64,000 nucleotides of DNA from Eucommia ulmoides (taxonomy: Eukaryota > Streptophyta > Magnoliopsida > Garryales > Eucommiaceae). Within the stretch, counting starts at the first letter, position 1; the number at the start of each line of letters is the position of its first letter. The stretch lies in the NCBI GenBank assembly GCA_016647705.1, contig CM028325.1, positions 25,567,566 through 25,631,565 on the forward strand, written 5' to 3'. This document shows, in pieces, positions 1 through 64,000 of this stretch. The notes below the pieces were generated by a model. It saw nothing but the letters and a program-made list of their open reading frames with translations. It did not search any database and was not told the origin of the DNA. A program made the position numbers and the translations under genes.

Positions 1-397
1 AAAACATAAAAGTTATAGATCTATTTCTGAGTGTTCCACAGAATCTTGAATGATCCCAATCGAAGTTTGGACAAAACAGTTATGATCAAAATACAAACAA
101 ATGTCTAAACTGACTGAACCCTCCCCGACCAAATCGGTTAACCGATTCGATCAGATCTGAATTTTCTGCAGCGAAAAACACCGAAAAATTCCGATAATTG
201 GGGCTTTTCTTTCCTTAGATCCGTAACAAATCCATAGTATTTTGTAAAAATTGAATCAAATCACATAAACCACATAAAAATCTTAATGTTTCCTCCTACT
301 ATTTCAGAAATAATCAAACTTTAATGGAGAAAACACAAATCCTAAAATTTTAATAACTTGAAAAATCCAAGAACCCTAATGATTCAACATAAAGTAG
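1..397 (-). mobile_element. Leader region of a decayed Copia-type LTR element
   Basis: AT-rich sequence with no usable open frame. Read on the minus strand it directly follows a degenerate tRNA-iMet primer-binding site at 398-410, so it should be the untranslated leader and start of the internal region of a Copia-type element continuing off the left edge of the window. No gag motif is visible in the part present. The call rests on the primer site alone. Confidence 0.4.
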
Positions 398-830
398 GCT
401 CTGATATTACTTATTAGGATTTAATCCCTATAGATTTGAATTTATAACACCTAACACAATATGTCAAATCATTAAGAGTTTTATATTAGCACGTAAATTG
501 CGTACCTAGATCCATTGTGAACAATCGACTACTGGTGCGGAAATCTGCTACGATCGATCACGAGTAGGGCACGGATCAAATGGGTACGTGATCTTCCTCA
601 CCCGAATCTCTTGAGTTCTTCAATGAGATTATCAATTTTCTTTCAGATGGGAAGAAGGGAGCCGTAAAAATAATTTGGTGTATTGGGGACCATGATATTT
701 ACTTTTCTATATATATGGTGTGATTAGGGTTCCTATAATCCCCTAATCACCCCAATAGTTTCTAGTATCTACACATTTAACCCACATTCTTTTGAGTAAT
801 CTATGAGTTTATGCAAATTAATTAAATCAC
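398..830 (-). mobile_element. Degenerate Copia-type 5' LTR with adjacent primer-binding site
   Basis: At 398-410 the minus strand reads TAATATCAGAGCC, close to the TGGTATCAGAGC consensus that pairs with initiator tRNA-Met. To its right, as expected for a minus-strand 5' LTR, is about 400 bp with a TATA-like run (CTATATATATGG near 708-719). The canonical TG/CA ends are not recognisable, so both boundaries are approximate. Known: Copia elements use this primer. Inferred: the LTR identity. Confidence 0.4.
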
Positions 831-1014
831 TTAATTTCAGCCCATTAATTTAAGAGTTTATACCACTCACCTCCCCTATTATTTTGTCCTAAACCAGATA
901 CCTCCCCTATTATTTTACAAATACCAGTCAATCTCATTGACCAATTTTTTTGTCTTAAAAGACATAAATACCCTTCTGTTATTTTGAAAAAAAATATATA
1001 TTTTAAGGGTTAAT

Positions 1015-1160
1015 AGTACTTTATCTCAATGTGGTTTGGCCGATTTGCACTTACCCCCTATAGGTTTTTTATTGGCACTTACCCCCTTTGGGTCTTAGAC
1101 TAAACTGCAATGGCTAAAATTAGAGGTAATTATGCCAGTTCACTTTAAAATTAAGAATAA
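1015..1160. repeat. Transposon-end-like sequence inside the foldback element
   Basis: The segment starting 'taatagtactttatctcaatgtgg' and containing GGCCGATTTGCACTTACCCC is of a type common at the ends of plant MULE-like elements. A similar segment occurs at 46139-46262. No partner end or target duplication was found, so it is only a fragment. Confidence 0.3.
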
Positions 1161-1900
1161 TTTTGTCATTTTATTCTAATTAATTGAATGAGATCTATTT
1201 GCAAATTTTGTAAAACTTAATGGGTCAATGTGTATTTTAAGTTACTATTTATAATTTCTTCTCTCTAGCAACCACTATCTCTTATCTCTCTTCTGGGTAC
1301 CAACCACTCCCACACCGGCTACCATCCACCCCGCCGCCACCCCCAACCCAACCATCCCCGCCAACCAGCCCCAACCCAACCATCCAAACATGTCGGCCAC
1401 CATCCACCACGCCACTCCAAACATCCACGCCGTACCCCCATGTTCGTCTTCCGGCAGTGTCGCACCTATGTCGCCGTCGTCGTAGACCTATCCGATGCAC
1501 TTGAAGTTGCGTAGCTGAACCAATCCTCTGGCGTGACGTGGATCGTCAAATATCAGTCGCCGTCGATGCTGTTCATGGAGTACCCACATGGATCGGCTGC
1601 GGTGGTGGTGGGAGGGTCGTCGGAAGCTCGGACGGTAAAAGGGTGGAAACGGGTTGCTCCGACACCGGCTTCCCAAAGTTCAAGATCTTCAATTCATTGC
1701 TAAAAAAAAAAAAAAAACGATACAGAGAGAGAAAGCAGTGCGAGAGAAGAGACAGAGAGACAGAGACAGAGAGAAATATAGAGAGAGAACGTAGGAGTGG
1801 CAGTGGTTGTTTGTCGTAGTTGCCGTTGGAGATTTTCTTCATCACTGAGGTTCATGAGCTTCTTTTGAAGATGTGGGTTTTTTTATTTGTGAGAGGTGGT

Positions 1901-1947
1901 TTTTTTTTTTTTTTTTTTTTTTTTTGGTGGTGGTGGTGGTGGTGGTG
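1901..1947. repeat. Poly(T) tract followed by (TGG)n microsatellite
   Basis: A run of about 25 T is followed by seven or so GGT/TGG units. It generates poly-Phe and poly-Trp open frames on one strand and poly-Lys/poly-His on the other. These are not proteins. Confidence 0.9.
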
Positions 1948-2373
1948 TGTTTGCTTTCGGTGGTGGAGATGGTGTTCAAATAGATGTGTATACATGTATG
2001 AGAGAGAGAAATTTTGCCAGAGAGGCTCGCCGAAGATAGAGAGTTCACCAGAGGAGCCACTGTTGCAAGAAGGAAGAAGAAGAAACATAAATTACATAAT
2101 AGCCCCCTTAAATTTTTTAATATATAAAAATGGTCCAAACAAAAATATTTGAAGGATATAAATGTCATTTCGAATAATTATATTGCTAAAGAATAGTTGG
2201 AGAAGAAGATGATGAATAATTAAATTTCACTTTGTACTCTTTAAAGTTTTGAATATGTGTAATTCATCCCCATAAAATCAATTAAATATATAACAAACTT
2301 AAAGAGTTATTTATGTATTTTATTTTTTAATTATTTAATAATTGTTAAATAGTTAAAAGTAAAATTGTCATAA

Positions 2374-2379
<6 letters not shown>

Positions 2380-2436
<57 letters not shown>
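2380..2436. repeat. (A)n(TA)n(GA)n compound microsatellite
   Basis: A homopolymer, a TA dinucleotide run and a GA dinucleotide run follow one another near the inner edge of the right arm of the foldback element. Confidence 0.9.
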
Positions 2437-2440
<4 letters not shown>

Positions 2441-2599
2441 TATCTATAAAGGTGATAAGTGGTAATTTACTAAAATGATAAGAGAGTTGACTAGTATTTG
2501 TAAAATAATAGGGGAAGTATCTGATTTAGTACAAAATAATACGAGAGATAATTTATATAAATTCTTAATTTAAATAGTAAATATAATTGAAAAATAATA

Positions 2600-2787
2600 A
2601 TATCTCACCAATATAGATTAGGAAACAAGAACTTTCTAACATATCATCCTAATAAATTAACTAATTAATAGAATAAAGGAAATTAACAAATTGATCAGTA
2701 AGAAGGAAATATGACTTAAATATTAAATAATTATTTAAATAATAAATTATGTATTCATACAAATATTGAATATTCTAACAATATATA
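2600..2787 (-). mobile_element. LTR fragment of a miniature Copia-type element, copy 1
   Basis: This is homologous to 35640-35785. Shared landmarks in order are AATAAATTAACTAATTAATAGA, a 'caaattgatca' block, an 'aatatgac' block and a terminal 'aatattgaatattct'. In the second copy the same sequence adjoins a Copia-type primer site, which identifies it as LTR. It marks the left edge of the segmental duplication. Confidence 0.5.
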
Positions 2788-3098
2788 ATTAGTTAAAAAA
2801 ATTGTAATAGTGTACTATGACAATGCAAACTATACCCTGTATCGAAGGAAGATGATTTACCTTTCTAGCTATTTTATTTAGAGTTATTCCCGTCCCCTTT
2901 TATGTTATGCTAATTTTCCCACTAAATTCAAAAATTCGGCTCTACCATTGCCAATACCACAAGAAGAATTGTAAAATATCCATGGAACCAAATGAAAAAT
3001 ACAGAACAAAAAAGAATACTAAAATTTCCAAAATATGTAGTTTCATTTGATATATTAGTGCATTGTTTCACTCATTTTTATCACAACTTTTACTTTTA

Positions 3099-4068
3099 GG
3101 GATAATGACATTTTTAATTCTTGATAAATGGCTTCAATGCTCAATTGCATCTCTATATTTGAAAGTAGGCACATTAGTCCTTCATATTTCAAAATTATTA
3201 TAAATTTTTTTCTAACTACTATTCTCTGTTAAGGTTAATGATAACGGTCAAAAGGTATTTTGGTCATTTCGGGTTCAAAATTGATTTTTACTATTCAACT
3301 TATATAGATTAATTACACTTTGCACCATATTATTTTTAAAATTATATTTTTTACTCTTAATTTTTTAAATAATTATATTTATTTCTCACCCTACTCCACC
3401 CTCTCACCGCCGCCGCCACCACCAACTTCCAACCGCCATCATCACCAACTGCCACCCACCACCATCACCACCAACCGCCATTGCCGACACCACCCACCAT
3501 CGCTAACCGCCGACACCACCAATACCGCTGGAGAGATAGTATAATTATATTTTATTTTGTTATTTTATTTAATAAAAAGCTTAATATATATATATATATA
3601 TATATATTTTTAAATGAGGATGTTAGTATAAAAAGATAGGAGAGGTGGCGGTGGGCGGGTGGTGGTAGCGGCGGTGGCAGTTGGCTGTTACGGGTGGTGT
3701 TGGCAGTGGCGGTTTGCGGTTGGTGGTGGCGGTGGAGGGTGGTGGCATTGGCGGTAGAGGGTGGTGGTGAGAGGATGAGATTGGGTGAGAGATAAATATA
3801 ATTATTTAAAAAGTTAAGGGTAAAAAATATAATTTTAAAAATAATAGGGTACAAAGTATGATTAATCTATATAATTAATCTATATAAGTAGAAATCAGAT
3901 TTGAACGCAAAATTATCAAAATATTCTTTGACAATTATTATTGACCTTAATAGAATAATAATTGGAGCAAAATTAAAATAATTTTGAAATGTGAATAATT
4001 AATGTGTTTATTTTCTAATACTGGACAATTGAGTACCAAAGCCAAGGACTAAAAGTGTCATTATCCCC
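3099..4068. mobile_element. MULE-like MITE, outer of a nested pair
   Basis: The terminal inverted repeats begin GGGATAATGACATTTTTAAT on the left and GGGGATAATGACACTTTTAG on the reverse of the right end. They extend about 50 bp, to the CTCAATTG motif on both sides. AACTTTTAC lies 5 nt before the left end and AACTTTTAA directly follows the right end, possibly a 9-bp target duplication. Copy 2 of the duplication lacks the element. It has no coding capacity. Its right end destroys the 3' end of the peptide pseudogene at 4069-4235. Confidence 0.65.
3307..3867. mobile_element. MITE nested inside the 3099-4068 MITE
   Basis: The inverted ends are GATTAATTACACTTTGCACC on the left and its imperfect reverse complement at 3847-3867. 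TATATA flanks both sides (3301-3306, 3868-3873). The arms are so similar that the open frames on opposite strands (3320-3544 plus, 3552-3854 minus) encode almost the same first 20 residues, an artefact of the inverted repeat. The middle is (CCG/CCA)-rich on one arm and the complement on the other, with a (TA)n run near 3585-3606. Confidence 0.7.
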
Positions 4069-4235
4069 AACTTTTAACACAATATAATACTCGACATAAT
4101 GTTGGGTGGGCTTGCGGTCGCAACACCACTTGCTCACCGGCTTTATATGACAAGAATACAACTTTATGTCCTTCTTATGTTTCACCTTTCCCTTTTCCAT
4201 TTTCGAGACCCCAACTTCATTTTTTCTCATCTCAT
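4069..4235 (-). pseudogene. Broken paralogue of the cysteine-rich peptide gene, exon 2 remnant
   Basis: The minus strand reads a peptide parallel to exon 2 at 35948-36129. Shared features are a Lys/Glu-rich stretch with SKMEKGK against AKMEKAK, and the motif KWCCDRKPT. Three things kill it. The AG acceptor of copy 2 is replaced by GATTGCCGG. The cysteines after WCC are lost (TSC became TQH, and QDC is gone). The reading frame runs into the MITE whose end is at 4068. The region that should hold exon 1 (near 6255) lacks about 115 bp present in copy 2. So this is a dead gene copy, assigned through its better-preserved paralogue. Confidence 0.75.
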
Positions 4236-5116
4236 TTCCGGCAATCATCCAATAAATTAAAAGATTATTTTTTAGGACGGTTTTGAATAAAATTAAGATT
4301 CACAAATCATATATTTAATTCTAGCTAAGATAGAAGCCATGCTTGAACTCACAAACTAAAAAAAGATGATGTTATATAATTTGAAAAGAAAAACAAATTT
4401 AATATTTAGATAATAAAACAAAAAATCAAATTTAATATTCCACATAGTATTGTATACAAAATATCTTTTTAGAATATAACTGGAATTCATATTCTCTTTT
4501 ATAAATATGTAATAAACTGTTTTACTACTCGTTAAAAAGAAAATTAATTAATTTTTATAAACTATTTTCAAATTATTGGAAAAACTTGTATAATAGTTAA
4601 GAAATTATTCTAATCAATTTAAAAAAAAAAAAAAAAAAAAAGGAAAGAAGATAAAAAAAAGAAAGATATAATCTACAATGAAAGAGGTATAATACATGAC
4701 GATCCGAAACTAATCAAGAAATTTTATTTCTAAATCACAGAACCACCAAATCTATAACAATTCTAAACTAATTAAAATCCAAATATTTAATCGAAAATCT
4801 TTAACCTAATTTAATGATTGGTAAATACAATATCAAAAATAACCATATTTTTAGGGGGGGGAAATTATTCAGAGTGTAATCCTTAATTATTTATGCTTCA
4901 TCAAGTATAAACTTAGTTTTGACATTTTATTTATATGATTTGATAGAATAAGAAAATGAAAATAAGTAGGTGAAAAGTCATTTTTTATTTAAAAATTAAT
5001 ATATAATATAAGATTGAATTATAAATTTTCAGAGGCCCAACTGAATATAAAAAATTTGTAACAGGTATTATTTAAAATAACAGGAACACTAACAACAAAA
5101 ATTAACTCACGCTATA

Positions 5117-5787
5117 TGTTGCTGATAAATTTAAATAAGAACGAAGTTATTAAATGTTTTTGGGTTGAGTCGCGGACTAGGTCGCTTTCTTTAAGACGTT
5201 TCGCGGTTTTGCTCAAAATTATGCAAGCAATATTGCAGCCTCATCGTTCTCAGGATAAAACATCCCAGAAATCTCCTCTATTTAGGAATTCCTTTGCAAG
5301 GTAGAAGGCCTAAAAACTAAACACCCTACAAAACACACTGCTCGGGAACGAAAGAAACGAAGAGTAATTTTGCAATTAAAAATAGAGAGGAAAAACTTCT
5401 TCAGGTTTTTAATGTTGAGACAAGTGGGAGGGAGGAAATCATGTGATGCTTGTCCAATGTGGAGTTAATAATATTTTATTTTATTAAAATAATCTAATTA
5501 AATTTTGTCCAAAAATTAAGCACCATCTCACTTCACACGTGCGCTCAGCTCGGTCAGCCAATAGCGACGGTGCGCGCGCGTGTGGTAAACCAATAGGGAT
5601 GTGGCTTCTCTCTCATCCACAAAATGTGAGTACCTCTTGAGACACAACCCAAGTATCTAACTCATTTTCAATTATACTCTTCTAGTGTCTTATTCCCAAG
5701 TAATGTGGGATAAACGAACAATAGAGAAAAAATTTGACACTTGGTTTTTTAAGTTTTTCACAAATAAAAATTCATTTTGCTCCAACA
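5117..5787. mobile_element. Solo LTR, 671 bp, TSD CTATA
   Basis: It begins TGTTGCTGATA and ends GCTCCAACA, the TGTTG/CAACA termini typical of many Copia-type LTRs. It is flanked by perfect 5-bp target duplications CTATA at 5112-5116 and 5788-5792. The paralogous position near 36888 is empty. It contains a GC-rich patch with CACACGTGCG and GCGCGCGCG (5536-5580). Orientation is not fixed because no primer site or purine tract adjoins a solo LTR. The family is not recognised. Confidence 0.85.
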
Positions 5788-6038
5788 CTATACAATAATA
5801 ATGAAAAATCTTCTTTTTCGGGGGGGAACTATATGTCCCTCGTGCCAATGCTCTTTCTCCCCCAGTTAGAAGGGTAAATTTGTCTTTTCATTTTCAACAT
5901 TAAAAAGTAAAAACTCAAAAGTGTAATTAGGGCAAACTTGGGAAGTTGTAAGTGTAATTATCATTTCTTGAAAAAAGAAAAAGGATAAGATACTCGATTC
6001 TACCATAAGAAAAGCAAATTAAGGTTCAAAATATAATT

Positions 6039-6145
6039 GAGATTCAATTGTGGGCTAGTGGTAAGGTCTACCTTTTCAAGCCAGAGATTTGGGGATTGAA
6101 TCTCACTAGGTGCGTGAGAGGGAAAAAGAGAGAAGGAAAAATTGT
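6039..6145 (+). mobile_element. tRNA-derived SINE, about 107 bp
   Basis: A box A-like TGTGGGCTAGTGGTAAGG (6050-6067) and a box B-like GGGATTGAATCTC about 27 bp later mark a tRNA-related RNA polymerase III promoter. The element is flanked by an imperfect 14-bp target duplication, TTCAAAATATAATT (6025-6038) and TTCAAAATATATTT (6146-6159). The paralogous locus near 37132 has the single unoccupied site. The tail is purine-rich rather than a clean poly(A). Confidence 0.8.
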
Positions 6146-6525
6146 TTCAAAATATATTTTAAAAGGGAAAAATGAATTTTTTCACAAAAACAAAGGTTCA
6201 AAATATAATTTTCCCAAATTGGAGGGGGCGAATAAGCCTATTAAGGAAGAGAGAGACTCGTGATTACAGTTTTATAATAGGTATGCCTTTTTTCAAATGT
6301 ATCAAGATTGTAAAAATCAAATAAAAGATTTTAAAAGATTATAAAAATACAAGATAGTATTCTTATTGTATATTGTTGTAATCAAATTCGAGATTCAGTT
6401 TGATTTGAAATTGTTTCCTTTCTCCAAAAGTGATTTTTTTCGGTTGGAACTTTATAAGCGATTCCTTTTAGATCAGTTAAAATCGATTTGATATTTTTAG
6501 TGTTGAGGATTACAATTAAAAGTAG

Positions 6526-7369
6526 GGAAAATTACATTTTTAACTCTCTAAGTATTAACATTTTTCTAAATGGTCCCTCTTCGTTTGAGCATTTCATTTT
6601 AAACCCTCTAGATATCAACACGTTTTTATTCGGTCCTTCCGTCCAAAAATCTATTAAAACTAACAAAATAGAATGACAAAATCGTCATTTTACATATTTT
6701 TTTATTTTTTAATGATTTTCTCCTTTTTTTTTTTCCCTACATTTCTCTCTTTCTCCTGCTCAACTCTCTTTCTTTCTTCCTCATCCTCCTTCCTCCCTCT
6801 CTCCCTTCTTCCCTCTCTCTCTATCTATTCCTCATTCCCTTCTCTTCTCTCTCTCTCTTCCTCCCTCCCTCTCTCCCTGTCGGCCTGAACAAGAGGTGGT
6901 AGCACCCCCTTCAACAGGGGGTGTATCACCCCCTGTTGCATGGGGGTAGTTTCACCCCCTGTTGCAATAGGGGGTGGTTCCACTCCGAAACAGGGGGTGA
7001 ACCACCCCTGTTTCGGGGGTGGTTCCTCCCCCATAACAGGGGGTGCCACCCCCCATAATAAGGGTGGTTACGGCCGGCGGGGAGAGGGAGAGGGAGAGAG
7101 AGAGGAAAGGAGGAAGAAAGAGAGAGTTTTGAGCGGGAGAGAGTGAGACATGGGTCAAATAATGAAAAAAGGAAATTAAAAAAATGATTAAAAAAATATA
7201 TAAAATAACGATTTTACCTTCAAAATTCTATTAGTTTGGATGAAATTTCTGATGGAAGGAACAAATAAAAACGTATTTATACTTAGAGGATTTAAAATGA
7301 AACGTTCAAACGGAGATGGACAATTTAGAAAATTATCAATACATAAAGTGTTTAAAATGTAATTTTTCC
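6526..7369. mobile_element. MULE-type MITE with perfect 10-bp TSD
   Basis: Inverted ends start GGAAAATTACATTTT on the left and GGAAAAATTACATTTTAAAC on the right, extending about 180 bp through the 'CTAAATGGTCC' and 'ATTTCATTTTAAACCCTCTA' blocks. The flanks are identical TTAAAAGTAG at 6516-6525 and 7370-7379. The empty site TTAAAAGTAA is at 37689-37698 in copy 2. Mutator-like elements make 9-11-bp duplications, so the superfamily fits. There is no transposase. The centre is CT-rich, then an array of inverted GGGGGTG blocks, then GA-rich. Confidence 0.88.
6895..7068. repeat. Array of alternating inverted CACCCCCTGTT units
   Basis: About six to eight copies of a block such as CACCCCCTGTTGCA alternate with its complement (CAACAGGGGGTG, AAACAGGGGGTGAACCACCCC). 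Each neighbouring pair can form a GC-rich hairpin. It lies exactly in the middle of the MULE-type MITE. Confidence 0.8.
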
Positions 7370-7399
7370 TTAAAAGTAGTTGCGTAGGTATTTTGAATT

Positions 7400-7886
7400 C
7401 TATAATAACATAATTATCACATGATTGGACACCTTTTTTGGGATAATGACATGATGGTTTAATTAGGAAATACAATCTGCCAAATTGTCAGACAACTTTC
7501 TTCTAATTCAACCAATTAATAATCAATTTTGCAATTATATTACCATTAATCCCAAATTCAAATCCAAATAAAATATAATGATGACAATGCGCTCCCGTGC
7601 TCTAAAATCGCGCCATATAGTTACGGAACATTATTTTGAATAAATGGGACCTTCCATTTTGGTTTGGATTAAGAATAATTGATAGATTACAATTCATATA
7701 TATAGCGTTTATTCAAATTTCAAATTGACAAGTACTATATAACAACAACATTTCCATAATAAGTTTGCTGGAGAATCAAAAATTTGTTGTCATTATTCAT
7801 TCTGGGATCGATGGCATGTAAGAAATCTAAATTTAGTTTTAAAATACATCGATATTTCATATTTTTGTGTCATCGAGATACAGTAG
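7400..7886. other. Non-coding AT-rich stretch left of element X
   Basis: No open frame with protein-like composition, no repeat ends and no RNA gene recognised. The first part may still belong to the segmental duplication. Confidence 0.5.
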
Positions 7887-8609
7887 TGATAGAGGGAAAT
7901 TTGGTCGATAAGCCACCTGTCCAAACCTAGACGTGCATGGAGGCTCCTTCATGATTAATTCAAGGTGCCAAGGTCTCAAGTGTAGGAAAAGGGCTGAGCT
8001 CTGGGTTTCAAGCACCCTTAGCTTGGCAACCTCAAAATATGGAGACATAAAACCGTTCAAAAGACCCTCTTGGCCGAGCTCTGGGTTCCGAGCACCCTCA
8101 GCTCGGCAACCTCAAAATATGGGACATAAAACCGTTCAGAAGGCACCCTTGGCCGAGCTCAAGACTCTAAGCACCCTCAGCTCGGAAACATTGAAATATA
8201 AAGGCCTAAACCATTCAAAAGGCCCCCTTAGTCGAGCTCCAGGCTCCGAGCACCCTCAGGTTGGCAACCTCAAAAGATGGAGGCCCTAAGATCGCCTGAG
8301 GCCCCAAAATCGCCCAAAAGACCACAGTGCCGAGCTGAGGGCTTTGACCACCTTCGGCTCGGCTGATCATCGAATGGGAGGCCCTAAAACCACCTAGAAA
8401 ACTACAGTACCGACTTGAGGGCCCCTAGCACCCTCACCTCGGTTGATCATCAAATAGGGGCCCAAGACCGACTAGAAGACCATTGTGTCGAGCTGAGGGA
8501 TCCGAGTACCCTCATCTTGGTTGATCATCCAATGGGAGACCCCAAAATCGCCCCCAAAAAGCCACCGCGCCGAGCTGAGGGCTCCGAGCACCCTTAGCCC
8601 GATTGATCA
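7887..8609 (+). mobile_element. Element X 5' LTR, left part
   Basis: This is the U3 side of the LTR, aligned to 25938-26760. It consists of a unique start and then tandem 79-bp units. It breaks off within a unit at GATTGATCA, where chromovirus Y begins. The remainder of this LTR, including the TATA region, is not found elsewhere and must have been deleted. Confidence 0.75.
7990..8609. repeat. Array of 79-bp hairpin-bearing LTR units (about 8)
   Basis: The units start near 7993, 8071, 8151, 8230, 8328, 8409, 8487 and 8569. Each contains a near-palindrome of the form GCCGAGCTGAGGG-loop-CCCTCAGCTCGGC. Two unit types follow each other. The first four carry a 'caacctcaaaatatgg' spacer, the rest a 'tgatcatc' spacer. 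Confidence 0.85.
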
Positions 8610-8877
8610 TGTAAGACCCTAATTTTTGCATGCGCATAATTATTAGCCGCATTTTAGCACATTTAGTAAATAATGAGATAGATTGTGTTAAATAATTTTT
8701 AAATTCAAATTTTAGGGGTTAATTCATAATTCTAAAACTATTAATTTTGATTTGGGTTTAAATAAAAATTTAAAGAATATTAAGGGGAGATATATAAAGA
8801 ATATAAAAATTTAAATAAAAATTTAAAAAATATAAAGAATATATATATATATATATATATAAGGAGATAAGATCAAA

Positions 8878-8944
8878 ATGAAAAAAAAAAAAAAAAAAAA
8901 AAAAAAGAAGGAAACGTGGCAGTGTATCGTGCATACTTTCATGC

Positions 8945-8985
<41 letters not shown>

Positions 8986-8986
8986 T
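8878..8986. repeat. Poly(A), (TA)n and (CA)n tracts in the Y 5' LTR
   Basis: A 26-28-base A run at about 8880 is followed by (TA)n at about 8946-8970 and (CA)n at 8971-8986. Confidence 0.9.
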
Positions 8987-9039
8987 GTCCAATACGACCG
9001 AAAAGAAAGAAATCAGAGAAGAGAGAGAGAAGTCGGTCA

Positions 9040-10006
9040 GCGGTAATGTGTAGGTGATTGTCGGTGTGGGGGTGTGTGTGACCGGTCGACGGTATGCAGT
9101 CGTGTGGGTGTGTGTGGGTTCGCCATCGATTGTATGTATGTGAACGTCGTTGTTCCTCCAGTGTTGGTGTGTGTGTGATCGTCGTTGATCTGTCAATGGT
9201 GGAGATGAGTGTGTGGGTGTGCTCTGTGTTTGTATGTTGTTTAGACGATTACGTTTGGCTGTGTGTCACTGATGTATGTGTGTGTTCCTATGTGGGGGTG
9301 GCTAGAGGCCGAAATCAGAGAGAGGAATAGTGGGCGACGTGGCTTAAAGAGAAAACAAGTTGATCCACTACTTACATGCATATATATATACATGTTCAGG
9401 CATGTAGAGATGAACAAAAAATCTAGAAATCAAATTCAGAACAATATATATAGAGAGAGAATCGGAGATGCGGGTCGTCGGTGTTTCTTGAATCGGCGTT
9501 CCTCCGGCAGTGTGGGCGTGACGTCACCGTTCAGGGTGACTTTTGTGTGCAAGGGTTTGTTCAGGCATGGCTGGGTGTGTGAGGGTGAGGGTACTCTATT
9601 TTTCTGTTCATGCCAACAGTGTGTGTGTTGTCATTACTGCTGTATGTGCATTTTCTGTTGGCCATGTGTGGGTTTGTGTATCGGTGTGTGTTCTGCTCAG
9701 TCGGTGTATGTGGGTGACTGTGAATATGTGTGTGTTTCCTGTTTCCGATTGGCGTAGCCGTGGGTGTGTATGTGTTCCGACGGTCAGGTGAGTGTGTGGT
9801 GATGTGTTTTGTGTGTGTGTTCTTTAGTGTGTGTGGCTCATTCGAAAGGGTGTGTGTGTCGTGGTTGACTTGTTGAAAGGAAATAACATAGGAAGAGGAA
9901 GGGAGAGAAAGGTCGGTTGGCGATTCATCGTCGGTGGGTTTCTGTGCTCTGTTCATTGTGTGCATGTGTGTGGGATGTCGTGCTTGCTCTGTTTTGTTTC
10001 AGTCCG

Positions 10007-10045
<39 letters not shown>

Positions 10046-10260
10046 GTTATGCGCATGTGATCGGATCCATGTATGTGTGAGGTTCGTAGGTGTGTTCGAT
10101 CGAGGGTGTATGCATGTGCGATCATCGTTGTTTGTTTGGTGATTTCATGTGCAAGCCGTCGTCGGCAGTGTACGTCGGTGTAGGTCGTTGGTCGGTCGGC
10201 GTTGTCTGTGGGAGTGGTTATTGGTGTGAGCGTGGGTGTGAGATCGCCGGCAATCGACGG
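9040..10260. repeat. GT-rich strand-asymmetric domain of the Y LTR
   Basis: Over more than 1 kb the plus strand is dominated by GTGTG motifs with very little CA, including a pure (GT)n run at 10011-10044. The 3' LTR has the matching domain at 15880-16640. The minus-strand solo LTR at 52802-55422 has the complementary CACAC-rich domain at 54420-55000. Confidence 0.85.
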
Positions 10261-10984
10261 CATTAAGAAGAGAGAAGGAGGGCCGGCTAGAATTCAAGCA
10301 TAGTAGAGAACAAGAAACAGAATGGAAAAAGGAAAAGAAAGAAGAAGGGGAAAAAGAAGAAAAAAGAAGAAACTACACAAATAACCCCAACAAATTCAAA
10401 ATCAGTCTCGCGACCTGTGAACGATTCGGAATGGGTAACGTTTTTCGTTAAGTTTATTTTAGTTTTGTTAAATTAAATTCTAGCATAAAATTTTTTATAA
10501 CCGGAATAATAAATTTGGGATTGTTCGTATTACAAATTTTATGCAGTAATTTTTAAAGAAAATGAACAATGAACCGAATAATAATTTTCATAAATAAAAT
10601 TGGAGAATGGGAAAACACGAAACTTAGGGCCTGCATTGCATTATTTTGTTATTTTACATAAAATATTAATTTAGGCCCTGCCACTATTAGGTTTGCAGGC
10701 ATTGGAGTATCGGGGTAAAAGGTAGTCAGTAAAAGTTGTTCGGTGCAGATAGCCAAGTGAGTATACTGTCTTCTAGTAAATTACCAAACCTATTTTCATA
10801 TATATGATGGAAAAATATGTTTACTTAAAACTGGACGAATTTGTAACTTATATGGATCAAGCGGTTTTGGGTATTTGTGAAAATTGTTGATTATGTTGGT
10901 TTTTACAAAAAGGATGGAAAAATGATATTTGAATTAAATCGGTTTTGGAGATAGATGGTGTTTTTATTGATTGGACTATGCCAT

Positions 10985-11165
10985 AGCTTATGTCCTGCCC
11001 GGAGGGTAGTCCGACAAGTGGTTATTTATATTATGTCCTGTCCGGAAGGTAGTCCGGCAGGTGGTTATTGATATTATGTCCTGTCCGGAGACGTCCGACA
11101 GGTGGTTATTGATATTATGTCCTGTACGGCATATTAGTTCGGCAGGTGGTTATTTGTCCCGTTTG
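10985..11165. repeat. LTR minisatellite, about 45-bp units (4 copies)
   Basis: Repeated core TCCGGAGGGTAGTCCGGCAG followed by a 'gtggttattgatattatgtc' spacer. Each core is a short inverted repeat around TCCGGA/TCCGGC. The corresponding 3' LTR array (about 17360-17570) has five copies. Confidence 0.85.
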
Positions 11166-11888
11166 GGAGCAAACCCTGCGGGTGGTACGGTACCGTTGTA
11201 ATTCCCGATCGTGAGGTTAAAAAGATCACATGGCTAGCCGGAGGGTGTGTGTGGTATTTTGTCGTATCTGGTGAACTAGTTGGATAAATTTTATATATAT
11301 TACTTTATATTGGATTGGTATACCTATTATTCTGGTTGTGTTATACTATGTGGTTAGAGATAACATTATGGTGGATTTTCACTGCTTGGTTGGGTTGTTA
11401 TGGATAAATGAGTTATTTCTGTGGTGACAAGAAGATGGATTTTTCCTGGTGGTATGTGATGTTTATATTACTGTTCGATATGAGATATTTATATATTTTA
11501 TACTTGATCCATACAAAAATATTTTTATTATGAAGACAGTATACCGATAAAAAATTCAGTTTCAGGTACAGCTGCTAGGAGTCAGTCCCCTTCTGGCACT
11601 AGGTAGAGTCCTGCGATGATGTTTTGTGGGAGTTTGGGTGTAGGCTATCTGAGGCGAACCCATGCGAGGTTCAGGAAAATTATCATCATGTTGTTATCAT
11701 ATTTTGTTGTATAAAATTTCGGTGACGGATGTGTCCTAGTGTTTGGGTGGATTTGTAATATTTTGGGTATCTGTGTATGTTAGTATATTTATTATCGTTT
11801 TCTAGTTGGTTAGATGTCCAGGTGATGTCATGTCGACGTCACGCCGGCCCGAGGGTGACGGATGTCCGGGGTAGGGTATGACAATTTG

Positions 11889-11900
11889 TGGCATCAGAGC
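11889..11900 (+). other. Primer-binding site of element Y
   Basis: TGGCATCAGAGC lies 5 bases after the 5' LTR end and resembles the tRNA-iMet complementary TGGTATCAGAGC with one change. It fixes the orientation of Y. Confidence 0.8.
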
Positions 11901-12338
11901 CTAGGTTATAGGTTTTTTGACTTGCCAATTGTTGCGTCAGTAGAAGACCATGAGACGTGGTAGTCGTCTAGTTAGTCGAGGACATGAGATAGGGTGTCAA
12001 TAGGTGAGTTCGGCACGCGAGTGATAGTTATTGCATTGCATTAGATGGTACATTGGCATCGTGCATGGTTATTCGTCTTGTTGGCAATTAGTGGGTACGA
12101 CGAAGTTGTGATACTGACAGTTGGTGGTTTGGGTAGTATGATTGGTAGTGGTATGGGTGGATCGCGATTGTGGGGGTGTTAGTGGTTGGGAATATTAAAT
12201 TATAACGGATAAGTAATTCTATTTGTAGTGTTTGACATTGGGATTCATTGTCGGTAGTACGTAATACTTTCATTGTTAAACCAACAGTGTGGCACAACAC
12301 GCTTAATTCGTCCAATGTTAAGTTATTGGTAGACTAAT
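11901..12338 (+). pseudogene. Collapsed gag region of element Y
   Basis: Only about 440 bp separates the primer site from the protease remnant, where a chromovirus would have a gag of about 1 kb or more. No CCHC zinc knuckle or capsid motif is readable. I infer a deletion of most of gag. Confidence 0.5.
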
Positions 12339-12780
12339 CTAGAAAGGATTTAATTTGGAACTACGTTTTAGGTTGACGGGCAGAGCAAAAGTTTGTGGAA
12401 CTAGTAGAGAATGATGTGTAGAAGGTAGTCGAGAATTATGAGTCTGTGATGATAGTAAGTGCGCATAAATGTTGTTCGTGTCGTATGGGTAATATGGAGT
12501 TGTCGGTGGATTGTTCTTAAAAATAAAAAATAAAAAAAATTGTCTTCCGAATCTTAGAAGAGGTAAAGTTTGTATTTTGGGAGATGTAATCATTACCCTA
12601 GTCAATTTGATTTTGTGTCCAAGAGGTCAGAAGTTGTTAAAGAAAGGATATCAAGGATACCTCACACAAGTGATGGGCACCAGTCAAAACAACGTTCAGA
12701 TGGCGGATACTTTAGTAATAAGGGATTGTCCCAATGTATGTTCCAACAGAATTTTCAGGGTTGCCAGTAAATAATATCGA
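12339..12780 (+). pseudogene. Element Y protease-region remnant
   Basis: Nucleotide similarity to 18360-18870 of Y2 runs through the 'GATTTAAT..CGTTTTAGGTTGACGGGCAG' start and the 'GGGAGATGTAATCATTACCC' block. The central protease part carrying the FDVILGMD-type motif in Y2 is missing here. Frames are broken. The aspartic protease would normally process Gag-Pol; this copy cannot. Confidence 0.55.
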
Positions 12781-13440
12781 GTTACTTCTAGGACCTGTTC
12801 TTATATAAATTCCACCCTATCATAGGGCGCATACCGAGTTGACGAAATTGAAAGATCTGTTAACCCGCGATTATAGTAGACCTGGTGTTTCTCTCTATAA
12901 AAATCTGGTGTTATTTGAAAAGAAAAAGGGAGGCATGTTGATGATGAGTGTTGGTAACCGACAATGGAAATAAGGAGGCGGTTCGGGTAAAATTATTATA
13001 ACCATCGTGTAGAATTGATGATTTGTTCGATCAGCTGCAGAAGACCAGGGTGTTTTCCCAAATAGATTTTCGATTAGTATAGCACCAGTTGGAAGTCAGA
13101 AATAGTGACGTGGCAAAAACGGCGATCCGGTCGAGAGTAGAGAAGAGCATGCAGAGCATCTCCAAACTATGTTGCAGACATTGCGAGAGAAACAATTGTA
13201 TGCCAAATACAATAAATGTGAGTTTTTGTTGGATCGAGTTGTAATTTTGAGACATGTGATCTTGGGAGATAGTGTTCAAGCGAATCCAAAGGAAGTTGAA
13301 GCTGTGGTTCAATGGGAAAGGCCGAAAAGCGTGACCGAAGTTCGAAACGTTTTGGGGATTGGCGGGTTATTATCGTTAGTTGGTGCAGGGATTCTCTGTT
13401 ATAGCTGTCCCGTTGACCCGATTGACCTGCAAGAAATCTA
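12781..13440 (+). pseudogene. Element Y reverse transcriptase, catalytic core deleted
   Basis: Starts after 'GGACCTGTTCTTATATAAAT' and aligns with 18890-19513 of Y2 and beyond. The stretch that in Y2 runs from the TAFW motif through VFIDDILIY is missing, by a deletion near 13125-13140. The active-site aspartates are therefore absent. The downstream part (13169-13441) still reads LQTLREKQLYAKYNKCEF and ends near a KSVTEVRNVLG motif of the thumb/connection. Confidence 0.75.
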
Positions 13441-13735
13441 AAATTGAGAAGACTAATAAAGGTGAGCGTCATTACCCGATGCATGAATTGGAGTTAGCGG
13501 CGATTGTGTTTGCCCTAAAGAATTGAAGGCACTACTTGTATGGCGAGACATGTGAAATATACATCGACCACCAGAGTTTAAAATACTGGATTACTCAAAA
13601 TGAATTAAAATTGGAGGCAAAGGTGTTGGATAGAGTTGATTAAAGATTACGATTGTACCATCCACTATCATCTAGGGAAGGCTAATGTTGTAGTGGATGC
13701 GTTGAATCAGAAATCGGCGAGTTCGATCGCACACA
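13441..13735 (+). pseudogene. Element Y RNase H, N-terminal part deleted
   Basis: Begins abruptly after the connection domain. Readable motifs are [27 protein letters not shown] and [22 protein letters not shown]. They match the second half of the Ty3-type RNase H with the downstream catalytic D position. In-frame stops interrupt it, for example TGA in place of Trp near 13527 and TAA near 13640. Confidence 0.75.
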
Positions 13736-14330
13736 TTCGAGTCATTCATACTAATCTGTATACCGAGTTGAGATCATTGCGAGTTCAATTAGCGGTTGGT
13801 CAGATGGCAGCATTGCTTGCGACTTTGACTTTGAGGCCAACATTGATTAACCGTATTATTGACGCGCAAAAGTCAGACATTCAATTGGAAAGGATTCAAG
13901 ATGAAGTGATAAATAGTCACAGAGTTGACTATCATGTCAAGGATAGTGATGAAACTTTGATGATGGGGAATAGGTTGTGTGTGTTTGACGATGCCAGTTT
14001 GAAGAAGGATATCTTGGAAGAAGCACATAGCTCAGCATGTGCGATGCATCCAGGCAGTACCAAAATACATCGAGATTTATGTGAACATTATTGATAGATC
14101 GGAATGAAGCGAGAAATTGCAGAGTTTGTTGCCAGGTGTCTTATTGGTCAGCAAGTAAAGATTGAACATCAATGTCCAAGTGGGTTGTTGCAACCTCACG
14201 ATGGATTTCATTTCGGGATTACTTCGTACTAAAAAGGGGGCATAATTCCATCTGGGTGATCGTTGATAGGCTTACCAAGTCCGCTAATTTTCTGATCGTG
14301 AAAATGACGTATTCTCTTGAAAATTATGCC
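13636..14330 (+). pseudogene. Element Y integrase N-terminal zinc-binding part
   Basis: A 152-codon open frame spans the RNase H/integrase linker and an HHCC zinc motif, with H..AHSSACAMHPGSTK and then LIGQQ-type sequence. A stop lies just after DLCEHY at 14095. The segment with the first catalytic Asp (VIVDRLTKS, near 14255-14285) is present but out of frame. Integrase would insert the cDNA; this copy is broken. Confidence 0.75.
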
Positions 14331-14333
14331 TAA

Positions 14334-14858
14334 TTGTATATTGATGAGATTGTTAGGTTGCATAGCGCACCGGTTTCCATAGTGTCAGATAGAGATCCGA
14401 GATTTACTTTGAGGTTCTGGCTGAGTCTCCAGACTGCTTTAGGTACCAAGCTGAAATTTAGCATCAGTTTCCATCCTCAGACAGATGGTCAATCAGAGCG
14501 TATGTTTCAGACGTTGGAGGATATGTTGAGGGGATGTGTTTTGGAATTCCTTGGTAGTTGGGATGATCATTTGTCGTTGACGGAGTTCGCCTACAACAAC
14601 AGCTACCATTCGGCAATCAAGTTGGCCCCGTATGAAGCGTTGTATGGTAAGAGATGCAGAACCCCAATCTGTTGGACTGAGGTGGGTGAACGCAAATTGT
14701 TGATGTCGGATATAGCTCAGTTGACAATAGACAAAGTAAAGGTGATTCGGGAAAGATTAAAAATTGCTCAGAGTCGACAAAAGAGTTATGTAGACAAGCG
14801 CCGACAGGAGTTGGAGTTCGAAGTGGGGGATCTTGTGTTCTTGCATATTTCTCCGTAG
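14334..14858 (+). pseudogene. Element Y integrase core and C-terminal part
   Basis: A 174-codon open frame with the second catalytic Asp in SIVSDRDPRFTLRFW and the catalytic Glu in PQTDGQSERMFQTLEDMLR. These are the D..E residues of the DD35E integrase core. It then continues into the AYNNSYHSAIKLAPYEALYG block and the GPY/F-type region. A stop at 14857 (TAG replacing a Trp-like codon) ends it, but similarity continues. Confidence 0.85.
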
Positions 14859-15243
14859 AAAAGCGTAACGAGGTTTGGGAAGAAAGAGAAGTTGAGTCCA
14901 AGATACATTAGACCATATAAAATTCTAGATCGGGTTGGCATGACAACGTATAGACTTGCGTTACCACCAGAATTGTCTCAACTACACGACGTTTTCCATG
15001 TATCGATGCTCCGGAAATATGTGCCAGACCCTTCTCATGTATTGACTTCGTAGCCAACCGAGTTGGAAGCAAATTTGACCTACGTTGAGGAACCAGTCCA
15101 AATCCTAAGCCGTAAGAACTAGGTGTTGCGGATGAAAACGATTCATTTAGTCAAAGTGTTGTGGCACACTCATGCAGTGGAAGAAACGACGTGGGAGGGA
15201 GAAGACGAGATGAAGAACAAATCCCCACATTTGTTCGATTAGG
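14859..15243 (+). pseudogene. Element Y pol C-terminus with chromodomain-like tail
   Basis: Out-of-frame continuation: LSPRYIRPYKILDRVG, LPPELSQLHDVFHVSMLRKY, then a tail with VKVLWHTHAVEETTWEGED. The last segment has the spacing of a chromodomain, which in chromoviruses binds histone marks and biases integration to heterochromatin. Two in-frame stops lie at 15051 and 15120. Confidence 0.75.
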
Positions 15244-15249
15244 TAATAA

Positions 15250-15285
15250 AATTTCGGGACGAAATTTCTTTTAGGAGGGAAGAGT
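15250..15285 (+). other. Purine tract upstream of the Y 3' LTR
   Basis: The sequence TTTCGGGACGAAATTTC followed by TTTTAGGAGGGAAGAGT directly precedes the LTR start TGTAAGATC. This is the classical chromovirus plus-strand primer arrangement. Confidence 0.85.
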
Positions 15286-15958
15286 TGTAAGATCTCAATC
15301 GTTACACTTACGTCATTTTAGTTGCATTTTAAAGTAATTGAGAAAATTCATGGTAAAATTTTGTTAATTAAAGTTCAAATCAAAAGTTTGGGGGTCAAAT
15401 TGGAAATTTAGAAACGTTAAATTTAAATTTGAGATTCAAATTTGACAATTAAAATCAAAAATTGAAAATATTAAGGGTGAAATTATAATTTTGGAACCTT
15501 GTAAAAGTTGAATTGATAAAAAACTAAGATTTTAAGAAGTTAGGGGGAGAAAAATGCAATTTAACAAAACATTATTTTAAACATATATATATATATATAT
15601 ACAGGCATATATCGTGTGTGTACAGTGAGCTCAACCAGAGGCCAAAATCAGAGAGATGAATAGTGGGCGACGTGGCTTGAAGAGAAAACAAGTTGATCCA
15701 CTACTTACATGCATATATATACATGTTTAGGCATGTAGAGATGAGCAAAAAATCTAGAAATCAAATTCAGAACAATCTAGAAAGAGAAAGAGAGAATTGG
15801 AGATGATGGTCGTCGATTTTTCATGAATTGGCGTTCCTTCGGCAGTGTGGGCATGACGTCACCATTCAGGGTGACTTTTGTGTGTAAGGGTTTCTTCAGG
15901 CGTGGCTGGGTGTGTGAGGGTGAGGGTACTTTGTTTTTCTGTTCATGCCAATAGTGTG

Positions 15959-15999
<41 letters not shown>

Positions 16000-18301
16000 T
16001 GCCATTACTTCCATGTGTGTGTTTTTCGTTGGCCGTGTGTGGGTCTGTGCATCTATGTGTGTCCTGCTCAGCCGGTGTATATGGGTGACTGTGAATATGT
16101 GTGTGTTTCCTATTTTCGGTTGGTGCAGCTGTGGGTGTGTATGTGTTCCGATGGTCAGGTGGGTGTGTGGTGATGTGTTTTGTGTGTGTGTTCTTCGGTG
16201 TGTGTGGCTCCTCCGGAGGTGTGTGTATGTGTGTCGTAGTTGGTTTGCTGAAAGGAAATAGCATAGGAAGAGAGAGAAAGCGAAGAGAGAGAGAGAGAGA
16301 GAGAGAGAGGTCGGCGGTTCATCGCCGGTGGGTTACCGTGCTATGTTCATCGTGTGCATATGTGTGGGGTGTCGTGCGTGCTCTATTTTGTTTCATTCTG
16401 GGGTGTGTGTGTGTGTATGTGTGGTTATGTGCATGTGATCGGATCTATGTATGTGTGAGGTTCGTGGGTGTATTCGATCGAGGGTGTATGCGTGTGCGAT
16501 CGTCGCCATTTGTTCGGTGTTTGCATGTGCAAGCCGTCGTCAGCAGTGTACGTCGGTGTGGGTCGTCGGTCGATCGGCGTTTACTGTGGGAGTGGTTGCT
16601 AGTGTGAGCGTGGGTGTGTGGGTGTGAGGTCGCCGGTAGTCGGCAACGTTAAGAAGAGAGGGGGAGGGCCGGCTGGAATTCAAGCGGAGCAGAGAACAGG
16701 AAACAGAACGGAAAAAGGAAAAGAAAGAAGAAGGGGAAAAAGAAGAAACTAGACAAATAACCCCAACAAATTCAAAATCGGTCTCACGACCCGTGAACGA
16801 ATCGGAATGTGTAACGTTTTTCGTTAAGTTTATTTTAGTTTTGTTAAATTAAATTCTAGCATAAAAATTTTGTAACCGGAATAATAAATTTGGGACTTTT
16901 CGTATTACAAATTTTATGCAGTAATTTTTAACGAAAATGAACAATTAACCGAATAATAATTTTCATAAATAAAATTAGAGAATGGGAAAACACGGAACTT
17001 AGAGCCTGCATTGCATGATTTGGTTATTTTACATAAAATATTAATTTAGGACCTGTCATTATTAGGTTCGCAGACACCGGAGTATCGATAGAGACTAGTC
17101 AGTAAAAGTTGTTCGGAGCGGATAGTCAGGTGAGTGTACTATCTTCTAGTAAATTACAAAACCTATTTTCATATATATGATGGAAAAATGTGTTTGCTTA
17201 AAACTGGATGAATTTGTAACTTATATGGATCAAGCAGTTTTGGGTGTTTATGAAATTGTGGATTACGTTGGTTTTTACAAATAAGATAGAAAAATGATAT
17301 TTGGATTAAATCGGTTTTGGAGATAAAGGATGTTTTTATTGATTGGACTATGTCATAGCTTATGTCTTGCATGGAGGGGTAGTCCGGCAGGTGGTTATTG
17401 ATATTATGTCTTGTCCGGAGGGTAGTCCGGCAGGTGATTACTGATATTATGTCATGTCTGGAGGGTATTCCGGCAGGTGGTTATTGATATTATGTCTTGT
17501 CCGGAGACGTCCGACAGGTGGTTATTGATATTATGTCTTGTACGACAGATTAGTCCGACAGGTGGTTATTTGTCCCATTTAGGAGCAAACCCTGCAGGTA
17601 GTACAGTACCGTTGGAACTCCCAATCGTGAGGTTAAAACGATCACTTGGCTAGTCGGAAGGTGTGTGTGATGTTTGGTCGTACGTGGTGAACTAGTTGGA
17701 TAAATTTTATATATATTACTTTACATTGGATTGGTATACCTATTATTCTGGTTGCGTTACACTATATGGTTAGAGATAACATTATGGTGGATTTTCACTG
17801 TTTGGTTGGGTTGTTATGGATATATGCGTTATTTCTGTGGTGACTAGAAGACGAAGTTTTCCTGGTGGTATGTGATGTTTATATTACTGTTCGATATGTG
17901 ATATTTATATGTTTTATACTGGATCCGCACAGAAAAGGTTTTTATTATGAAGACAGTACACCGATAAAAATTTTGGTTTCGGGTGCAACTGTTAGGAGTC
18001 GGTCTCCTACTGGCACTAGGTAGATTCCTACGATGGTGTCTTGTGGGAGTTTGGGTGTAGGCTATCTAAGGTGAACCCGTGGGAGGTTCAGGAAAATTAT
18101 CATCATGTTGTTAACATATTTTGTTGTATAAAATTTCGGGGACGGATGTGTCCCAGTGTTTGCGTGGATTTGTAATATTTTTTGGTGTCTGTATATGTTA
18201 GTATATTTATTATCGTTTTCTAGTTGGTTGGATGTCCAGGTGATGTCATGTCGACGTTACGCCGACCCTAGGGTGACGAGTGTCTGGGGTGGGGTGTGAC
18301 A
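15286..18301 (+). mobile_element. Element Y 3' LTR
   Basis: 3016 bp, TGTAAGATCTC...GGTGTGACA. Collinear with the 5' LTR from 15634 to the end. It contains the GT-rich domain (15880-16640), a (GA)n run (16288-16309) and five units of the TCCGG minisatellite (about 17360-17570). Differences from the 5' LTR are scattered throughout, so the element is not young. Confidence 0.85.
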
Positions 18302-19513
18302 TCTAGTCCCGATTTGCTCTTGATTTGGTAAAAACTGAATAGACAAGATGTAGACGATTCTAGAGAGGATTTGATAATACGTTCTAGGTTGACGGGCAGG
18401 CATATCAAAAGTTATGCAAAAATTGTAAGCACAGTGAAATTAATAAAGAATGATGTGCGGGAGGCAGCTGAGAACAGTGAGTCCGTGTTGATAGATAGGG
18501 TGTATAAAAATAGTCCACTTTGGATAGGTAATCGAGAATTGTCGATGGATCTATTGCCCTTGAGTATTCATGATTTTGATGTGATACTAGGTATGGATTT
18601 GCTATCCGGATATCATGTCACGGTGGATTGTTTTAAAAGGGAGTTACTTTCCGGATCTCAGGCAAGTCAGAGTTTGTATTTTTGGGAAATGTAGCCATTA
18701 CCCCAGTCAGTTTGATTTCAGTCCTGGAGGCCAGAAGGTTATCAAAGAAAGGATACCTTGTGCACGTGATTGACACCAGGAAGAATGAAGTTCAGGTGGC
18801 AGGCGTTTTAGTGGTTGGGGATTTTCCCAATGTTTTTCAGAAGAATTGTCAGGTTTGCCAGTGATATGGAGATGGAATTCACTATCGAGTTACTTCCAGG
18901 AACTGCCCCTATATCAATTCCACCCTATTGTATGACGCCTACCGAGTTGAAGGAATTGAAATACAGTTGCAAGATCTGTTAACCCGCGTTTTTATCAGAC
19001 CTAGTGATTCTCCCCATGGAGCTCTAGTGTTACTCGTAAAAAAGAAGGATGGCATGCTGAGGATGTGTATTGATTACCGATAGTTGGAAAAGGTGACGGT
19101 TCGTAATGAATATTCGTTGCCTGGAAGTGACGAACTGTTCGACCAACTGCAGAAGGACAAGATGCTTCCCAAAGTAGATCTTCAATCAAGGTATCACCAG
19201 CTGAAAGTCAGAGACGGTGATGTGGTGAAGACGGCATTCTGGACGAGGTATGGGCATTATGAATTCTTAGTAATGCCATTCGAATTGACGAATGCCCCTG
19301 CTACTTTTATGGACTTGACGAATCGAATTTTCCAACCTTATCTAGATCAGTTTATTATCGTGTTTATAGATGATATACTGATCTATTCCCAAAATCAAGA
19401 AGAGCATGTAGAGCATCTCAAGATTGCATTATAGACTTTGCGAAAGAAACAGTTGTATGTTAAATTCAGTAAATGCGAGTTTTGGTTGGATTGAGTTGTA
19501 TTCTTGGGGCATG
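18302..19513 (+). pseudogene. Element Y2: 5'- and 3'-truncated chromovirus pol (protease and RT)
   Basis: A second copy of the same family, starting exactly at the end of the Y 3' LTR. It lacks its own LTR, primer site and gag. Protease-end motif FDVILGMDLL is near 18573-18602. RT begins near 18890 and keeps [16 protein letters not shown], the TAFW motif, [18 protein letters not shown] and the catalytic VFIDDILIY (about 19360-19385). Stops interrupt it, for example at 19081 and 19432. The sequence is cut at FLGHV (19513) by element A. Confidence 0.85.
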
Positions 19514-20929
19514 TGATAGGTGTGAAAAACCTATCTATTTCGAAACCGAATTTGTTAGTTTTCAAGCATTTTAGTTATATTTAATTGTGTTTTAGTTTGT
19601 TTTAGTGTAAAACAGGTGAAGGGACGTTAAAAAGCGATAAACAAGTGAAAACGGTGGAGAAACGGTGAACAAAATGTGAAAAATAGGGTTTCGATGAATG
19701 AAGACTACCCCCTAGGCGGAAGTTCTACCGCCTAGGCGGAAAAGAGGCAGAATGTTGGAGTGTTGAAGGGCTGAACCACCGCCTAGGCAAAGATCCGACA
19801 GAAACTTAAATCGACTTAAGCCACCGCCTAGGCTGTGACACTCTGTGCAGAAATATCTATTTTCAGATATTTTGAAGATATTTTCCAAACCTTGCCTATT
19901 AAACCCTTTTCTCCCCCAACCCTCAAAGACCCTTAGACGTGAGAGGAGGATTGGTTGATATTTTGGGAGCTCCTTCCACCTTAGTTAGGTTTAGATAATT
20001 TAGGAAGTAGATTAGATTAGTTTAGGAAGTATTCTTGGCCATTTTTTGAAGAGCTAGAAGTGGAAGTTCATCAATAGAGAAGAGGAAGCTCGGGAGGATT
20101 GTTCTTTGGCGAAAGTGGACTACTCCACTTTGAGATTTGATCTTTCTTCCCTTATTTCCATCTTTGTATTTAATGTTTATTGTTGATATTGATGATCTCC
20201 TCTTGATTTAATGTTGTATTGGCTAAGAACATGTTAGTGTAATTAAAGATTAGTTAGGGAAAGATGTAGTTGTGTAAATACTCGTTTAGTTTAATATATG
20301 TTTTTTTAACGGTTGTTGCTTTTAAGTCCAATTGTGCTTATCATTTGATGACGATCTTAGTATTCTTGTTAATGTATTAGGGTTGGATTTGAGAATCTAG
20401 GGTTTGACACTCGAAAGAGGTAACCTTGGATTCGGACTAGGGTAAACACATCGTTACGACCTAACGAACCGGGAGGGCGTTAGTTAGTGTGCAATCGATG
20501 ACGTTGGGTCAAGACTCACGTGGCCTAGAGTTGTTAAGACATTGAGGGGGACCTCTTCGTCGACACAAAGTCGTATTCTCCCGTCTTACACGCGGAAGAT
20601 ATGACGGAGGAGTTTACGAACCGAGATTGTCGGATACCTAAACTCTGTTATTGTTAACTAAACGAAATCAAACATGTATTAAGTGAACGAAATCAATCCC
20701 TAGTTAATCAACTTAGTTAGGATTTACCTACTAATTGTAGTTTAGCTTAGATTAATTTTAAATCATTTCTTTAATCGTCAGAATAACATGAGACCACGTA
20801 AATTGCGATATTCAATTATTCACACTTTTTTCTGTGGGAACGATATCCGATCTTCAAGATCCACTATATTAAAACTTAGATCTTGTATACTTGCGAGAGT
20901 AAGTAGCGGTGTGTTTTACGCCCCTACCA
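19514..20929 (+). mobile_element. Element A 5' LTR
   Basis: Starts TGATAGGTGTGAAAAACC and ends CCCCTACCA. It shares order and motifs with the LTRs at 23791, 27960 and (reverse) 31331: a repeated CCGCCTAGGCGG module (19705-19845), a TATA-like CTATTAAACCC (19897-19907), and a conserved 'gggagggcgttag' block near 20470. Confidence 0.8.
19695..19850. promoter_or_regulatory. Palindromic CCGCCTAGGCGG modules upstream of the LTR TATA box
   Basis: Four copies: CCCCTAGGCGG, CCGCCTAGGCGG (perfect 12-bp palindrome), CCGCCTAGGCAA and CCGCCTAGGCTG. They lie within the 210 bp upstream of the presumed TATA. The related LTRs carry the same number of modules at the same place, with altered cores. Confidence 0.6.
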
Positions 20930-21042
20930 ATTGTGGTTGGTATGTGCGGATTATAAATGAGTGATATTCTTGACAGTTTGGTTTCGTGATATTGGTTTGC
21001 GTTGTTCGGATTTGATTGCATTGTTCTATTCTGTGGTTGTGA

Positions 21043-21842
21043 TTGCTAGGGACCATGCCGAAAAGAGTTGTTTCCAAAAGGGCCCGAGGCGAAGCATCAG
21101 AGCAGGCTCCTGACTTGGATGCCTCCCATTTTGTTTCGAAAGTAGTCGAGGAGTACTTCTATCGGCATGAGTTCAAAAGACCATGCATAAGGCAAAGGGG
21201 GTTTGGGGCTTTGGATGCCCTTCAAGAAGAATTCAAGAGCGTCATAAGGAGTGGTGGTTGCGAACAATTCTGCAGTTCACCCCCCAAGGACGAGGTGTTC
21301 GTGGTCCGAGAATTTTATGCTAATATCACTAAGACCGCTGACTACCGGAAGAGGGTCAAAAATCACCCAATCTTATTCATTCTGGAGCACTTCAACAAAA
21401 TTTTGGGTTCAAAGGAGCCAGAACCCTCGCACGATCCGTTTGGGAGTCACACGCCATCTATAGAGCCTGTGATCCGGGCCCTGACCAAGGGCAATGTTCA
21501 ATGGAGAAACACAAGGCCGAGTCAAGCGATATTTAAGGCGAGGTATCTGAAACCAGTTCCAAAAATCTGGTACCACTTCGTGTGTGGGAACCGCTTCCTA
21601 CATCTCATTATTCCGATGTCTCCAAGGAGAGGGCTTACGTTTTATATGACATCCAAAAGGGGAATCCAATAAATATCGGGTGGCATATTTATTCTTCGAT
21701 TCTTCATGCGGTTCAATTGATGAAGGCTGGCCTTCCATTTTCCTCATTTTTTACTGATCTATTCAGACGCGCTGGAGTCGTGATCAAAGGGGATAACCCT
21801 TGGCCCCCTAAACTTCTTCTCGATCAAGCAATGATTAACTGA
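21043..21842 (+). pseudogene. Athila-associated plant transposon-type protein, frameshifted
   Basis: Two overlapping frames make one protein-like region: 21043-21672 and, shifted, to 21842. The first starts with a basic segment (PKRVVSKRARG), then FVSKVVEEYFYRHEFKRPCI and VREFYANITK. The second continues with YDIQKGNPINIGWHIYSSI and DLFRRAGVVIKGDNPWPP. The layout (basic head, EFY.N block, then a helical 'I..GW' and 'LCRRAGV'-like block) resembles the putative plant transposon domain found in Athila/Tat-related elements, known mainly by sequence. The shift lies near 21640-21665, so the copy is broken. Confidence 0.55.
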
Positions 21843-21849
21843 TTGTGGA

Positions 21850-23790
21850 AGGGCGGAGCCCAAGACCCAGCTACACCGGAAGCAGAGGAAGAGGAGGGCT
21901 CAGAAGATGAAGAAGTAGGGCCATCTAAGGCCCCAATGCTCGAAGCCCCCCGGCCCCCAACCAAATCCGACTAATCGTGATATCCAGGATCTCTAGTCTA
22001 AAATCGGATATCTTCGCAATGATTTTACTCACATGCAGATTTTCCTGGATCAGTACATGTGGCAACAAGATCAGAACCAACGGCTTTTATACGAGCTTCT
22101 TGGCATCGACATGACTCTCTATTCGCTAGTTCCACAATTCAACCCGGACGAGCTGCAACCACCATTTCCTCCCCATAAACGATAGGGGGTGAGACTATTA
22201 CGTCTTACCTCCTAGGTATGTGTCGGAACTCAGTTTTCCATTTTTATTTCTCTATTTTGTTATTGCGTTCGCTGCCTAGATAGTGAGGACACTGCCTCGT
22301 TCAAGTTTGGGGGTATTTATTGAGCATGAAGGAAGAAATTTTGTGATGTGAATGACAAAAAATTTTGTAAGGATTGGTTTTTTTTTTTTTTTTTTTGCAA
22401 TTGTATTAAACTAGAAATGTTTAGTTTTTGTTAATGTATTTTAATTTTTGTTTGTGCATGTGTGTTTAGGTTAAAATGTGTTTATATTTTTGTGTTGTTG
22501 TTTGCATGCTGAGTTTTGCGTTCATTTGGGCCGTTACCTGATGATAAAATTACCCCTAGTTGTTTTCGAGGTCAAGAGTAATACCCATGCATGTGTGATT
22601 CTGTGTGCTTGACAATGTTTTTTGGTAAAAGTTATTGTATATCCTAATTTACACGAGCACATAGACTCATGTATTTCTATTCAATTGATTTGAGGACGAT
22701 TATCGATTAGCTAAATTCATGACAAATTAAGGATTCTAGAACCAGATTGTGGGGAAGCTTGAGGCGAAATCCTAGGCAAGGTAGTTCAGGAGACGTGATT
22801 TAGGCATTCTTTTTGTCGCTTGAGCCTTTTTAAGCCTACCCTATTAAATGTTTATCCCCCATTACCCTGTCGAAGCCTAAATGTCAATTTAACTCTGAAC
22901 ACATGAAAAAAATACCCTAGCCAGTTGATCTTTTTCCAAACCTATATCGCTGAATTAAAGGCACATTTGAGTTAATCAAGTTAGCATTCATATATGCTAC
23001 TTGATGTGAATGGTTGGGTCTAGGGCGAACTTCAGATTGGTTCGGTATTCGAGTACTCACTTGTCGCTTTTCTTTCGTTTAAACCACATTCGTGAAATCA
23101 TACTAATCGAATAAGTTTGGGGGTCTGATCCGAAAAAAAAAACATTATGTGAATATAGTTTTTAATTCCATTTCTTGTGATAAGTGAATACAAAGTTCTT
23201 CAATTCTCGTTCAGGGTTGTGTTTTAAACGTGTGGGGTTACGAGAGAGTGATATAGTGACAAACGTTTATGCCTCGGGTATCGTTCAATCGATAATGATT
23301 TTTTGTCTTTTATTCCTACGATACCCTTGGTCATTCTCCAATGCCAAACCAAGCCCTATTGATCTCTATGCTTGTCCGAACCTACATTAGTGGATAGTTG
23401 AGCCCAGTCAAGCGTATGGTTTTCCTAAATCTTTTAAAGTTTAAGTCATGAGCTTAGCTACTGAATAATTCAATCTGGTGTTTGATTAGTTATACATTTG
23501 AGTTCTCTCACACACACATTTCAAACGGATCTAGAATGGTTTTCACTGAGTGTTGAAATTCTAGAACACCACGTGGTGTGTGTTATTCCTTAACTTGATC
23601 TGATTACGGGTTGTTGAGGGAAGAACCATCTGGTTTCTTCGATTGAACTTGAAACTCACGTGTGTTTACTTCCTATTTGTTAATGTTTATTTATTTTTAG
23701 TTTAGAAATTAGCTAATCAGTGTAGTTAGTTTGATTTAGTGTTAGGTTGTTTTGCTCGAGAACTAGCAAAATTCTAAGTTTCGGGGTATT
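21850..23790 (+). other. Non-coding 3' internal region of element A
   Basis: No credible gene. An acidic tail (EEEEGSEDEE-like, 21870-21920) may be the end of the upstream protein in another frame. Repeated purine tracts AAGTTTGGGGGTATT (22297) and AAGTTTGGGGGTCTG (23112) precede the final TTTCGGGGTATT next to the 3' LTR. Homologous, inverted sequence is at 26925-27959. Confidence 0.7.
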
Positions 23791-25100
23791 TGATAGGTTG
23801 AAAATACCTATCTACTTCTAAGTTGAATTTGTCAGTTTTCGAGTGTTTTATTAATGTTTTAATTGCGTTTTAGCTGTTTTTATGTAAATCAGGTGAAACA
23901 AGCAAAACGGTGGAAAAAAATGAAAAAAAGTTAGAAAAATATAAGGGATCAAGATTGCAGTCCCACCGCCTAGACGGTGAGAATGCAGGGGTGCTGAAAT
24001 TGAACAAGTCCCACCACCTAGGTGGTGAAAGTGCAGAGAGTTTGGAGACTCCTCCACCACCGCGGCGAATGTTTAACCGACTTACTCACCACCTAGGCAA
24101 TCAGCTCTGCACAGAGAAGAAGATATTTTTAGATATTTTTGAAACCTTGAGCCTATAAATACTTCTCCCCCACTTGTGATACAGGGCTGAACATTTCTAA
24201 CCTTAGCATTGTGTTCCTTAGCCATTTTTGAGAGATCAAAAAAGAGGTTCATCATTTGAAGAAGACGAAGTATTTGTGGAGCGATTCTTAGCGACAGTGG
24301 ATCATTCCACTCTCAGATTTGATCGTTCTTCCTGTGTTTTTATCTTTGTAATTACTTTTTATTATCTAATGATGTTGAATCACTCTTGTTTTGTATGTTA
24401 TATGGCTAAAATTATGTAGTTTGGATAAATATTATCTAGGTGTTGTTGTAAGTCATGCAAATACTAGTTTGATTGAATATACGTTACTTTAATGGTTATT
24501 TATCTAAATCCGATTGTGTTTACCATTATTCTAGATATTATGCTAGTTTAGATAATTAGAGACACTCGAGAGAAGTAACCCCGGATTCGGACAAGGGTAA
24601 ACACAACGCGACGTTCTAACGATCTGGGAGGGCGTTAGAAGGTGTGTCATCCATGACGTTGGTTGAAGACTCATGTGACTATGTGTTTGAAAAGACGTTC
24701 GAGGGGGACCTCGGCGTCAACCGTCAACGCGAAGTCACATATTCATTCACTGAGTACTCGGGAGAGGAAGTGAATGAGTTATAGATACAGAGATTGTCGG
24801 ATAGGATAAATACCGTTATAGCTAACTAAACGAAGTCAAATATGTATTATGTGAAAGAAATCAATACCTAGGTAATCAATATAGTTAGAACTAACCCAAT
24901 AATTGTAATTTATCTTAGTTGTAATTAAAATACAAACAATTCTTGAAAAGTCGAGATAATATGAGACTATGCAAATTACAGTATTCAACTAATTTACACT
25001 ATCCCCAGTGGAACGATATCCGATCTTATGATTCATCTATACTAAAACTTGACCTCGTGGGCTTGCGAGTAAAGTTAGATGTGAGCGTTTTAAATGGCCA
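23791..25100 (+). mobile_element. Element A 3' LTR
   Basis: Starts TGATAGGTTGAAAATACC right after TTTCGGGGTATT and ends TTTTAAATGGCCA. TATA box CCTATAAATACTTC at 24152-24165. The palindrome modules upstream are CCGCCTAGACGGTG, CCACCACCTAGGTGGTG (perfect), CCACCACCGCGGCG and CACCACCTAGGCAA. Confidence 0.8.
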
Positions 25101-25410
25101 CGTCCAGTCACCGTGACGACCCCAAGTAGGACCATGGCTATGGTATCACGAGAAGAGGATGCCCCACTGTTCTCGTTAGGCTGGCCCACAATGCTCACGG
25201 CGGCGGCCAGTGGAACGATATCCGATCTCACGATTCATCTATACTAAAACTTGACCTCTTGGGCTTGCAAGTAAAGTTAGATGTGAGCGTTTTAAATGGC
25301 CACGTCCAGTCACCGTGACGACCCCAAGTAGGACCATGGCTATGGTATCACGAGAAGAGGATGCCCCACCGTTCTCGTTAGGCTGGCCCACAATGCTCAC
25401 GGCGGCGGCC
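25007..25410. repeat. 202-bp tandem duplication across the right end of element A
   Basis: 25007-25208 and 25209-25410 are nearly identical, both starting AGTGGAACGATATCCGATC. Each unit joins the last 94 bp of the A LTR to 108 bp of the following sequence. The duplication therefore happened after these two were joined. Confidence 0.9.
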
Positions 25411-25671
25411 AGAATAGACTGGACTACGCCGCTAGATTCACTGAGCCTGTCGAGCATAGAGAATGAGAAATCTCCAGGGGTCGAACGATGCTCGACCCTG
25501 GAAGACAAGGAGCCGAATGAGGTCCGATTTGAAGAATCAAACCTCGAGCACGGGGTTGAACCAAAAGAAGAAGATAAAGAAGAGAGCGACATGTCTAGGA
25601 GGCAAGCAAAGGAGAAAAAAGGTACCAATGACCGGGCAGAAGGAAGGCTCTCAAAATTTTTACAAGTGTGA
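25315..25671 (+). CDS. Unrecognised hydrophilic open frame before the X 3' LTR
   Basis: A 118-codon frame, acidic and charged in its second half (EPKEEDKEESDMSRRQAKEKKG), with no domain I recognise. The first 32 codons lie in the 202-bp duplication. The minus strand is also open (25239-25787) and has a TATA-like TTATAAATAGG (complement of 25690-25703) just upstream of its reading direction. The segment could equally be a minus-strand LTR or promoter piece. Not claimed as a working gene. Confidence 0.25.
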   Translation: MTTPSRTMAMVSREEDAPPFSLGWPTMLTAAARIDWTTPLDSLSLSSIENEKSPGVERCSTLEDKEPNEVRFEESNLEHGVEPKEEDKEESDMSRRQAKEKKGTNDRAEGRLSKFLQV

Positions 25672-25923
25672 AATAAATAAAAGGACCCCCTATTTATAAG
25701 AAGGATGGTATCTATTCGAAAGGTCGCCAGCCCAACAGCTCTAATTTTATTGATTAGCGTGCCAGGTGCCACGTAACGACCATCCAATGGTTGAACGATT
25801 CAGCTTCCCCAGCTAACCAAAGCTCACACATATGTGCCAGGTAGGCCTCAAGTAGTGGTCTTTAATATCCCAGACTGAGAGTTTGGAATCTTGAACATTC
25901 GCCACTATGGTCAGATGCTCAGG

Positions 25924-25937
25924 ATGGGGGGCAACTG
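25924..25937 (+). other. Purine tract before the X 3' LTR
   Basis: GGATGGGGGGCAAC directly precedes TGATAAAGG at 25938. It sets the plus orientation of X. Confidence 0.7.
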
Positions 25938-26912
25938 ATAAAGGAAAATTTGGTCGATAAGCCACATGTCTAAAACCACACGTGCTTGGGGAACCTTCAT
26001 GATTAAATCATAGTGCCAAGGTTTCAAGTGTAGGAAAAAGGCTGAGCTCCAGGCTCTGAGCACCTTTAGCTCGGTAACCTCAAAATATGGGGGCCTAAAA
26101 CCATCCAGAGGCCGTCCTTGGCCAAGCTTCAGGATCCGAGCACCCTCATCTCAGCAACCTCAAAATATGGAGGCCTAAACCATCCAAAGGCCCTTCTTGG
26201 CCGAGCTTTGGGCTCCGAGTACCCTCAGCTCGGCAACCTCAAAATATAGAGGCCTAAAATCGTTCAGAAGGCCCCCTTAGCCGAGCTCTAGGCTCCAAGC
26301 ACCCTCAGCTCAGTAGCCTCATAATATGGAGGCCTAAAACCGTTTAAAAAGCCCCATTGGCTGAGCTCCAGGCTCCGAGCACCCTCAGCTCAACAACCTT
26401 AAAATATGGAGGCCTAAAACTATTCAGAAGGACCTCTTGGATGAGATCTAGGCTCCAAGCACCCTTAACTTAGCCACTTAAAAAGATGGAGGCTTAAAAC
26501 CACCCAAAAGACCATAGTGTCGAGCTGAGGGCTCTAGGCACCTTCGGCTAGGCTAATCATCGAATAGGAGGCACCAAAACCGCCCAGAAGACCACAGTGC
26601 CAAGCTGAGGGCTCCAAGTACCCTGATTTCGGCTAATCAGCAAATGGCGGCCTAAGATTGACCAAAAGACCACCCCGCCGAACTGAGGGCTCCGAGCACC
26701 CTCAGCCCAGCTAATCATCTAACGGGAGTCCCCAAGATTGGCCAGAAGGCTATTGTGCCGAGCTGAGGGCTCTGAGCACCCTCAGTCCATTTGATTATCA
26801 AATGGGAGATCCCAAAACTGACTAAAAGTCCACCACACCGAACTGAGGGCTCCTAACATGCTCTGCTCGGCTGATCATCAAGTGTGAAGCCCAAATCTGC
26901 CCAGACGACAAC
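25938..26912 (+). mobile_element. Element X 3' LTR, left part, with 79-bp hairpin array
   Basis: Collinear with 7887-8609 but longer. Eleven units lie about 79 bp apart (26042, 26120, 26200, 26279, 26359, 26439, 26518, 26598, 26677, 26757, 26838) and a twelfth is split by element B. The first six are of the 'caacctcaaaatatgg' type, the later ones of the 'tgatcatc' type, the same order as in the 5' LTR. Confidence 0.85.
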
Positions 26913-27959
26913 TACCCCAAAACTCAAACATTTGCTTGTCCTCAAGCAAAAACACTCACATTAAAATAAAAAACACAACGAAATAACTAACCCAAAAACT
27001 AAAAAGACATAAACAACCTAAACACAAACAATCTAAACATAACGACATGTGAGTTTTAAATTCAACTATCGACCAAAATATTTTTCCCTCAACAACCCCC
27101 AATCATATCGAGTTCAGGAGTAAAACACACCATGTGATGTTCTAGAATTTTGACATTCAAATAATGGTAAACGTCATTCCAGATCCTTTCAACGTGTGTG
27201 TACGAAACACAATAATACAACTATCCAACGACCAGATTGGATTATCCACTAACGAAACTCACGACATAGAATGTAAAGGACTAGGATATCTATACACCTA
27301 ATTGGGTTCTACTCTCCACTAATAGAGGCTTAGAAGTTAAAAAAGATCAATAGGACTTGGTTCGGTTTGGAACATTTGGCCAAGGGTATATCAGGAATGT
27401 AAAATGGGTTAACATCATTAACTTAACATAACCCAAGGCTCAACACTTGGCACACTCACACTCGAACCCCCATAGATTAATATGAAACAAATCTAAAAAT
27501 ACATTTAAGACCGACGTACTCACTTGTCAAAAGAAACGAAAATTGAACTATATTTACATATGGTTTTTTATTTTTCAACTTACCACACCCCTAAACTTAT
27601 TTGATTATTACTATTTCATGGGTGTGGTTAAAATGAAATAAAACAAATTACAAGTGAGTACTCGAATATCGAACCAATCAAAAGTTCGCCCTAAACCCAA
27701 CCGCTCACTTCAAGTAGCATACACGAATGCTAACATGATTCACTCAAATTGTTCTTTCGGTTCAGCGATATCGGTTTGGAAAAAGTTTAATTGGCCAGGG
27801 TATTTGTTATGTGTTCAGAATTGAAACGACATTATAGGTTTCGACAGGGTAACCAGGGATAAACATTTTACAAGGTAAGCTTCAAAGGCTCAAGCGACAA
27901 AATGAAAGCCTAAATCATGTCTCCTAAACTACCTTACCTAGGGTTTTGCCTCAAGCTTC
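26913..27959 (-). mobile_element. 3' non-coding end of element B
   Basis: Inverted homologue of 22748-23790 of element A. Shared blocks include GAAGCTTGAGG, 'tgtcgcttgagcc', 'attctagaacatcaca' and a 'gggttgttgaggga' block. No open frame of interest. Confidence 0.75.
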
Positions 27960-30180
27960 TGATAGGTGTAATTTACCTATCTATTTCCAAACCGAACATT
28001 GTTAGTTTTCGAGTACATTTATTACGTTTTAATACATTTTTTTGTGTTTTTATATAAATCAGGTGTTTGATGTGAAAATTCATGAAAACGGATCAATATT
28101 GACGAAATTGGATCAAGAACGATGGAAGAATGGTGGGAAAACAAGTACGAAGACAATATTTAGAACAACAGCCCACTGCCGCGGCGTCCAGACCACCACT
28201 GCGGTGGTGAATATACAGAGAGAGCCTTATTACTACTGAAAGCTCACCGCCAAGACGGTGAAACTGTAGAGAGGTTCTTGATTCCACCGCCTCCTCCACC
28301 GCTGCGATGAACACTATGCCGATATGCCCACCGCCATGGTGGTCACTCTACACCAGATTTAGATATTTTTTTAGATATTTTTGGCTTCCTATTTCTTATC
28401 CTCTCCTCTCCTCCAGCCATTAGAGCTCCATTAAGGTTAATATATTTTAGAGAGAGGTTTGGGAAGTGTTCAACCAATTCCGAAAGAGAAGAACACGTTG
28501 TGAAGAAGGAGAAATGATCCCGAAGCGTTTTTAGCCGCAAAGCTTTGGACTACGGCTAAGTTTCTTTCATTTTTTTTCTTAATTTCGGTAGTTAGTTGAG
28601 CATGTTTAGCTCCGTTTTCATTGTATAAACGGTTATGGCCATGAGCTAAACGGACTTTGTCTAGGGATTAATATATTTTATGAAATTGTTGTTTGTTCGA
28701 ATTTGTGTTTCGTTAATGGTTGTTCTTCGCTATTTGGATTGTGTTTACCGTTATTCTTTGATATTATGCTTATTCAGATAATTAGAAAATATGGGATTTG
28801 ACACTTGGGAGAGGTAACCCCAAATTCGTACTAGGATAAACACAACGTGACGATCCAATAACCCGGGAGGGACTTGGAAAGTATGCAATCAATGACGTTG
28901 GGACAAGACTCACGTGACCTAGTATTGTTAAGACGTTAAGAGAGACTTCTTCGTTAACTCAAAGTCATGTATTCACTCGTTTTACACTCGGGAGAGATGG
29001 CGAGTGAGTTTACAAACCAAGATTATCGGATAGGTCGAACGTCGTTAACGTAAACTAAAACGGGATCAAACATGTTTTTTTATTAGTATTAATTAATTAA
29101 ACATATTTTTATAGCCTAGATAAAATTAGGTTATGACAATTACGGTACTCGATTATAATCTCAACCTTACTCTCCCCATCTATACTAAAATTTGACCTGT
29201 ACACTTGCGGTGCAAGTTAGCGACGTAATATTCTGGTACCAAGTTTTTTGATTATTATTGATATTGTGAGTAAATGGGCCGATTTTACTTTAGGCGTTTC
29301 TTTTGTATATAAATTTTTGTTTGTAATTTTGTTTTTTATTTCTCTTACAGGGTACTTGGAGATGTTAGATCGATAAGTATTGATGCAATTCGTTCAACAA
29401 AATTTCGAGCCATTTTATAGCGCTTGGGATCGATACAAGGAGTTGCTACTCCGATTTCCAAACCATCGTTTCCCGAGGGAGTGTCAACTACTGAACTTTC
29501 TCGACAGGTTACAAGCCTTAACTAGAATGTGGGTTGAAAGAGAAAACGATACCACCTCTTTCAACCAACTAACCGCGGACGAAGCCTATTGGGTACTGGA
29601 AGACATGGCCGAGTATGATTTTCATGGTTGGAATTATTCAACAAGCTACCAAAGCTTGGGGGATAGTTTCACCGCTATGGCGTCATTGATTGACATTTTG
29701 GATCAAAATGAGTAGTCTTCTCCGGCCTTAGAAGACGTGTTCGCTACTGCTATGGGAAAAACTCAAAGATTATTGAGGGAGACGCATGATCGACTCAATG
29801 AGCACAAGGATCGTCTCGACAACATTGAGATGATTTGCACTGAAGTCGATGCGACCGTAACGTCTTTGCAGATGCAAATCGGTCAGCTTATCTGCTTTGT
29901 TGAAACCAAGACAGAGACGGTGGCACTGAGAGGCAAACAAGTCGAATCCTATTATGAAAGCCGCCGGGAGGAACCGAAGACAAGCGGGAGGTACTTGGGT
30001 GAGATCGATGAAAATTCACACATTAATCGTTGTGAATTTTCACCGTTCGAATTCCAGTTGGTGACGCCACCATCGATCCCAAATGATCATATTTACAAGG
30101 ATCCAATGTGGCTCACTTGTCCTTCGCCACCATTAGTAAGGTTCTTTTATGCCCACCAAGTAACTCTTGATTTAAGGTCT
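27960..30180 (+). mobile_element. Element C: truncated Athila-like element (LTR plus gag-like gene)
   Basis: LTR at 27960-29241 (TGATAGGTGTAATTTACC to TTCTGGTACCA), then a gag-like gene, then an abrupt end where sequence inverts into element B. Just after the LTR the primer-binding site is missing: AGTTTTTTG joins directly to ATTATTATTGATATTGTGAG, while B has GGCGCCGTTGTTGGGGA in between. C cannot have replicated in its present form. Confidence 0.75.
28165..28360. promoter_or_regulatory. Palindromic CACCGC/GCGGTG modules in the C LTR
   Basis: CCACTGCCGCGGCG, CACCACTGCGGTGGTG (near-perfect), CACCGCCAAGACGGTG, CCACCGCTGCGATG and CACCGCCATGGTGG. These are counterparts of the CCTAGG modules in the A LTRs, each with changes on both arms. 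Confidence 0.6.
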
Positions 30181-30187
30181 TCAGCCT
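29362..30187 (+). pseudogene. Gag-like gene of element C
   Basis: One reading frame with stops near 29374 and 29713. The N-terminal half has FEPFYSAWDRYKELLLRFPN, then FLDRLQALTRMW and TADEAYWVLEDMAEYD. That is the order of the retrotransposon Gag domain of Athila/Tat elements (YEAWERFK.LL..CP.H, FY.GL, A..L.E.MA). The second half has RLNEHKDRLDNIE and TSLQMQIGQL, probably coiled coil. Gag would form the particle. No protease or polymerase follows, so the element is gag-only as present. Confidence 0.65.
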
Positions 30188-31195
30188 GACACGGAGAAGT
30201 GCTCGTCAAAGAGTAGCTTTCGCCCGTAGAACGTGTCAAACAACACCACGTACGGGTCTTGATTCAATACACCCTCAAGACTAGCGAGATTTGGCTCTGA
30301 TCGGCTCGATCTTTCAACTTAACTCAACTCTGATTTATGTGCTTGGTTGGCATGAATGTATTGAGCTAGAAATGGGGTAGGATAAGTGAGCCACATTGGA
30401 TCCTTGTAGATGCGATCGTCTTGGATCGAGTGCAGCATCATCAACTGGAATTCAAATGGTGAAAACTCACAACGATTAATATGTGAATCTCCATCGCTAA
30501 TCTACACTTGGGTTCTCTCCCAATTAGTGTGATCATCTTTGATCTCATCCAAGTGCCTTCCATTTACATTCAGTTCCTCACGATGGCTTTCACATTCGGA
30601 TGTGATTTGTTCACCTTTCAGTGCCACCGCTTCTGACTCAGCCTCAACAAAGCAGATAAGCAGACCGATTTACGTTTGAAGAGATGTTTCAGTCGCATCA
30701 ATTTCGGCACAGACTGTCTCAATATTATCAAGATGATCATCGTGTTTGTTGAGTCGATCATACATTTTCCTCAAGAATATATGAGTCTCCCCCATAACTA
30801 TGGCGAACACTTCTTCTAGGTTAGGAGAAGACTCCACATCTTGAACCAGAGTGTCAATCCATAGCGCCGTAGTATTGGAATAATCCCCCAAGCTTTGGTG
30901 ACTTGGTTAATAATTCCAACTTTGATAATAAAATGCCGCCAATTCCTCCAATGACCAAATGGCTTCGTCTGTACTTAGGTCGTAGAAAGAGGAAGTACCG
31001 TTTCCTCCTTCCACCCATATTCTAATTGCGGCTTGTAACCCGTCGAGGAAATTCAGAAGTTGACACTCCCTCGGAAAACCATGATTCGGGAACTGGAATA
31101 GCCTCTCGTTGTAGCGATCCCAAGCACAATAAAACAGCTCAAAATCTTGTTGAAAGAATTGCATAAGTACCTGTTGATCTAACATCTCCAAGTAC
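30181..31195 (-). pseudogene. Gag-like gene of element B
   Basis: Inverted counterpart of 29362-30187. The frames 30907-31191 and 30670-30891 are separated by a stop and indels. Readable motifs are FELFYCAWDRYNERLFQFPN, STDEAIWSLEELAAFY and LNKHDDHLDNIETVCAEID. It starts at MEMLDQQ close to the splice- or leader-like purine region and follows the primer site by about 110 bp. Confidence 0.65.
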
Positions 31196-31306
31196 CCTGC
31201 AAGGAAAATAAAAACAAAACTACAAACAAAAAATTATACACAAAAGAAATGCCTAAATTAAAATCAAGTTACTTACTCACAATATCAACAATAATCTAAA
31301 ACACAA

Positions 31307-31324
31307 TCCCCAACAACGGCGCCA
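31307..31324 (-). other. Athila-type primer-binding site of element B
   Basis: The minus strand reads TGGCGCCGTTGTTGGGGA, 6 bases after the LTR end ACCA. This GGCGCCGTTG.CGGGGA-like signature is characteristic of Athila/Tat-lineage elements. Confidence 0.85.
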
Positions 31325-31330
31325 AAAACT

Positions 31331-32723
31331 TGGTTGTGCGTAGATACGTCACTACTTTCACCGCAAGTGTACGGGTCAAGTTTTAGAAAAGTGGAAAAAG
31401 TAAGGGTTGTCGTATCCACAGGGATTAGTTGAGATTATCGTCGAGTACCACGATTATCATAACCTGACTTTATCTAGGCGATACAAATGGTTTATAATTA
31501 ATTAATACTAATACTAAGTTAATTAATCTAATTATACTAATATAGTGGTATGACGTTTATGAAAAATTATTGCCTAGGGATTAACTTCGTTTACTTAAAC
31601 ATGTTCATTTCAATCTAGTTTACATTAACAACGTTCATCCTATCCAACAATCTCTATATCGAAATCTCATTCACTATCTCTCCCGAGTGTAAAGTGAATG
31701 AATATGTGACTTTGCGTCAACGAAGAAGTCTCCCTCAACGTCTATACGACACTTGGTCACATGAGTCTTGCCTAACGTCACAGATTGTACACTTTCTAAC
31801 TCCCTCCCGGGTTATTAGATCGTCGTGTTGTGCTTAAACCCTAGTCCAAATCCAGGGTTACCTCTCCCAAGTGTTAAACCCCGTATTCTCAGTATATCTA
31901 AACAAGCATATAAACATAGAATCACGGCAAACACAATCGGATAAACATGAACAACCATTAACGAAATATAGATTTTATATAAATGACGTTTATATGAAAT
32001 CAATCAAGCCTTAGACAATATATGTTTAGCTACACATGGCCATAGCCCTAAATACAATTAGAAACGAGTTAAACATATTTAAACATACAACCAATCTAAG
32101 AGAGAAAGAGAGAAATAAGGAGACTAGCCGTTATCCGAAGATTCACTGCTAAAACCGCTCCGAGAACGCTTCATCCTTCTTCGCAACATGATCTTCTATT
32201 GGTCAAATAGCCTTGGAGCTCTCAAAACTCCCGAAAACGCCAACCTCCTGTTTGGGGAGAATAGGGATGATATTTATAGGATTCAAAATATCTTAAAATA
32301 TCTCAAAATATCTGTTCTGTCGGCAGTTTGACCACTGCGGCGGTGGAAATGCAGAGAGTTTAGCAACTCTCTATTGTTTGATCACTACGGCGGTGGTGTC
32401 ATCGCTGCGGCGGTGACACCCTTTGGTATTTTGACTATAACTTTATCGTCAAAACTCTAATTGAGGTGATTCAAAAACTTATGGAAAGCTAAGACAAATA
32501 TATACAACTTCCGTGTTTCTAGTTTTTCTAAAATAGAGTCACATAATTATCCAAAATAGCCTTGAAGTTACTATATCTGTACCGACTTTGCCTCTTTTCA
32601 CCCATTTATTCAAAAACCTAAAAAAACAATACAAAAACACATTAAACTAACAAAAGTGCTTGAAAACACACAAATATTTGAATCTAAAAGTACCTGATTT
32701 GTTGGTAAATAAACCATTCATCA
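31331..32723 (-). mobile_element. Element B 5' LTR
   Basis: 1393 bp. The minus strand begins TGATGAATGGTTTATTTACC and ends CTACGCACAACCA. A TATA-like CCTATAAATATC is on the minus strand (complement of 32269-32280). Upstream are modules CACTGCGGCGGTG, CACTACGGCGGTGG and CGCTGCGGCGGTG (32333-32425). The conserved 'cccgggagg' block is near 31803-31811. Confidence 0.85.
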
Positions 32724-33400
32724 ACAACTGCGCCGAGCGGAGGGCTCTAAGTACCCTCAGCTCGGTTGATCATCATAAGAAGGCCCCAAGACCACCCAGA
32801 AGACCCTCTTAACCTTTTATTCGGCTAAAAGGGGGCTAAAACGAGCTTATCGTTTGTATTTCAATTAGGCCACCCATGGACTTCTCTTGATGGGCCCAAA
32901 AGCCTAGTATAGGTGCTTAGGACCCTAATCTGCAAGCTCAGTGGGTGGCTATTGGATTAGGCTAATTAACCGAGCTGGAGTCCCTAATTCGGAGGCGCTT
33001 GAGCCATACTCCCTATATATACTCCTTGGCATCTACTGCCATTAGTTATTATTTCTTATTCACTCAAGATCACTCTAGCCTTCTCCCCTAGATACTTACT
33101 CTCACGTTGGAGATACTTCACCGAGTACAACCCTGGTAGGTCTTTGTGTAGGTGCTCGGAGTACAGAGTTGGATTTCAGCTCAGAGTCCAGAGAGGTGCT
33201 CTGCTCGAAGTCTAAAGAGGAGCTCAAAATAGAGTCAATAGAGGAGTTTAGCTCAGAGCGCAAGGAATTCTCAAAGCGTCAAAAGTTCACTTAGCTCAGA
33301 GCTCAATTTTCTTAGTGCATCACCTCTACCTCAGTAAGAAATTCACATGTGTCGTCTTCCCAAACTATACAGGGGGTTGTTACCAGTTTTGACACCCACA
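32724..33400 (+). mobile_element. Element X 3' LTR, right part
   Basis: Resumes the interrupted hairpin unit and continues through TATA box CTATATATACTCC (33014-33026) to the end GACACCCACA. It is related over its length to the solo LTR at 42630-43390: 'attaggctaattaaccgagct', 'gatacttactctcacg' and 'gtgtaggtgctcggag'. Confidence 0.8.
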
Positions 33401-33439
33401 AATAGCTAATAACAATAAGTTGGTCCAGATATATTCGGT

Positions 33440-33746
33440 CTTCATGTTATAGTCAACACACAATAAATGCCAGCGGTAGAAATAATGTTTAATTACATTT
33501 TATTTCTAGCTCTGAATGCGAGGTTACACAATCATCTCATTTCGTTGACATTTTTTATTGTGTTACATTCAACATAAGGCGAAGTGGTAAAATGAAGATT
33601 ACAATTATATTTTAGTTTGGGTGCAATGTCCATACAGATGTATTGTTGTTCACATTTTCACTGTGTTACATTCAACATACGATGAGTGATAAGACAACAA
33701 AAAACACAATGTTAAATCAAATACATCATGCTATATTCAACACCGG

Positions 33747-33786
<40 letters not shown>

Positions 33787-33800
33787 AAGAAGAAGACAAG
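33440..33800. repeat. Dispersed repeat shared with 37740-38090
   Basis: Collinear with 37740-38090 from GCGGTAGAAATA through 'ttatttctag.tctgaat' to 'gagtgataag'. Both contain TGTGTTACATTCAACAT-type motifs. A run of about 35 A is at 33747-33784. Likely part of the MULE-like family represented at 33840-34500. Confidence 0.6.
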
Positions 33801-33839
33801 AACACGCTTTTAGTAATTAATTTGGATTGAACACGACCA

Positions 33840-34492
33840 TCTATGTTATTTTCAACATAATTGGAATGAAAAATACAGTATGTTGAAAGAATGAAAATTG
33901 AATGATAACATATTGAATATAACATTGAGTTACATCTTGAATATTACATTGAATATAATGTTGTGTTACATGATGTAATATCCAAAACAACCTTAAAAGA
34001 TGGATAACATGTTGAATATAACATTGTGTTACATTCAACATGGAATTATTTTTGTTGATCATACTATGTCCATCTGTAGTGATTGTATGAATTTTAACAT
34101 CAGTTGTCTTGTTATGCAAATACAACGGGGTTACGTACGTGGTACGTATTGAGAGCAAGAGTACGATAAGAACAATTGTCCAACAAATAGTAGACAGATG
34201 GGTTGACATGTTGAATGGACATTTTGACATGATGTATGCCCTCCCTGGTCACCGAAAATGTACACCTACAGATCAAAACAATTATGAAGAAATGGTTATT
34301 CTCACTGGCCACAAAAAGGTTGATTTTCCTAAAATCAACGTGAGGAAGACGGACAATAAGAATAGGGGATTTAGTGGGGCATCGTCTTTCGCGATTGCGC
34401 CAGCTAAAACTGGATCAAATGGATACATTGATTATGAAGTGGACTACATAGGGAGATATGGTAGTACAAATATGGGATCAAAAGAACAATGA
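33840..34492 (+). pseudogene. MULE-like transposase N-terminal region
   Basis: The open frame 34109-34492 (127 codons) reads YNGVTYVVRIESKSTIRTI, then HFDMMYALPGH, NYEEMVILTGHKKVDFPKIN. This follows the order of the N-terminal region preceding the transposase in plant MULE proteins (basic beta segment, helix, 'Y.LPG', acidic 'DD...M' and a final 'P..'). A second, more decayed copy is at 48034-48480. Upstream 33890-34050 is a run of TGTTGAATATAACA motifs. No catalytic transposase part is present. The family call is tentative. Confidence 0.45.
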
Positions 34493-34540
34493 CAAACTCT
34501 TACTATCAACAAAATGGGTGAAGCACAAATATCATCTAAT

Positions 34541-35785
34541 AATTATATGTAAAAGGCTCTACACTCTCTATCATATAACTAAAATGGTGGGTTAAAGTAG
34601 AAAAAATATTTCCCTAATAAATGGGCAAATAATTGAATATAGGAAGCTACAAAATTATGTGGCATAACCTAAATAAAAAATATGGCTTAAATAGCAAATA
34701 ATAACTAGAACAATAATGGAAATATTAAATATTCTACATAACGCTTCCCCTCAAGCTTATGTAGCTTAAATTCATAAAGTTCTATGCAATAAGGCTCTAT
34801 ACTCCCTATTATATAGTTATAATGGTAGGTCAAATTAGGAAGAATGTACCAAATTGATCAATATGACCTAAATAAAATGTATGACCAAAATAGTAAATAA
34901 TAGATAATGCAATAACAAAAATATAGTAAATTTTTCGTAATAATCTCTCTTAAGCTAGGGCAAAGATACTTCACTGTCTCAGCTTGACAAGGGTCAATTG
35001 GAGATCTTCTTCCTTTTCAGTTAACTATAAAAGTAGATTGTACTATAAGAAAAACCAAAAAAATGGTTGTTACAGGAAGCAACGGCAAAGACTGGACGAA
35101 TGTAACTATCAAAAGTCCAACAACGACAACTATAACATTTGGCCACCAACAATGACAATTAATCAAGTGTCGAAAGCCCAATAACCACAATTGAAAAATC
35201 AGGCGATCAATAGCGACAACTGGAACACTTAACAATTGTCATGAGAGAAATGACTAGAGATAGGGTGTCAAATGTAAGGTGAAGGAGAGGCTAGTATTGC
35301 CAAGGGTCAGAGGGTACAACAATGGTAATGGCGAGAAGGTAGTTTGATGTCGAGGGAAAACAGTGACTGGAAGGAGGTTCGGCGCTGTAGGAAGAAGTCA
35401 CCAGAAAGTGATAAGGCACAACGGGATCACGACGGGCGGAAGAAATTTTGGCGCCATGGGAAGGCGATGGCCCGAAAGTATTGATGCTCAGGCGGAAAGG
35501 GTCTTCCTCATCCCCACATCTCCCATTATTTTTCTCTTTCTGGACTCTGATACCTTAAAGAATTTTAGAGAGGAAGAAAATTATTTATTATAATTTTTTA
35601 CAATAAGACTCTACACTCTCTGTTATATAACCATTTCAATGAACTTAATTAGAAATAATATCACCTTAATAAATAGACTAATTAATAGAAGAAATAAAAG
35701 TAGCAAATTGATCATGACTAATAAATATGACCTAAACAATAAATAATAATTTATACCTCGGTAGAAATATTAAATATTCTAAAAT
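34541..35785 (-). mobile_element. Miniature Copia-type (TRIM-like) element in tandem form
   Basis: On the minus strand: LTR (about 35557-35785); primer site AAGGTATCAGAGTC (complement of 35543-35556); about 590 bp without a pol gene; purine tract GCTTAAGAGAGATTA (complement of 34941-34955); LTR (about 34793-34940); a second purine tract GCTTGAGGGGAAGCG (complement of 34742-34756); a third LTR copy (34541-34741). Landmarks shared by the LTRs are CTCTACACTCTCTRTTATATA and 'aatattaaatattct'. LTRs of about 150-230 bp with no coding capacity fit a TRIM. Boundaries are approximate. Confidence 0.6.
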
Positions 35786-35915
35786 AGTACAAACTGTACC
35801 CTCTACTTAAAGGAAGATGGTTCCCCGCCGCCGCCGCGAAATCAAATGAAAATTACAGAATAAAAAAAAATACTACAATTTCCAATATATGTAGTTTTAT
35901 TTGATAGTTTATTAT

Positions 35916-35921
35916 TTTATT
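35916..35921 (-). terminator. Poly(A) signal of the cysteine-rich peptide gene
   Basis: The minus strand has AATAAA 27 nt downstream of the TGA, with a near-match AAATAAAG closer to the stop. Plant poly(A) signals are loose, so this is supportive only. Confidence 0.4.
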
Positions 35922-35947
35922 GTTTCACTCATTTTTTCTCTTTATTT

Positions 35948-37319
35948 TCACACACACCCATTTTTATTGCAATATCTAAAACAATCTTGATACTCGTAAA
36001 AACAGCTGGTGGGCTTGCGGTCGCAACACCACTTGTCCTCCTCACTCGAATAATTACAAGAATGTTGTTCCACCTTTGCCTTTTCCATTTTGGCGATCCC
36101 AGCTTCATTTTTTCCCTTCTCATTTCTGCCTGTCATCCAATAAACGGAAGGCACAAGTTAATATATATATATATAATCAAGCATGGCATAAAATATAATC
36201 GAGTAGAACATAAAATAACAATACAATTTGATTATTTTAGAAGTTTTTTTTTTGGCGACACTTTCAAATAAAATCAAGATTTTATATAATTAATTTTAAT
36301 TCTAAGAATAAAATATATAAACAAAAAAATAAGACAATCATAAAATTATTCAAATAAATTTTTTAGAAGCGAAAGTAAAGAAACTTCTAAAGCAAATGTA
36401 TAATCAAAGAACTAAAATATGAAATCTTTAAGACATTAATAATTCTAAATTAATCAAAAAAATTATTTTCAAATAAGGAAATCCATAAGAATTCTAAACT
36501 AGCTAATATCCACAAATTTAATGGAAAATGTTAAAGGTAATTCAATGATTGTTCAATTCAATCATGTTCAATATAATTCCTAAAATAACTATATTTTTAA
36601 CAAGAATTATTGGGAGTGTCCTCCGTAATTATTTATGCTTCGTAGGTCATAAACTCATTTTTGACACTATAGTTATGTAATTTGATGGAATAGTAAAATA
36701 AAAATAAACTTACACCCTGAACTTTATATTTAAATAATTAGATGAAAAGTCATTTTCTAATCAATAAATTCATGCATAAGTTAAGAATGAATTATAAACT
36801 ACCGAAGGCGCAATTCACTATAAAAAATTATAACGAGAATTATTTAGTATGAACGGGAACACTAATAAAAATTAACTCACAACATAATATAGAGTAATAA
36901 TGAAAATTCTTCCTTTTTGATGGAGGCATATATCCCTCCTACCAATGCTCTTCCTCCGCCATCATGTGTGAGTTTGTGTCAATTAGAAGGGTAAATTTGT
37001 CTTTTCATTTTCAACGTTAAAAACTCAATGTGTAATTAGACCAAACTTGGGAAGCTGTAAATGTAATTATCATTTATTGAAAAAAAAAAAAAAAAAAAGG
37101 ATAAGATAGTTGATTCTACCATATTAAGGTTCAAAATATAATTTAAAAAAGAGAATAAATGAATGTTATTTACAAAAACAAAGGTTCAAAATATAATTTT
37201 GCCCAAATTGGTGGGGGACATAAGCCTATTAAGGAGGAGAGAGACTTACAATCGTGAATGTTAATAAGGGTGTAGAGAACAAGAAGAAAGATGGCTAATT
37301 GAAATGTTCTTGGCTTCAT
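35948..37319 (-). CDS. Secreted cysteine-rich peptide gene, two exons, 83 residues
   Basis: Exon 1 is 37250-37319 and exon 2 is 35948-36129. The intron (36130-37249, 1120 bp) starts GTAAGT and ends GACAG. Exon 1 encodes MKPRTFQLAIFLLVLYTLI and NIHD, a typical signal peptide with a 12-residue hydrophobic core. The last base T of exon 1 joins GC of exon 2 to make a Cys codon. Exon 2 adds a basic, Lys/Glu-rich linker and a compact Cys module with HSC, KWCCDRKP, TSC, QDC, RYC and NGCV before TGA. Spacing is C-x23-C-x9-CC-x6-C-x6-C-x3-C-x4-C, eight in all. A signal-peptide exon followed by a Cys-module exon is the standard architecture of plant secreted cysteine-rich peptides. The WCC...C......C...C pattern recalls the MEG/ESF1/PCP-B type, but that family call is a guess. 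AATAAA lies 27 nt after the stop. No frame defects seen. Confidence 0.8.
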
Positions 37320-37409
37320 TATAGCCATAGATGTTTGCCAAGAGAATGGGTTGTTTTGGAAAAATAAATAAGAGCTGGGATATTGTGGTTTTATGGTAGG
37401 TATACCTTT

Positions 37410-37442
<33 letters not shown>

Positions 37443-37450
37443 CTATCAAG
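37320..37450 (-). promoter_or_regulatory. Presumed 5' flank of the peptide gene
   Basis: Upstream of the ATG on the minus strand is a TTATTTATTTTT run (complement of about 37361-37372), the only TATA-like candidate. Farther up is an (ATT)n microsatellite at 37411-37433. The homologous flank in copy 1 received the MULE-type MITE at 6526-7369. Confidence 0.3.
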
Positions 37451-37739
37451 ATTATAAAAATCTAATAAAAGATTTTACAAGATTATAAAAATATAATATA
37501 GTAATCTTAATTTATATTGTTGTAATCAAATTCACGATTCCGTTTGGTTTGAAATTGTTTCCTTTGTCCAAAAAGGGATTTATTTTACTTATTTATTTAT
37601 TTATTTATTTTTGTTGTTAGAACTTTATAAGCGGTTCATTTTAGATCAGTTAAAATCGATTTGGTGTTTTTAGTGTTTAGGATTACAATTAAAAGTAATT
37701 GTGTAGGTATTTTGAATCTTGTATGTTACAACAAAAATT

Positions 37740-38090
37740 ACATATGACGAATGCAAGCGGTAGAAATACTGTTTACATTTTATTTCTAGTTCTGAATACG
37801 ACGTTACACAATCATTGCGTTTAGTTGATATTTTTCATTGTGTCACATTTAACATAAGATGGAGTGGTAAAACAACGATTAAGATTATACTTTGTTTGGG
37901 GCAACATCCATATGGACATATTGTTGTTCACATTTTCACCGTGTTATATTCAACACAAGACGAGTGATAAGGTGTGTAACAGTATAGAGCACAATGTCAA
38001 ATCAAATACATCAACATGTTATATTCAACACCAAATAAAAAAAGACATGTACTCGCTGTTAGCAAAAAAATCTAAAATATAGATGAAAAA
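37740..38090. repeat. Dispersed repeat, second copy of 33440-33800
   Basis: Same order of blocks as 33440-33800, including 'gcggtagaaata', 'cattttatttctag', 'attgttgttcacattttcac' and TATTCAACA. No coding sequence. Confidence 0.6.
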
Positions 38091-38434
38091 CAAAGAGAGA
38101 AATCAAGATAAGACAGAAGAAAGTGGACTTGGTGCTTATCGCCATGACTAGTTACTACTAAAATGATCCGGGGGGAAAGATAGAGAACAATGGCAAAAAG
38201 TAAAGGCCTTTTATAGACCCATTCAATTACTTCTTCAATTTGTTTATAGTAATTAATAAATCAAATTGGTGTTTCTCAATATGGCTTCAATTTTATTTTT
38301 CTTGGTAAAATTCAAAGAATCATAATTAAATAGATTGAAAACTAAATAATTGTCCTAGACAATTAAAATATGATGTTAAAAAATATAGATCTTTGATAAT
38401 ATTTGTTGGATGAATGTATGCTAAATGAAACAAA
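38091..38434. other. Non-coding stretch
   Basis: AT-rich DNA with no open frame, repeat end or RNA gene that I can support. Confidence 0.5.
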
Positions 38435-38443
38435 TAAAATATA

Positions 38444-38715
38444 GGGGCATGCACCATTTAGTCCTAAAATACAAATGAAATTACCAATTATTCCCATCAC
38501 TTTTTTTTGGCACTAATAAGTCCTTTTATCTTTTTATGACCAAAATATCCCTCACATGGATGTTGAATGTAACATCAAAATCATTAATTTTTTATTTTTT
38601 TTGTTTTTTTTTTTGTTTTTTTTTTATGCTATTTTTTTCTAACCAAAATACCCTTCATGTGGATGTTGAATGTAACATTCAGTATTGAATGTAACATCAA
38701 TTGTTTGTTTGTTTT

Positions 38716-38749
<34 letters not shown>

Positions 38750-39930
38750 GTTATTTTTTTCTGACCAAAATGCCCTCATGTGGATGTTGAATGTAACATT
38801 TAACACCTGTGAGTGTTGAATGTAACATCAACTGTGTTTTTTTTTTTTTTTTTTTTTTTTTTTAATGTTATTTTTTTTATGACTAAAATGCCCCTCATGT
38901 GGATGTTGAATGTAACATTCAACACCTGTGGATGTTAAATGTAACATCAACTGTGTTTTTTTTTTTTAATGTTATTTTTTTCTGACCAAAATGCCCCTCA
39001 TGTGGATGTTGAATGTCCCTCATGTGGATGTTGAATGTAACATTCAACACCTGTGGATGTTGAATGTAACATTAACTGTGTTTTTTTTTTTTTTTAATAT
39101 TACTTTTTTTTACCAAAATACCCCTCATGTGGATGTTGAAGGTCCCTCATGTGGATGTTGAATGTAACATTCAACACCTGTGGATGTTGAATGTAACATT
39201 AACTGTGTTTTTTTTTTTTTTTTAATATTACTTTTTTTTTACCAAAATACCCCTCATGTGGATGTTGAAGGTCCCTCATGTGGATGTTGAATGTAACATT
39301 CAACACCTGTGGATGTTGAATATAACATCAACTGTTTTTTTTTTTTAATGTTATTTTTTTCTAACCAAAATACCCCTCATGTGGATGTTGAATATAATAT
39401 TCAACTTCTGTGGATGTTGAATGTAACATCCATTATTCTCTTATTTTTGTATGCAGAGTAAAATACATATGATATTACATTGAACACCTGTAAATGTTGA
39501 ATATAACATCAATTGTTCTCTTATTTTACATTACGTTTAGTAACAATTTTATCCTAAAATTAAGTTTTTTTTTTTTTGTTTTTTTGGAACATATAAAAGT
39601 GATAAAAGGTGATAAAATTTGGGGTAAAGCTGTAATTTATAGCGGCGGCGACCGGCGACCGGCGACCGGCAGCGGCGGCGGCAGGCGGCTGACAGTGGTA
39701 GTACACCAATTTGACGACCTTCCTTCTCGATGTGAAACTCATGGGAGGGCATTTCGGTAAACTCAATCCTCACAATTTTTTAAGATGGGATTAATTGGTG
39801 TAAGGAAAGGTATTGATGGGACTAATTGGTGCAAGAAAAACGTGTTGACGGGACTAATCGGTGCAAAGAAAAACCGATGGAAGTTGGTGGTAAATAATTT
39901 CTTTTTTTGGGATTAATAGGTAATTTTCCC
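38444..39930. mobile_element. MULE-type non-autonomous element with perfect 9-bp TSD
   Basis: TAAAATATA occurs at 38435-38443 and 39931-39939. Terminal inverted repeats are imperfect: GGGGCATGCACCATTTAGTCC on the left and GGGAAAATTACCTATTAATCCC on the reverse of the right end. Each continues into further 'ATTAGTCCC'-type repeats (39780-39860). A 9-bp duplication fits Mutator-like elements. The interior is a minisatellite and a GC-rich patch (39640-39720, GGCGACC repeats). No transposase. Confidence 0.8.
38545..39440. repeat. Minisatellite with palindromic GTTGAATGTAACATTCAAC core
   Basis: About eight units of 80-130 bp. Each combines CCAAAATRCCCCTCATGTGG, a palindrome-containing ATGTTGAATGTAACATTCAA, CACCTGTGGATGTTGAATG and a T run of variable length. 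Unit-length changes come from the T run and from an internal duplication of the 'ccctcatgtggatgttgaa' segment in the right-hand units. Confidence 0.85.
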
Positions 39931-39951
39931 TAAAATATATGCTAGATCTTG

Positions 39952-39952
<1 letters not shown>

Positions 39953-40026
<74 letters not shown>

Positions 40027-40205
40027 GTATATACCAGGATATCTCCGTACTACGATCGACGGAAATTAATCCCTCAAGGTACAGTCGGGTGCCGAAGCGG
40101 GGACTTCTCCCAATAGAGTACACTCCATACACAACCCCAGGTTTCGATCCCTGGATGTTGCTTAAGAGAACCCAAGCCCCTTCCACTTGAACCAACTCGT
40201 GTTGG
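39953..40205 (-). mobile_element. tRNA-derived SINE with (TA)n tail
   Basis: On the minus strand, GAGTTGGTTCAAGTGG (box A-like, complement of 40183-40198) is followed about 32 bp later by GGGATCGAAACCT (box B-like, complement of 40139-40151). A body of about 120 bp follows, then a (TA)n run of about 33 repeats (39957-40022) where the SINE tail should be. Target duplications are not clear. Confidence 0.7.
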
Positions 40206-41568
40206 TAAAAAATAAAAAATTATAAAATAGTAATTTTATAAAATAAGAGTAAGTGATTTGACAAATTGTATATTATGAAAATTATTTCCGAGTTGTGTTA
40301 ATTTTTTTCGAAAACAGATAACAATTAATTTTGGAAAATGCAACCAGACAACCTCTGAAAACAATTTTTTGCTAGTTAACAAAACCGATTACATTCCAAA
40401 AGTTGTCTAAAGGTACCCTAGCCATGTAATAGATAAAATTTAATGCATAAATGAAAAATAATGAAGAAGTAAATATGTAAGAAGTGTTAATGTAAGAGGC
40501 TGTTTGTTTTGCTAGTTTTCAAAAAGTTGAACTACTATTATCTTTATTTAAAAAAATCAAAAATATTATTTATAATTTCTTTCACAATTCCTAATCTATA
40601 CTTTGATTTTATATATATATATATATATATCTTCTTATTCCCTTATTGCATATTTACTCAACAAATATCATTATATATTTTCTTATTCCCTTACTACATA
40701 TTCACTCAACAAACATCATTATTATGTCTAATTTTTAATGTGATATTTTAACAAGTCTTATCACTTTTATTTTTTAAAATTTTAACAACTATTTAATAGA
40801 AATTCTCTTTTCAAAAAAATCAAAACAAACATTTTCTCACAATTTTCAAATACCACAAATCAAAAATTGTTTCCGAAATTTCTAAAATATCTTTTAAAAA
40901 CTAAACCAAATATAGCTATTAACAAGGCCATTCACAAATCAATATTTTTCTTTAATGTTTATTGAGCAAAAGGTTACAAGTTCATTTTTTTTATTATTAT
41001 TATTTATTTATTTTTATGAGATATTGTTAATGATTATGGGTTTATGCCACTTTGTTTTTTTTAAAGTTATCCCTGATATCATAGGTTGAACCTTTGTGGT
41101 AGAAAAACAAACCATATAGCTAGTTTGGGTCTAGCAGCAAGGCTGAAGATCATATATGAACAATATTAGAAAACAATGATGTTCACCACAACAATACATA
41201 CAACATTGAAGTAAAAATACAATCACAACAATATTAATATTGAGAAAGGCCAAAAGCTATGAAAGATTTTGATGAGTTGTTCTCCCAAAAAGAAATTTAA
41301 GCAAAAAATCAAAATGATAATAATAGACATGATTATACTCGAGGAGACATAATAGTATCATTTTACTTGAAGTATTAAGATGAAGCTAAATTACTATATA
41401 AAATAAAAGAACATGTCATGGGAAAGTGGCCATGTACGAGAACAAACATTACACAAGCTTAGTCCGTAACATCCTTCCCCAAATTGAGGTAGTAGACGTT
41501 CTAAGATGAAAAAAGAAAAGAAGAAAATAATATTTTTATCCATTATGAAAGAATTTTTTTTTTTTTTT
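40206..41568. other. Mostly unassigned AT-rich stretch
   Basis: No supportable gene. The block 40497-40920, from GAGGCTGTTTGTTTTGCTAG to AAACTAAACCAAATATAGC, has hAT-MITE-like ends but I could not confirm inverted repeats or an 8-bp duplication. (TA)n lies at 40612-40630. A duplicated TATTCCCTTAYTRCATATT pair is at 40637 and 40685. Confidence 0.4.
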
Positions 41569-41873
41569 AGTGTTGTTTGGTTAGGAAAGAAAAATGAAAA
41601 GAGAAAAAATAATATACTTTAATATAATTTACTATTTTACCATCATATATTACAAAAATAAATTAAAAATTATATTATCAAGGACATAATTGTAAATTTA
41701 TTCATTTTTCATCACTTCCTTCCATTTTTCTCCAATATTTGTGAGCAAAAAAATTGTCTTGAAAATTTTATTTTTTTTCCATCTTATTTTCTTTTCCCTT
41801 TCATTTTCCATCCAACCAAACAAGTTTTTTTTTTGTTTTTTTCTCATCTATTTTCCACCCAACCAAATATACC
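41569..41873. mobile_element. hAT-like MITE
   Basis: The left end TAGTGTTGTTTGGTTAGG mirrors the right end, whose reverse is AAGGGTATATTTGGTTGGGTGG. A further inner inverted copy is CCATCCAACCAAACA (41808-41822). The TRTTTGGTT motif is typical of plant hAT-type MITEs. Flanking 8-bp duplications are not clear because of the T run. Confidence 0.5.
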
Positions 41874-41936
41874 CTTAGACTTTTTCTGATGATATTTTTT
41901 ATCTCATCTGCAAGTTGTTGCATCTTCTGTTTTCTT

Positions 41937-42239
41937 CTAGTTGATATCTTCTTTTATGTGAGTTTTTGACAAATCACTAAACAGTGTGGAGTTTATGTAT
42001 AGAGCTTCAAAATCTTCACTACGTATCCTGGGTGCAAGTGTAGTGTGCTTCTCCCTTGACAAATCTATTCTGTCATTTTCCATCAAACTATCTGAAGACA
42101 AGAATTTCAGTTCACAACCTATGATCTCCCTTGTTCGTTGAGGTTGTAGACTCCCACATACATTACCATGTAGAGCGCACCACCAATTGGGGGGATTAGC
42201 GATGTAAACAATCCTAATTGTACTTATTTTAGAAAATAA
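41937..42239 (-). CDS. Unassigned 100-codon open frame, possibly an exon
   Basis: The minus strand is open from after a TGA at about 42240 to TAG at 41937. It has varied, protein-like composition, for example IVYIANPPNWWCALHGNVCG and REKHTTLAPRIRSEDFEALY. The first ATG is well inside (SLMENDR), so an upstream exon would be needed. An AATTAG acceptor-like site precedes the IVYIANPP segment. A further short open stretch ending TSIWGRMLRTKLV then stop lies at about 41450-41530, beyond the hAT-like MITE. I do not recognise the protein. It may be an old gene fragment. Confidence 0.3.
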   Translation of the reverse strand, partial: LFSKISTIRIVYIANPPNWWCALHGNVCGSLQPQRTREIIGCELKFLSSDSLMENDRIDLSREKHTTLAPRIRSEDFEALYINSTLFSDLSKTHIKEDIN

Positions 42240-42414
42240 TCACAAGTAAACAAATAATGAACTTGGCCAAATTTGATATTGTACATATTAAATTGGTATT
42301 CTGCATATCAACATGTATGTATTATATTATTGTTAAGATTATCGATATAAAATATACCGTAACAAAATGGAATATCTCTACAATATATACCATAGCCAAA
42401 CAAAAATTATTTTG

Positions 42415-42629
42415 CACTACGAATATAAATTTTTAGGGAAAACCTAAAATAAAAATGGTCCCCCAAAAATATAGCCTAAATATATGATTTAGTTCTTAAT
42501 ATTGCGAGGAAAGAACAATTTTTGGAGAGAAAAGTTAATGTTTTTAATTACATAGCTACCAAAGGGAATTTTTTGGTCGTCAACAAATTTGGCGCAAAAA
42601 TTTTAATTAGTAGAAAATAATTTTGTTAA
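42415..42629 (+). mobile_element. CACTA-end-like fragment
   Basis: CACTACGAATATAAATTTTT resembles the CACTACAAGAAAAAT terminal repeat of plant CACTA elements. Sequence around it is homologous to 43395-43500. No matching right end seen. Confidence 0.35.
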
Positions 42630-43390
42630 TGATATAGGGGGATCTCGTCAGGTATACCACGTGGTCAATATCCACCCAAGTATGGAAAAACGGCTGGGCT
42701 AAGAGCTAAAATCCCCTCAACACCAGGCTGGGAGCTAAAATCCACTCAATACCAGGATGGGAACTGAAATCCCCTCAACACTGAACTGGGAGCTGAAATC
42801 CCCTCAAATGCTGAGCTGGGCCGCCCTCCGAGCCGGGCTAAGGATCGTCTCAGTAAAGAAATCTGAGTCGACAGACTACGATCCGGACTGACAAACTCGA
42901 ACACCCTCTGATCGCCATCTCCACATGTAGGACTTCACCGGGTCGTCATGAGGTTCCGGCCCATGGGCCTCTACACGTGGGCCCAAAAGCCCAACCCAGG
43001 CGGTTATAGCACTAATCCATCTGCTCATTGGCTACCCAACGGATTAGGCTAATTAACCCGAGCTCAGCTCCCTAATTTCGCGGCACTAATCGAGCACCGA
43101 CACTTATAAATACACCATGGCACCCACTGCCCAATGGTACGTCTTCTCTAGTGAGATCATAACACTTTTTAGTCTTTCTCCCTCGGATACTTACTGTCAC
43201 GCCGAAGGGACTTTACCGGGCATAACATCGGTGGGTCTTTGTGCAGGTGCTCAGAGTGAAAGAGTGGAGCTTAGCTCAGAGGTCATCATCACTCTTAAAT
43301 TCATCCAGGTAATCACACCATCAAAGGTCTTGTGCCCCGAAATCCTTCTAGACCATACTGTTGACTCGTCGCCACTTTTTGACATCAACA
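42630..43390 (+). mobile_element. Solo LTR related to element X, 761 bp
   Basis: TGATATAGGGGGATCTCG to TTGACATCAACA, flanked by GTTAA (42625-42629) and GTTAC (43391-43395), 4 of 5. TATA box ACTTATAAATACACC at 43104-43118. It shares the 'ggattaggctaattaacc' and 'ggatacttactgtcacg' blocks with 32724-33400. Instead of 79-bp units it carries about five units of roughly 33 bp ('gctgggagctaaaatcccctca', 42690-42830). The 94-codon open frame over its 3' half is a shadow. Confidence 0.85.
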
Positions 43391-43697
43391 GTTACCTATA
43401 ACAAAAAATTATTAGTTTGCACTACAAGAATAATTTTTATAGAAAAAATTAAAATAAATAGACCCCTAATAAAACCCTAAATTAAAATAAATGGTTTTCA
43501 TTCTTTCAATCCTAGTTCCCACGTTGTCACGACAATACGATACCATACGATTCAGTTCTTAATACTCCCACTCCCACGATGTGTCCCTCTCCCATGAGTT
43601 TTGACAATACAATACCTCTCTATAAATCATTGATCCTCTCATTACAAGAAAAATGATATGTAACAAAAATTATTCTAGTGACAATCAAAACATAACC
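43391..43697 (+). mobile_element. Further CACTA-end-like fragments
   Basis: CACTACAAGAATAATTTTTA at 43420 and CATTACAAGAAAAATGATAT at about 43645 repeat the CACTA-type end in the same orientation as 42415. The stretch has no coding sequence. Confidence 0.4.
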
Positions 43698-45888
43698 TGT
43701 TGATCCTAAGATTTTGATGAACAATTAAATATTAATATTTTTGGTGAAACTAATGGTTTAATTGAGTGTTTTAGTTTATTGATTCCAATGATGAAGATAT
43801 GATGACAAGTAATGAATGGATGCTAAAAGATGATGACATAGATAATAAATGATTAAGAGGTTCAAAATTTGAAGAAATTAGAGAAAACAACTCAGGTTAA
43901 ATTTCAACTCTTAATATCCCAATTAGGATCACACACGATACAAAACGTTTTTTAAATAATTTTTATAAATATGTGTTTTTTTTATAGGATCCTGATTAGT
44001 TAAATTATTTGCTCCTATGTATAATTGAAAAAGAAATATTAATAATTGATTAAAATTGAATTTAAGTATTTAGTGGAGCAAACCGAGAAAAGAAATCGGT
44101 TAAAGGGGCAAAAACGTCAATGAAAATGGATTAAAAATGAATTGAGAGAAGTGTTCCAGCATTAGTAAGTCGACAGGTAAATCGACCGGAGCATAGAAAG
44201 AAAAGTCTCTGTATCTCTCGGTCGACAAGTAGGTCAACCTGTGCTTAAATATGAACTCTCTGTATCGATGAGAGGGCAGAGCGGTCGACCTGTGACTAGA
44301 AATGTAACTCTCTGAATCTCTAAGTTGACAGATAGGTCAACCGATGGGCTTTGGATTTTTGGCTTGGCATATCCTGAATCTAGCGGTCGACCGATGGTCA
44401 TTGGTAAGTCGACTTATGGCACTGTTTCAGGATGTTGTGGAATTCTAGATTTTATTCTAAAAGTAGCCGTTACTAGCTATTTTATAGTTAGGATTCATGA
44501 GATATATTAGGGATTTAATATTATTTGAGATATGCAACATACATTATGATATCCCTATAGATTTAGTTCATTACGTTTGAATATTTCTCAATTTGGTACA
44601 TGTAATTCTTTCTATTCTATTTAATTGTGATTGAGAAATATTTGAGGGACTTAATTGAGAAGTTTAAAAGCTAGAATTAAGTGATTTGAATTAGGATGAA
44701 GTCTTAATAATATAAGAGGTCTATAAGAGTAATTAAATATCACAACAAGTGGGAACTAATCGTTAGAGAGCTTATGTTATTCCCATTTATATAGACCTGT
44801 GTTTTTCATATTAGATAGAGAGATCAAGAGAATTATACTGAGCTTTTCTAAGAGAAATCATATTGAGAGAATTGTAAGAGATTTTCCAAGAGTTATTCTT
44901 GAGAATTGTTTACTGTGGATTATTGCTGCTACCGAATCTGAAGTGACATTGCTATAATTATTTTTTCAGTGGATTCCGGGTGAGATCTTTCCAAATTATT
45001 TTCTATTTAGTATTGCTTGATTATATTTAGAATTTGACCTTTAGAAATTGTTTTCTGATTTTTTATTGAAAAATATTTTTGAAACAATTTCTTGAATAAA
45101 TCTGATTACGTACTCAATTACGTGCTACCCATTTTTTTTATTTAAAATCAGATTTTGAATATCTTACTTTTCTATCACTAGTTTTAGAATATTGATTGAG
45201 TTTTAATTTATCTGGGGTGGTAGAAGTTCTGAGTAAGAAAAATCACTTATCAATTTGTAATTGGTGAGTTGAATGACGGAATTGATACTATTGGGAGTAT
45301 TTAATTTAAGGGTAGCTAATTTCAGTCTCTTCCTATAAAGAGATTGATGTAGTAATTCTTCCTGAATTGAATTGATTTTTGAGTAATTTTGTAACGGTTC
45401 AATCCTTACCGGGTAAAAGGATATTTGGAGTGTTTGTGAGGTTTTGATTCTTTAGCCTTAGTTTAAAAAAAAAAAAAAAAATTAGGTTATTCTTGAACCT
45501 GTAAAAAGTAGAGGTTATTCTTGAGTTTGGAAAAAAGAATTCGTAAAGGTTGATTCTGAGCCTGTAAAAAGAATCTTGGTGAAGGTTTAATTGTTACATT
45601 TAAAGGAATCTTGAGTTTAGTGGGTGCAACTCTCCGTGGGGTTCGGAGGACTGAATTAACCAAGAGTAACTTGGTGAATCAGTATAAATTTCTGTTGTGC
45701 TGCTATCTTTATATTATTTATTTTTGTTATTTGGTGTGGACCTAGTTGATTTTATATTTTCGCTGTGATATAAAGATAATAATTAATTTAAGATTAAAAT
45801 TAATTATTTGAATTTTTTAAAATATTTTCTCTGATAATTTTTTATCTACCCAATTCACTCCCCTCTTGGGTAGTTCACTGGGCCAACA
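43698..45888 (+). mobile_element. Solo Sirevirus-like Copia LTR, 2191 bp
   Basis: TGTTGATCCTAAGATTTTGA to TTCACTGGGCCAACA. Flanks TAACC (43693-43697) and TAGCC (45889-45893), 4 of 5. The terminal 'CAATTCACTCCCCTCTTGGGTAG' sequence and the repeated GGTCGACC motifs (44165-44415) are typical of Sirevirus LTRs. No internal region adjoins it. No gene. Confidence 0.8.
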
Positions 45889-46261
45889 TAGCCAATAATA
45901 GTAGATTTTTAGTGTCGAATTATTTAATTGCCTCTTATTCATCCCAAATGCTGCAAAATTTAAAAAACTAAAGCCATTTTTTGTGGCACTAAACTTTGGC
46001 ACCAAATTTTGGTGTCCTCTTTAATTTAAAAAGAAAAAAGAAAAAAAAAGTGAATAATAAATAACTCACTTATTAAAAAACAAAAAACTAAAATTAAAAA
46101 GGACCTTACCATCAAAACAGTCCCCTATAAATAAATTAAGGGTTAATCTTTATTCCCCTGTGGTTAGGTTGTTTTGCATTTTTCTTTTGTGGTATTCACG
46201 TCACCATTTTGTCCCCTTATTGTTAGGCCTTTGTTGCACTTTGTCCTCCTCGTCAACACTT
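45889..46261. other. Non-coding stretch with a transposon-end fragment
   Basis: Short repeats around 'tttggcaccaaattttggtg' (45993-46012) and, at 46139-46261, a CCCCTGTGGTTAGG...GCACTTTGTCC segment like that at 1015-1160. No gene. Confidence 0.4.
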
Positions 46262-46425
46262 TGTCTCTTAGGAAAACTTGGATGGAAAGATTATGAAATT
46301 GCCTAAGATTCGATCAAATGATGAATTGGTAGACATCCTTACCAAAACAGTCTCAAATCCGGTATTCTTAAAGTTTTAAGACAAGTTGGGCATGTGGGAC
46401 ATCCATGCACCAACTTGCGGAGGAG
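46262..46425 (+). pseudogene. Copia RNase H C-terminus and purine tract
   Basis: Reads SNDELVDILTKTVSNPVF, then after one stop DKLGMWDIHAPTCGG, the conserved end of Copia-type RNase H (QLAD.LTK..., LGM.D...). It is followed by ACTTGCGGAGGAG, the plus-strand primer tract. The rest of pol is absent to the left. Confidence 0.75.
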
Positions 46426-46690
46426 TGTTGAATGTGGTTGACAAGAGACAATTTCTATCTTCTTGTTTTAAAATATTTAATTAAGGTTGTAATTGGGGTA
46501 ATTGGGGGAAATGATTTCTATGTAGCTTGATTATTGTGATTTATGTCTAGAATCAAGCGCTATATATATATAGCTTATATATGATACCAAGAAATAATAT
46601 GAAATAGTGAGATATAATTCAAGAAGAACCATGAGAGAAATGAATCTGATTTTATCTCATTAAAGCTCACAAATTATAGGTATCAGATTT
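46426..46690 (+). mobile_element. Copia LTR followed by a primer-binding site
   Basis: The LTR is 46426-46671 (TGTTGAATGTGG to AAAGCTCACA) with a TATATATATAGC run. It is followed by AGGTATCAGATTT, close to TGGTATCAGAGC. LTR followed by a primer site, preceded by RNase H, means pol end, LTR and leader are in line, as after recombination between tandem copies. Confidence 0.6.
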
Positions 46691-46741
46691 ACAAAAAAAA
46701 AAAAAAAAAAAAAAAATTGTTTTAAAGATATACAATATATT

Positions 46742-46772
<31 letters not shown>

Positions 46773-46790
46773 CGATTTCGATTAAAAAGA
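46691..46790. repeat. Two long poly(A) tracts
   Basis: A runs of more than 20 bases at 46692-46715 and 46746-46771, separated by AT-rich DNA. Confidence 0.9.
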
Positions 46791-48033
46791 TGACAAGCTC
46801 AAATTCTCAAAAATTAAAATAAGTATGAAAAAAATAATTTGGGCAACCAAAAAATGATCAAAGAGATACCACTGGGATTTTCTTGGAAAGACAAAAAGAG
46901 CAATGTAGCATCAAACCCGGAGTTTTTGCAAAGACAAATTTGATCAAGAATTTTTTTAGAAAGTTTTTATCAAAAAATATATTTCTAAAAAATGAACTCT
47001 CTCTTCCAAAAAAGTATGATTTGATCTTTGATTCTTGATAATTAAAATTTAAAATCGGCAAGTCTATGTATAGGATTTTTAAACCATAACTATAGGAGCT
47101 ATGTTTTGAAAGATATTGTCCAAATATAACATATATAGACTCCATTTATCCAACAAATTTAAATTATCAATATTTGACCAGTATTAGAATATTTAAAACA
47201 CTCAATTTAGCACTAAGAATATTTTTATTTAAAACTCCACATGATATAAAAAAACAATTATTTGGTAAAAACCACAAAATCAAGTAATATATGGACTAAT
47301 TCAAAAGATCCCCAAAATATATGATATTTCTTTGAAAACTAATCAAAACCAATAAGAATATAATATTCCAATGTTCAAATCCACGCAAATGGGTAGAAGA
47401 TCTTTTAAAACATTTTGGTCAAATCCTAAAAACAGACTTATCGATCGACTGATTCCTCCGACGGTGAACCAGTTAACTCTCGACATTTAGATTTCTAGCC
47501 ATTGAACACAAGTCGGTCGATCGGGCCGTCAACCGTTTTAGGCCCTAAATTGATCGTTCAACCTATCAATTGACCGATTAATCTAAAACTCCAAAAATAC
47601 TAACTTGATTCTTCTAGTCTACCGTCTTTCCTGTCGGTTGACTATTGAAGCCGAAAAATCCTTTTTTCTGAAATTTTCAAACACTTTCTTGATTAAGTTT
47701 TTGGGGAAAATATTTGCACACTTAAATTTATCACTTGTAATATATATTAACATATTTTAAATTATTTTCAAATGTCGTGCGTGATCCTAATCTGATTGCA
47801 TTAAGAGTTTAAGAAAAGTTTAGTTGTTTTACCTAGAAATATAAAAAATATTCATGCTAAAAAAATCTTCAATATCTTAATTGCAATCGTCTCTATTTTT
47901 GTCATTCGTCTTTATGAAATCCAATATTTTTCTCATTGAAGCATAGGTACTAAAAGTTGAATTACTTAATAAACGTATTAGTTTCACAAAACATTAACGT
48001 TAATTGCTACATCAAAACATCTAAGGTCAACAC
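46790..48033 (-). mobile_element. Truncated Sirevirus-like LTR, opposite orientation
   Basis: The minus strand starts TGTTGACCTTAGATGTTTTG and resembles the start of the 43698 LTR (TGTTGATCCTAAGATTTTGATG, 'gtgaaactaat' block). It also has a domain of GGTCGA/TCGACC-type repeats at 47440-47640. The far end is lost; the left boundary is approximate. The minus-strand open frame at 46858-47145 is low complexity. Confidence 0.6.
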
Positions 48034-48480
48034 ATTGTGATTCATGTTGAGTATAACATTGAATATAACATTGTCTTACATGATGCAACATCTAGAACAA
48101 CACTAAAAGATCAATAACATGTTAAATATAACATTACGTTACATTCAACATTGAACTATTTTTGTTGACCATGCAATTTCTATATGCAGTGATTGTGTGA
48201 ATTTCTACTTCAATTGTCGTGGTATGCAAATACAATGGGGTTACGTACGTGGTATGTATTGATTGTGAGAGCATGATAGGAACAATAGTCCGACGAATAG
48301 TAGACAGATGGCCCAACATGTTGAATGGGCATTTTCAACATGATGTATTGATTCCCTGGTCACCTAAAATATATACTTGCTGATCAAAACGATTATAAAT
48401 AAATGGTTATTCTCATTGGCCACATTAAGGTTGATTTTTTTTAAATCAACGTGAGAACAGACAATTGATTCTACTTTTAG
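48034..48480 (+). pseudogene. Decayed second copy of the MULE-like fragment
   Basis: Nucleotide homologue of 33900-34350: 'atgcaaatacaatggggttacgtacgtgg', 'gtagacagatgg..aacatgttgaatgg' and 'ggttattctcattggccaca'. The frame is broken by several stops. It also carries the TGTTGAATATAACA-type motifs at 48040-48150. Confidence 0.6.
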
Positions 48481-48880
48481 CGTAGGGATGTCAATGATCT
48501 GGTTTCGGCTCGGTTTCATACAAAACCAAAACGCAAATCATTAGACATATATGAAACCAAAACCAAAATCGCTAGCTTTTTTCTAACTATTTTTAAAATC
48601 AGGCCATTTAATTTTAACCAAAACCAAAACCACAAAACAGTTTAAGATTTTTAAATTTTATAAAAAAACAAAACCACGATCAAAACCACTTAGTCAGTTT
48701 CAAAACCGGACCGCTCAGTTCGATTTTGTATGGCTACCCATCGGTTCGGTTTTAATTGTCATCCATATTTTACCGTAAGAAGCTATAGAAATCCTCATTT
48801 GAGAATCAATGTTCTAACAACTATTCAAGATAGTTTGTTGCAACATAATGCATTTGTCAATAAATTTTGTTAGGCTAATG
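48481..48880. other. AC-rich low-complexity stretch
   Basis: Dominated by AAACCAAAACC motifs and, at 48488-48520, the 'gggatgtcaatgatctggtt' phrase often seen in plant repeats. No gene. Confidence 0.4.
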
Positions 48881-49470
48881 TGGCTAACTCACCGGTTGCA
48901 ATAAACCTGTTAGGTTTAAAGCAATGTGGCTAACTCATCCTAATTTTAATGAGTTCATAACTGAAAGTTGGAATAATTATAATGGTAATCTTGAAGCTAA
49001 CCTAAAACACTTCACTTCGATATAAAAAATTGGAAACTTGAATTTTTTGGAAATATATTTAAATGAAAGAGAAACATTATGGCAAGATTAAATGGAATCC
49101 AAAAAGCTCAAGAAAGGTAGTTTTCCCAAGCCCTTGATAATCTTGAACATGAGCTAAAGAATAGTTATAGAAGAATTCTAAAACAAGAAGAATTGTTATG
49201 GGTTCAAAAATCTAGAGTTAATAGCCTCCTCTTGGGTAGTAAAAACACCCGTTTCTTCCATATGGACACTAATCAGAGAAGAAAGAACAAAATTTTTACC
49301 CTCAAAGATGATCATGATAACTGGATAAATGACCCCTTGAACATTAAAAACCATGTGACGAACTTCTTAAAAAAACTCTTCAGTACTTACCCCCACAACC
49401 TCTGTTAGAGGGGAAAGAAATAGGAATCTAAGAACCATTAAAGATGAGGAGCATTATAATATGAATAAAG
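48881..49470 (+). pseudogene. LINE ORF2 left part (linker before reverse transcriptase)
   Basis: Broken frames read the stretch between endonuclease and reverse transcriptase of plant L1-type LINEs: KAMWLTHPNFNEFITESW, NWKLEFFGNIF, then QKSRVNSLLLGSKNTRFFH and NKIFTLKDDHDNWINDP. The endonuclease domain is not present. The frame stops at 49471, where an LTR element is inserted, and resumes at 62413. Confidence 0.85.
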
Positions 49471-49934
49471 TGTTGGAAAAAATTTGGTGACCTAACATTA
49501 ATTGGATAACTTGTTTTACAAAAATAGGTTAATAGATAGTCTATTATATAACTAGCTCAAATAATAAGTAATCATATTTTGATTTGGGTTGTGGTATCTT
49601 TTATGTAGAAACTCAGTTAAGTGGTAAGTATAGATTTTGGATTTTGTTGAAACCCGTTATGGGAGGGCCCAACGAGAAACCCTAATATAAATAATTAGGT
49701 CCCCTCTCTAGTTTAGATTAAAGGTTTCTTCCCATTGAGAGCCGTCACCACAATAATCTAGATCATAGGGAGGAAGACCTAATTAATAATCCGCTGCGAC
49801 AGATTCAATCTCCTGGGTTGGCTCAAACAGGTATGTATTCGATTACCGTTCTTTATTATTATGTCCTAATAATCATGTATGTTTACGATCTTTATTAATT
49901 TTCGTATTATTGTGATTATGAGAAATAATCAACC
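49471..49934 (+). mobile_element. 5' LTR of the 12.9-kb Copia-type element
   Basis: 464 bp, with a TATA-like AATATAAATAATTAGG (49683-49698) 20-odd bp upstream of a pyrimidine-rich start region. Near-identical in order to 61943-62407. Confidence 0.85.
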
Positions 49935-49936
49935 TG

Positions 49937-49948
49937 TGGTATCGGAGC
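49937..49948 (+). other. Primer-binding site of the 12.9-kb element
   Basis: TGGTATCGGAGC, one mismatch to the initiator tRNA-Met complement, two bases after the LTR. Confidence 0.85.
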
Positions 49949-50219
49949 TACATACATGATTTAGGATCTACAATTCCCAAAAAATGATTTATTTATTTGT
50001 TTTAATTTACCATATTCTGCCTGATTGGTCCAATTTTTGTTCTGGTATTTGAATCGTTTCTCTAAATTTTGTTATTGTTCTGCTGAGTCTTATTATTGAA
50101 GAATAATTGTTTATAGGAATAATAGGTAGGAGGTCCTAAATTTAGACTCTAATTGGTCAAAATTCTTAGAGACGGTAAAAACTTTTGATTTAGTCTCATA
50201 TGTTTTAAAAAGGTGGAAG

Positions 50220-50720
50220 CCTTGCACATATAATAGTCACGCGTCAGTTACATGTAACTATTTTGTGTGTAATATTACTTTATTAATTGCAAGCAATTTT
50301 TTTATTATTATTTATTTTTTAATTTTTTTACATATAACAATTTTGTGTGTAAAAAATTTGTTTGATGTCACAAAATATATATAATTAGTTAAAGATAACT
50401 AATTATATATAACTTTTTAATTACAATGTCTCTGATATATAATTAAAAAGTTTGATATTTTTCAGTTACATGTGCCAATAATGTGTAATTTTTTAGTTAC
50501 ATGTCTCTAATATGTAATTAAAAAGTTTGATTTTTTCAGTTATATGCTCCAATAATATGTAACTTTTTTAGTTACGTGTCTCTGATATGTAAGTAAAAAG
50601 TTTGATATTTTTTTAGTTACGTTATAAAATATTATACATATATATATATAATAACTAAAGTACATGTAACTAAAAATACTTAAATATGTGTAAAAAATAA
50701 CAATTATGAAATTGTAACTA
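50220..50720. repeat. AGTTACATGT minisatellite
   Basis: At least five units of about 60-70 bp built of CAGTTACATGT, 'ccaataatatgtaact' and 'tctctgatatgtaattaaaaagtttga'. Non-coding. Confidence 0.8.
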
Positions 50721-51061
50721 ACATTAGTTACATGTAATAGAATTCACTATAAAAATTCAATGTATTCACTAAGGATTCCCTACAATTCTTACAATTTTTA
50801 TAATGCGGGACTAAAACACAAGTGAACTCTAACTTAAATGATTAAATCAAAACCTAATAATACAAAAAGACTTTTTACCACTTTAAAAATGAGACTTTTC
50901 ACCAATTTTTGGTTGTTTATATTATCTTTTTGTCTGCTGGATTATAGTAGAAAATTTGAATGAACTAGCCATGAATCTTATTATTATATTATCTTTATTC
51001 ATGTATATCTCTTCATTTAGAGGACTGACTATGAAAATGATCAAACCCAAACCGATTGTTT

Positions 51062-51470
51062 CACTTTGAGAAGTTCCTGCAATTGAGCCAAGTAGTACTC
51101 ATCGTACTCTTTGTCCTATCCGTACCGTCGGTCATGGCTATCCCACGGTGACAGATACAATCAGACGTCAACGCCGCTGGCCTCCGCCGCCTACACCAGC
51201 TCCTCCACCACGTCGCCGCCTGTCCATCCACGAACTCCTGATCACGGAGTGATCGGTGTACCGCGACGGCTACAGGAAGAACCCGTCGTGGTGTTTCATG
51301 GTGAGAATCACCAGCGAAACTCCGGCTTGCGACGCCGCGTCTACTCACCGCAAGGCGTCGAGCCTCGTCGGATTAAATATCTTTGGGTCCTCCTTGCTGG
51401 TGCCCCGCTCGGAGTCAGTGAACCTGTTGACGGCGCAGAGGTTATATGCCATCTAGGGTTCTCTCTAAAA
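51062..51470 (-). pseudogene. Alpha-L-fucosidase (GH29) gene fragment
   Basis: A GC-rich island reading on the minus strand: NRFTDSERGTSKEDPKIFNP, VSLVILTMKHHDGFFL, RYTDHSVIRSSW; then, after a one-base insertion, GDVVEELV, LYLSPWDSHDRRYG and DKEYDEYYLAQLQELLK. The KHHDGF and LYLSPWD blocks are hallmarks of plant FUC1-type alpha-L-fucosidases, which remove fucose from glycans in the apoplast. At least five in-frame stops (two replace the conserved Trp of the RW and LWPS motifs) and the frameshift make it dead. The N-terminal part and the second half of the enzyme are missing. It lies inside the Copia-type element, so it was probably captured or inserted there. Confidence 0.85.
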
Positions 51471-52801
51471 ATGAAATACCGAAACCACACTGAAGTTCAT
51501 TTAAAAGTTCATTTTAGACCCTTTATTTTCCAATATTTACTTTATTGCCCAACTAATTGTTTCTTTTTCCAAATTGATACCTAAAAATAAAAATAATTTT
51601 TTTAGGACCTCGATTTTTTTATATTAGTATTTAACAATGTTTTTGCTAATTTTAATTATAACATTAAAAAAAATAGAGGAAAATTTAAAGAAACAATGTT
51701 TTTGGGTCTTTTTTCCTGTGCACTTATTTTTTGGTCTTCTAATTTTCTGTAAAATTTATTTTATTTTTTTAGGGTTAAAAATAATTTTTAGTTAATTATT
51801 ACTCATTATATGATTTAATTAGTTTAAAATTATTTTTTGAGATGTTTTTATGTTGAAAATTTTACAAAAATTGTGTTGATTGATTTGGAATGGGATTTTA
51901 GTACTCACTCTCCATAAATTAAAATGTATTTATGTGTAATCTTGAAATTAGTTTTTAAGTCACATAAAACTAATTTAATGATTAGTTTAAACTCTCTTCA
52001 CAATTGTCGGCGTGCCGAAACAACAAGTTCTCTAAAGTTTTGTCCTTTTTGTTTTTTGTGGGTGAGATCTCGATCAAACGGTAATAGTTAGTTTGTTTTC
52101 TTCTTGCATTTGTTGTTGTGGTCCCTGCCTTCCAATTGTTTTTTTTTTTTGTTTTGTTTTTTGTTTTTTCTATTGTTGGGTTCACAGAATAATTGGAAAA
52201 CAATTAAGCAAAAGCACTTAATGAGACAATTATGGTCTTTTATTGACACCAATATCAGTGTAAAAATTTAATAGAAATTGGTAATTTTCATTAAGACCCT
52301 TAACCAAGTAGTTCAATAGCAGTTCTCTGACAAAAATTTCAGATGAACCCAACCTTAATATTAAAACCTGAATATTGATATGTATGTCCCCATTCTATAA
52401 TTTTTGCTTGGAAATTTATGAAAATTCTATTTTCTCATTAATTGCTACTGGTTATCACTACTACGTCTCTAGGAGATTGCATTTGTGAGAAGAAAATCCC
52501 AATTTTTCGTAAATTGCATTTGTAATTATCACCGTATTATCGTGTTTTATGATAAATTATGCTAACAATTGTTGCATAATCACGTTTTTGAAATTCACTG
52601 GATTTGCATTCGCTAGGTGGAAAGCCTAATTTCCCCTTTGTAAATTACGTTTGTAATTGTCATTGTATTATCGTATTTGTTCTTTGTATTTTGGGAAAAT
52701 GACAAATTTTATAATTAATTATGTAAAATATGTTTGTGGAGTAAAATATTAATTCATCCTAAAACGTGTGATTTTCATTGTTCATATTTAAATACAATAT
52801 T
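51471..52801. other. Non-coding interior of the Copia-type element
   Basis: AT-rich, no gene. A 131-bp direct repeat 'gtaaattgcatttgtaattatcaccgtattatcg' / 'gtaaattacgtttgtaattgtcattgtattatcg' lies at about 52509 and 52640. Confidence 0.6.
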
Positions 52802-55422
52802 TGTCACAACCCGTCCCGGACACCTGTCATCCCGAGGCGGGCGTGACTAAAACATGACATCACCAATACCCAAATTACCAAATGAATGACAATATACACC
52901 TACTATATAATATAAACATCTACTATGAGGGACAGACCCGTCCCGAAATTTGATTAACTAAAAGTATTTATCCATGGACCTTTTATAGGTTCGCCTTTGA
53001 CAGCTTCTCTCAATCGCCTATATGACTTCATCACGTAGCTCTACCTAGTGCCAGTAGGGGACCGACTCCTAGCTGTTGTACCTGCGAGTGTACTGTCTTC
53101 TTAGTAAAATATTTTTATAGTAATAATAAGTTATTCTGCAATATCTAAATGGATCAAGCTTAAATATGTAAACATTACGTAGCTCGCAAAAGTTTTCATA
53201 ATATTAGCAGTGAGAATAAAGCATTATATATAAGTTCCATGCTAAATCATTTAGTATAAGAATCATGCCAATCACCATAATAAATCACCTATTATAATCA
53301 AAATACCACATCTCAAAACATCCTCTCAAACACATACACGCTGGCCAGCCCTAGTGATCGTTTTAACCTCACGATCGGGAGTTTGCAACAGTACCGTACC
53401 ATCCATAGGAAATGCCTTCCTATGGATACCCATCACTTTGCCGAAGCGGATAATCACTGCGCAGTATAAACATCTAACATCACTCTGCCGAAACAGATAA
53501 ACATCACGCCGAAGCGGATAACATCACTTCGCCGAAGCGGATAATCTCACTCTACCGAAACAGATAAATACTATAGTATCGTCAAATTAAATACAGCATC
53601 ATTAAATCACAACTCAATAAATATCGTCTACACAACCTCGTCAAATTACCACGTCTACCTCTTTTCCTCAAAACCAACTTTAAATTCAAAAATCATATTT
53701 CACCCTTTATTTTTAGAAAACCAGGCATTTTTAGAAAAACAGTTTTTTTTTATTTATTTTTTTTTTTTTTTTTTTTTTATTCTCTTTTAAAAACACCGTC
53801 TGATTTCACCAAATCCAGCAAAAATTCATTTCCAACTTCATTTCGAAAACTATCGAAATTTTTTGAAAATCCAGTTTACCAACTTACCCAAATCCGGCTT
53901 GATGCATATCATTTATAAATTCATACAGTTTCAGTAAATACATATTTCATCATATATATATATATATATAGAAAAAATAGTTTGGTAAGAAGACATTACA
54001 CTCACCTCGTTATCCACTCTCCCAAACCTTCCCTGACCATACTCTATCGAGACACTGGTGCCTGCGAACCTAATAGTAACAGAGCCTAAATTAATATCTT
54101 CTCTAAAACATCTTAATCGTGCAATGCAGACTCTATATTTCGAATCGTTACTATTTTATGCACCACGCAATTAAAAGTAATTAATCATTACGAAATTATT
54201 AAAATTCTAGGATTTGTAACACTAGAGAAAATTTAATTTCATGAAAATTATTCATCGATTGAAATTTCACCTGTTTCCAAGTCGTTTAGCGATCACGTGA
54301 TTGGTTTTAGATTTCCCTGGGGTGGTTTCTGCAAATTCCTTTTTTTTTTTTTTTTTTTTTTCTCTTCTTCTTCCCCGTTTCCTGTTTCTGCTTCCCATCT
54401 CTGTTTGCTGTTTTGGGTGTCCACCGGCCGGCCACGCACCACACGTCAGCAAGGCAGTACCCACCTACGCACACCGTCATAGACGCCCGACGGCCGTCCA
54501 CCCACACATCCACCGACCGAACAAAACCGACGAACGCCCCTCCACGCAGACCTCTCTCTCTCTCACCAACTCCGGCAACCCCACTCAATACACACACCTA
54601 CATACACACAAACACGTTCAAAACACTCATACACACAGACAATAACTCAAAATAGAGCACACACGCAAGGCCGAACCCACACAGCCCACCGACGTACAGT
54701 ACCCACACAGCCAAAAACACACACACATACTCACCACCGGAGGAGCTACACACCGTCGGACCAACTGAACGATGGCATAACACACACACTTGATAGGCAC
54801 ACACACATACAACCCCCACAAATGGAAATGGCAGAGCACACACACACATAGACGGCAGACCAAAATCAAAGAAAACGTGCACATATTCCGGCGACAATGG
54901 CGACGATTCAAACCACGCACCACCACCACCTTCGTTAGACCTAGAAGCACTAACCAAACACCCACATACATAGCAACACACACCACCGGCCCAAACGGCG
55001 ACACCCTCTCCGGCGACGATCGGAGCACCGGCTGAACCCTCTCTCTCTCTCTAGATTTTCTGTCTCTTTTCAGTTCTCAACGTTTCTGCGGGAATTTCGA
55101 TCATTAATCTATGCCTTATATATATATTAAAATAAATTTTAGTTAAATTGCACTTTCCTCCCTTCTAACTTCTTCCAATCCTTATTTTAATCCATTCAAC
55201 TTTTAAAAGTTTCTGAAATCACAATTTCATCCTTAATATTTTCAATTTTTTTATTTTTACTTATTAAATTGATTCTCAAGTTTAAATTTATTGTTTTTTA
55301 AATTTGCCAATTTGACCCCTAAAGGTTTGATTTGAATTTTAATTAATCCAATTCCACCCCGAATTTTTCCAGACTCTAGAATGAAATTATTAATGACGTA
55401 CTTGTTAAGTCGGGGTCCTTCA
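52802..55422 (-). mobile_element. Solo chromovirus LTR, 2621 bp, TSD ATATT
   Basis: The minus strand runs TGAAGGACCCCGACTTAAC to CCGGGACGGGTTGTGACA. It is related throughout to the LTRs of Y, including the CA-rich domain and the 'CTGCTAGGAGTC..TCCCCTACTGGCACTAGG' block (53060-53080 region) and a GCCGAAGCGGATAA minisatellite (53440-53575). Perfect target duplications ATATT are at 52797-52801 and 55423-55427. CA-rich open frames (54300-55030) are shadows. Confidence 0.9.
53440..53580. repeat. GCCGAAGCGGATAA minisatellite in the solo LTR
   Basis: Four or five imperfect 30-40-bp units, the counterpart of the TCCGG arrays in the Y LTRs. Confidence 0.75.
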
Positions 55423-55427
55423 ATATT

Positions 55428-57780
55428 AACTTCTTATAACTGATTTATAATATTTTGATAATATTCATTCATGAGTAATTATGATGTACTCATTCAAAAT
55501 TGTAAGAGTATATGATGATATAAGTGGTATTATAGATGGTATTTGGGCCTAATTTTTTGCTTGGCTGATGATTGTAAGGTCATGCCGATATCGGCCCCTG
55601 TCCGAACGAATAGTTGTAGATGAATTTAATATTCTATTTTTACTCACAAACTTAGTAGTTTCAACTAAAAAATCTAAAAACCGTTAACAAGCGAAAAAAT
55701 CATTTTGAGCAAATTAATTGAATACTAAGTATTGGCTTATTATATGATCAACATTATTGTTGTTGGGTTTTTTTTTTTTTTTTTGGCTTAATGACATTTT
55801 GAACCCCTAACATTTACATTTGGTTTCACAATATCGTTCAAAGTTTATAAATTGTAAATAAATGAAGTAAGCATTATAGGGATAATGCATATATCCCTTT
55901 TCTTTGATTGGTTATATGATTAATAGACTATGATAAGTTATTATTCGAGTAAAAATGAGGTTTGTCTCTGTTATTTTAAAAAGTAAACAATATTACTCAA
56001 CATCACTAATATATTACTCACAAAATGAGTTATAAATTGTGTGTTTATTTCATTTTGGGAATATTATTCTTTGTTGAATCCCACATCACTTGTATTATCT
56101 AATCCTAAGTTAAGGTTTTCTTTGAGACTGAGTTAGATCCATTGAGTTTTCTACTTTAAGACTCTTATTTGATGTTGGGCGTGTTGAATTTCCTGTCGAT
56201 GTTGGGTTTTCACCCGATATCCATTCGTAATAGTTTGTCAAAAGTCCACATTGCCCCTGATAAAAACGTCGACGTTCATTTGATAGAGTCGAAGGGTGGC
56301 AATGAGGTGGTGGCAACGTTCAGGTGGTATGGCAGAGAGGATTGAAATTAGGGTTAGGGGTTTTGACACTAAGTACCACAGAAATTTAACTAGAATCTCA
56401 CTTATTCCAAGTAATTTCAATTTAAACGTATAAGATATCATATTAACTTTATATATTCTTTTCTGAAGTGCAATGAACTAAAACTAGTAAGAAGGGTTAA
56501 TTACACAATTAACCCCTAAAGTTTAGAGGTTGTGTAAATTTGGTTGTTTTGATTACTGTCCATATGATTATTTTATTCATTTAATTGATGGTTAATAATC
56601 CTAAAGTGAATCAACTCCTTATCTTTTTATTTGTTGTATTAGTGAAATACTTACATGATGAGTGACATGGATGAAAGAATTATATCATTATTTTATTTTG
56701 ATAATCTGATGGAAGCTAAATTGAATAGAGCACTATTGAGAAGTGATCATAGATAATCAGATGTATGATATATATTTAGAATTCTTAGTGATTTAAGTAT
56801 GATGTTAATAACTAATATGGTTATTACTACACCTTCTATCAACGAAAAATAGATCTTTTATTTTTCGAATTTGGGTTATGTTTGGGGCAATATATTTGCG
56901 TTTTGAAATGGAAGAAAAGTATCGAATTATTTTTATACAATTTTGCATGAGTTTCTTCTTGTATTATCTAGGCCTTAAAATGTTGGGAACAATACAATTT
57001 AGACCCTCTAACTATTGACATATTTTTAAGTGGTCCCTCTAAATTTTGGTGTTTCATTTCAAACCCTCTACGTATCGAAACGACTTTAATTGGTCCTTCC
57101 GTTAGAGATTTTGTTAAAACTAACAGAATCTCAAGGGTAAATGCGTCAATTTATGTTTTTTTATTTTTTAATCATTTTTTAATATATATTTTTTTCTTTT
57201 TTTGAGATTTCTTTCTTTTCCTCCCCTTTCCCTCTCTTTCTCTCCTCTTCCGCTCTCTTTTTCTCTCCCTCTCCCTCTCTCCCTCTCCCCGCCTCCCGCC
57301 ATATATTCTGATGGGCCTATTGGACCATTACTTATTTATTAATTAACAAACCTGATGAAATTACTAATATGGATAAATTATTCATGAATATATGAGAAGG
57401 CCTTGAATTGAAAATACTATCACCGTGACTAAAATATCTTGGTAATGATTCAGGTTTGGACTTATTATGTAGATATTGATTTTGGGTTTGGGCTTATATA
57501 ATATCTCAGTCGACTAAACTTTCTTAGTTACAACTTTTTGCCTTTGAGATTCATATTAAGGAGTCCATAAAAATACTGATTATAATTAATTATAGTTTTT
57601 TCAATTTTCAAACCCTTAATTTTTATTTTATATAGAGACTAATTTAATAATTAGTTTCAGAGTGTAGTAAAATTGTTGTTCAAATTCTTGCAACTATAAT
57701 TGATCGTTGATCACTGAAAGTACATTTTGTAACGTATTTCATATTATTTTGATCATATACATATATGCCGCTAATATGCA
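55428..57780. other. Non-coding interior of the Copia-type element
   Basis: No gene supported. A TGTTGAATCCCACATCACTTG phrase at 56079 looks like a Copia LTR start but I found no end. The arm at 56985-57300 is listed separately. Confidence 0.5.
56985..57300. mobile_element. One arm of the 6526-type MULE MITE
   Basis: GGGAACAATACAATTTAGAC, 'agtggtccctct', 'tttcatttcaaaccctcta', 'ttggtccttccgtt' and 'aaaactaacagaat' follow the left arm of 6526-7369 block by block, then a CT-rich tract. The mirror arm is missing. Confidence 0.7.
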
Positions 57781-57789
57781 CTGTTGTGA

Positions 57790-58560
57790 TTTAGCAATAT
57801 TGTTTAATTTTTTCATTTTGGAGTAGCTGCTTGTGAATTATTGATATTATTTTTTCAAAGTGATTTAACCAATATAGTTTGTAAGTTTTCAAATTTTTAT
57901 TTTGTTAATGGAAAAAAATTTAGATTAATTTGTGCATTCACCTACCCAAAGGGGGTTATTGTGCAGATTAATTTAATTGTTGATCAATATAACTTAATTT
58001 TTCCAATTTAGAATATTTGCTTGTGAATTTTTGAGGTTATTTTACCAAAGTGATTTAATCAACATAATTTGTAAGTTTTCAAGTTCCTATTTTGTTGATA
58101 AGAAAATTTCAGATTAATTTATGCATTCATCTACTTAAAGGGAGTTATTGTACAGATTAATTTAATTGTTGGGTAATATAGCTTAATTTTTTCAATTTGG
58201 AACGTTTGCTTGTGAATTGTTGAGGTTATTTTACTAAAGTGATTTAACCAACATAATTTGTAAGTTTTCGAGTTCCTCTTTTGTTGATGAGAAAATTTTA
58301 GATTAATTTGTGCATTCACCTGCCCAAAGGGGGTTATTGTGCAGATTAATTTAATTGTTGGGTAATATAGCTTAATTTTTTCAATTTGGAACGTTTGTTT
58401 GTGAATTGTTGAGGTTATTTTATCAAAGTTATTTAACCAATATAATTTGTAAATTTTTGAGTTCCTATTTTGTTGATGAAAAAATTTTAGATTAATTTGT
58501 GCATTCACCTGGCTAAATGAGATTATTGTGCAAATTAATTTAATTGTATAAGAATATAAT
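57790..58560. repeat. Tandem array of about 188-bp units (four copies)
   Basis: The ATTAATTTAATTG landmark recurs at 57968, 58156, 58344 and 58534, spacing 188, 188 and 190. Each unit contains 'gtgcattcacctgcccaaagggggttattgtgcag' and 'acgtttgcttgtgaattgttgaggttatttta'. The 197-codon minus-strand frame over it is an artefact of the repeat. Confidence 0.9.
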
Positions 58561-59345
58561 GTGAAATAAATTATTTGATAAATTTGTTTCCCCAAAGGGA
58601 ATAAATTTTGAAAGATTATTTGTTTCATTATATTTTGAAGAAAATATATGGATTTAAAAGTCAATCTATCCAAAAGGGATGAATTTTTAAATCTGTAAAT
58701 TTTTCTTATTTTATTGATTCTCATGATTAAAGAATAATTGTTTATTATAAACTCTGCCTAAAGGGAAGTTTATGATAATACAATTGATTTTTATATTGTA
58801 TTACCTATAGTTAATTGAGCATTTTGCCCATTATCATAATTGATCAAGTTGTAATTTTTTGTGAAAATAATTTCTTTTTGTTGTGAACAACAATAACGCC
58901 ACAATGAAATTCTAAATTGATTCCTTAATTTAATGAGAATATTTAAAATCTTCTTTTATTTCGATGATTGTGTCGTGTAAGCATTGATCACTATTGTTAT
59001 AAATGTTTTCGTATTTTATTGATTTTCATGCTTAAAGAATAATTATTTATTGTAGACTCTGTTCAAATGAGAGTTTATGATGATGCAATTGATTCTTATA
59101 TTGTGTCACTTATACTTATTTGAGCATTTTAATTCTCCGATTTAGTGGGAGTTTTCTTATTTTTTTTTAATTCTATGATACGTTGTGACCACTATTGATA
59201 TGTGTTTTGCAAAATTGAATTCTATTTGATGATCATCATTATTGCACATTGTATTGTTGCGTATTATATTATTTGAACTGATTTTGCTAAACCAAGGTTT
59301 AAGACCCATAGAGTTCAAGGAACATATTGTGAATATAAGTGTCAT
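58561..59345. other. Non-coding interior with further duplicated blocks
   Basis: 59100-59280 is homologous to 61108-61262 ('tgatgatcatcattattgc', 'ttgcaaaattgaa'), on either side of the Harbinger-type insertion. No gene. Confidence 0.6.
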
Positions 59346-59348
59346 TGA

Positions 59349-61106
59349 GATGACGTTTGGTAACCATTTCTGTTCCTATGCCAACAGTGGGATGGGAATG
59401 GGATAGGATGAGAATTCTGCTTCCTTTTTGGGAGTAGAATCGCGTTTGATAACGAATAATTTTATTTTGATTTGGGAATAGAATTGCGTTTGATAATGAC
59501 ATAGTCTATTTTGTTTTGGGAACATAATAGCATTTGGTAAAGACATAATTTTATTTCCTTCTAAGAATAGAATTACGTTTGATAACGAATTATTTATTTC
59601 AATTTCTTTTTTTAAGTGTAGAATTATTAGTGTAAAATCATTTTTTTTCCTTTTTTTTTTATGTATAATAATAAATATAAAATTACACTCAATTCAAGCA
59701 AATCACACACGATGTAATTAAACATAGATATTAAACATTATGTACGTACATACAAATTGTTTTGTTCTGTAATATATATTCATTTTCACATTTTCACATA
59801 CTTAGATACAATAACTAGTACAATGATGAAATATACAAGCAACATCATCAAAATTAGAATTATATTACATCCCCAAAAAAATGAAAACAAAATTCTTGTC
59901 AAATTCGAATGTTGAGGAAGGTCATAGTTGTTGACCGGACTCATCTTTGCAAATAAAAAATAATTAAAATAGTTAGTGAAAAATTGATATTATTGGTGTG
60001 ATATTTATATAGAAAATATTAAAACTTATTTAATTTAAACAAACTGCATTTGAACTGTCCCAAATTTCTCGACCAAGAATATCCCTAAAACGTCCCATTT
60101 CTCGTACACTTTGATTAGTAATCACAGGAACTTCATCAGGTTCATGTCCCTGTCTCGACGTACTCCCCATTTCCTCTTCTACTTACCCCTCCCTACTCCA
60201 TGTTTCAAATAAATTGTCATTCATATCGTGCATTTTTATAAAATTGTGAAGTGTACAACAAGCAATTGGAATATATTTTTGTACGTCCATCTCATAGGAA
60301 GGCATACTTGTGAGGATTAAATCTCTCTTTAATCCAGGTTTCACAAGAATCGCAACAGAACATAAACATTCCCAAGAATCGCAACAGAACATAACAGAAG
60401 CGTTCCCAAGAATTGCAACAGAACAGAACCAAGAAATCGTTTAAATGAGAGTTATAATTTAGGGGGAAAAAAAGAGCTTAACGTTATGCTAGCCAAATAG
60501 AGAAATCGCAAACACAGACCCAAAAATCGCAAACCAAACTGACCCAAAACCCTAGATCTAGGGAAAATTATTGCAGATCTGTATAAACACAATAGATGTA
60601 TGACAAAATTTTGTTGAACGAACCCAAATCATTCTTATCAAACTCAACAGACATTGCATACAAAAACAAGGAGAGAGAGAGGGAGTGAGAGATAGAAGAT
60701 TACCTGGTACTCCCAATTTCCTATACGACGACGGACCAACGAACGATCGATCGAGAGTAAATGAGTGAGGAGCTTTGAACGAACGATCGATTGTAGAAGT
60801 GAGAGGAGAAGATCACAGTAGATCGAAAGAGAAGATAGAAGAGAAATCGCAGAAGTGAGGAGAAGAATGACGATTAGGAATAAAAGAGAAAGAATGACTC
60901 TCATTAACAATTCTCATAATACCAAGCGTATCTTTTTTTGTTGTGGGAAGGGAATGAAAACGATTTTTTTTCGATTCCTATTTCCTATACAATGAAATGG
61001 GCACAGTTCCCATATTGAAATAGGATGGAAAGAGAAATAGAATTTACCAAACGCTATTCCCAAACAGAAACTGGAAATGGGATAGGATGGGTTACCAAAC
61101 AGGGCC
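59349..61106 (-). mobile_element. PIF/Harbinger-type element, internally deleted
   Basis: The right end reads, on the minus strand, GGCCCTGTTTGGTAACCCATC; the left end is ACGTTTGGTAACCATTTC on the plus strand. Both continue into 'CCTATCCCATTCCC'-like sequence. TGA flanks both ends (59346-59348, 61107-61109) as a possible 3-bp duplication. The interior keeps only the transposase C-terminus, so it is non-autonomous. Confidence 0.7.
60029..60335 (-). pseudogene. PIF/Harbinger transposase C-terminal fragment
   Basis: Reads MPSYEMDVQKYIPIACCTLH, NFIKMHDMND, a stop after WSREG, then EMGRFRDILGREIWDS. The 'IACC.LHNFI' block is the conserved end of the Harbinger nuclease, containing its last helices. 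The DDE catalytic part and the Myb-like partner protein are absent. A short direct duplication of 'cccaagaatcgcaacagaacat' lies just upstream (60371-60392). Confidence 0.75.
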
Positions 61107-61384
61107 TGAGTCTTTTGATTCTCTGGTTTAATGGGAGTTTTTGTATTTTTCTTTATTTCGATGATTATATTATGACCACTATTATTATGCATTTTGCAAA
61201 ATTGAAATCTATTTGATGATCATCATTATTGCGTATTATATTGTTGCATATCATATTATTTGAATTGATTATACAATATGGTATCTTAAGATATTATGCC
61301 TTAAGAATTACAGTTATATACTTCTAGCTGTCACAAATCACTATTTTGAGATCTTGTGATGTATTGTTAGTGACAGATGACTAG

Positions 61385-61625
61385 TTAAAGTCAAGCAATT
61401 TCATATTATTGAGAAATTGCAGTAGTTTCATTTTGTTGAGAAACTGCAATTAACAATTTCATTTTGTTAAGAAATTGCAGCAGTTTCATTTTATTGAGAA
61501 ACTGCAATTAGCAATTTTATTTTGAGAGATTGCAGCAGTTTTATTTTGTTGAGAAACTGCAATTAACAAATTTTATTTTGTTGAGAAATTGCAATTACAA
61601 TTTTATTTTGATGAGAAATTGTAAC
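61385..61625. repeat. Minisatellite of 25-30-bp hairpin units
   Basis: About eight units alternate between TTTCATTTTGTTGAGAAACTGC and 'aattaacaatttcattttgttaagaaattgcag'. Within units GCAGTTTC...GAAACTGC forms an 8-bp stem around ATTTTGTTGA. Confidence 0.85.
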
Positions 61626-61929
61626 GAGGACCAATAAGAAACAATGTATATAGATAATGATCACATGTTGACATTGATTTCTTACTACACTACTGGGCTT
61701 ACGATCCATGTCGATATGATTATAAGTATTTGTGAGTATGAAGGGTCTTATATTTATTGAGATTAACATATAGATCATCATAATCCAATATTAAGATTAT
61801 GTTGGACCGGATAAGTTTATCAAGATCCTACTTATAGACTATCATTTCTTTTAAAAAATGTGTGGCCACACAAAAATAAATTTTTTCTGTTATTTGTTTT
61901 CAAAATTAAATTTATTCAATTAATATAGC

Positions 61930-61942
61930 CCAAGTGGGAGGA
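61930..61942 (+). other. Purine tract before the 3' LTR
   Basis: CCAAGTGGGAGGA directly before TGTTAAAA, the typical Copia plus-strand primer. Confidence 0.8.
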
Positions 61943-62407
61943 TGTTAAAAAAAAAAATTGTGAGTTAACATTAATTGAATAACTTGTTTTACAAAAATGG
62001 GTTAACGGATAGTCTATTATATAACCAACTCAAATAATAAGTGATCATATTTTGATTTGAGTTGTGGCATCTTTTATGTAAAAGCTCAGTTAAGTAGTAA
62101 GTGTATATTTTGGGTTTCGTTGAAGCCCGTTACGGGAGGGCCCAACGAGAAACCCTAATATAAATAACTAAATCCCCTATTTAATCTAGATTAAGGGTTT
62201 CTTCCCATTGAGAGCTACCACCACAATAATCTAGATTATATGGAGGAAGACCTAGTCAGTAATCCGCTTCGACAGATTCAATCTCCTGCGTTTGCTCAAA
62301 CCGGTAGGTATTCGATTACCATTCTTTATTGTTGTATCCTAATAATCATGTATATTTACGATCTTTATTAATTTTCGTATTATTGTGATTATGAAAAATA
62401 ATCAACA
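61943..62407 (+). mobile_element. 3' LTR of the 12.9-kb Copia-type element
   Basis: 465 bp ending AATCAACA, followed by TAAAT and then the resumed LINE frame. It differs from the 5' LTR by scattered substitutions and small indels, so the insertion is not recent. Confidence 0.85.
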
Positions 62408-62412
62408 TAAAT

Positions 62413-64000
62413 AACTATGTGATGTTGAGATCAAGGAGGCCATGAAATCCATATAGGATTTCAAGGTCCTCAATTCTGATGGTTTTCAGGTTGGTTTCTA
62501 TAAGAAGAATTGGGATGTTATTGGCAAGGTCATTAACAGTTTTGTCAAAGACTATTTCAAGAATAAAATTAGGCCTTTTTCTTCTAATGAAACTCTTGTC
62601 GCGCTAATTCCTAAAATTGACTGTCTTAAGAAGATTAGCCAATTTAGACCTATAAGCCTTTGCAATATTCACTATAAAATTGTTTCTAAGATCCTTGTTG
62701 CTCGGATCTGTCCTCTCCTATCCCAAATTGTTGGACTGTTCCAAAATCTTTGTTTCTGGGAAAACCATATTGATAACATTATCATAACCTAGGAGATTAA
62801 CCATTCCCTAAAAAATTCGAATAGTGAACAGGGAGACATATATGATCCTGAAAATTGATTTGAAAAAGGCGTATGCTAGAATTAATTGGAACTACCTTAA
62901 AGATACGCTTGAGTACTTCAATTTCCCTAGGGACTGGATTAATATAGTTATGAGTTGTGTCACCAGAATTTATCTATTCTATGGAATGGAGAGAGCCTTG
63001 AGAAATCCAGGCCATCTAGAGGTCTTAGGTAGGGAGACCTATTGTCCTCTTACCTGTTTGCCCTCTGCATGGAAAGACTGTCTCATGTTATTATTAAAAG
63101 TTGTAATGAAGGGGATTGGAAAGGCATCAAAGCCTCTCGAAATGGACCCGTAATCTCTCATCATTTCTTTGCGGATGATCTAATCCTCTTCTCAAAAGTA
63201 GGTAACATTCTTGTCAAATTTTCAAGCAAATCTGGATAGAAAATCAATCTAAGCAAATCTAAAATGTTTGTGTCCCCAAATGTCCCCATAATTCAAGCCA
63301 AAATGTTGAGTAGGTGCTTAGGTATTAGCTTAACTAATGATCTCGGTGTCTACCTTGGAACCCCTTTAATCCATACTAGGTTCAGTAAGAATCAGTTCAA
63401 CTTATTTGTGGAGAAAATTAATAAGAGACTCACCCTTTGGAAAGCTAAAAACTATCTATCGCATGGAGGACCACTCTTATTAAATCTATAACTTCTTTTA
63501 TTTCATTGTATTCTCTGTAAACAAATTCCCTCATCTTTGAGATGTGTAAGGAAATTAATAAAATGAATAAAGCATTTTTATGGGGAGACACTAACATGAA
63601 AAGGAATTTCCATCTAGTTAATTTGGGGATTGTTTGTAGCCAATGAAGTTCGGGATGAATAGGGATAAAAGAAACCAAATTAAGTAATGATGTTATGCTA
63701 TCTAAACTTGGTTGGAAAGTTGTCTCTAATGCCTGAAACATATGGGTAGAAGTCATTAAGAATAAATATAAACTTGATAATAGGCCTAACTCGTGGACTA
63801 AGAAAAAATGGTGGACCTCACATCTAGAAAGGTATATGGAATACCAGATATATCCTGATAAAAAGAATTAAACGGATAGTTGGAGATGGTACTTCCATAT
63901 GTTTATGGACGGATTGGTGGTTTGGTATAGGCCTCTTAGGTAATGTTGAATTACAGAAAAATCTTGACCTGAGAGTCGCAAATATTATAAATGATAATGG
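62413..64000 (+). pseudogene. LINE ORF2 right part: reverse transcriptase, continues past window end
   Basis: Motifs in order: DVEIKEAMKSI, SDGFQVGFYKKNWDVIG, LVALIPKID, FRPISLCNIHYKIVSKILVA, LKIDLKKAYARINW, SYLFALCMERLSHVI, the catalytic FFADDLILFSK (about 63165-63200), YLGTPLIHTRF, LWKAKNYLSHGG, FLWGDTNMKRNFHLVN and WTDWWFG near the edge. They follow the L1-type reverse transcriptase and the start of the C-terminal zinc region. Several frameshifts (for example about 63030) and stops make this copy inactive. In such elements ORF2 nicks target DNA and primes cDNA from the RNA. Confidence 0.9.

Follow-up and report, generated by a model that had tools for sequence, protein, structure and literature searches.

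A two-exon gene that is easily overlooked lies within repeat-rich DNA of Eucommia ulmoides and encodes a probably secreted, cysteine-rich peptide. The gene, which we refer to as A, is one member of a local cluster of copies. The window, i.e., the whole stretch of 64,000 nucleotides that was analysed (C1:25567566-25631565 of the genome; 35.18% GC), had been described in a first-pass annotation as harbouring a hidden gene of this kind, and the gene model was confirmed. Genome-wide searches with A, B, and D as queries (946.67 Mb, 391 contigs), together with a local scan of 244 kb, revealed four loci within about 90 kb on C1, where A, B, and D are intact and C is a pseudogene (Table 1). Judged by their sequences, A, B, and D make up a small local family that changes fast and is akin to peptides known from the seeds and pollen of plants. 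Our best reading of A is a divergent gene for a secreted peptide of the MEG/ESF1/PCP-B type, probably functional, and we consider it likely that the three copies together encode a local, rapidly evolving set of cysteine-rich secreted peptides that descends from the MEG/ESF1/PCP-B type and serves cell-cell signalling in reproduction.

Table 1. Positions of the C1 cluster and of the ESF1-like loci on C14 (plain numbers are window positions).
Feature	Position	Strand	Remarks
Gene A, exon 1	37250..37328	-	putative signal peptide MAIMKPRTFQLAIFLLVLYTLINIHD plus first base of Cys codon
Gene A, intron	36130..37249	-	phase 1, GTAAGT...ACAG, 1120 bp
Gene A, exon 2	35948..36129	-	mature peptide; core C-x8-W-CC-x6-C-x6-C-x3-C, A-specific last Cys, TGA stop
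Gene A, two AATAAA polyadenylation-type signals	35946-35941 and 35921-35916	-	by eye
Gene A, TATA-like element CATAAAA	37389..37395	-	by eye from alignments; TATAAAA in copies B and D
Old dispersed repeat in gene A intron	36206..36961		67-80% identical to other genomic sites
Copy B	C1:25561693-25561057	-	intact, 361-bp intron (exon ends C1:25561615/25561253)
Copy D	C1:25514751-25515184	+	intact, 161-bp GC-AG intron (exon ends C1:25514829/25514991)
Pseudogene copy C	about 4078-6524	-	part of the four-locus C1 cluster
Copy C, exon-2 remnant	4078..4256	-	acceptor CAG changed to TTG; last three core Cys absent; no stop within matched stretch
Copy C, promoter remnant	6259..6524	-	abuts intron sequence; lacks exon 1
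Solo-LTR-like insertion in copy C intron	5117..5787	-	671 bp; TG...CA ends, TATAG on both sides
ESF1-like loci L007, L011, L012	C14:47640825, 47706076, 47725215	+	family search of genome
ESF1-like locus L009	C14:48841628	-	family search of genome

The two-exon model of gene A was borne out on the minus strand, with the exon coordinates as proposed: the spliced exons read as one clean frame down to TGA with eight cysteines, and the intron, claimed to run from GTAAGT to AG over 1120 bp, was found exactly so. The AATAAA that had been placed 27 nt after the stop indeed begins at the 27th base past TGA, and a second one begins at the 2nd base (both by eye). Only the start had to be moved: the in-frame ATG at 37319 exists as described, but a conserved ATG sits nine bases upstream, and the former was dropped as the start of the gene. 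Because the in-frame ATG at 37328 (MAIMK...) is common to all three intact copies, the likelier product of gene A is a peptide of 86 amino acids (MAIMKPRTF...) with the layout MAIMKPRTFQLAIFLLVLYTLINIHD-C-RNEKGKNEAGIAKMEKAKVEQHSCNYSSEEDKWCCDRKPTSCFYEYQDCFRYCNKNGCV.

The surroundings of the gene are rich in repeats. Among the 50 matches listed in the search that brought out the repeat inside its intron, 42 lie outside the C1 cluster, and all of these 42 fall within window 36206-36961 (40 of the 109 candidates were scored; query positions 740-1495 correspond to window 36961-36206). About 1.2 kb upstream of the gene, a tandem array (38562-39392) is built on recurring GTTGAATGTAACAT, with similar text, aacattgtgttacattcaacat, near 34010-34045; two other pairs of arrays, alike within each pair, occur at 8011-8610 and 26040-26903 (units of about 80 bp) and at 10988-11154 and 17360-17570 (units of about 43 bp). 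Transposon open reading frames lie at 21043-21672, where Pfam Transposase_32 scores 44.7 bits against a cut-off of 45, and at 13636-14094, where a fragment of an integrase zinc-binding domain scores 22.5 bits (cut-off 25.5).

The relationship among the copies emerged through B. Whole-genome searches with A or D alone left their second exons unpaired, and B links the two, matching exon 2 of A at an E value of 5e-9 and exon 2 of D at 0.001 in the local scan. The intron position, the phase, and the junction cysteine of A recur in both B and D. The intron of D is of the GC-AG type (T|GCAAGT, C1:25514830), and those of A and B are GT-AG. Intron sequence is common to A and C, and B lacks it. After subtraction of the 756-bp repeat, the intron of A measures 364 bp versus 361 bp in B, a near-equality that is suggestive only, because the A and B introns align poorly (57%).

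Divergence between A and B is concentrated in exon 2. With gap columns left out, the Jukes-Cantor distance of exon 2 amounts to 0.311, which is 3-5 times more than in exon 1 (0.094), the 5' flank (0.088 over 120 sites), and the 3' flank (0.067 over 47 sites). In exon 1 and the flanks together, 20 of 246 sites differ, compared with 44 of 173 in exon 2 (p = 1.8e-6). The six core cysteines of exon 2 are nevertheless unchanged in every pair, while the other columns changed in 30 of 50 cases for A/B (p = 0.007), 44 of 49 for A/D (p = 1.6e-5), and 43 of 55 for B/D (p = 3e-4). Unchanged core cysteines in a fast exon 2 speak for what is presumably a kept scaffold with a fast-changing surface. Point estimates of dN/dS in exon 2 are 1.2 (A/B), 0.46 (A/D), and 0.79 (B/D), and those in exon 1 are 0.65, 0.15, and 0.26 for the same pairs. 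Synonymous sites of exon 2, too, differ more often between A and B (6 of 29) than flank sites do (13 of 167; rounded counts, p = 0.04). Part of the A/B contrast could therefore be due to an exon 2 that is older or escaped conversion, and gene conversion affecting the 5' part is conceivable.

We simulated neutral decay from exon 2 of A, using our own substitution and indel settings and counting a run as surviving when the open frame, the core motif, and the junction cysteine were all retained; the longer distances follow the clock of exon 2 itself and the shortest that of the flanks. At 0.31, the A/B distance of exon 2, 4 and 5 out of 20,000 runs survived, and at 0.6 and 0.94 none of 20,000 did. 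Survivors numbered 55 at a distance of 0.2 and 176 at 0.155, rising to 1,068 at 0.088 and 4,479 at 0.044 (20,000 runs each), and the test is weak at such flank-implied distances.

These numbers bear on an alternative that we consider unlikely, namely that A is a recently silenced pseudogene that carries no visible lesions yet, with only B and/or D at work. On the flank clock (about 0.044 per branch), neutral evolution would frequently leave exon 2 undamaged, as the last of these counts illustrates, and the A/B dN/dS of about 1.2 in exon 2 points the same way, as do the plainly dead copy C, which shares the intron of A, the old repeat inside that intron, and a TATA-like box that reads CATAAAA rather than TATAAAA. 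Against silencing, the splice sites, the frame, and the polyadenylation signals of A are intact, and all six of its core cysteine columns match those of B even though 30 of the 50 other columns have changed.

The cysteines themselves follow a pattern different from the one first supposed. In B and D, the core reads C-x10-W-CC in place of the C-x8-W-CC of A, and the rest is identical; the cysteine at the exon junction is common to all three. The C-terminal eighth cysteine of A is absent in B and D, which carry seven. As for the proposed conservation of the splice phase and the eight cysteines among relatives, the phase and seven of the cysteines recur in the paralogues, but the eighth does not.

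A useful reference was provided by four ESF1-like loci within one 1.2-Mb region of C14, found in the family search of the genome, from which the C14 rows and L008, L010, L019, and L023 were translated. Exon 2 of the C14 loci has the full canonical set of eight cysteines; two of these loci read CPQRKCGKQKCYCCVTLPPVHCWFVVEDCYSRC, and the other two differ at one or two positions. The one C14 peptide that was tested, the only one, scored 19.8 bits with ESF1 (cut-off 24.1), and a PDB search with a C14 peptide returned maize MEG14 (7dab) at an E value of 0.25. Three loci (L009, L011, and L012) have a two-exon plan with the intron after the signal peptide and, if the acceptor chosen by eye is right, a cysteine as the junction codon; exon 1 of L007 was not found by the scan. 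A, B, and D resemble these three loci in having the intron after the signal peptide and a cysteine junction codon, and their core, CC-x6-C-x6-C-x3-C, is like the CC-x7-C-x6-C-x3-C of C14. They differ in that the C14 genes have eight canonical cysteines including CYCC, whereas the C1 copies have no CXCC. Moreover, the C14 exon-2 peptides are 91-95% identical to one another, whereas the C1 copies are divergent.

Two canonical cysteines are wanting in the core of A, B, and D, which has a single core cysteine ahead of CC. Compared by eye, C-KQRK-V-DNHV-Y-W-CC of D stands against C-PQRK-C-GKQK-C-Y-CC of the C14 genes, with the second and third canonical cysteines replaced. In view of these replacements, and of the junction cysteine in the C14 genes, the total of eight cysteines in A is coincidental: the junction cysteine and the C-terminal one bring its six core cysteines up to that number. 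Equating them with the eight of MEG/ESF1/PCP-B, and thus with the PCP-B pattern, was rejected on the A/B/D alignment and the C14 comparison: two of the canonical eight are missing in A, and one of its own is specific to it. The junction cysteine, for its part, seems to be an ancient trait that does not belong to the canonical set.

Nevertheless, MEG/ESF1/PCP-B proved to be the right family to test. Copy D passes the Pfam Meg model (PF24153) with 27.8 bits against a cut-off of 27 (E 3e-6), copy B matches the same model below the cut-off (18.2-18.6 bits), and peptide A matched no Pfam family at E values up to 10. The mature part of D on its own still matches Meg (20.4 bits, E 6e-4, under the cut-off), whereas its signal peptide alone gave no Pfam match, and so the Meg match of D does not stem from the signal peptide alone; the signal peptide joined to a shuffled mature part gave no Meg match, nor did the mature part of B alone. 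ESF1 (PF18209) was not matched by A, B, or D at E values up to 10. A comparison of profiles built from the A/B/D mature parts and from the C14 set, with few sequences on each side, gave an E value of 1.2e-4 and a probability of 55%. Since A joins the family via B, D, and the gene plan rather than through a profile match of its own, and since CXCC is wanting, we regard it as a divergent offshoot, not a canonical member.

Broader searches added little. Searching the genome with the Pfam models yielded no row over the cut-off (0 of 17 for ESF1, 0 of 5 for Meg), and none of these rows was an exon of A, B, or D. A protein collection of unconfirmed plant content, searched with A alone and with the A/B/D alignment, returned nothing at E values up to 10, and NCBIfam, a bacterial and archaeal library, gave nothing. 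Among PDB sequences, no chain matched A, and D obtained two weak, unrelated-looking matches (E 0.85 and 1.1). A single-sequence fold prediction for exon 2 of A alone contained helices only and was too weak to use (pLDDT 60.7, pTM 0.34). Elsewhere in the genome, the best row of the Meg search (L019, C2:8627549-8627749) scored 22.3 bits, under the cut-off, and carries five internal stops; upstream, its translation resembles a signal peptide. Two loci on C7 (47932492 and 48004651), 72 kb apart, match at 100% and 95% the antifungal peptide EAFP2, for which we used what we take to be its 41-residue Eucommia ulmoides sequence.

Comparison with the named families shows both likenesses and differences. 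According to passages of PMC4236715, the coding region of maize Meg genes is split into two exons, and the genes lie clustered in one place amid transposons; in our gene models, A, B, and D likewise have two coding exons and one intron, in a cluster with damaged copies and transposons. The same passages mention two maize Meg genes without exon 1, which are in this respect like pseudogene C, and report possible positive selection in maize Meg genes. The A/B/D spacing CC-x6-C-x6-C-x3-C fits the part CCX{4,10}CX{6,12}CX{3}C of the MEG motif, CX{4,9}CX{4,12}CXCCX{4,10}CX{6,12}CX{3}C, as given in excerpts of PMC8198727. By contrast, CXCC is a feature of the Meg/Ae1 supergroup (excerpts of PMC4236715 and PMC8198727), and in A its first cysteine is replaced by W, which precedes CC in B and D too; one further upstream core cysteine is missing, and the Pfam model does not recognise A. 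Like the ESF1/PCP-B peptides of Arabidopsis and Brassica, the products are small and probably secreted. Mature PCP-B-like peptides hold seven or eight cysteines (passages of PMC5215366), whereas A, B, and D have six core cysteines in exon 2, and A one more at the end. The fold of the family is a cysteine-stabilised helix with a three-stranded sheet. The passages of PMC5215366 describe a loop with a conserved Tyr/Trp, namely Tyr-45 after Cys-44 in PCP-B-gamma and Trp-48 in ESF1.3. An aromatic residue also stands right after the cysteine of CC-x6-C in A (Phe), in B and D (Tyr), and in the C14 genes (Trp), and that of A, B, and D, matched by numbering rather than by alignment to PCP-B, would correspond to the Tyr/Trp of PCP-B/ESF1.

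A second alternative, which we judge improbable, is that A, B, and D are defence (antimicrobial) cysteine-rich peptides rather than a reproductive signal. Local clusters with fast-changing mature parts are typical of defence peptides as well. In addition, two tomato MEG-like genes fall in expression upon infection or elicitor treatment (excerpts of PMC8198727). However, A, B, and D matched no defensin, thionin, or other defence family in Pfam at E values up to 10, so that the defensin-like families that had also been suggested found no backing, and the sole family matched, by B and D, is Meg. As to a chance pairing of splice-like sites with an open reading frame in AT-rich repeats, which the short exons, the repeat-rich surroundings, and the want of any family or database match for A alone might suggest, we rejected it as almost certainly wrong once paralogues were found, because B and D, both intact, agree with A in exon/intron structure, phase, and cysteine spacing, D passes Pfam Meg, and none of 20,000 neutral runs kept the pattern at the A/D distance.

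In the reading that we prefer, that of a signalling family of MEG/ESF1/PCP-B descent, the putative signal peptide of exon 1 would send the products of A, B, and D, where expressed, to the apoplast. The intron would split a codon at the end of the signal peptide, and exon 2 would supply a variable N-terminal stretch followed by the six-cysteine core, in which the six cysteines may form three disulphides that hold a small receptor-binding domain. The aromatic residue after CC-x6-C would lie within a loop, in the place of the Tyr/Trp of PCP-B/ESF1.3 (by analogy with passages of PMC5215366), and the copies would diversify in the mature part. The likeliest role is cell-cell signalling in reproduction, between pollen and stigma or in the seed; we favour this guess because it is there that the closest families with a name are active (passages of PMC5215366 and PMC4236715). 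Meg1 is expressed in endosperm transfer cells.

More doubtful, though worth stating, is a joint reading in which a peptide of the ESF1/MEG type lost two canonical cysteines, possibly one disulphide, in the Eucommia lineage and was remodelled into a signal with a six-cysteine core; selection on the mature domain would be driving A, B, and D apart, and A would be acquiring a new cysteine at its C-terminus. If true, this would be in keeping with a recognition signal peculiar to the lineage, exchanged by pollen and pistil or by tissues of the seed.

No report of these genes was seen among the papers listed in a search of open-access literature on Eucommia ulmoides and the two families; the Eucommia passages in the part of PMC8198727 consulted concern hevein-like peptides. 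A, B, and D are no new kind of system. Gene A is a concrete case of a short split-exon gene that annotation may miss, and the three intact copies allow a test of how far a cysteine scaffold changes while the gene plan stays. Read as above, gene A adds a Eucommia offshoot to a family whose known members take part in the hydration of pollen, the patterning of the early embryo, and nutrient transfer in the seed.
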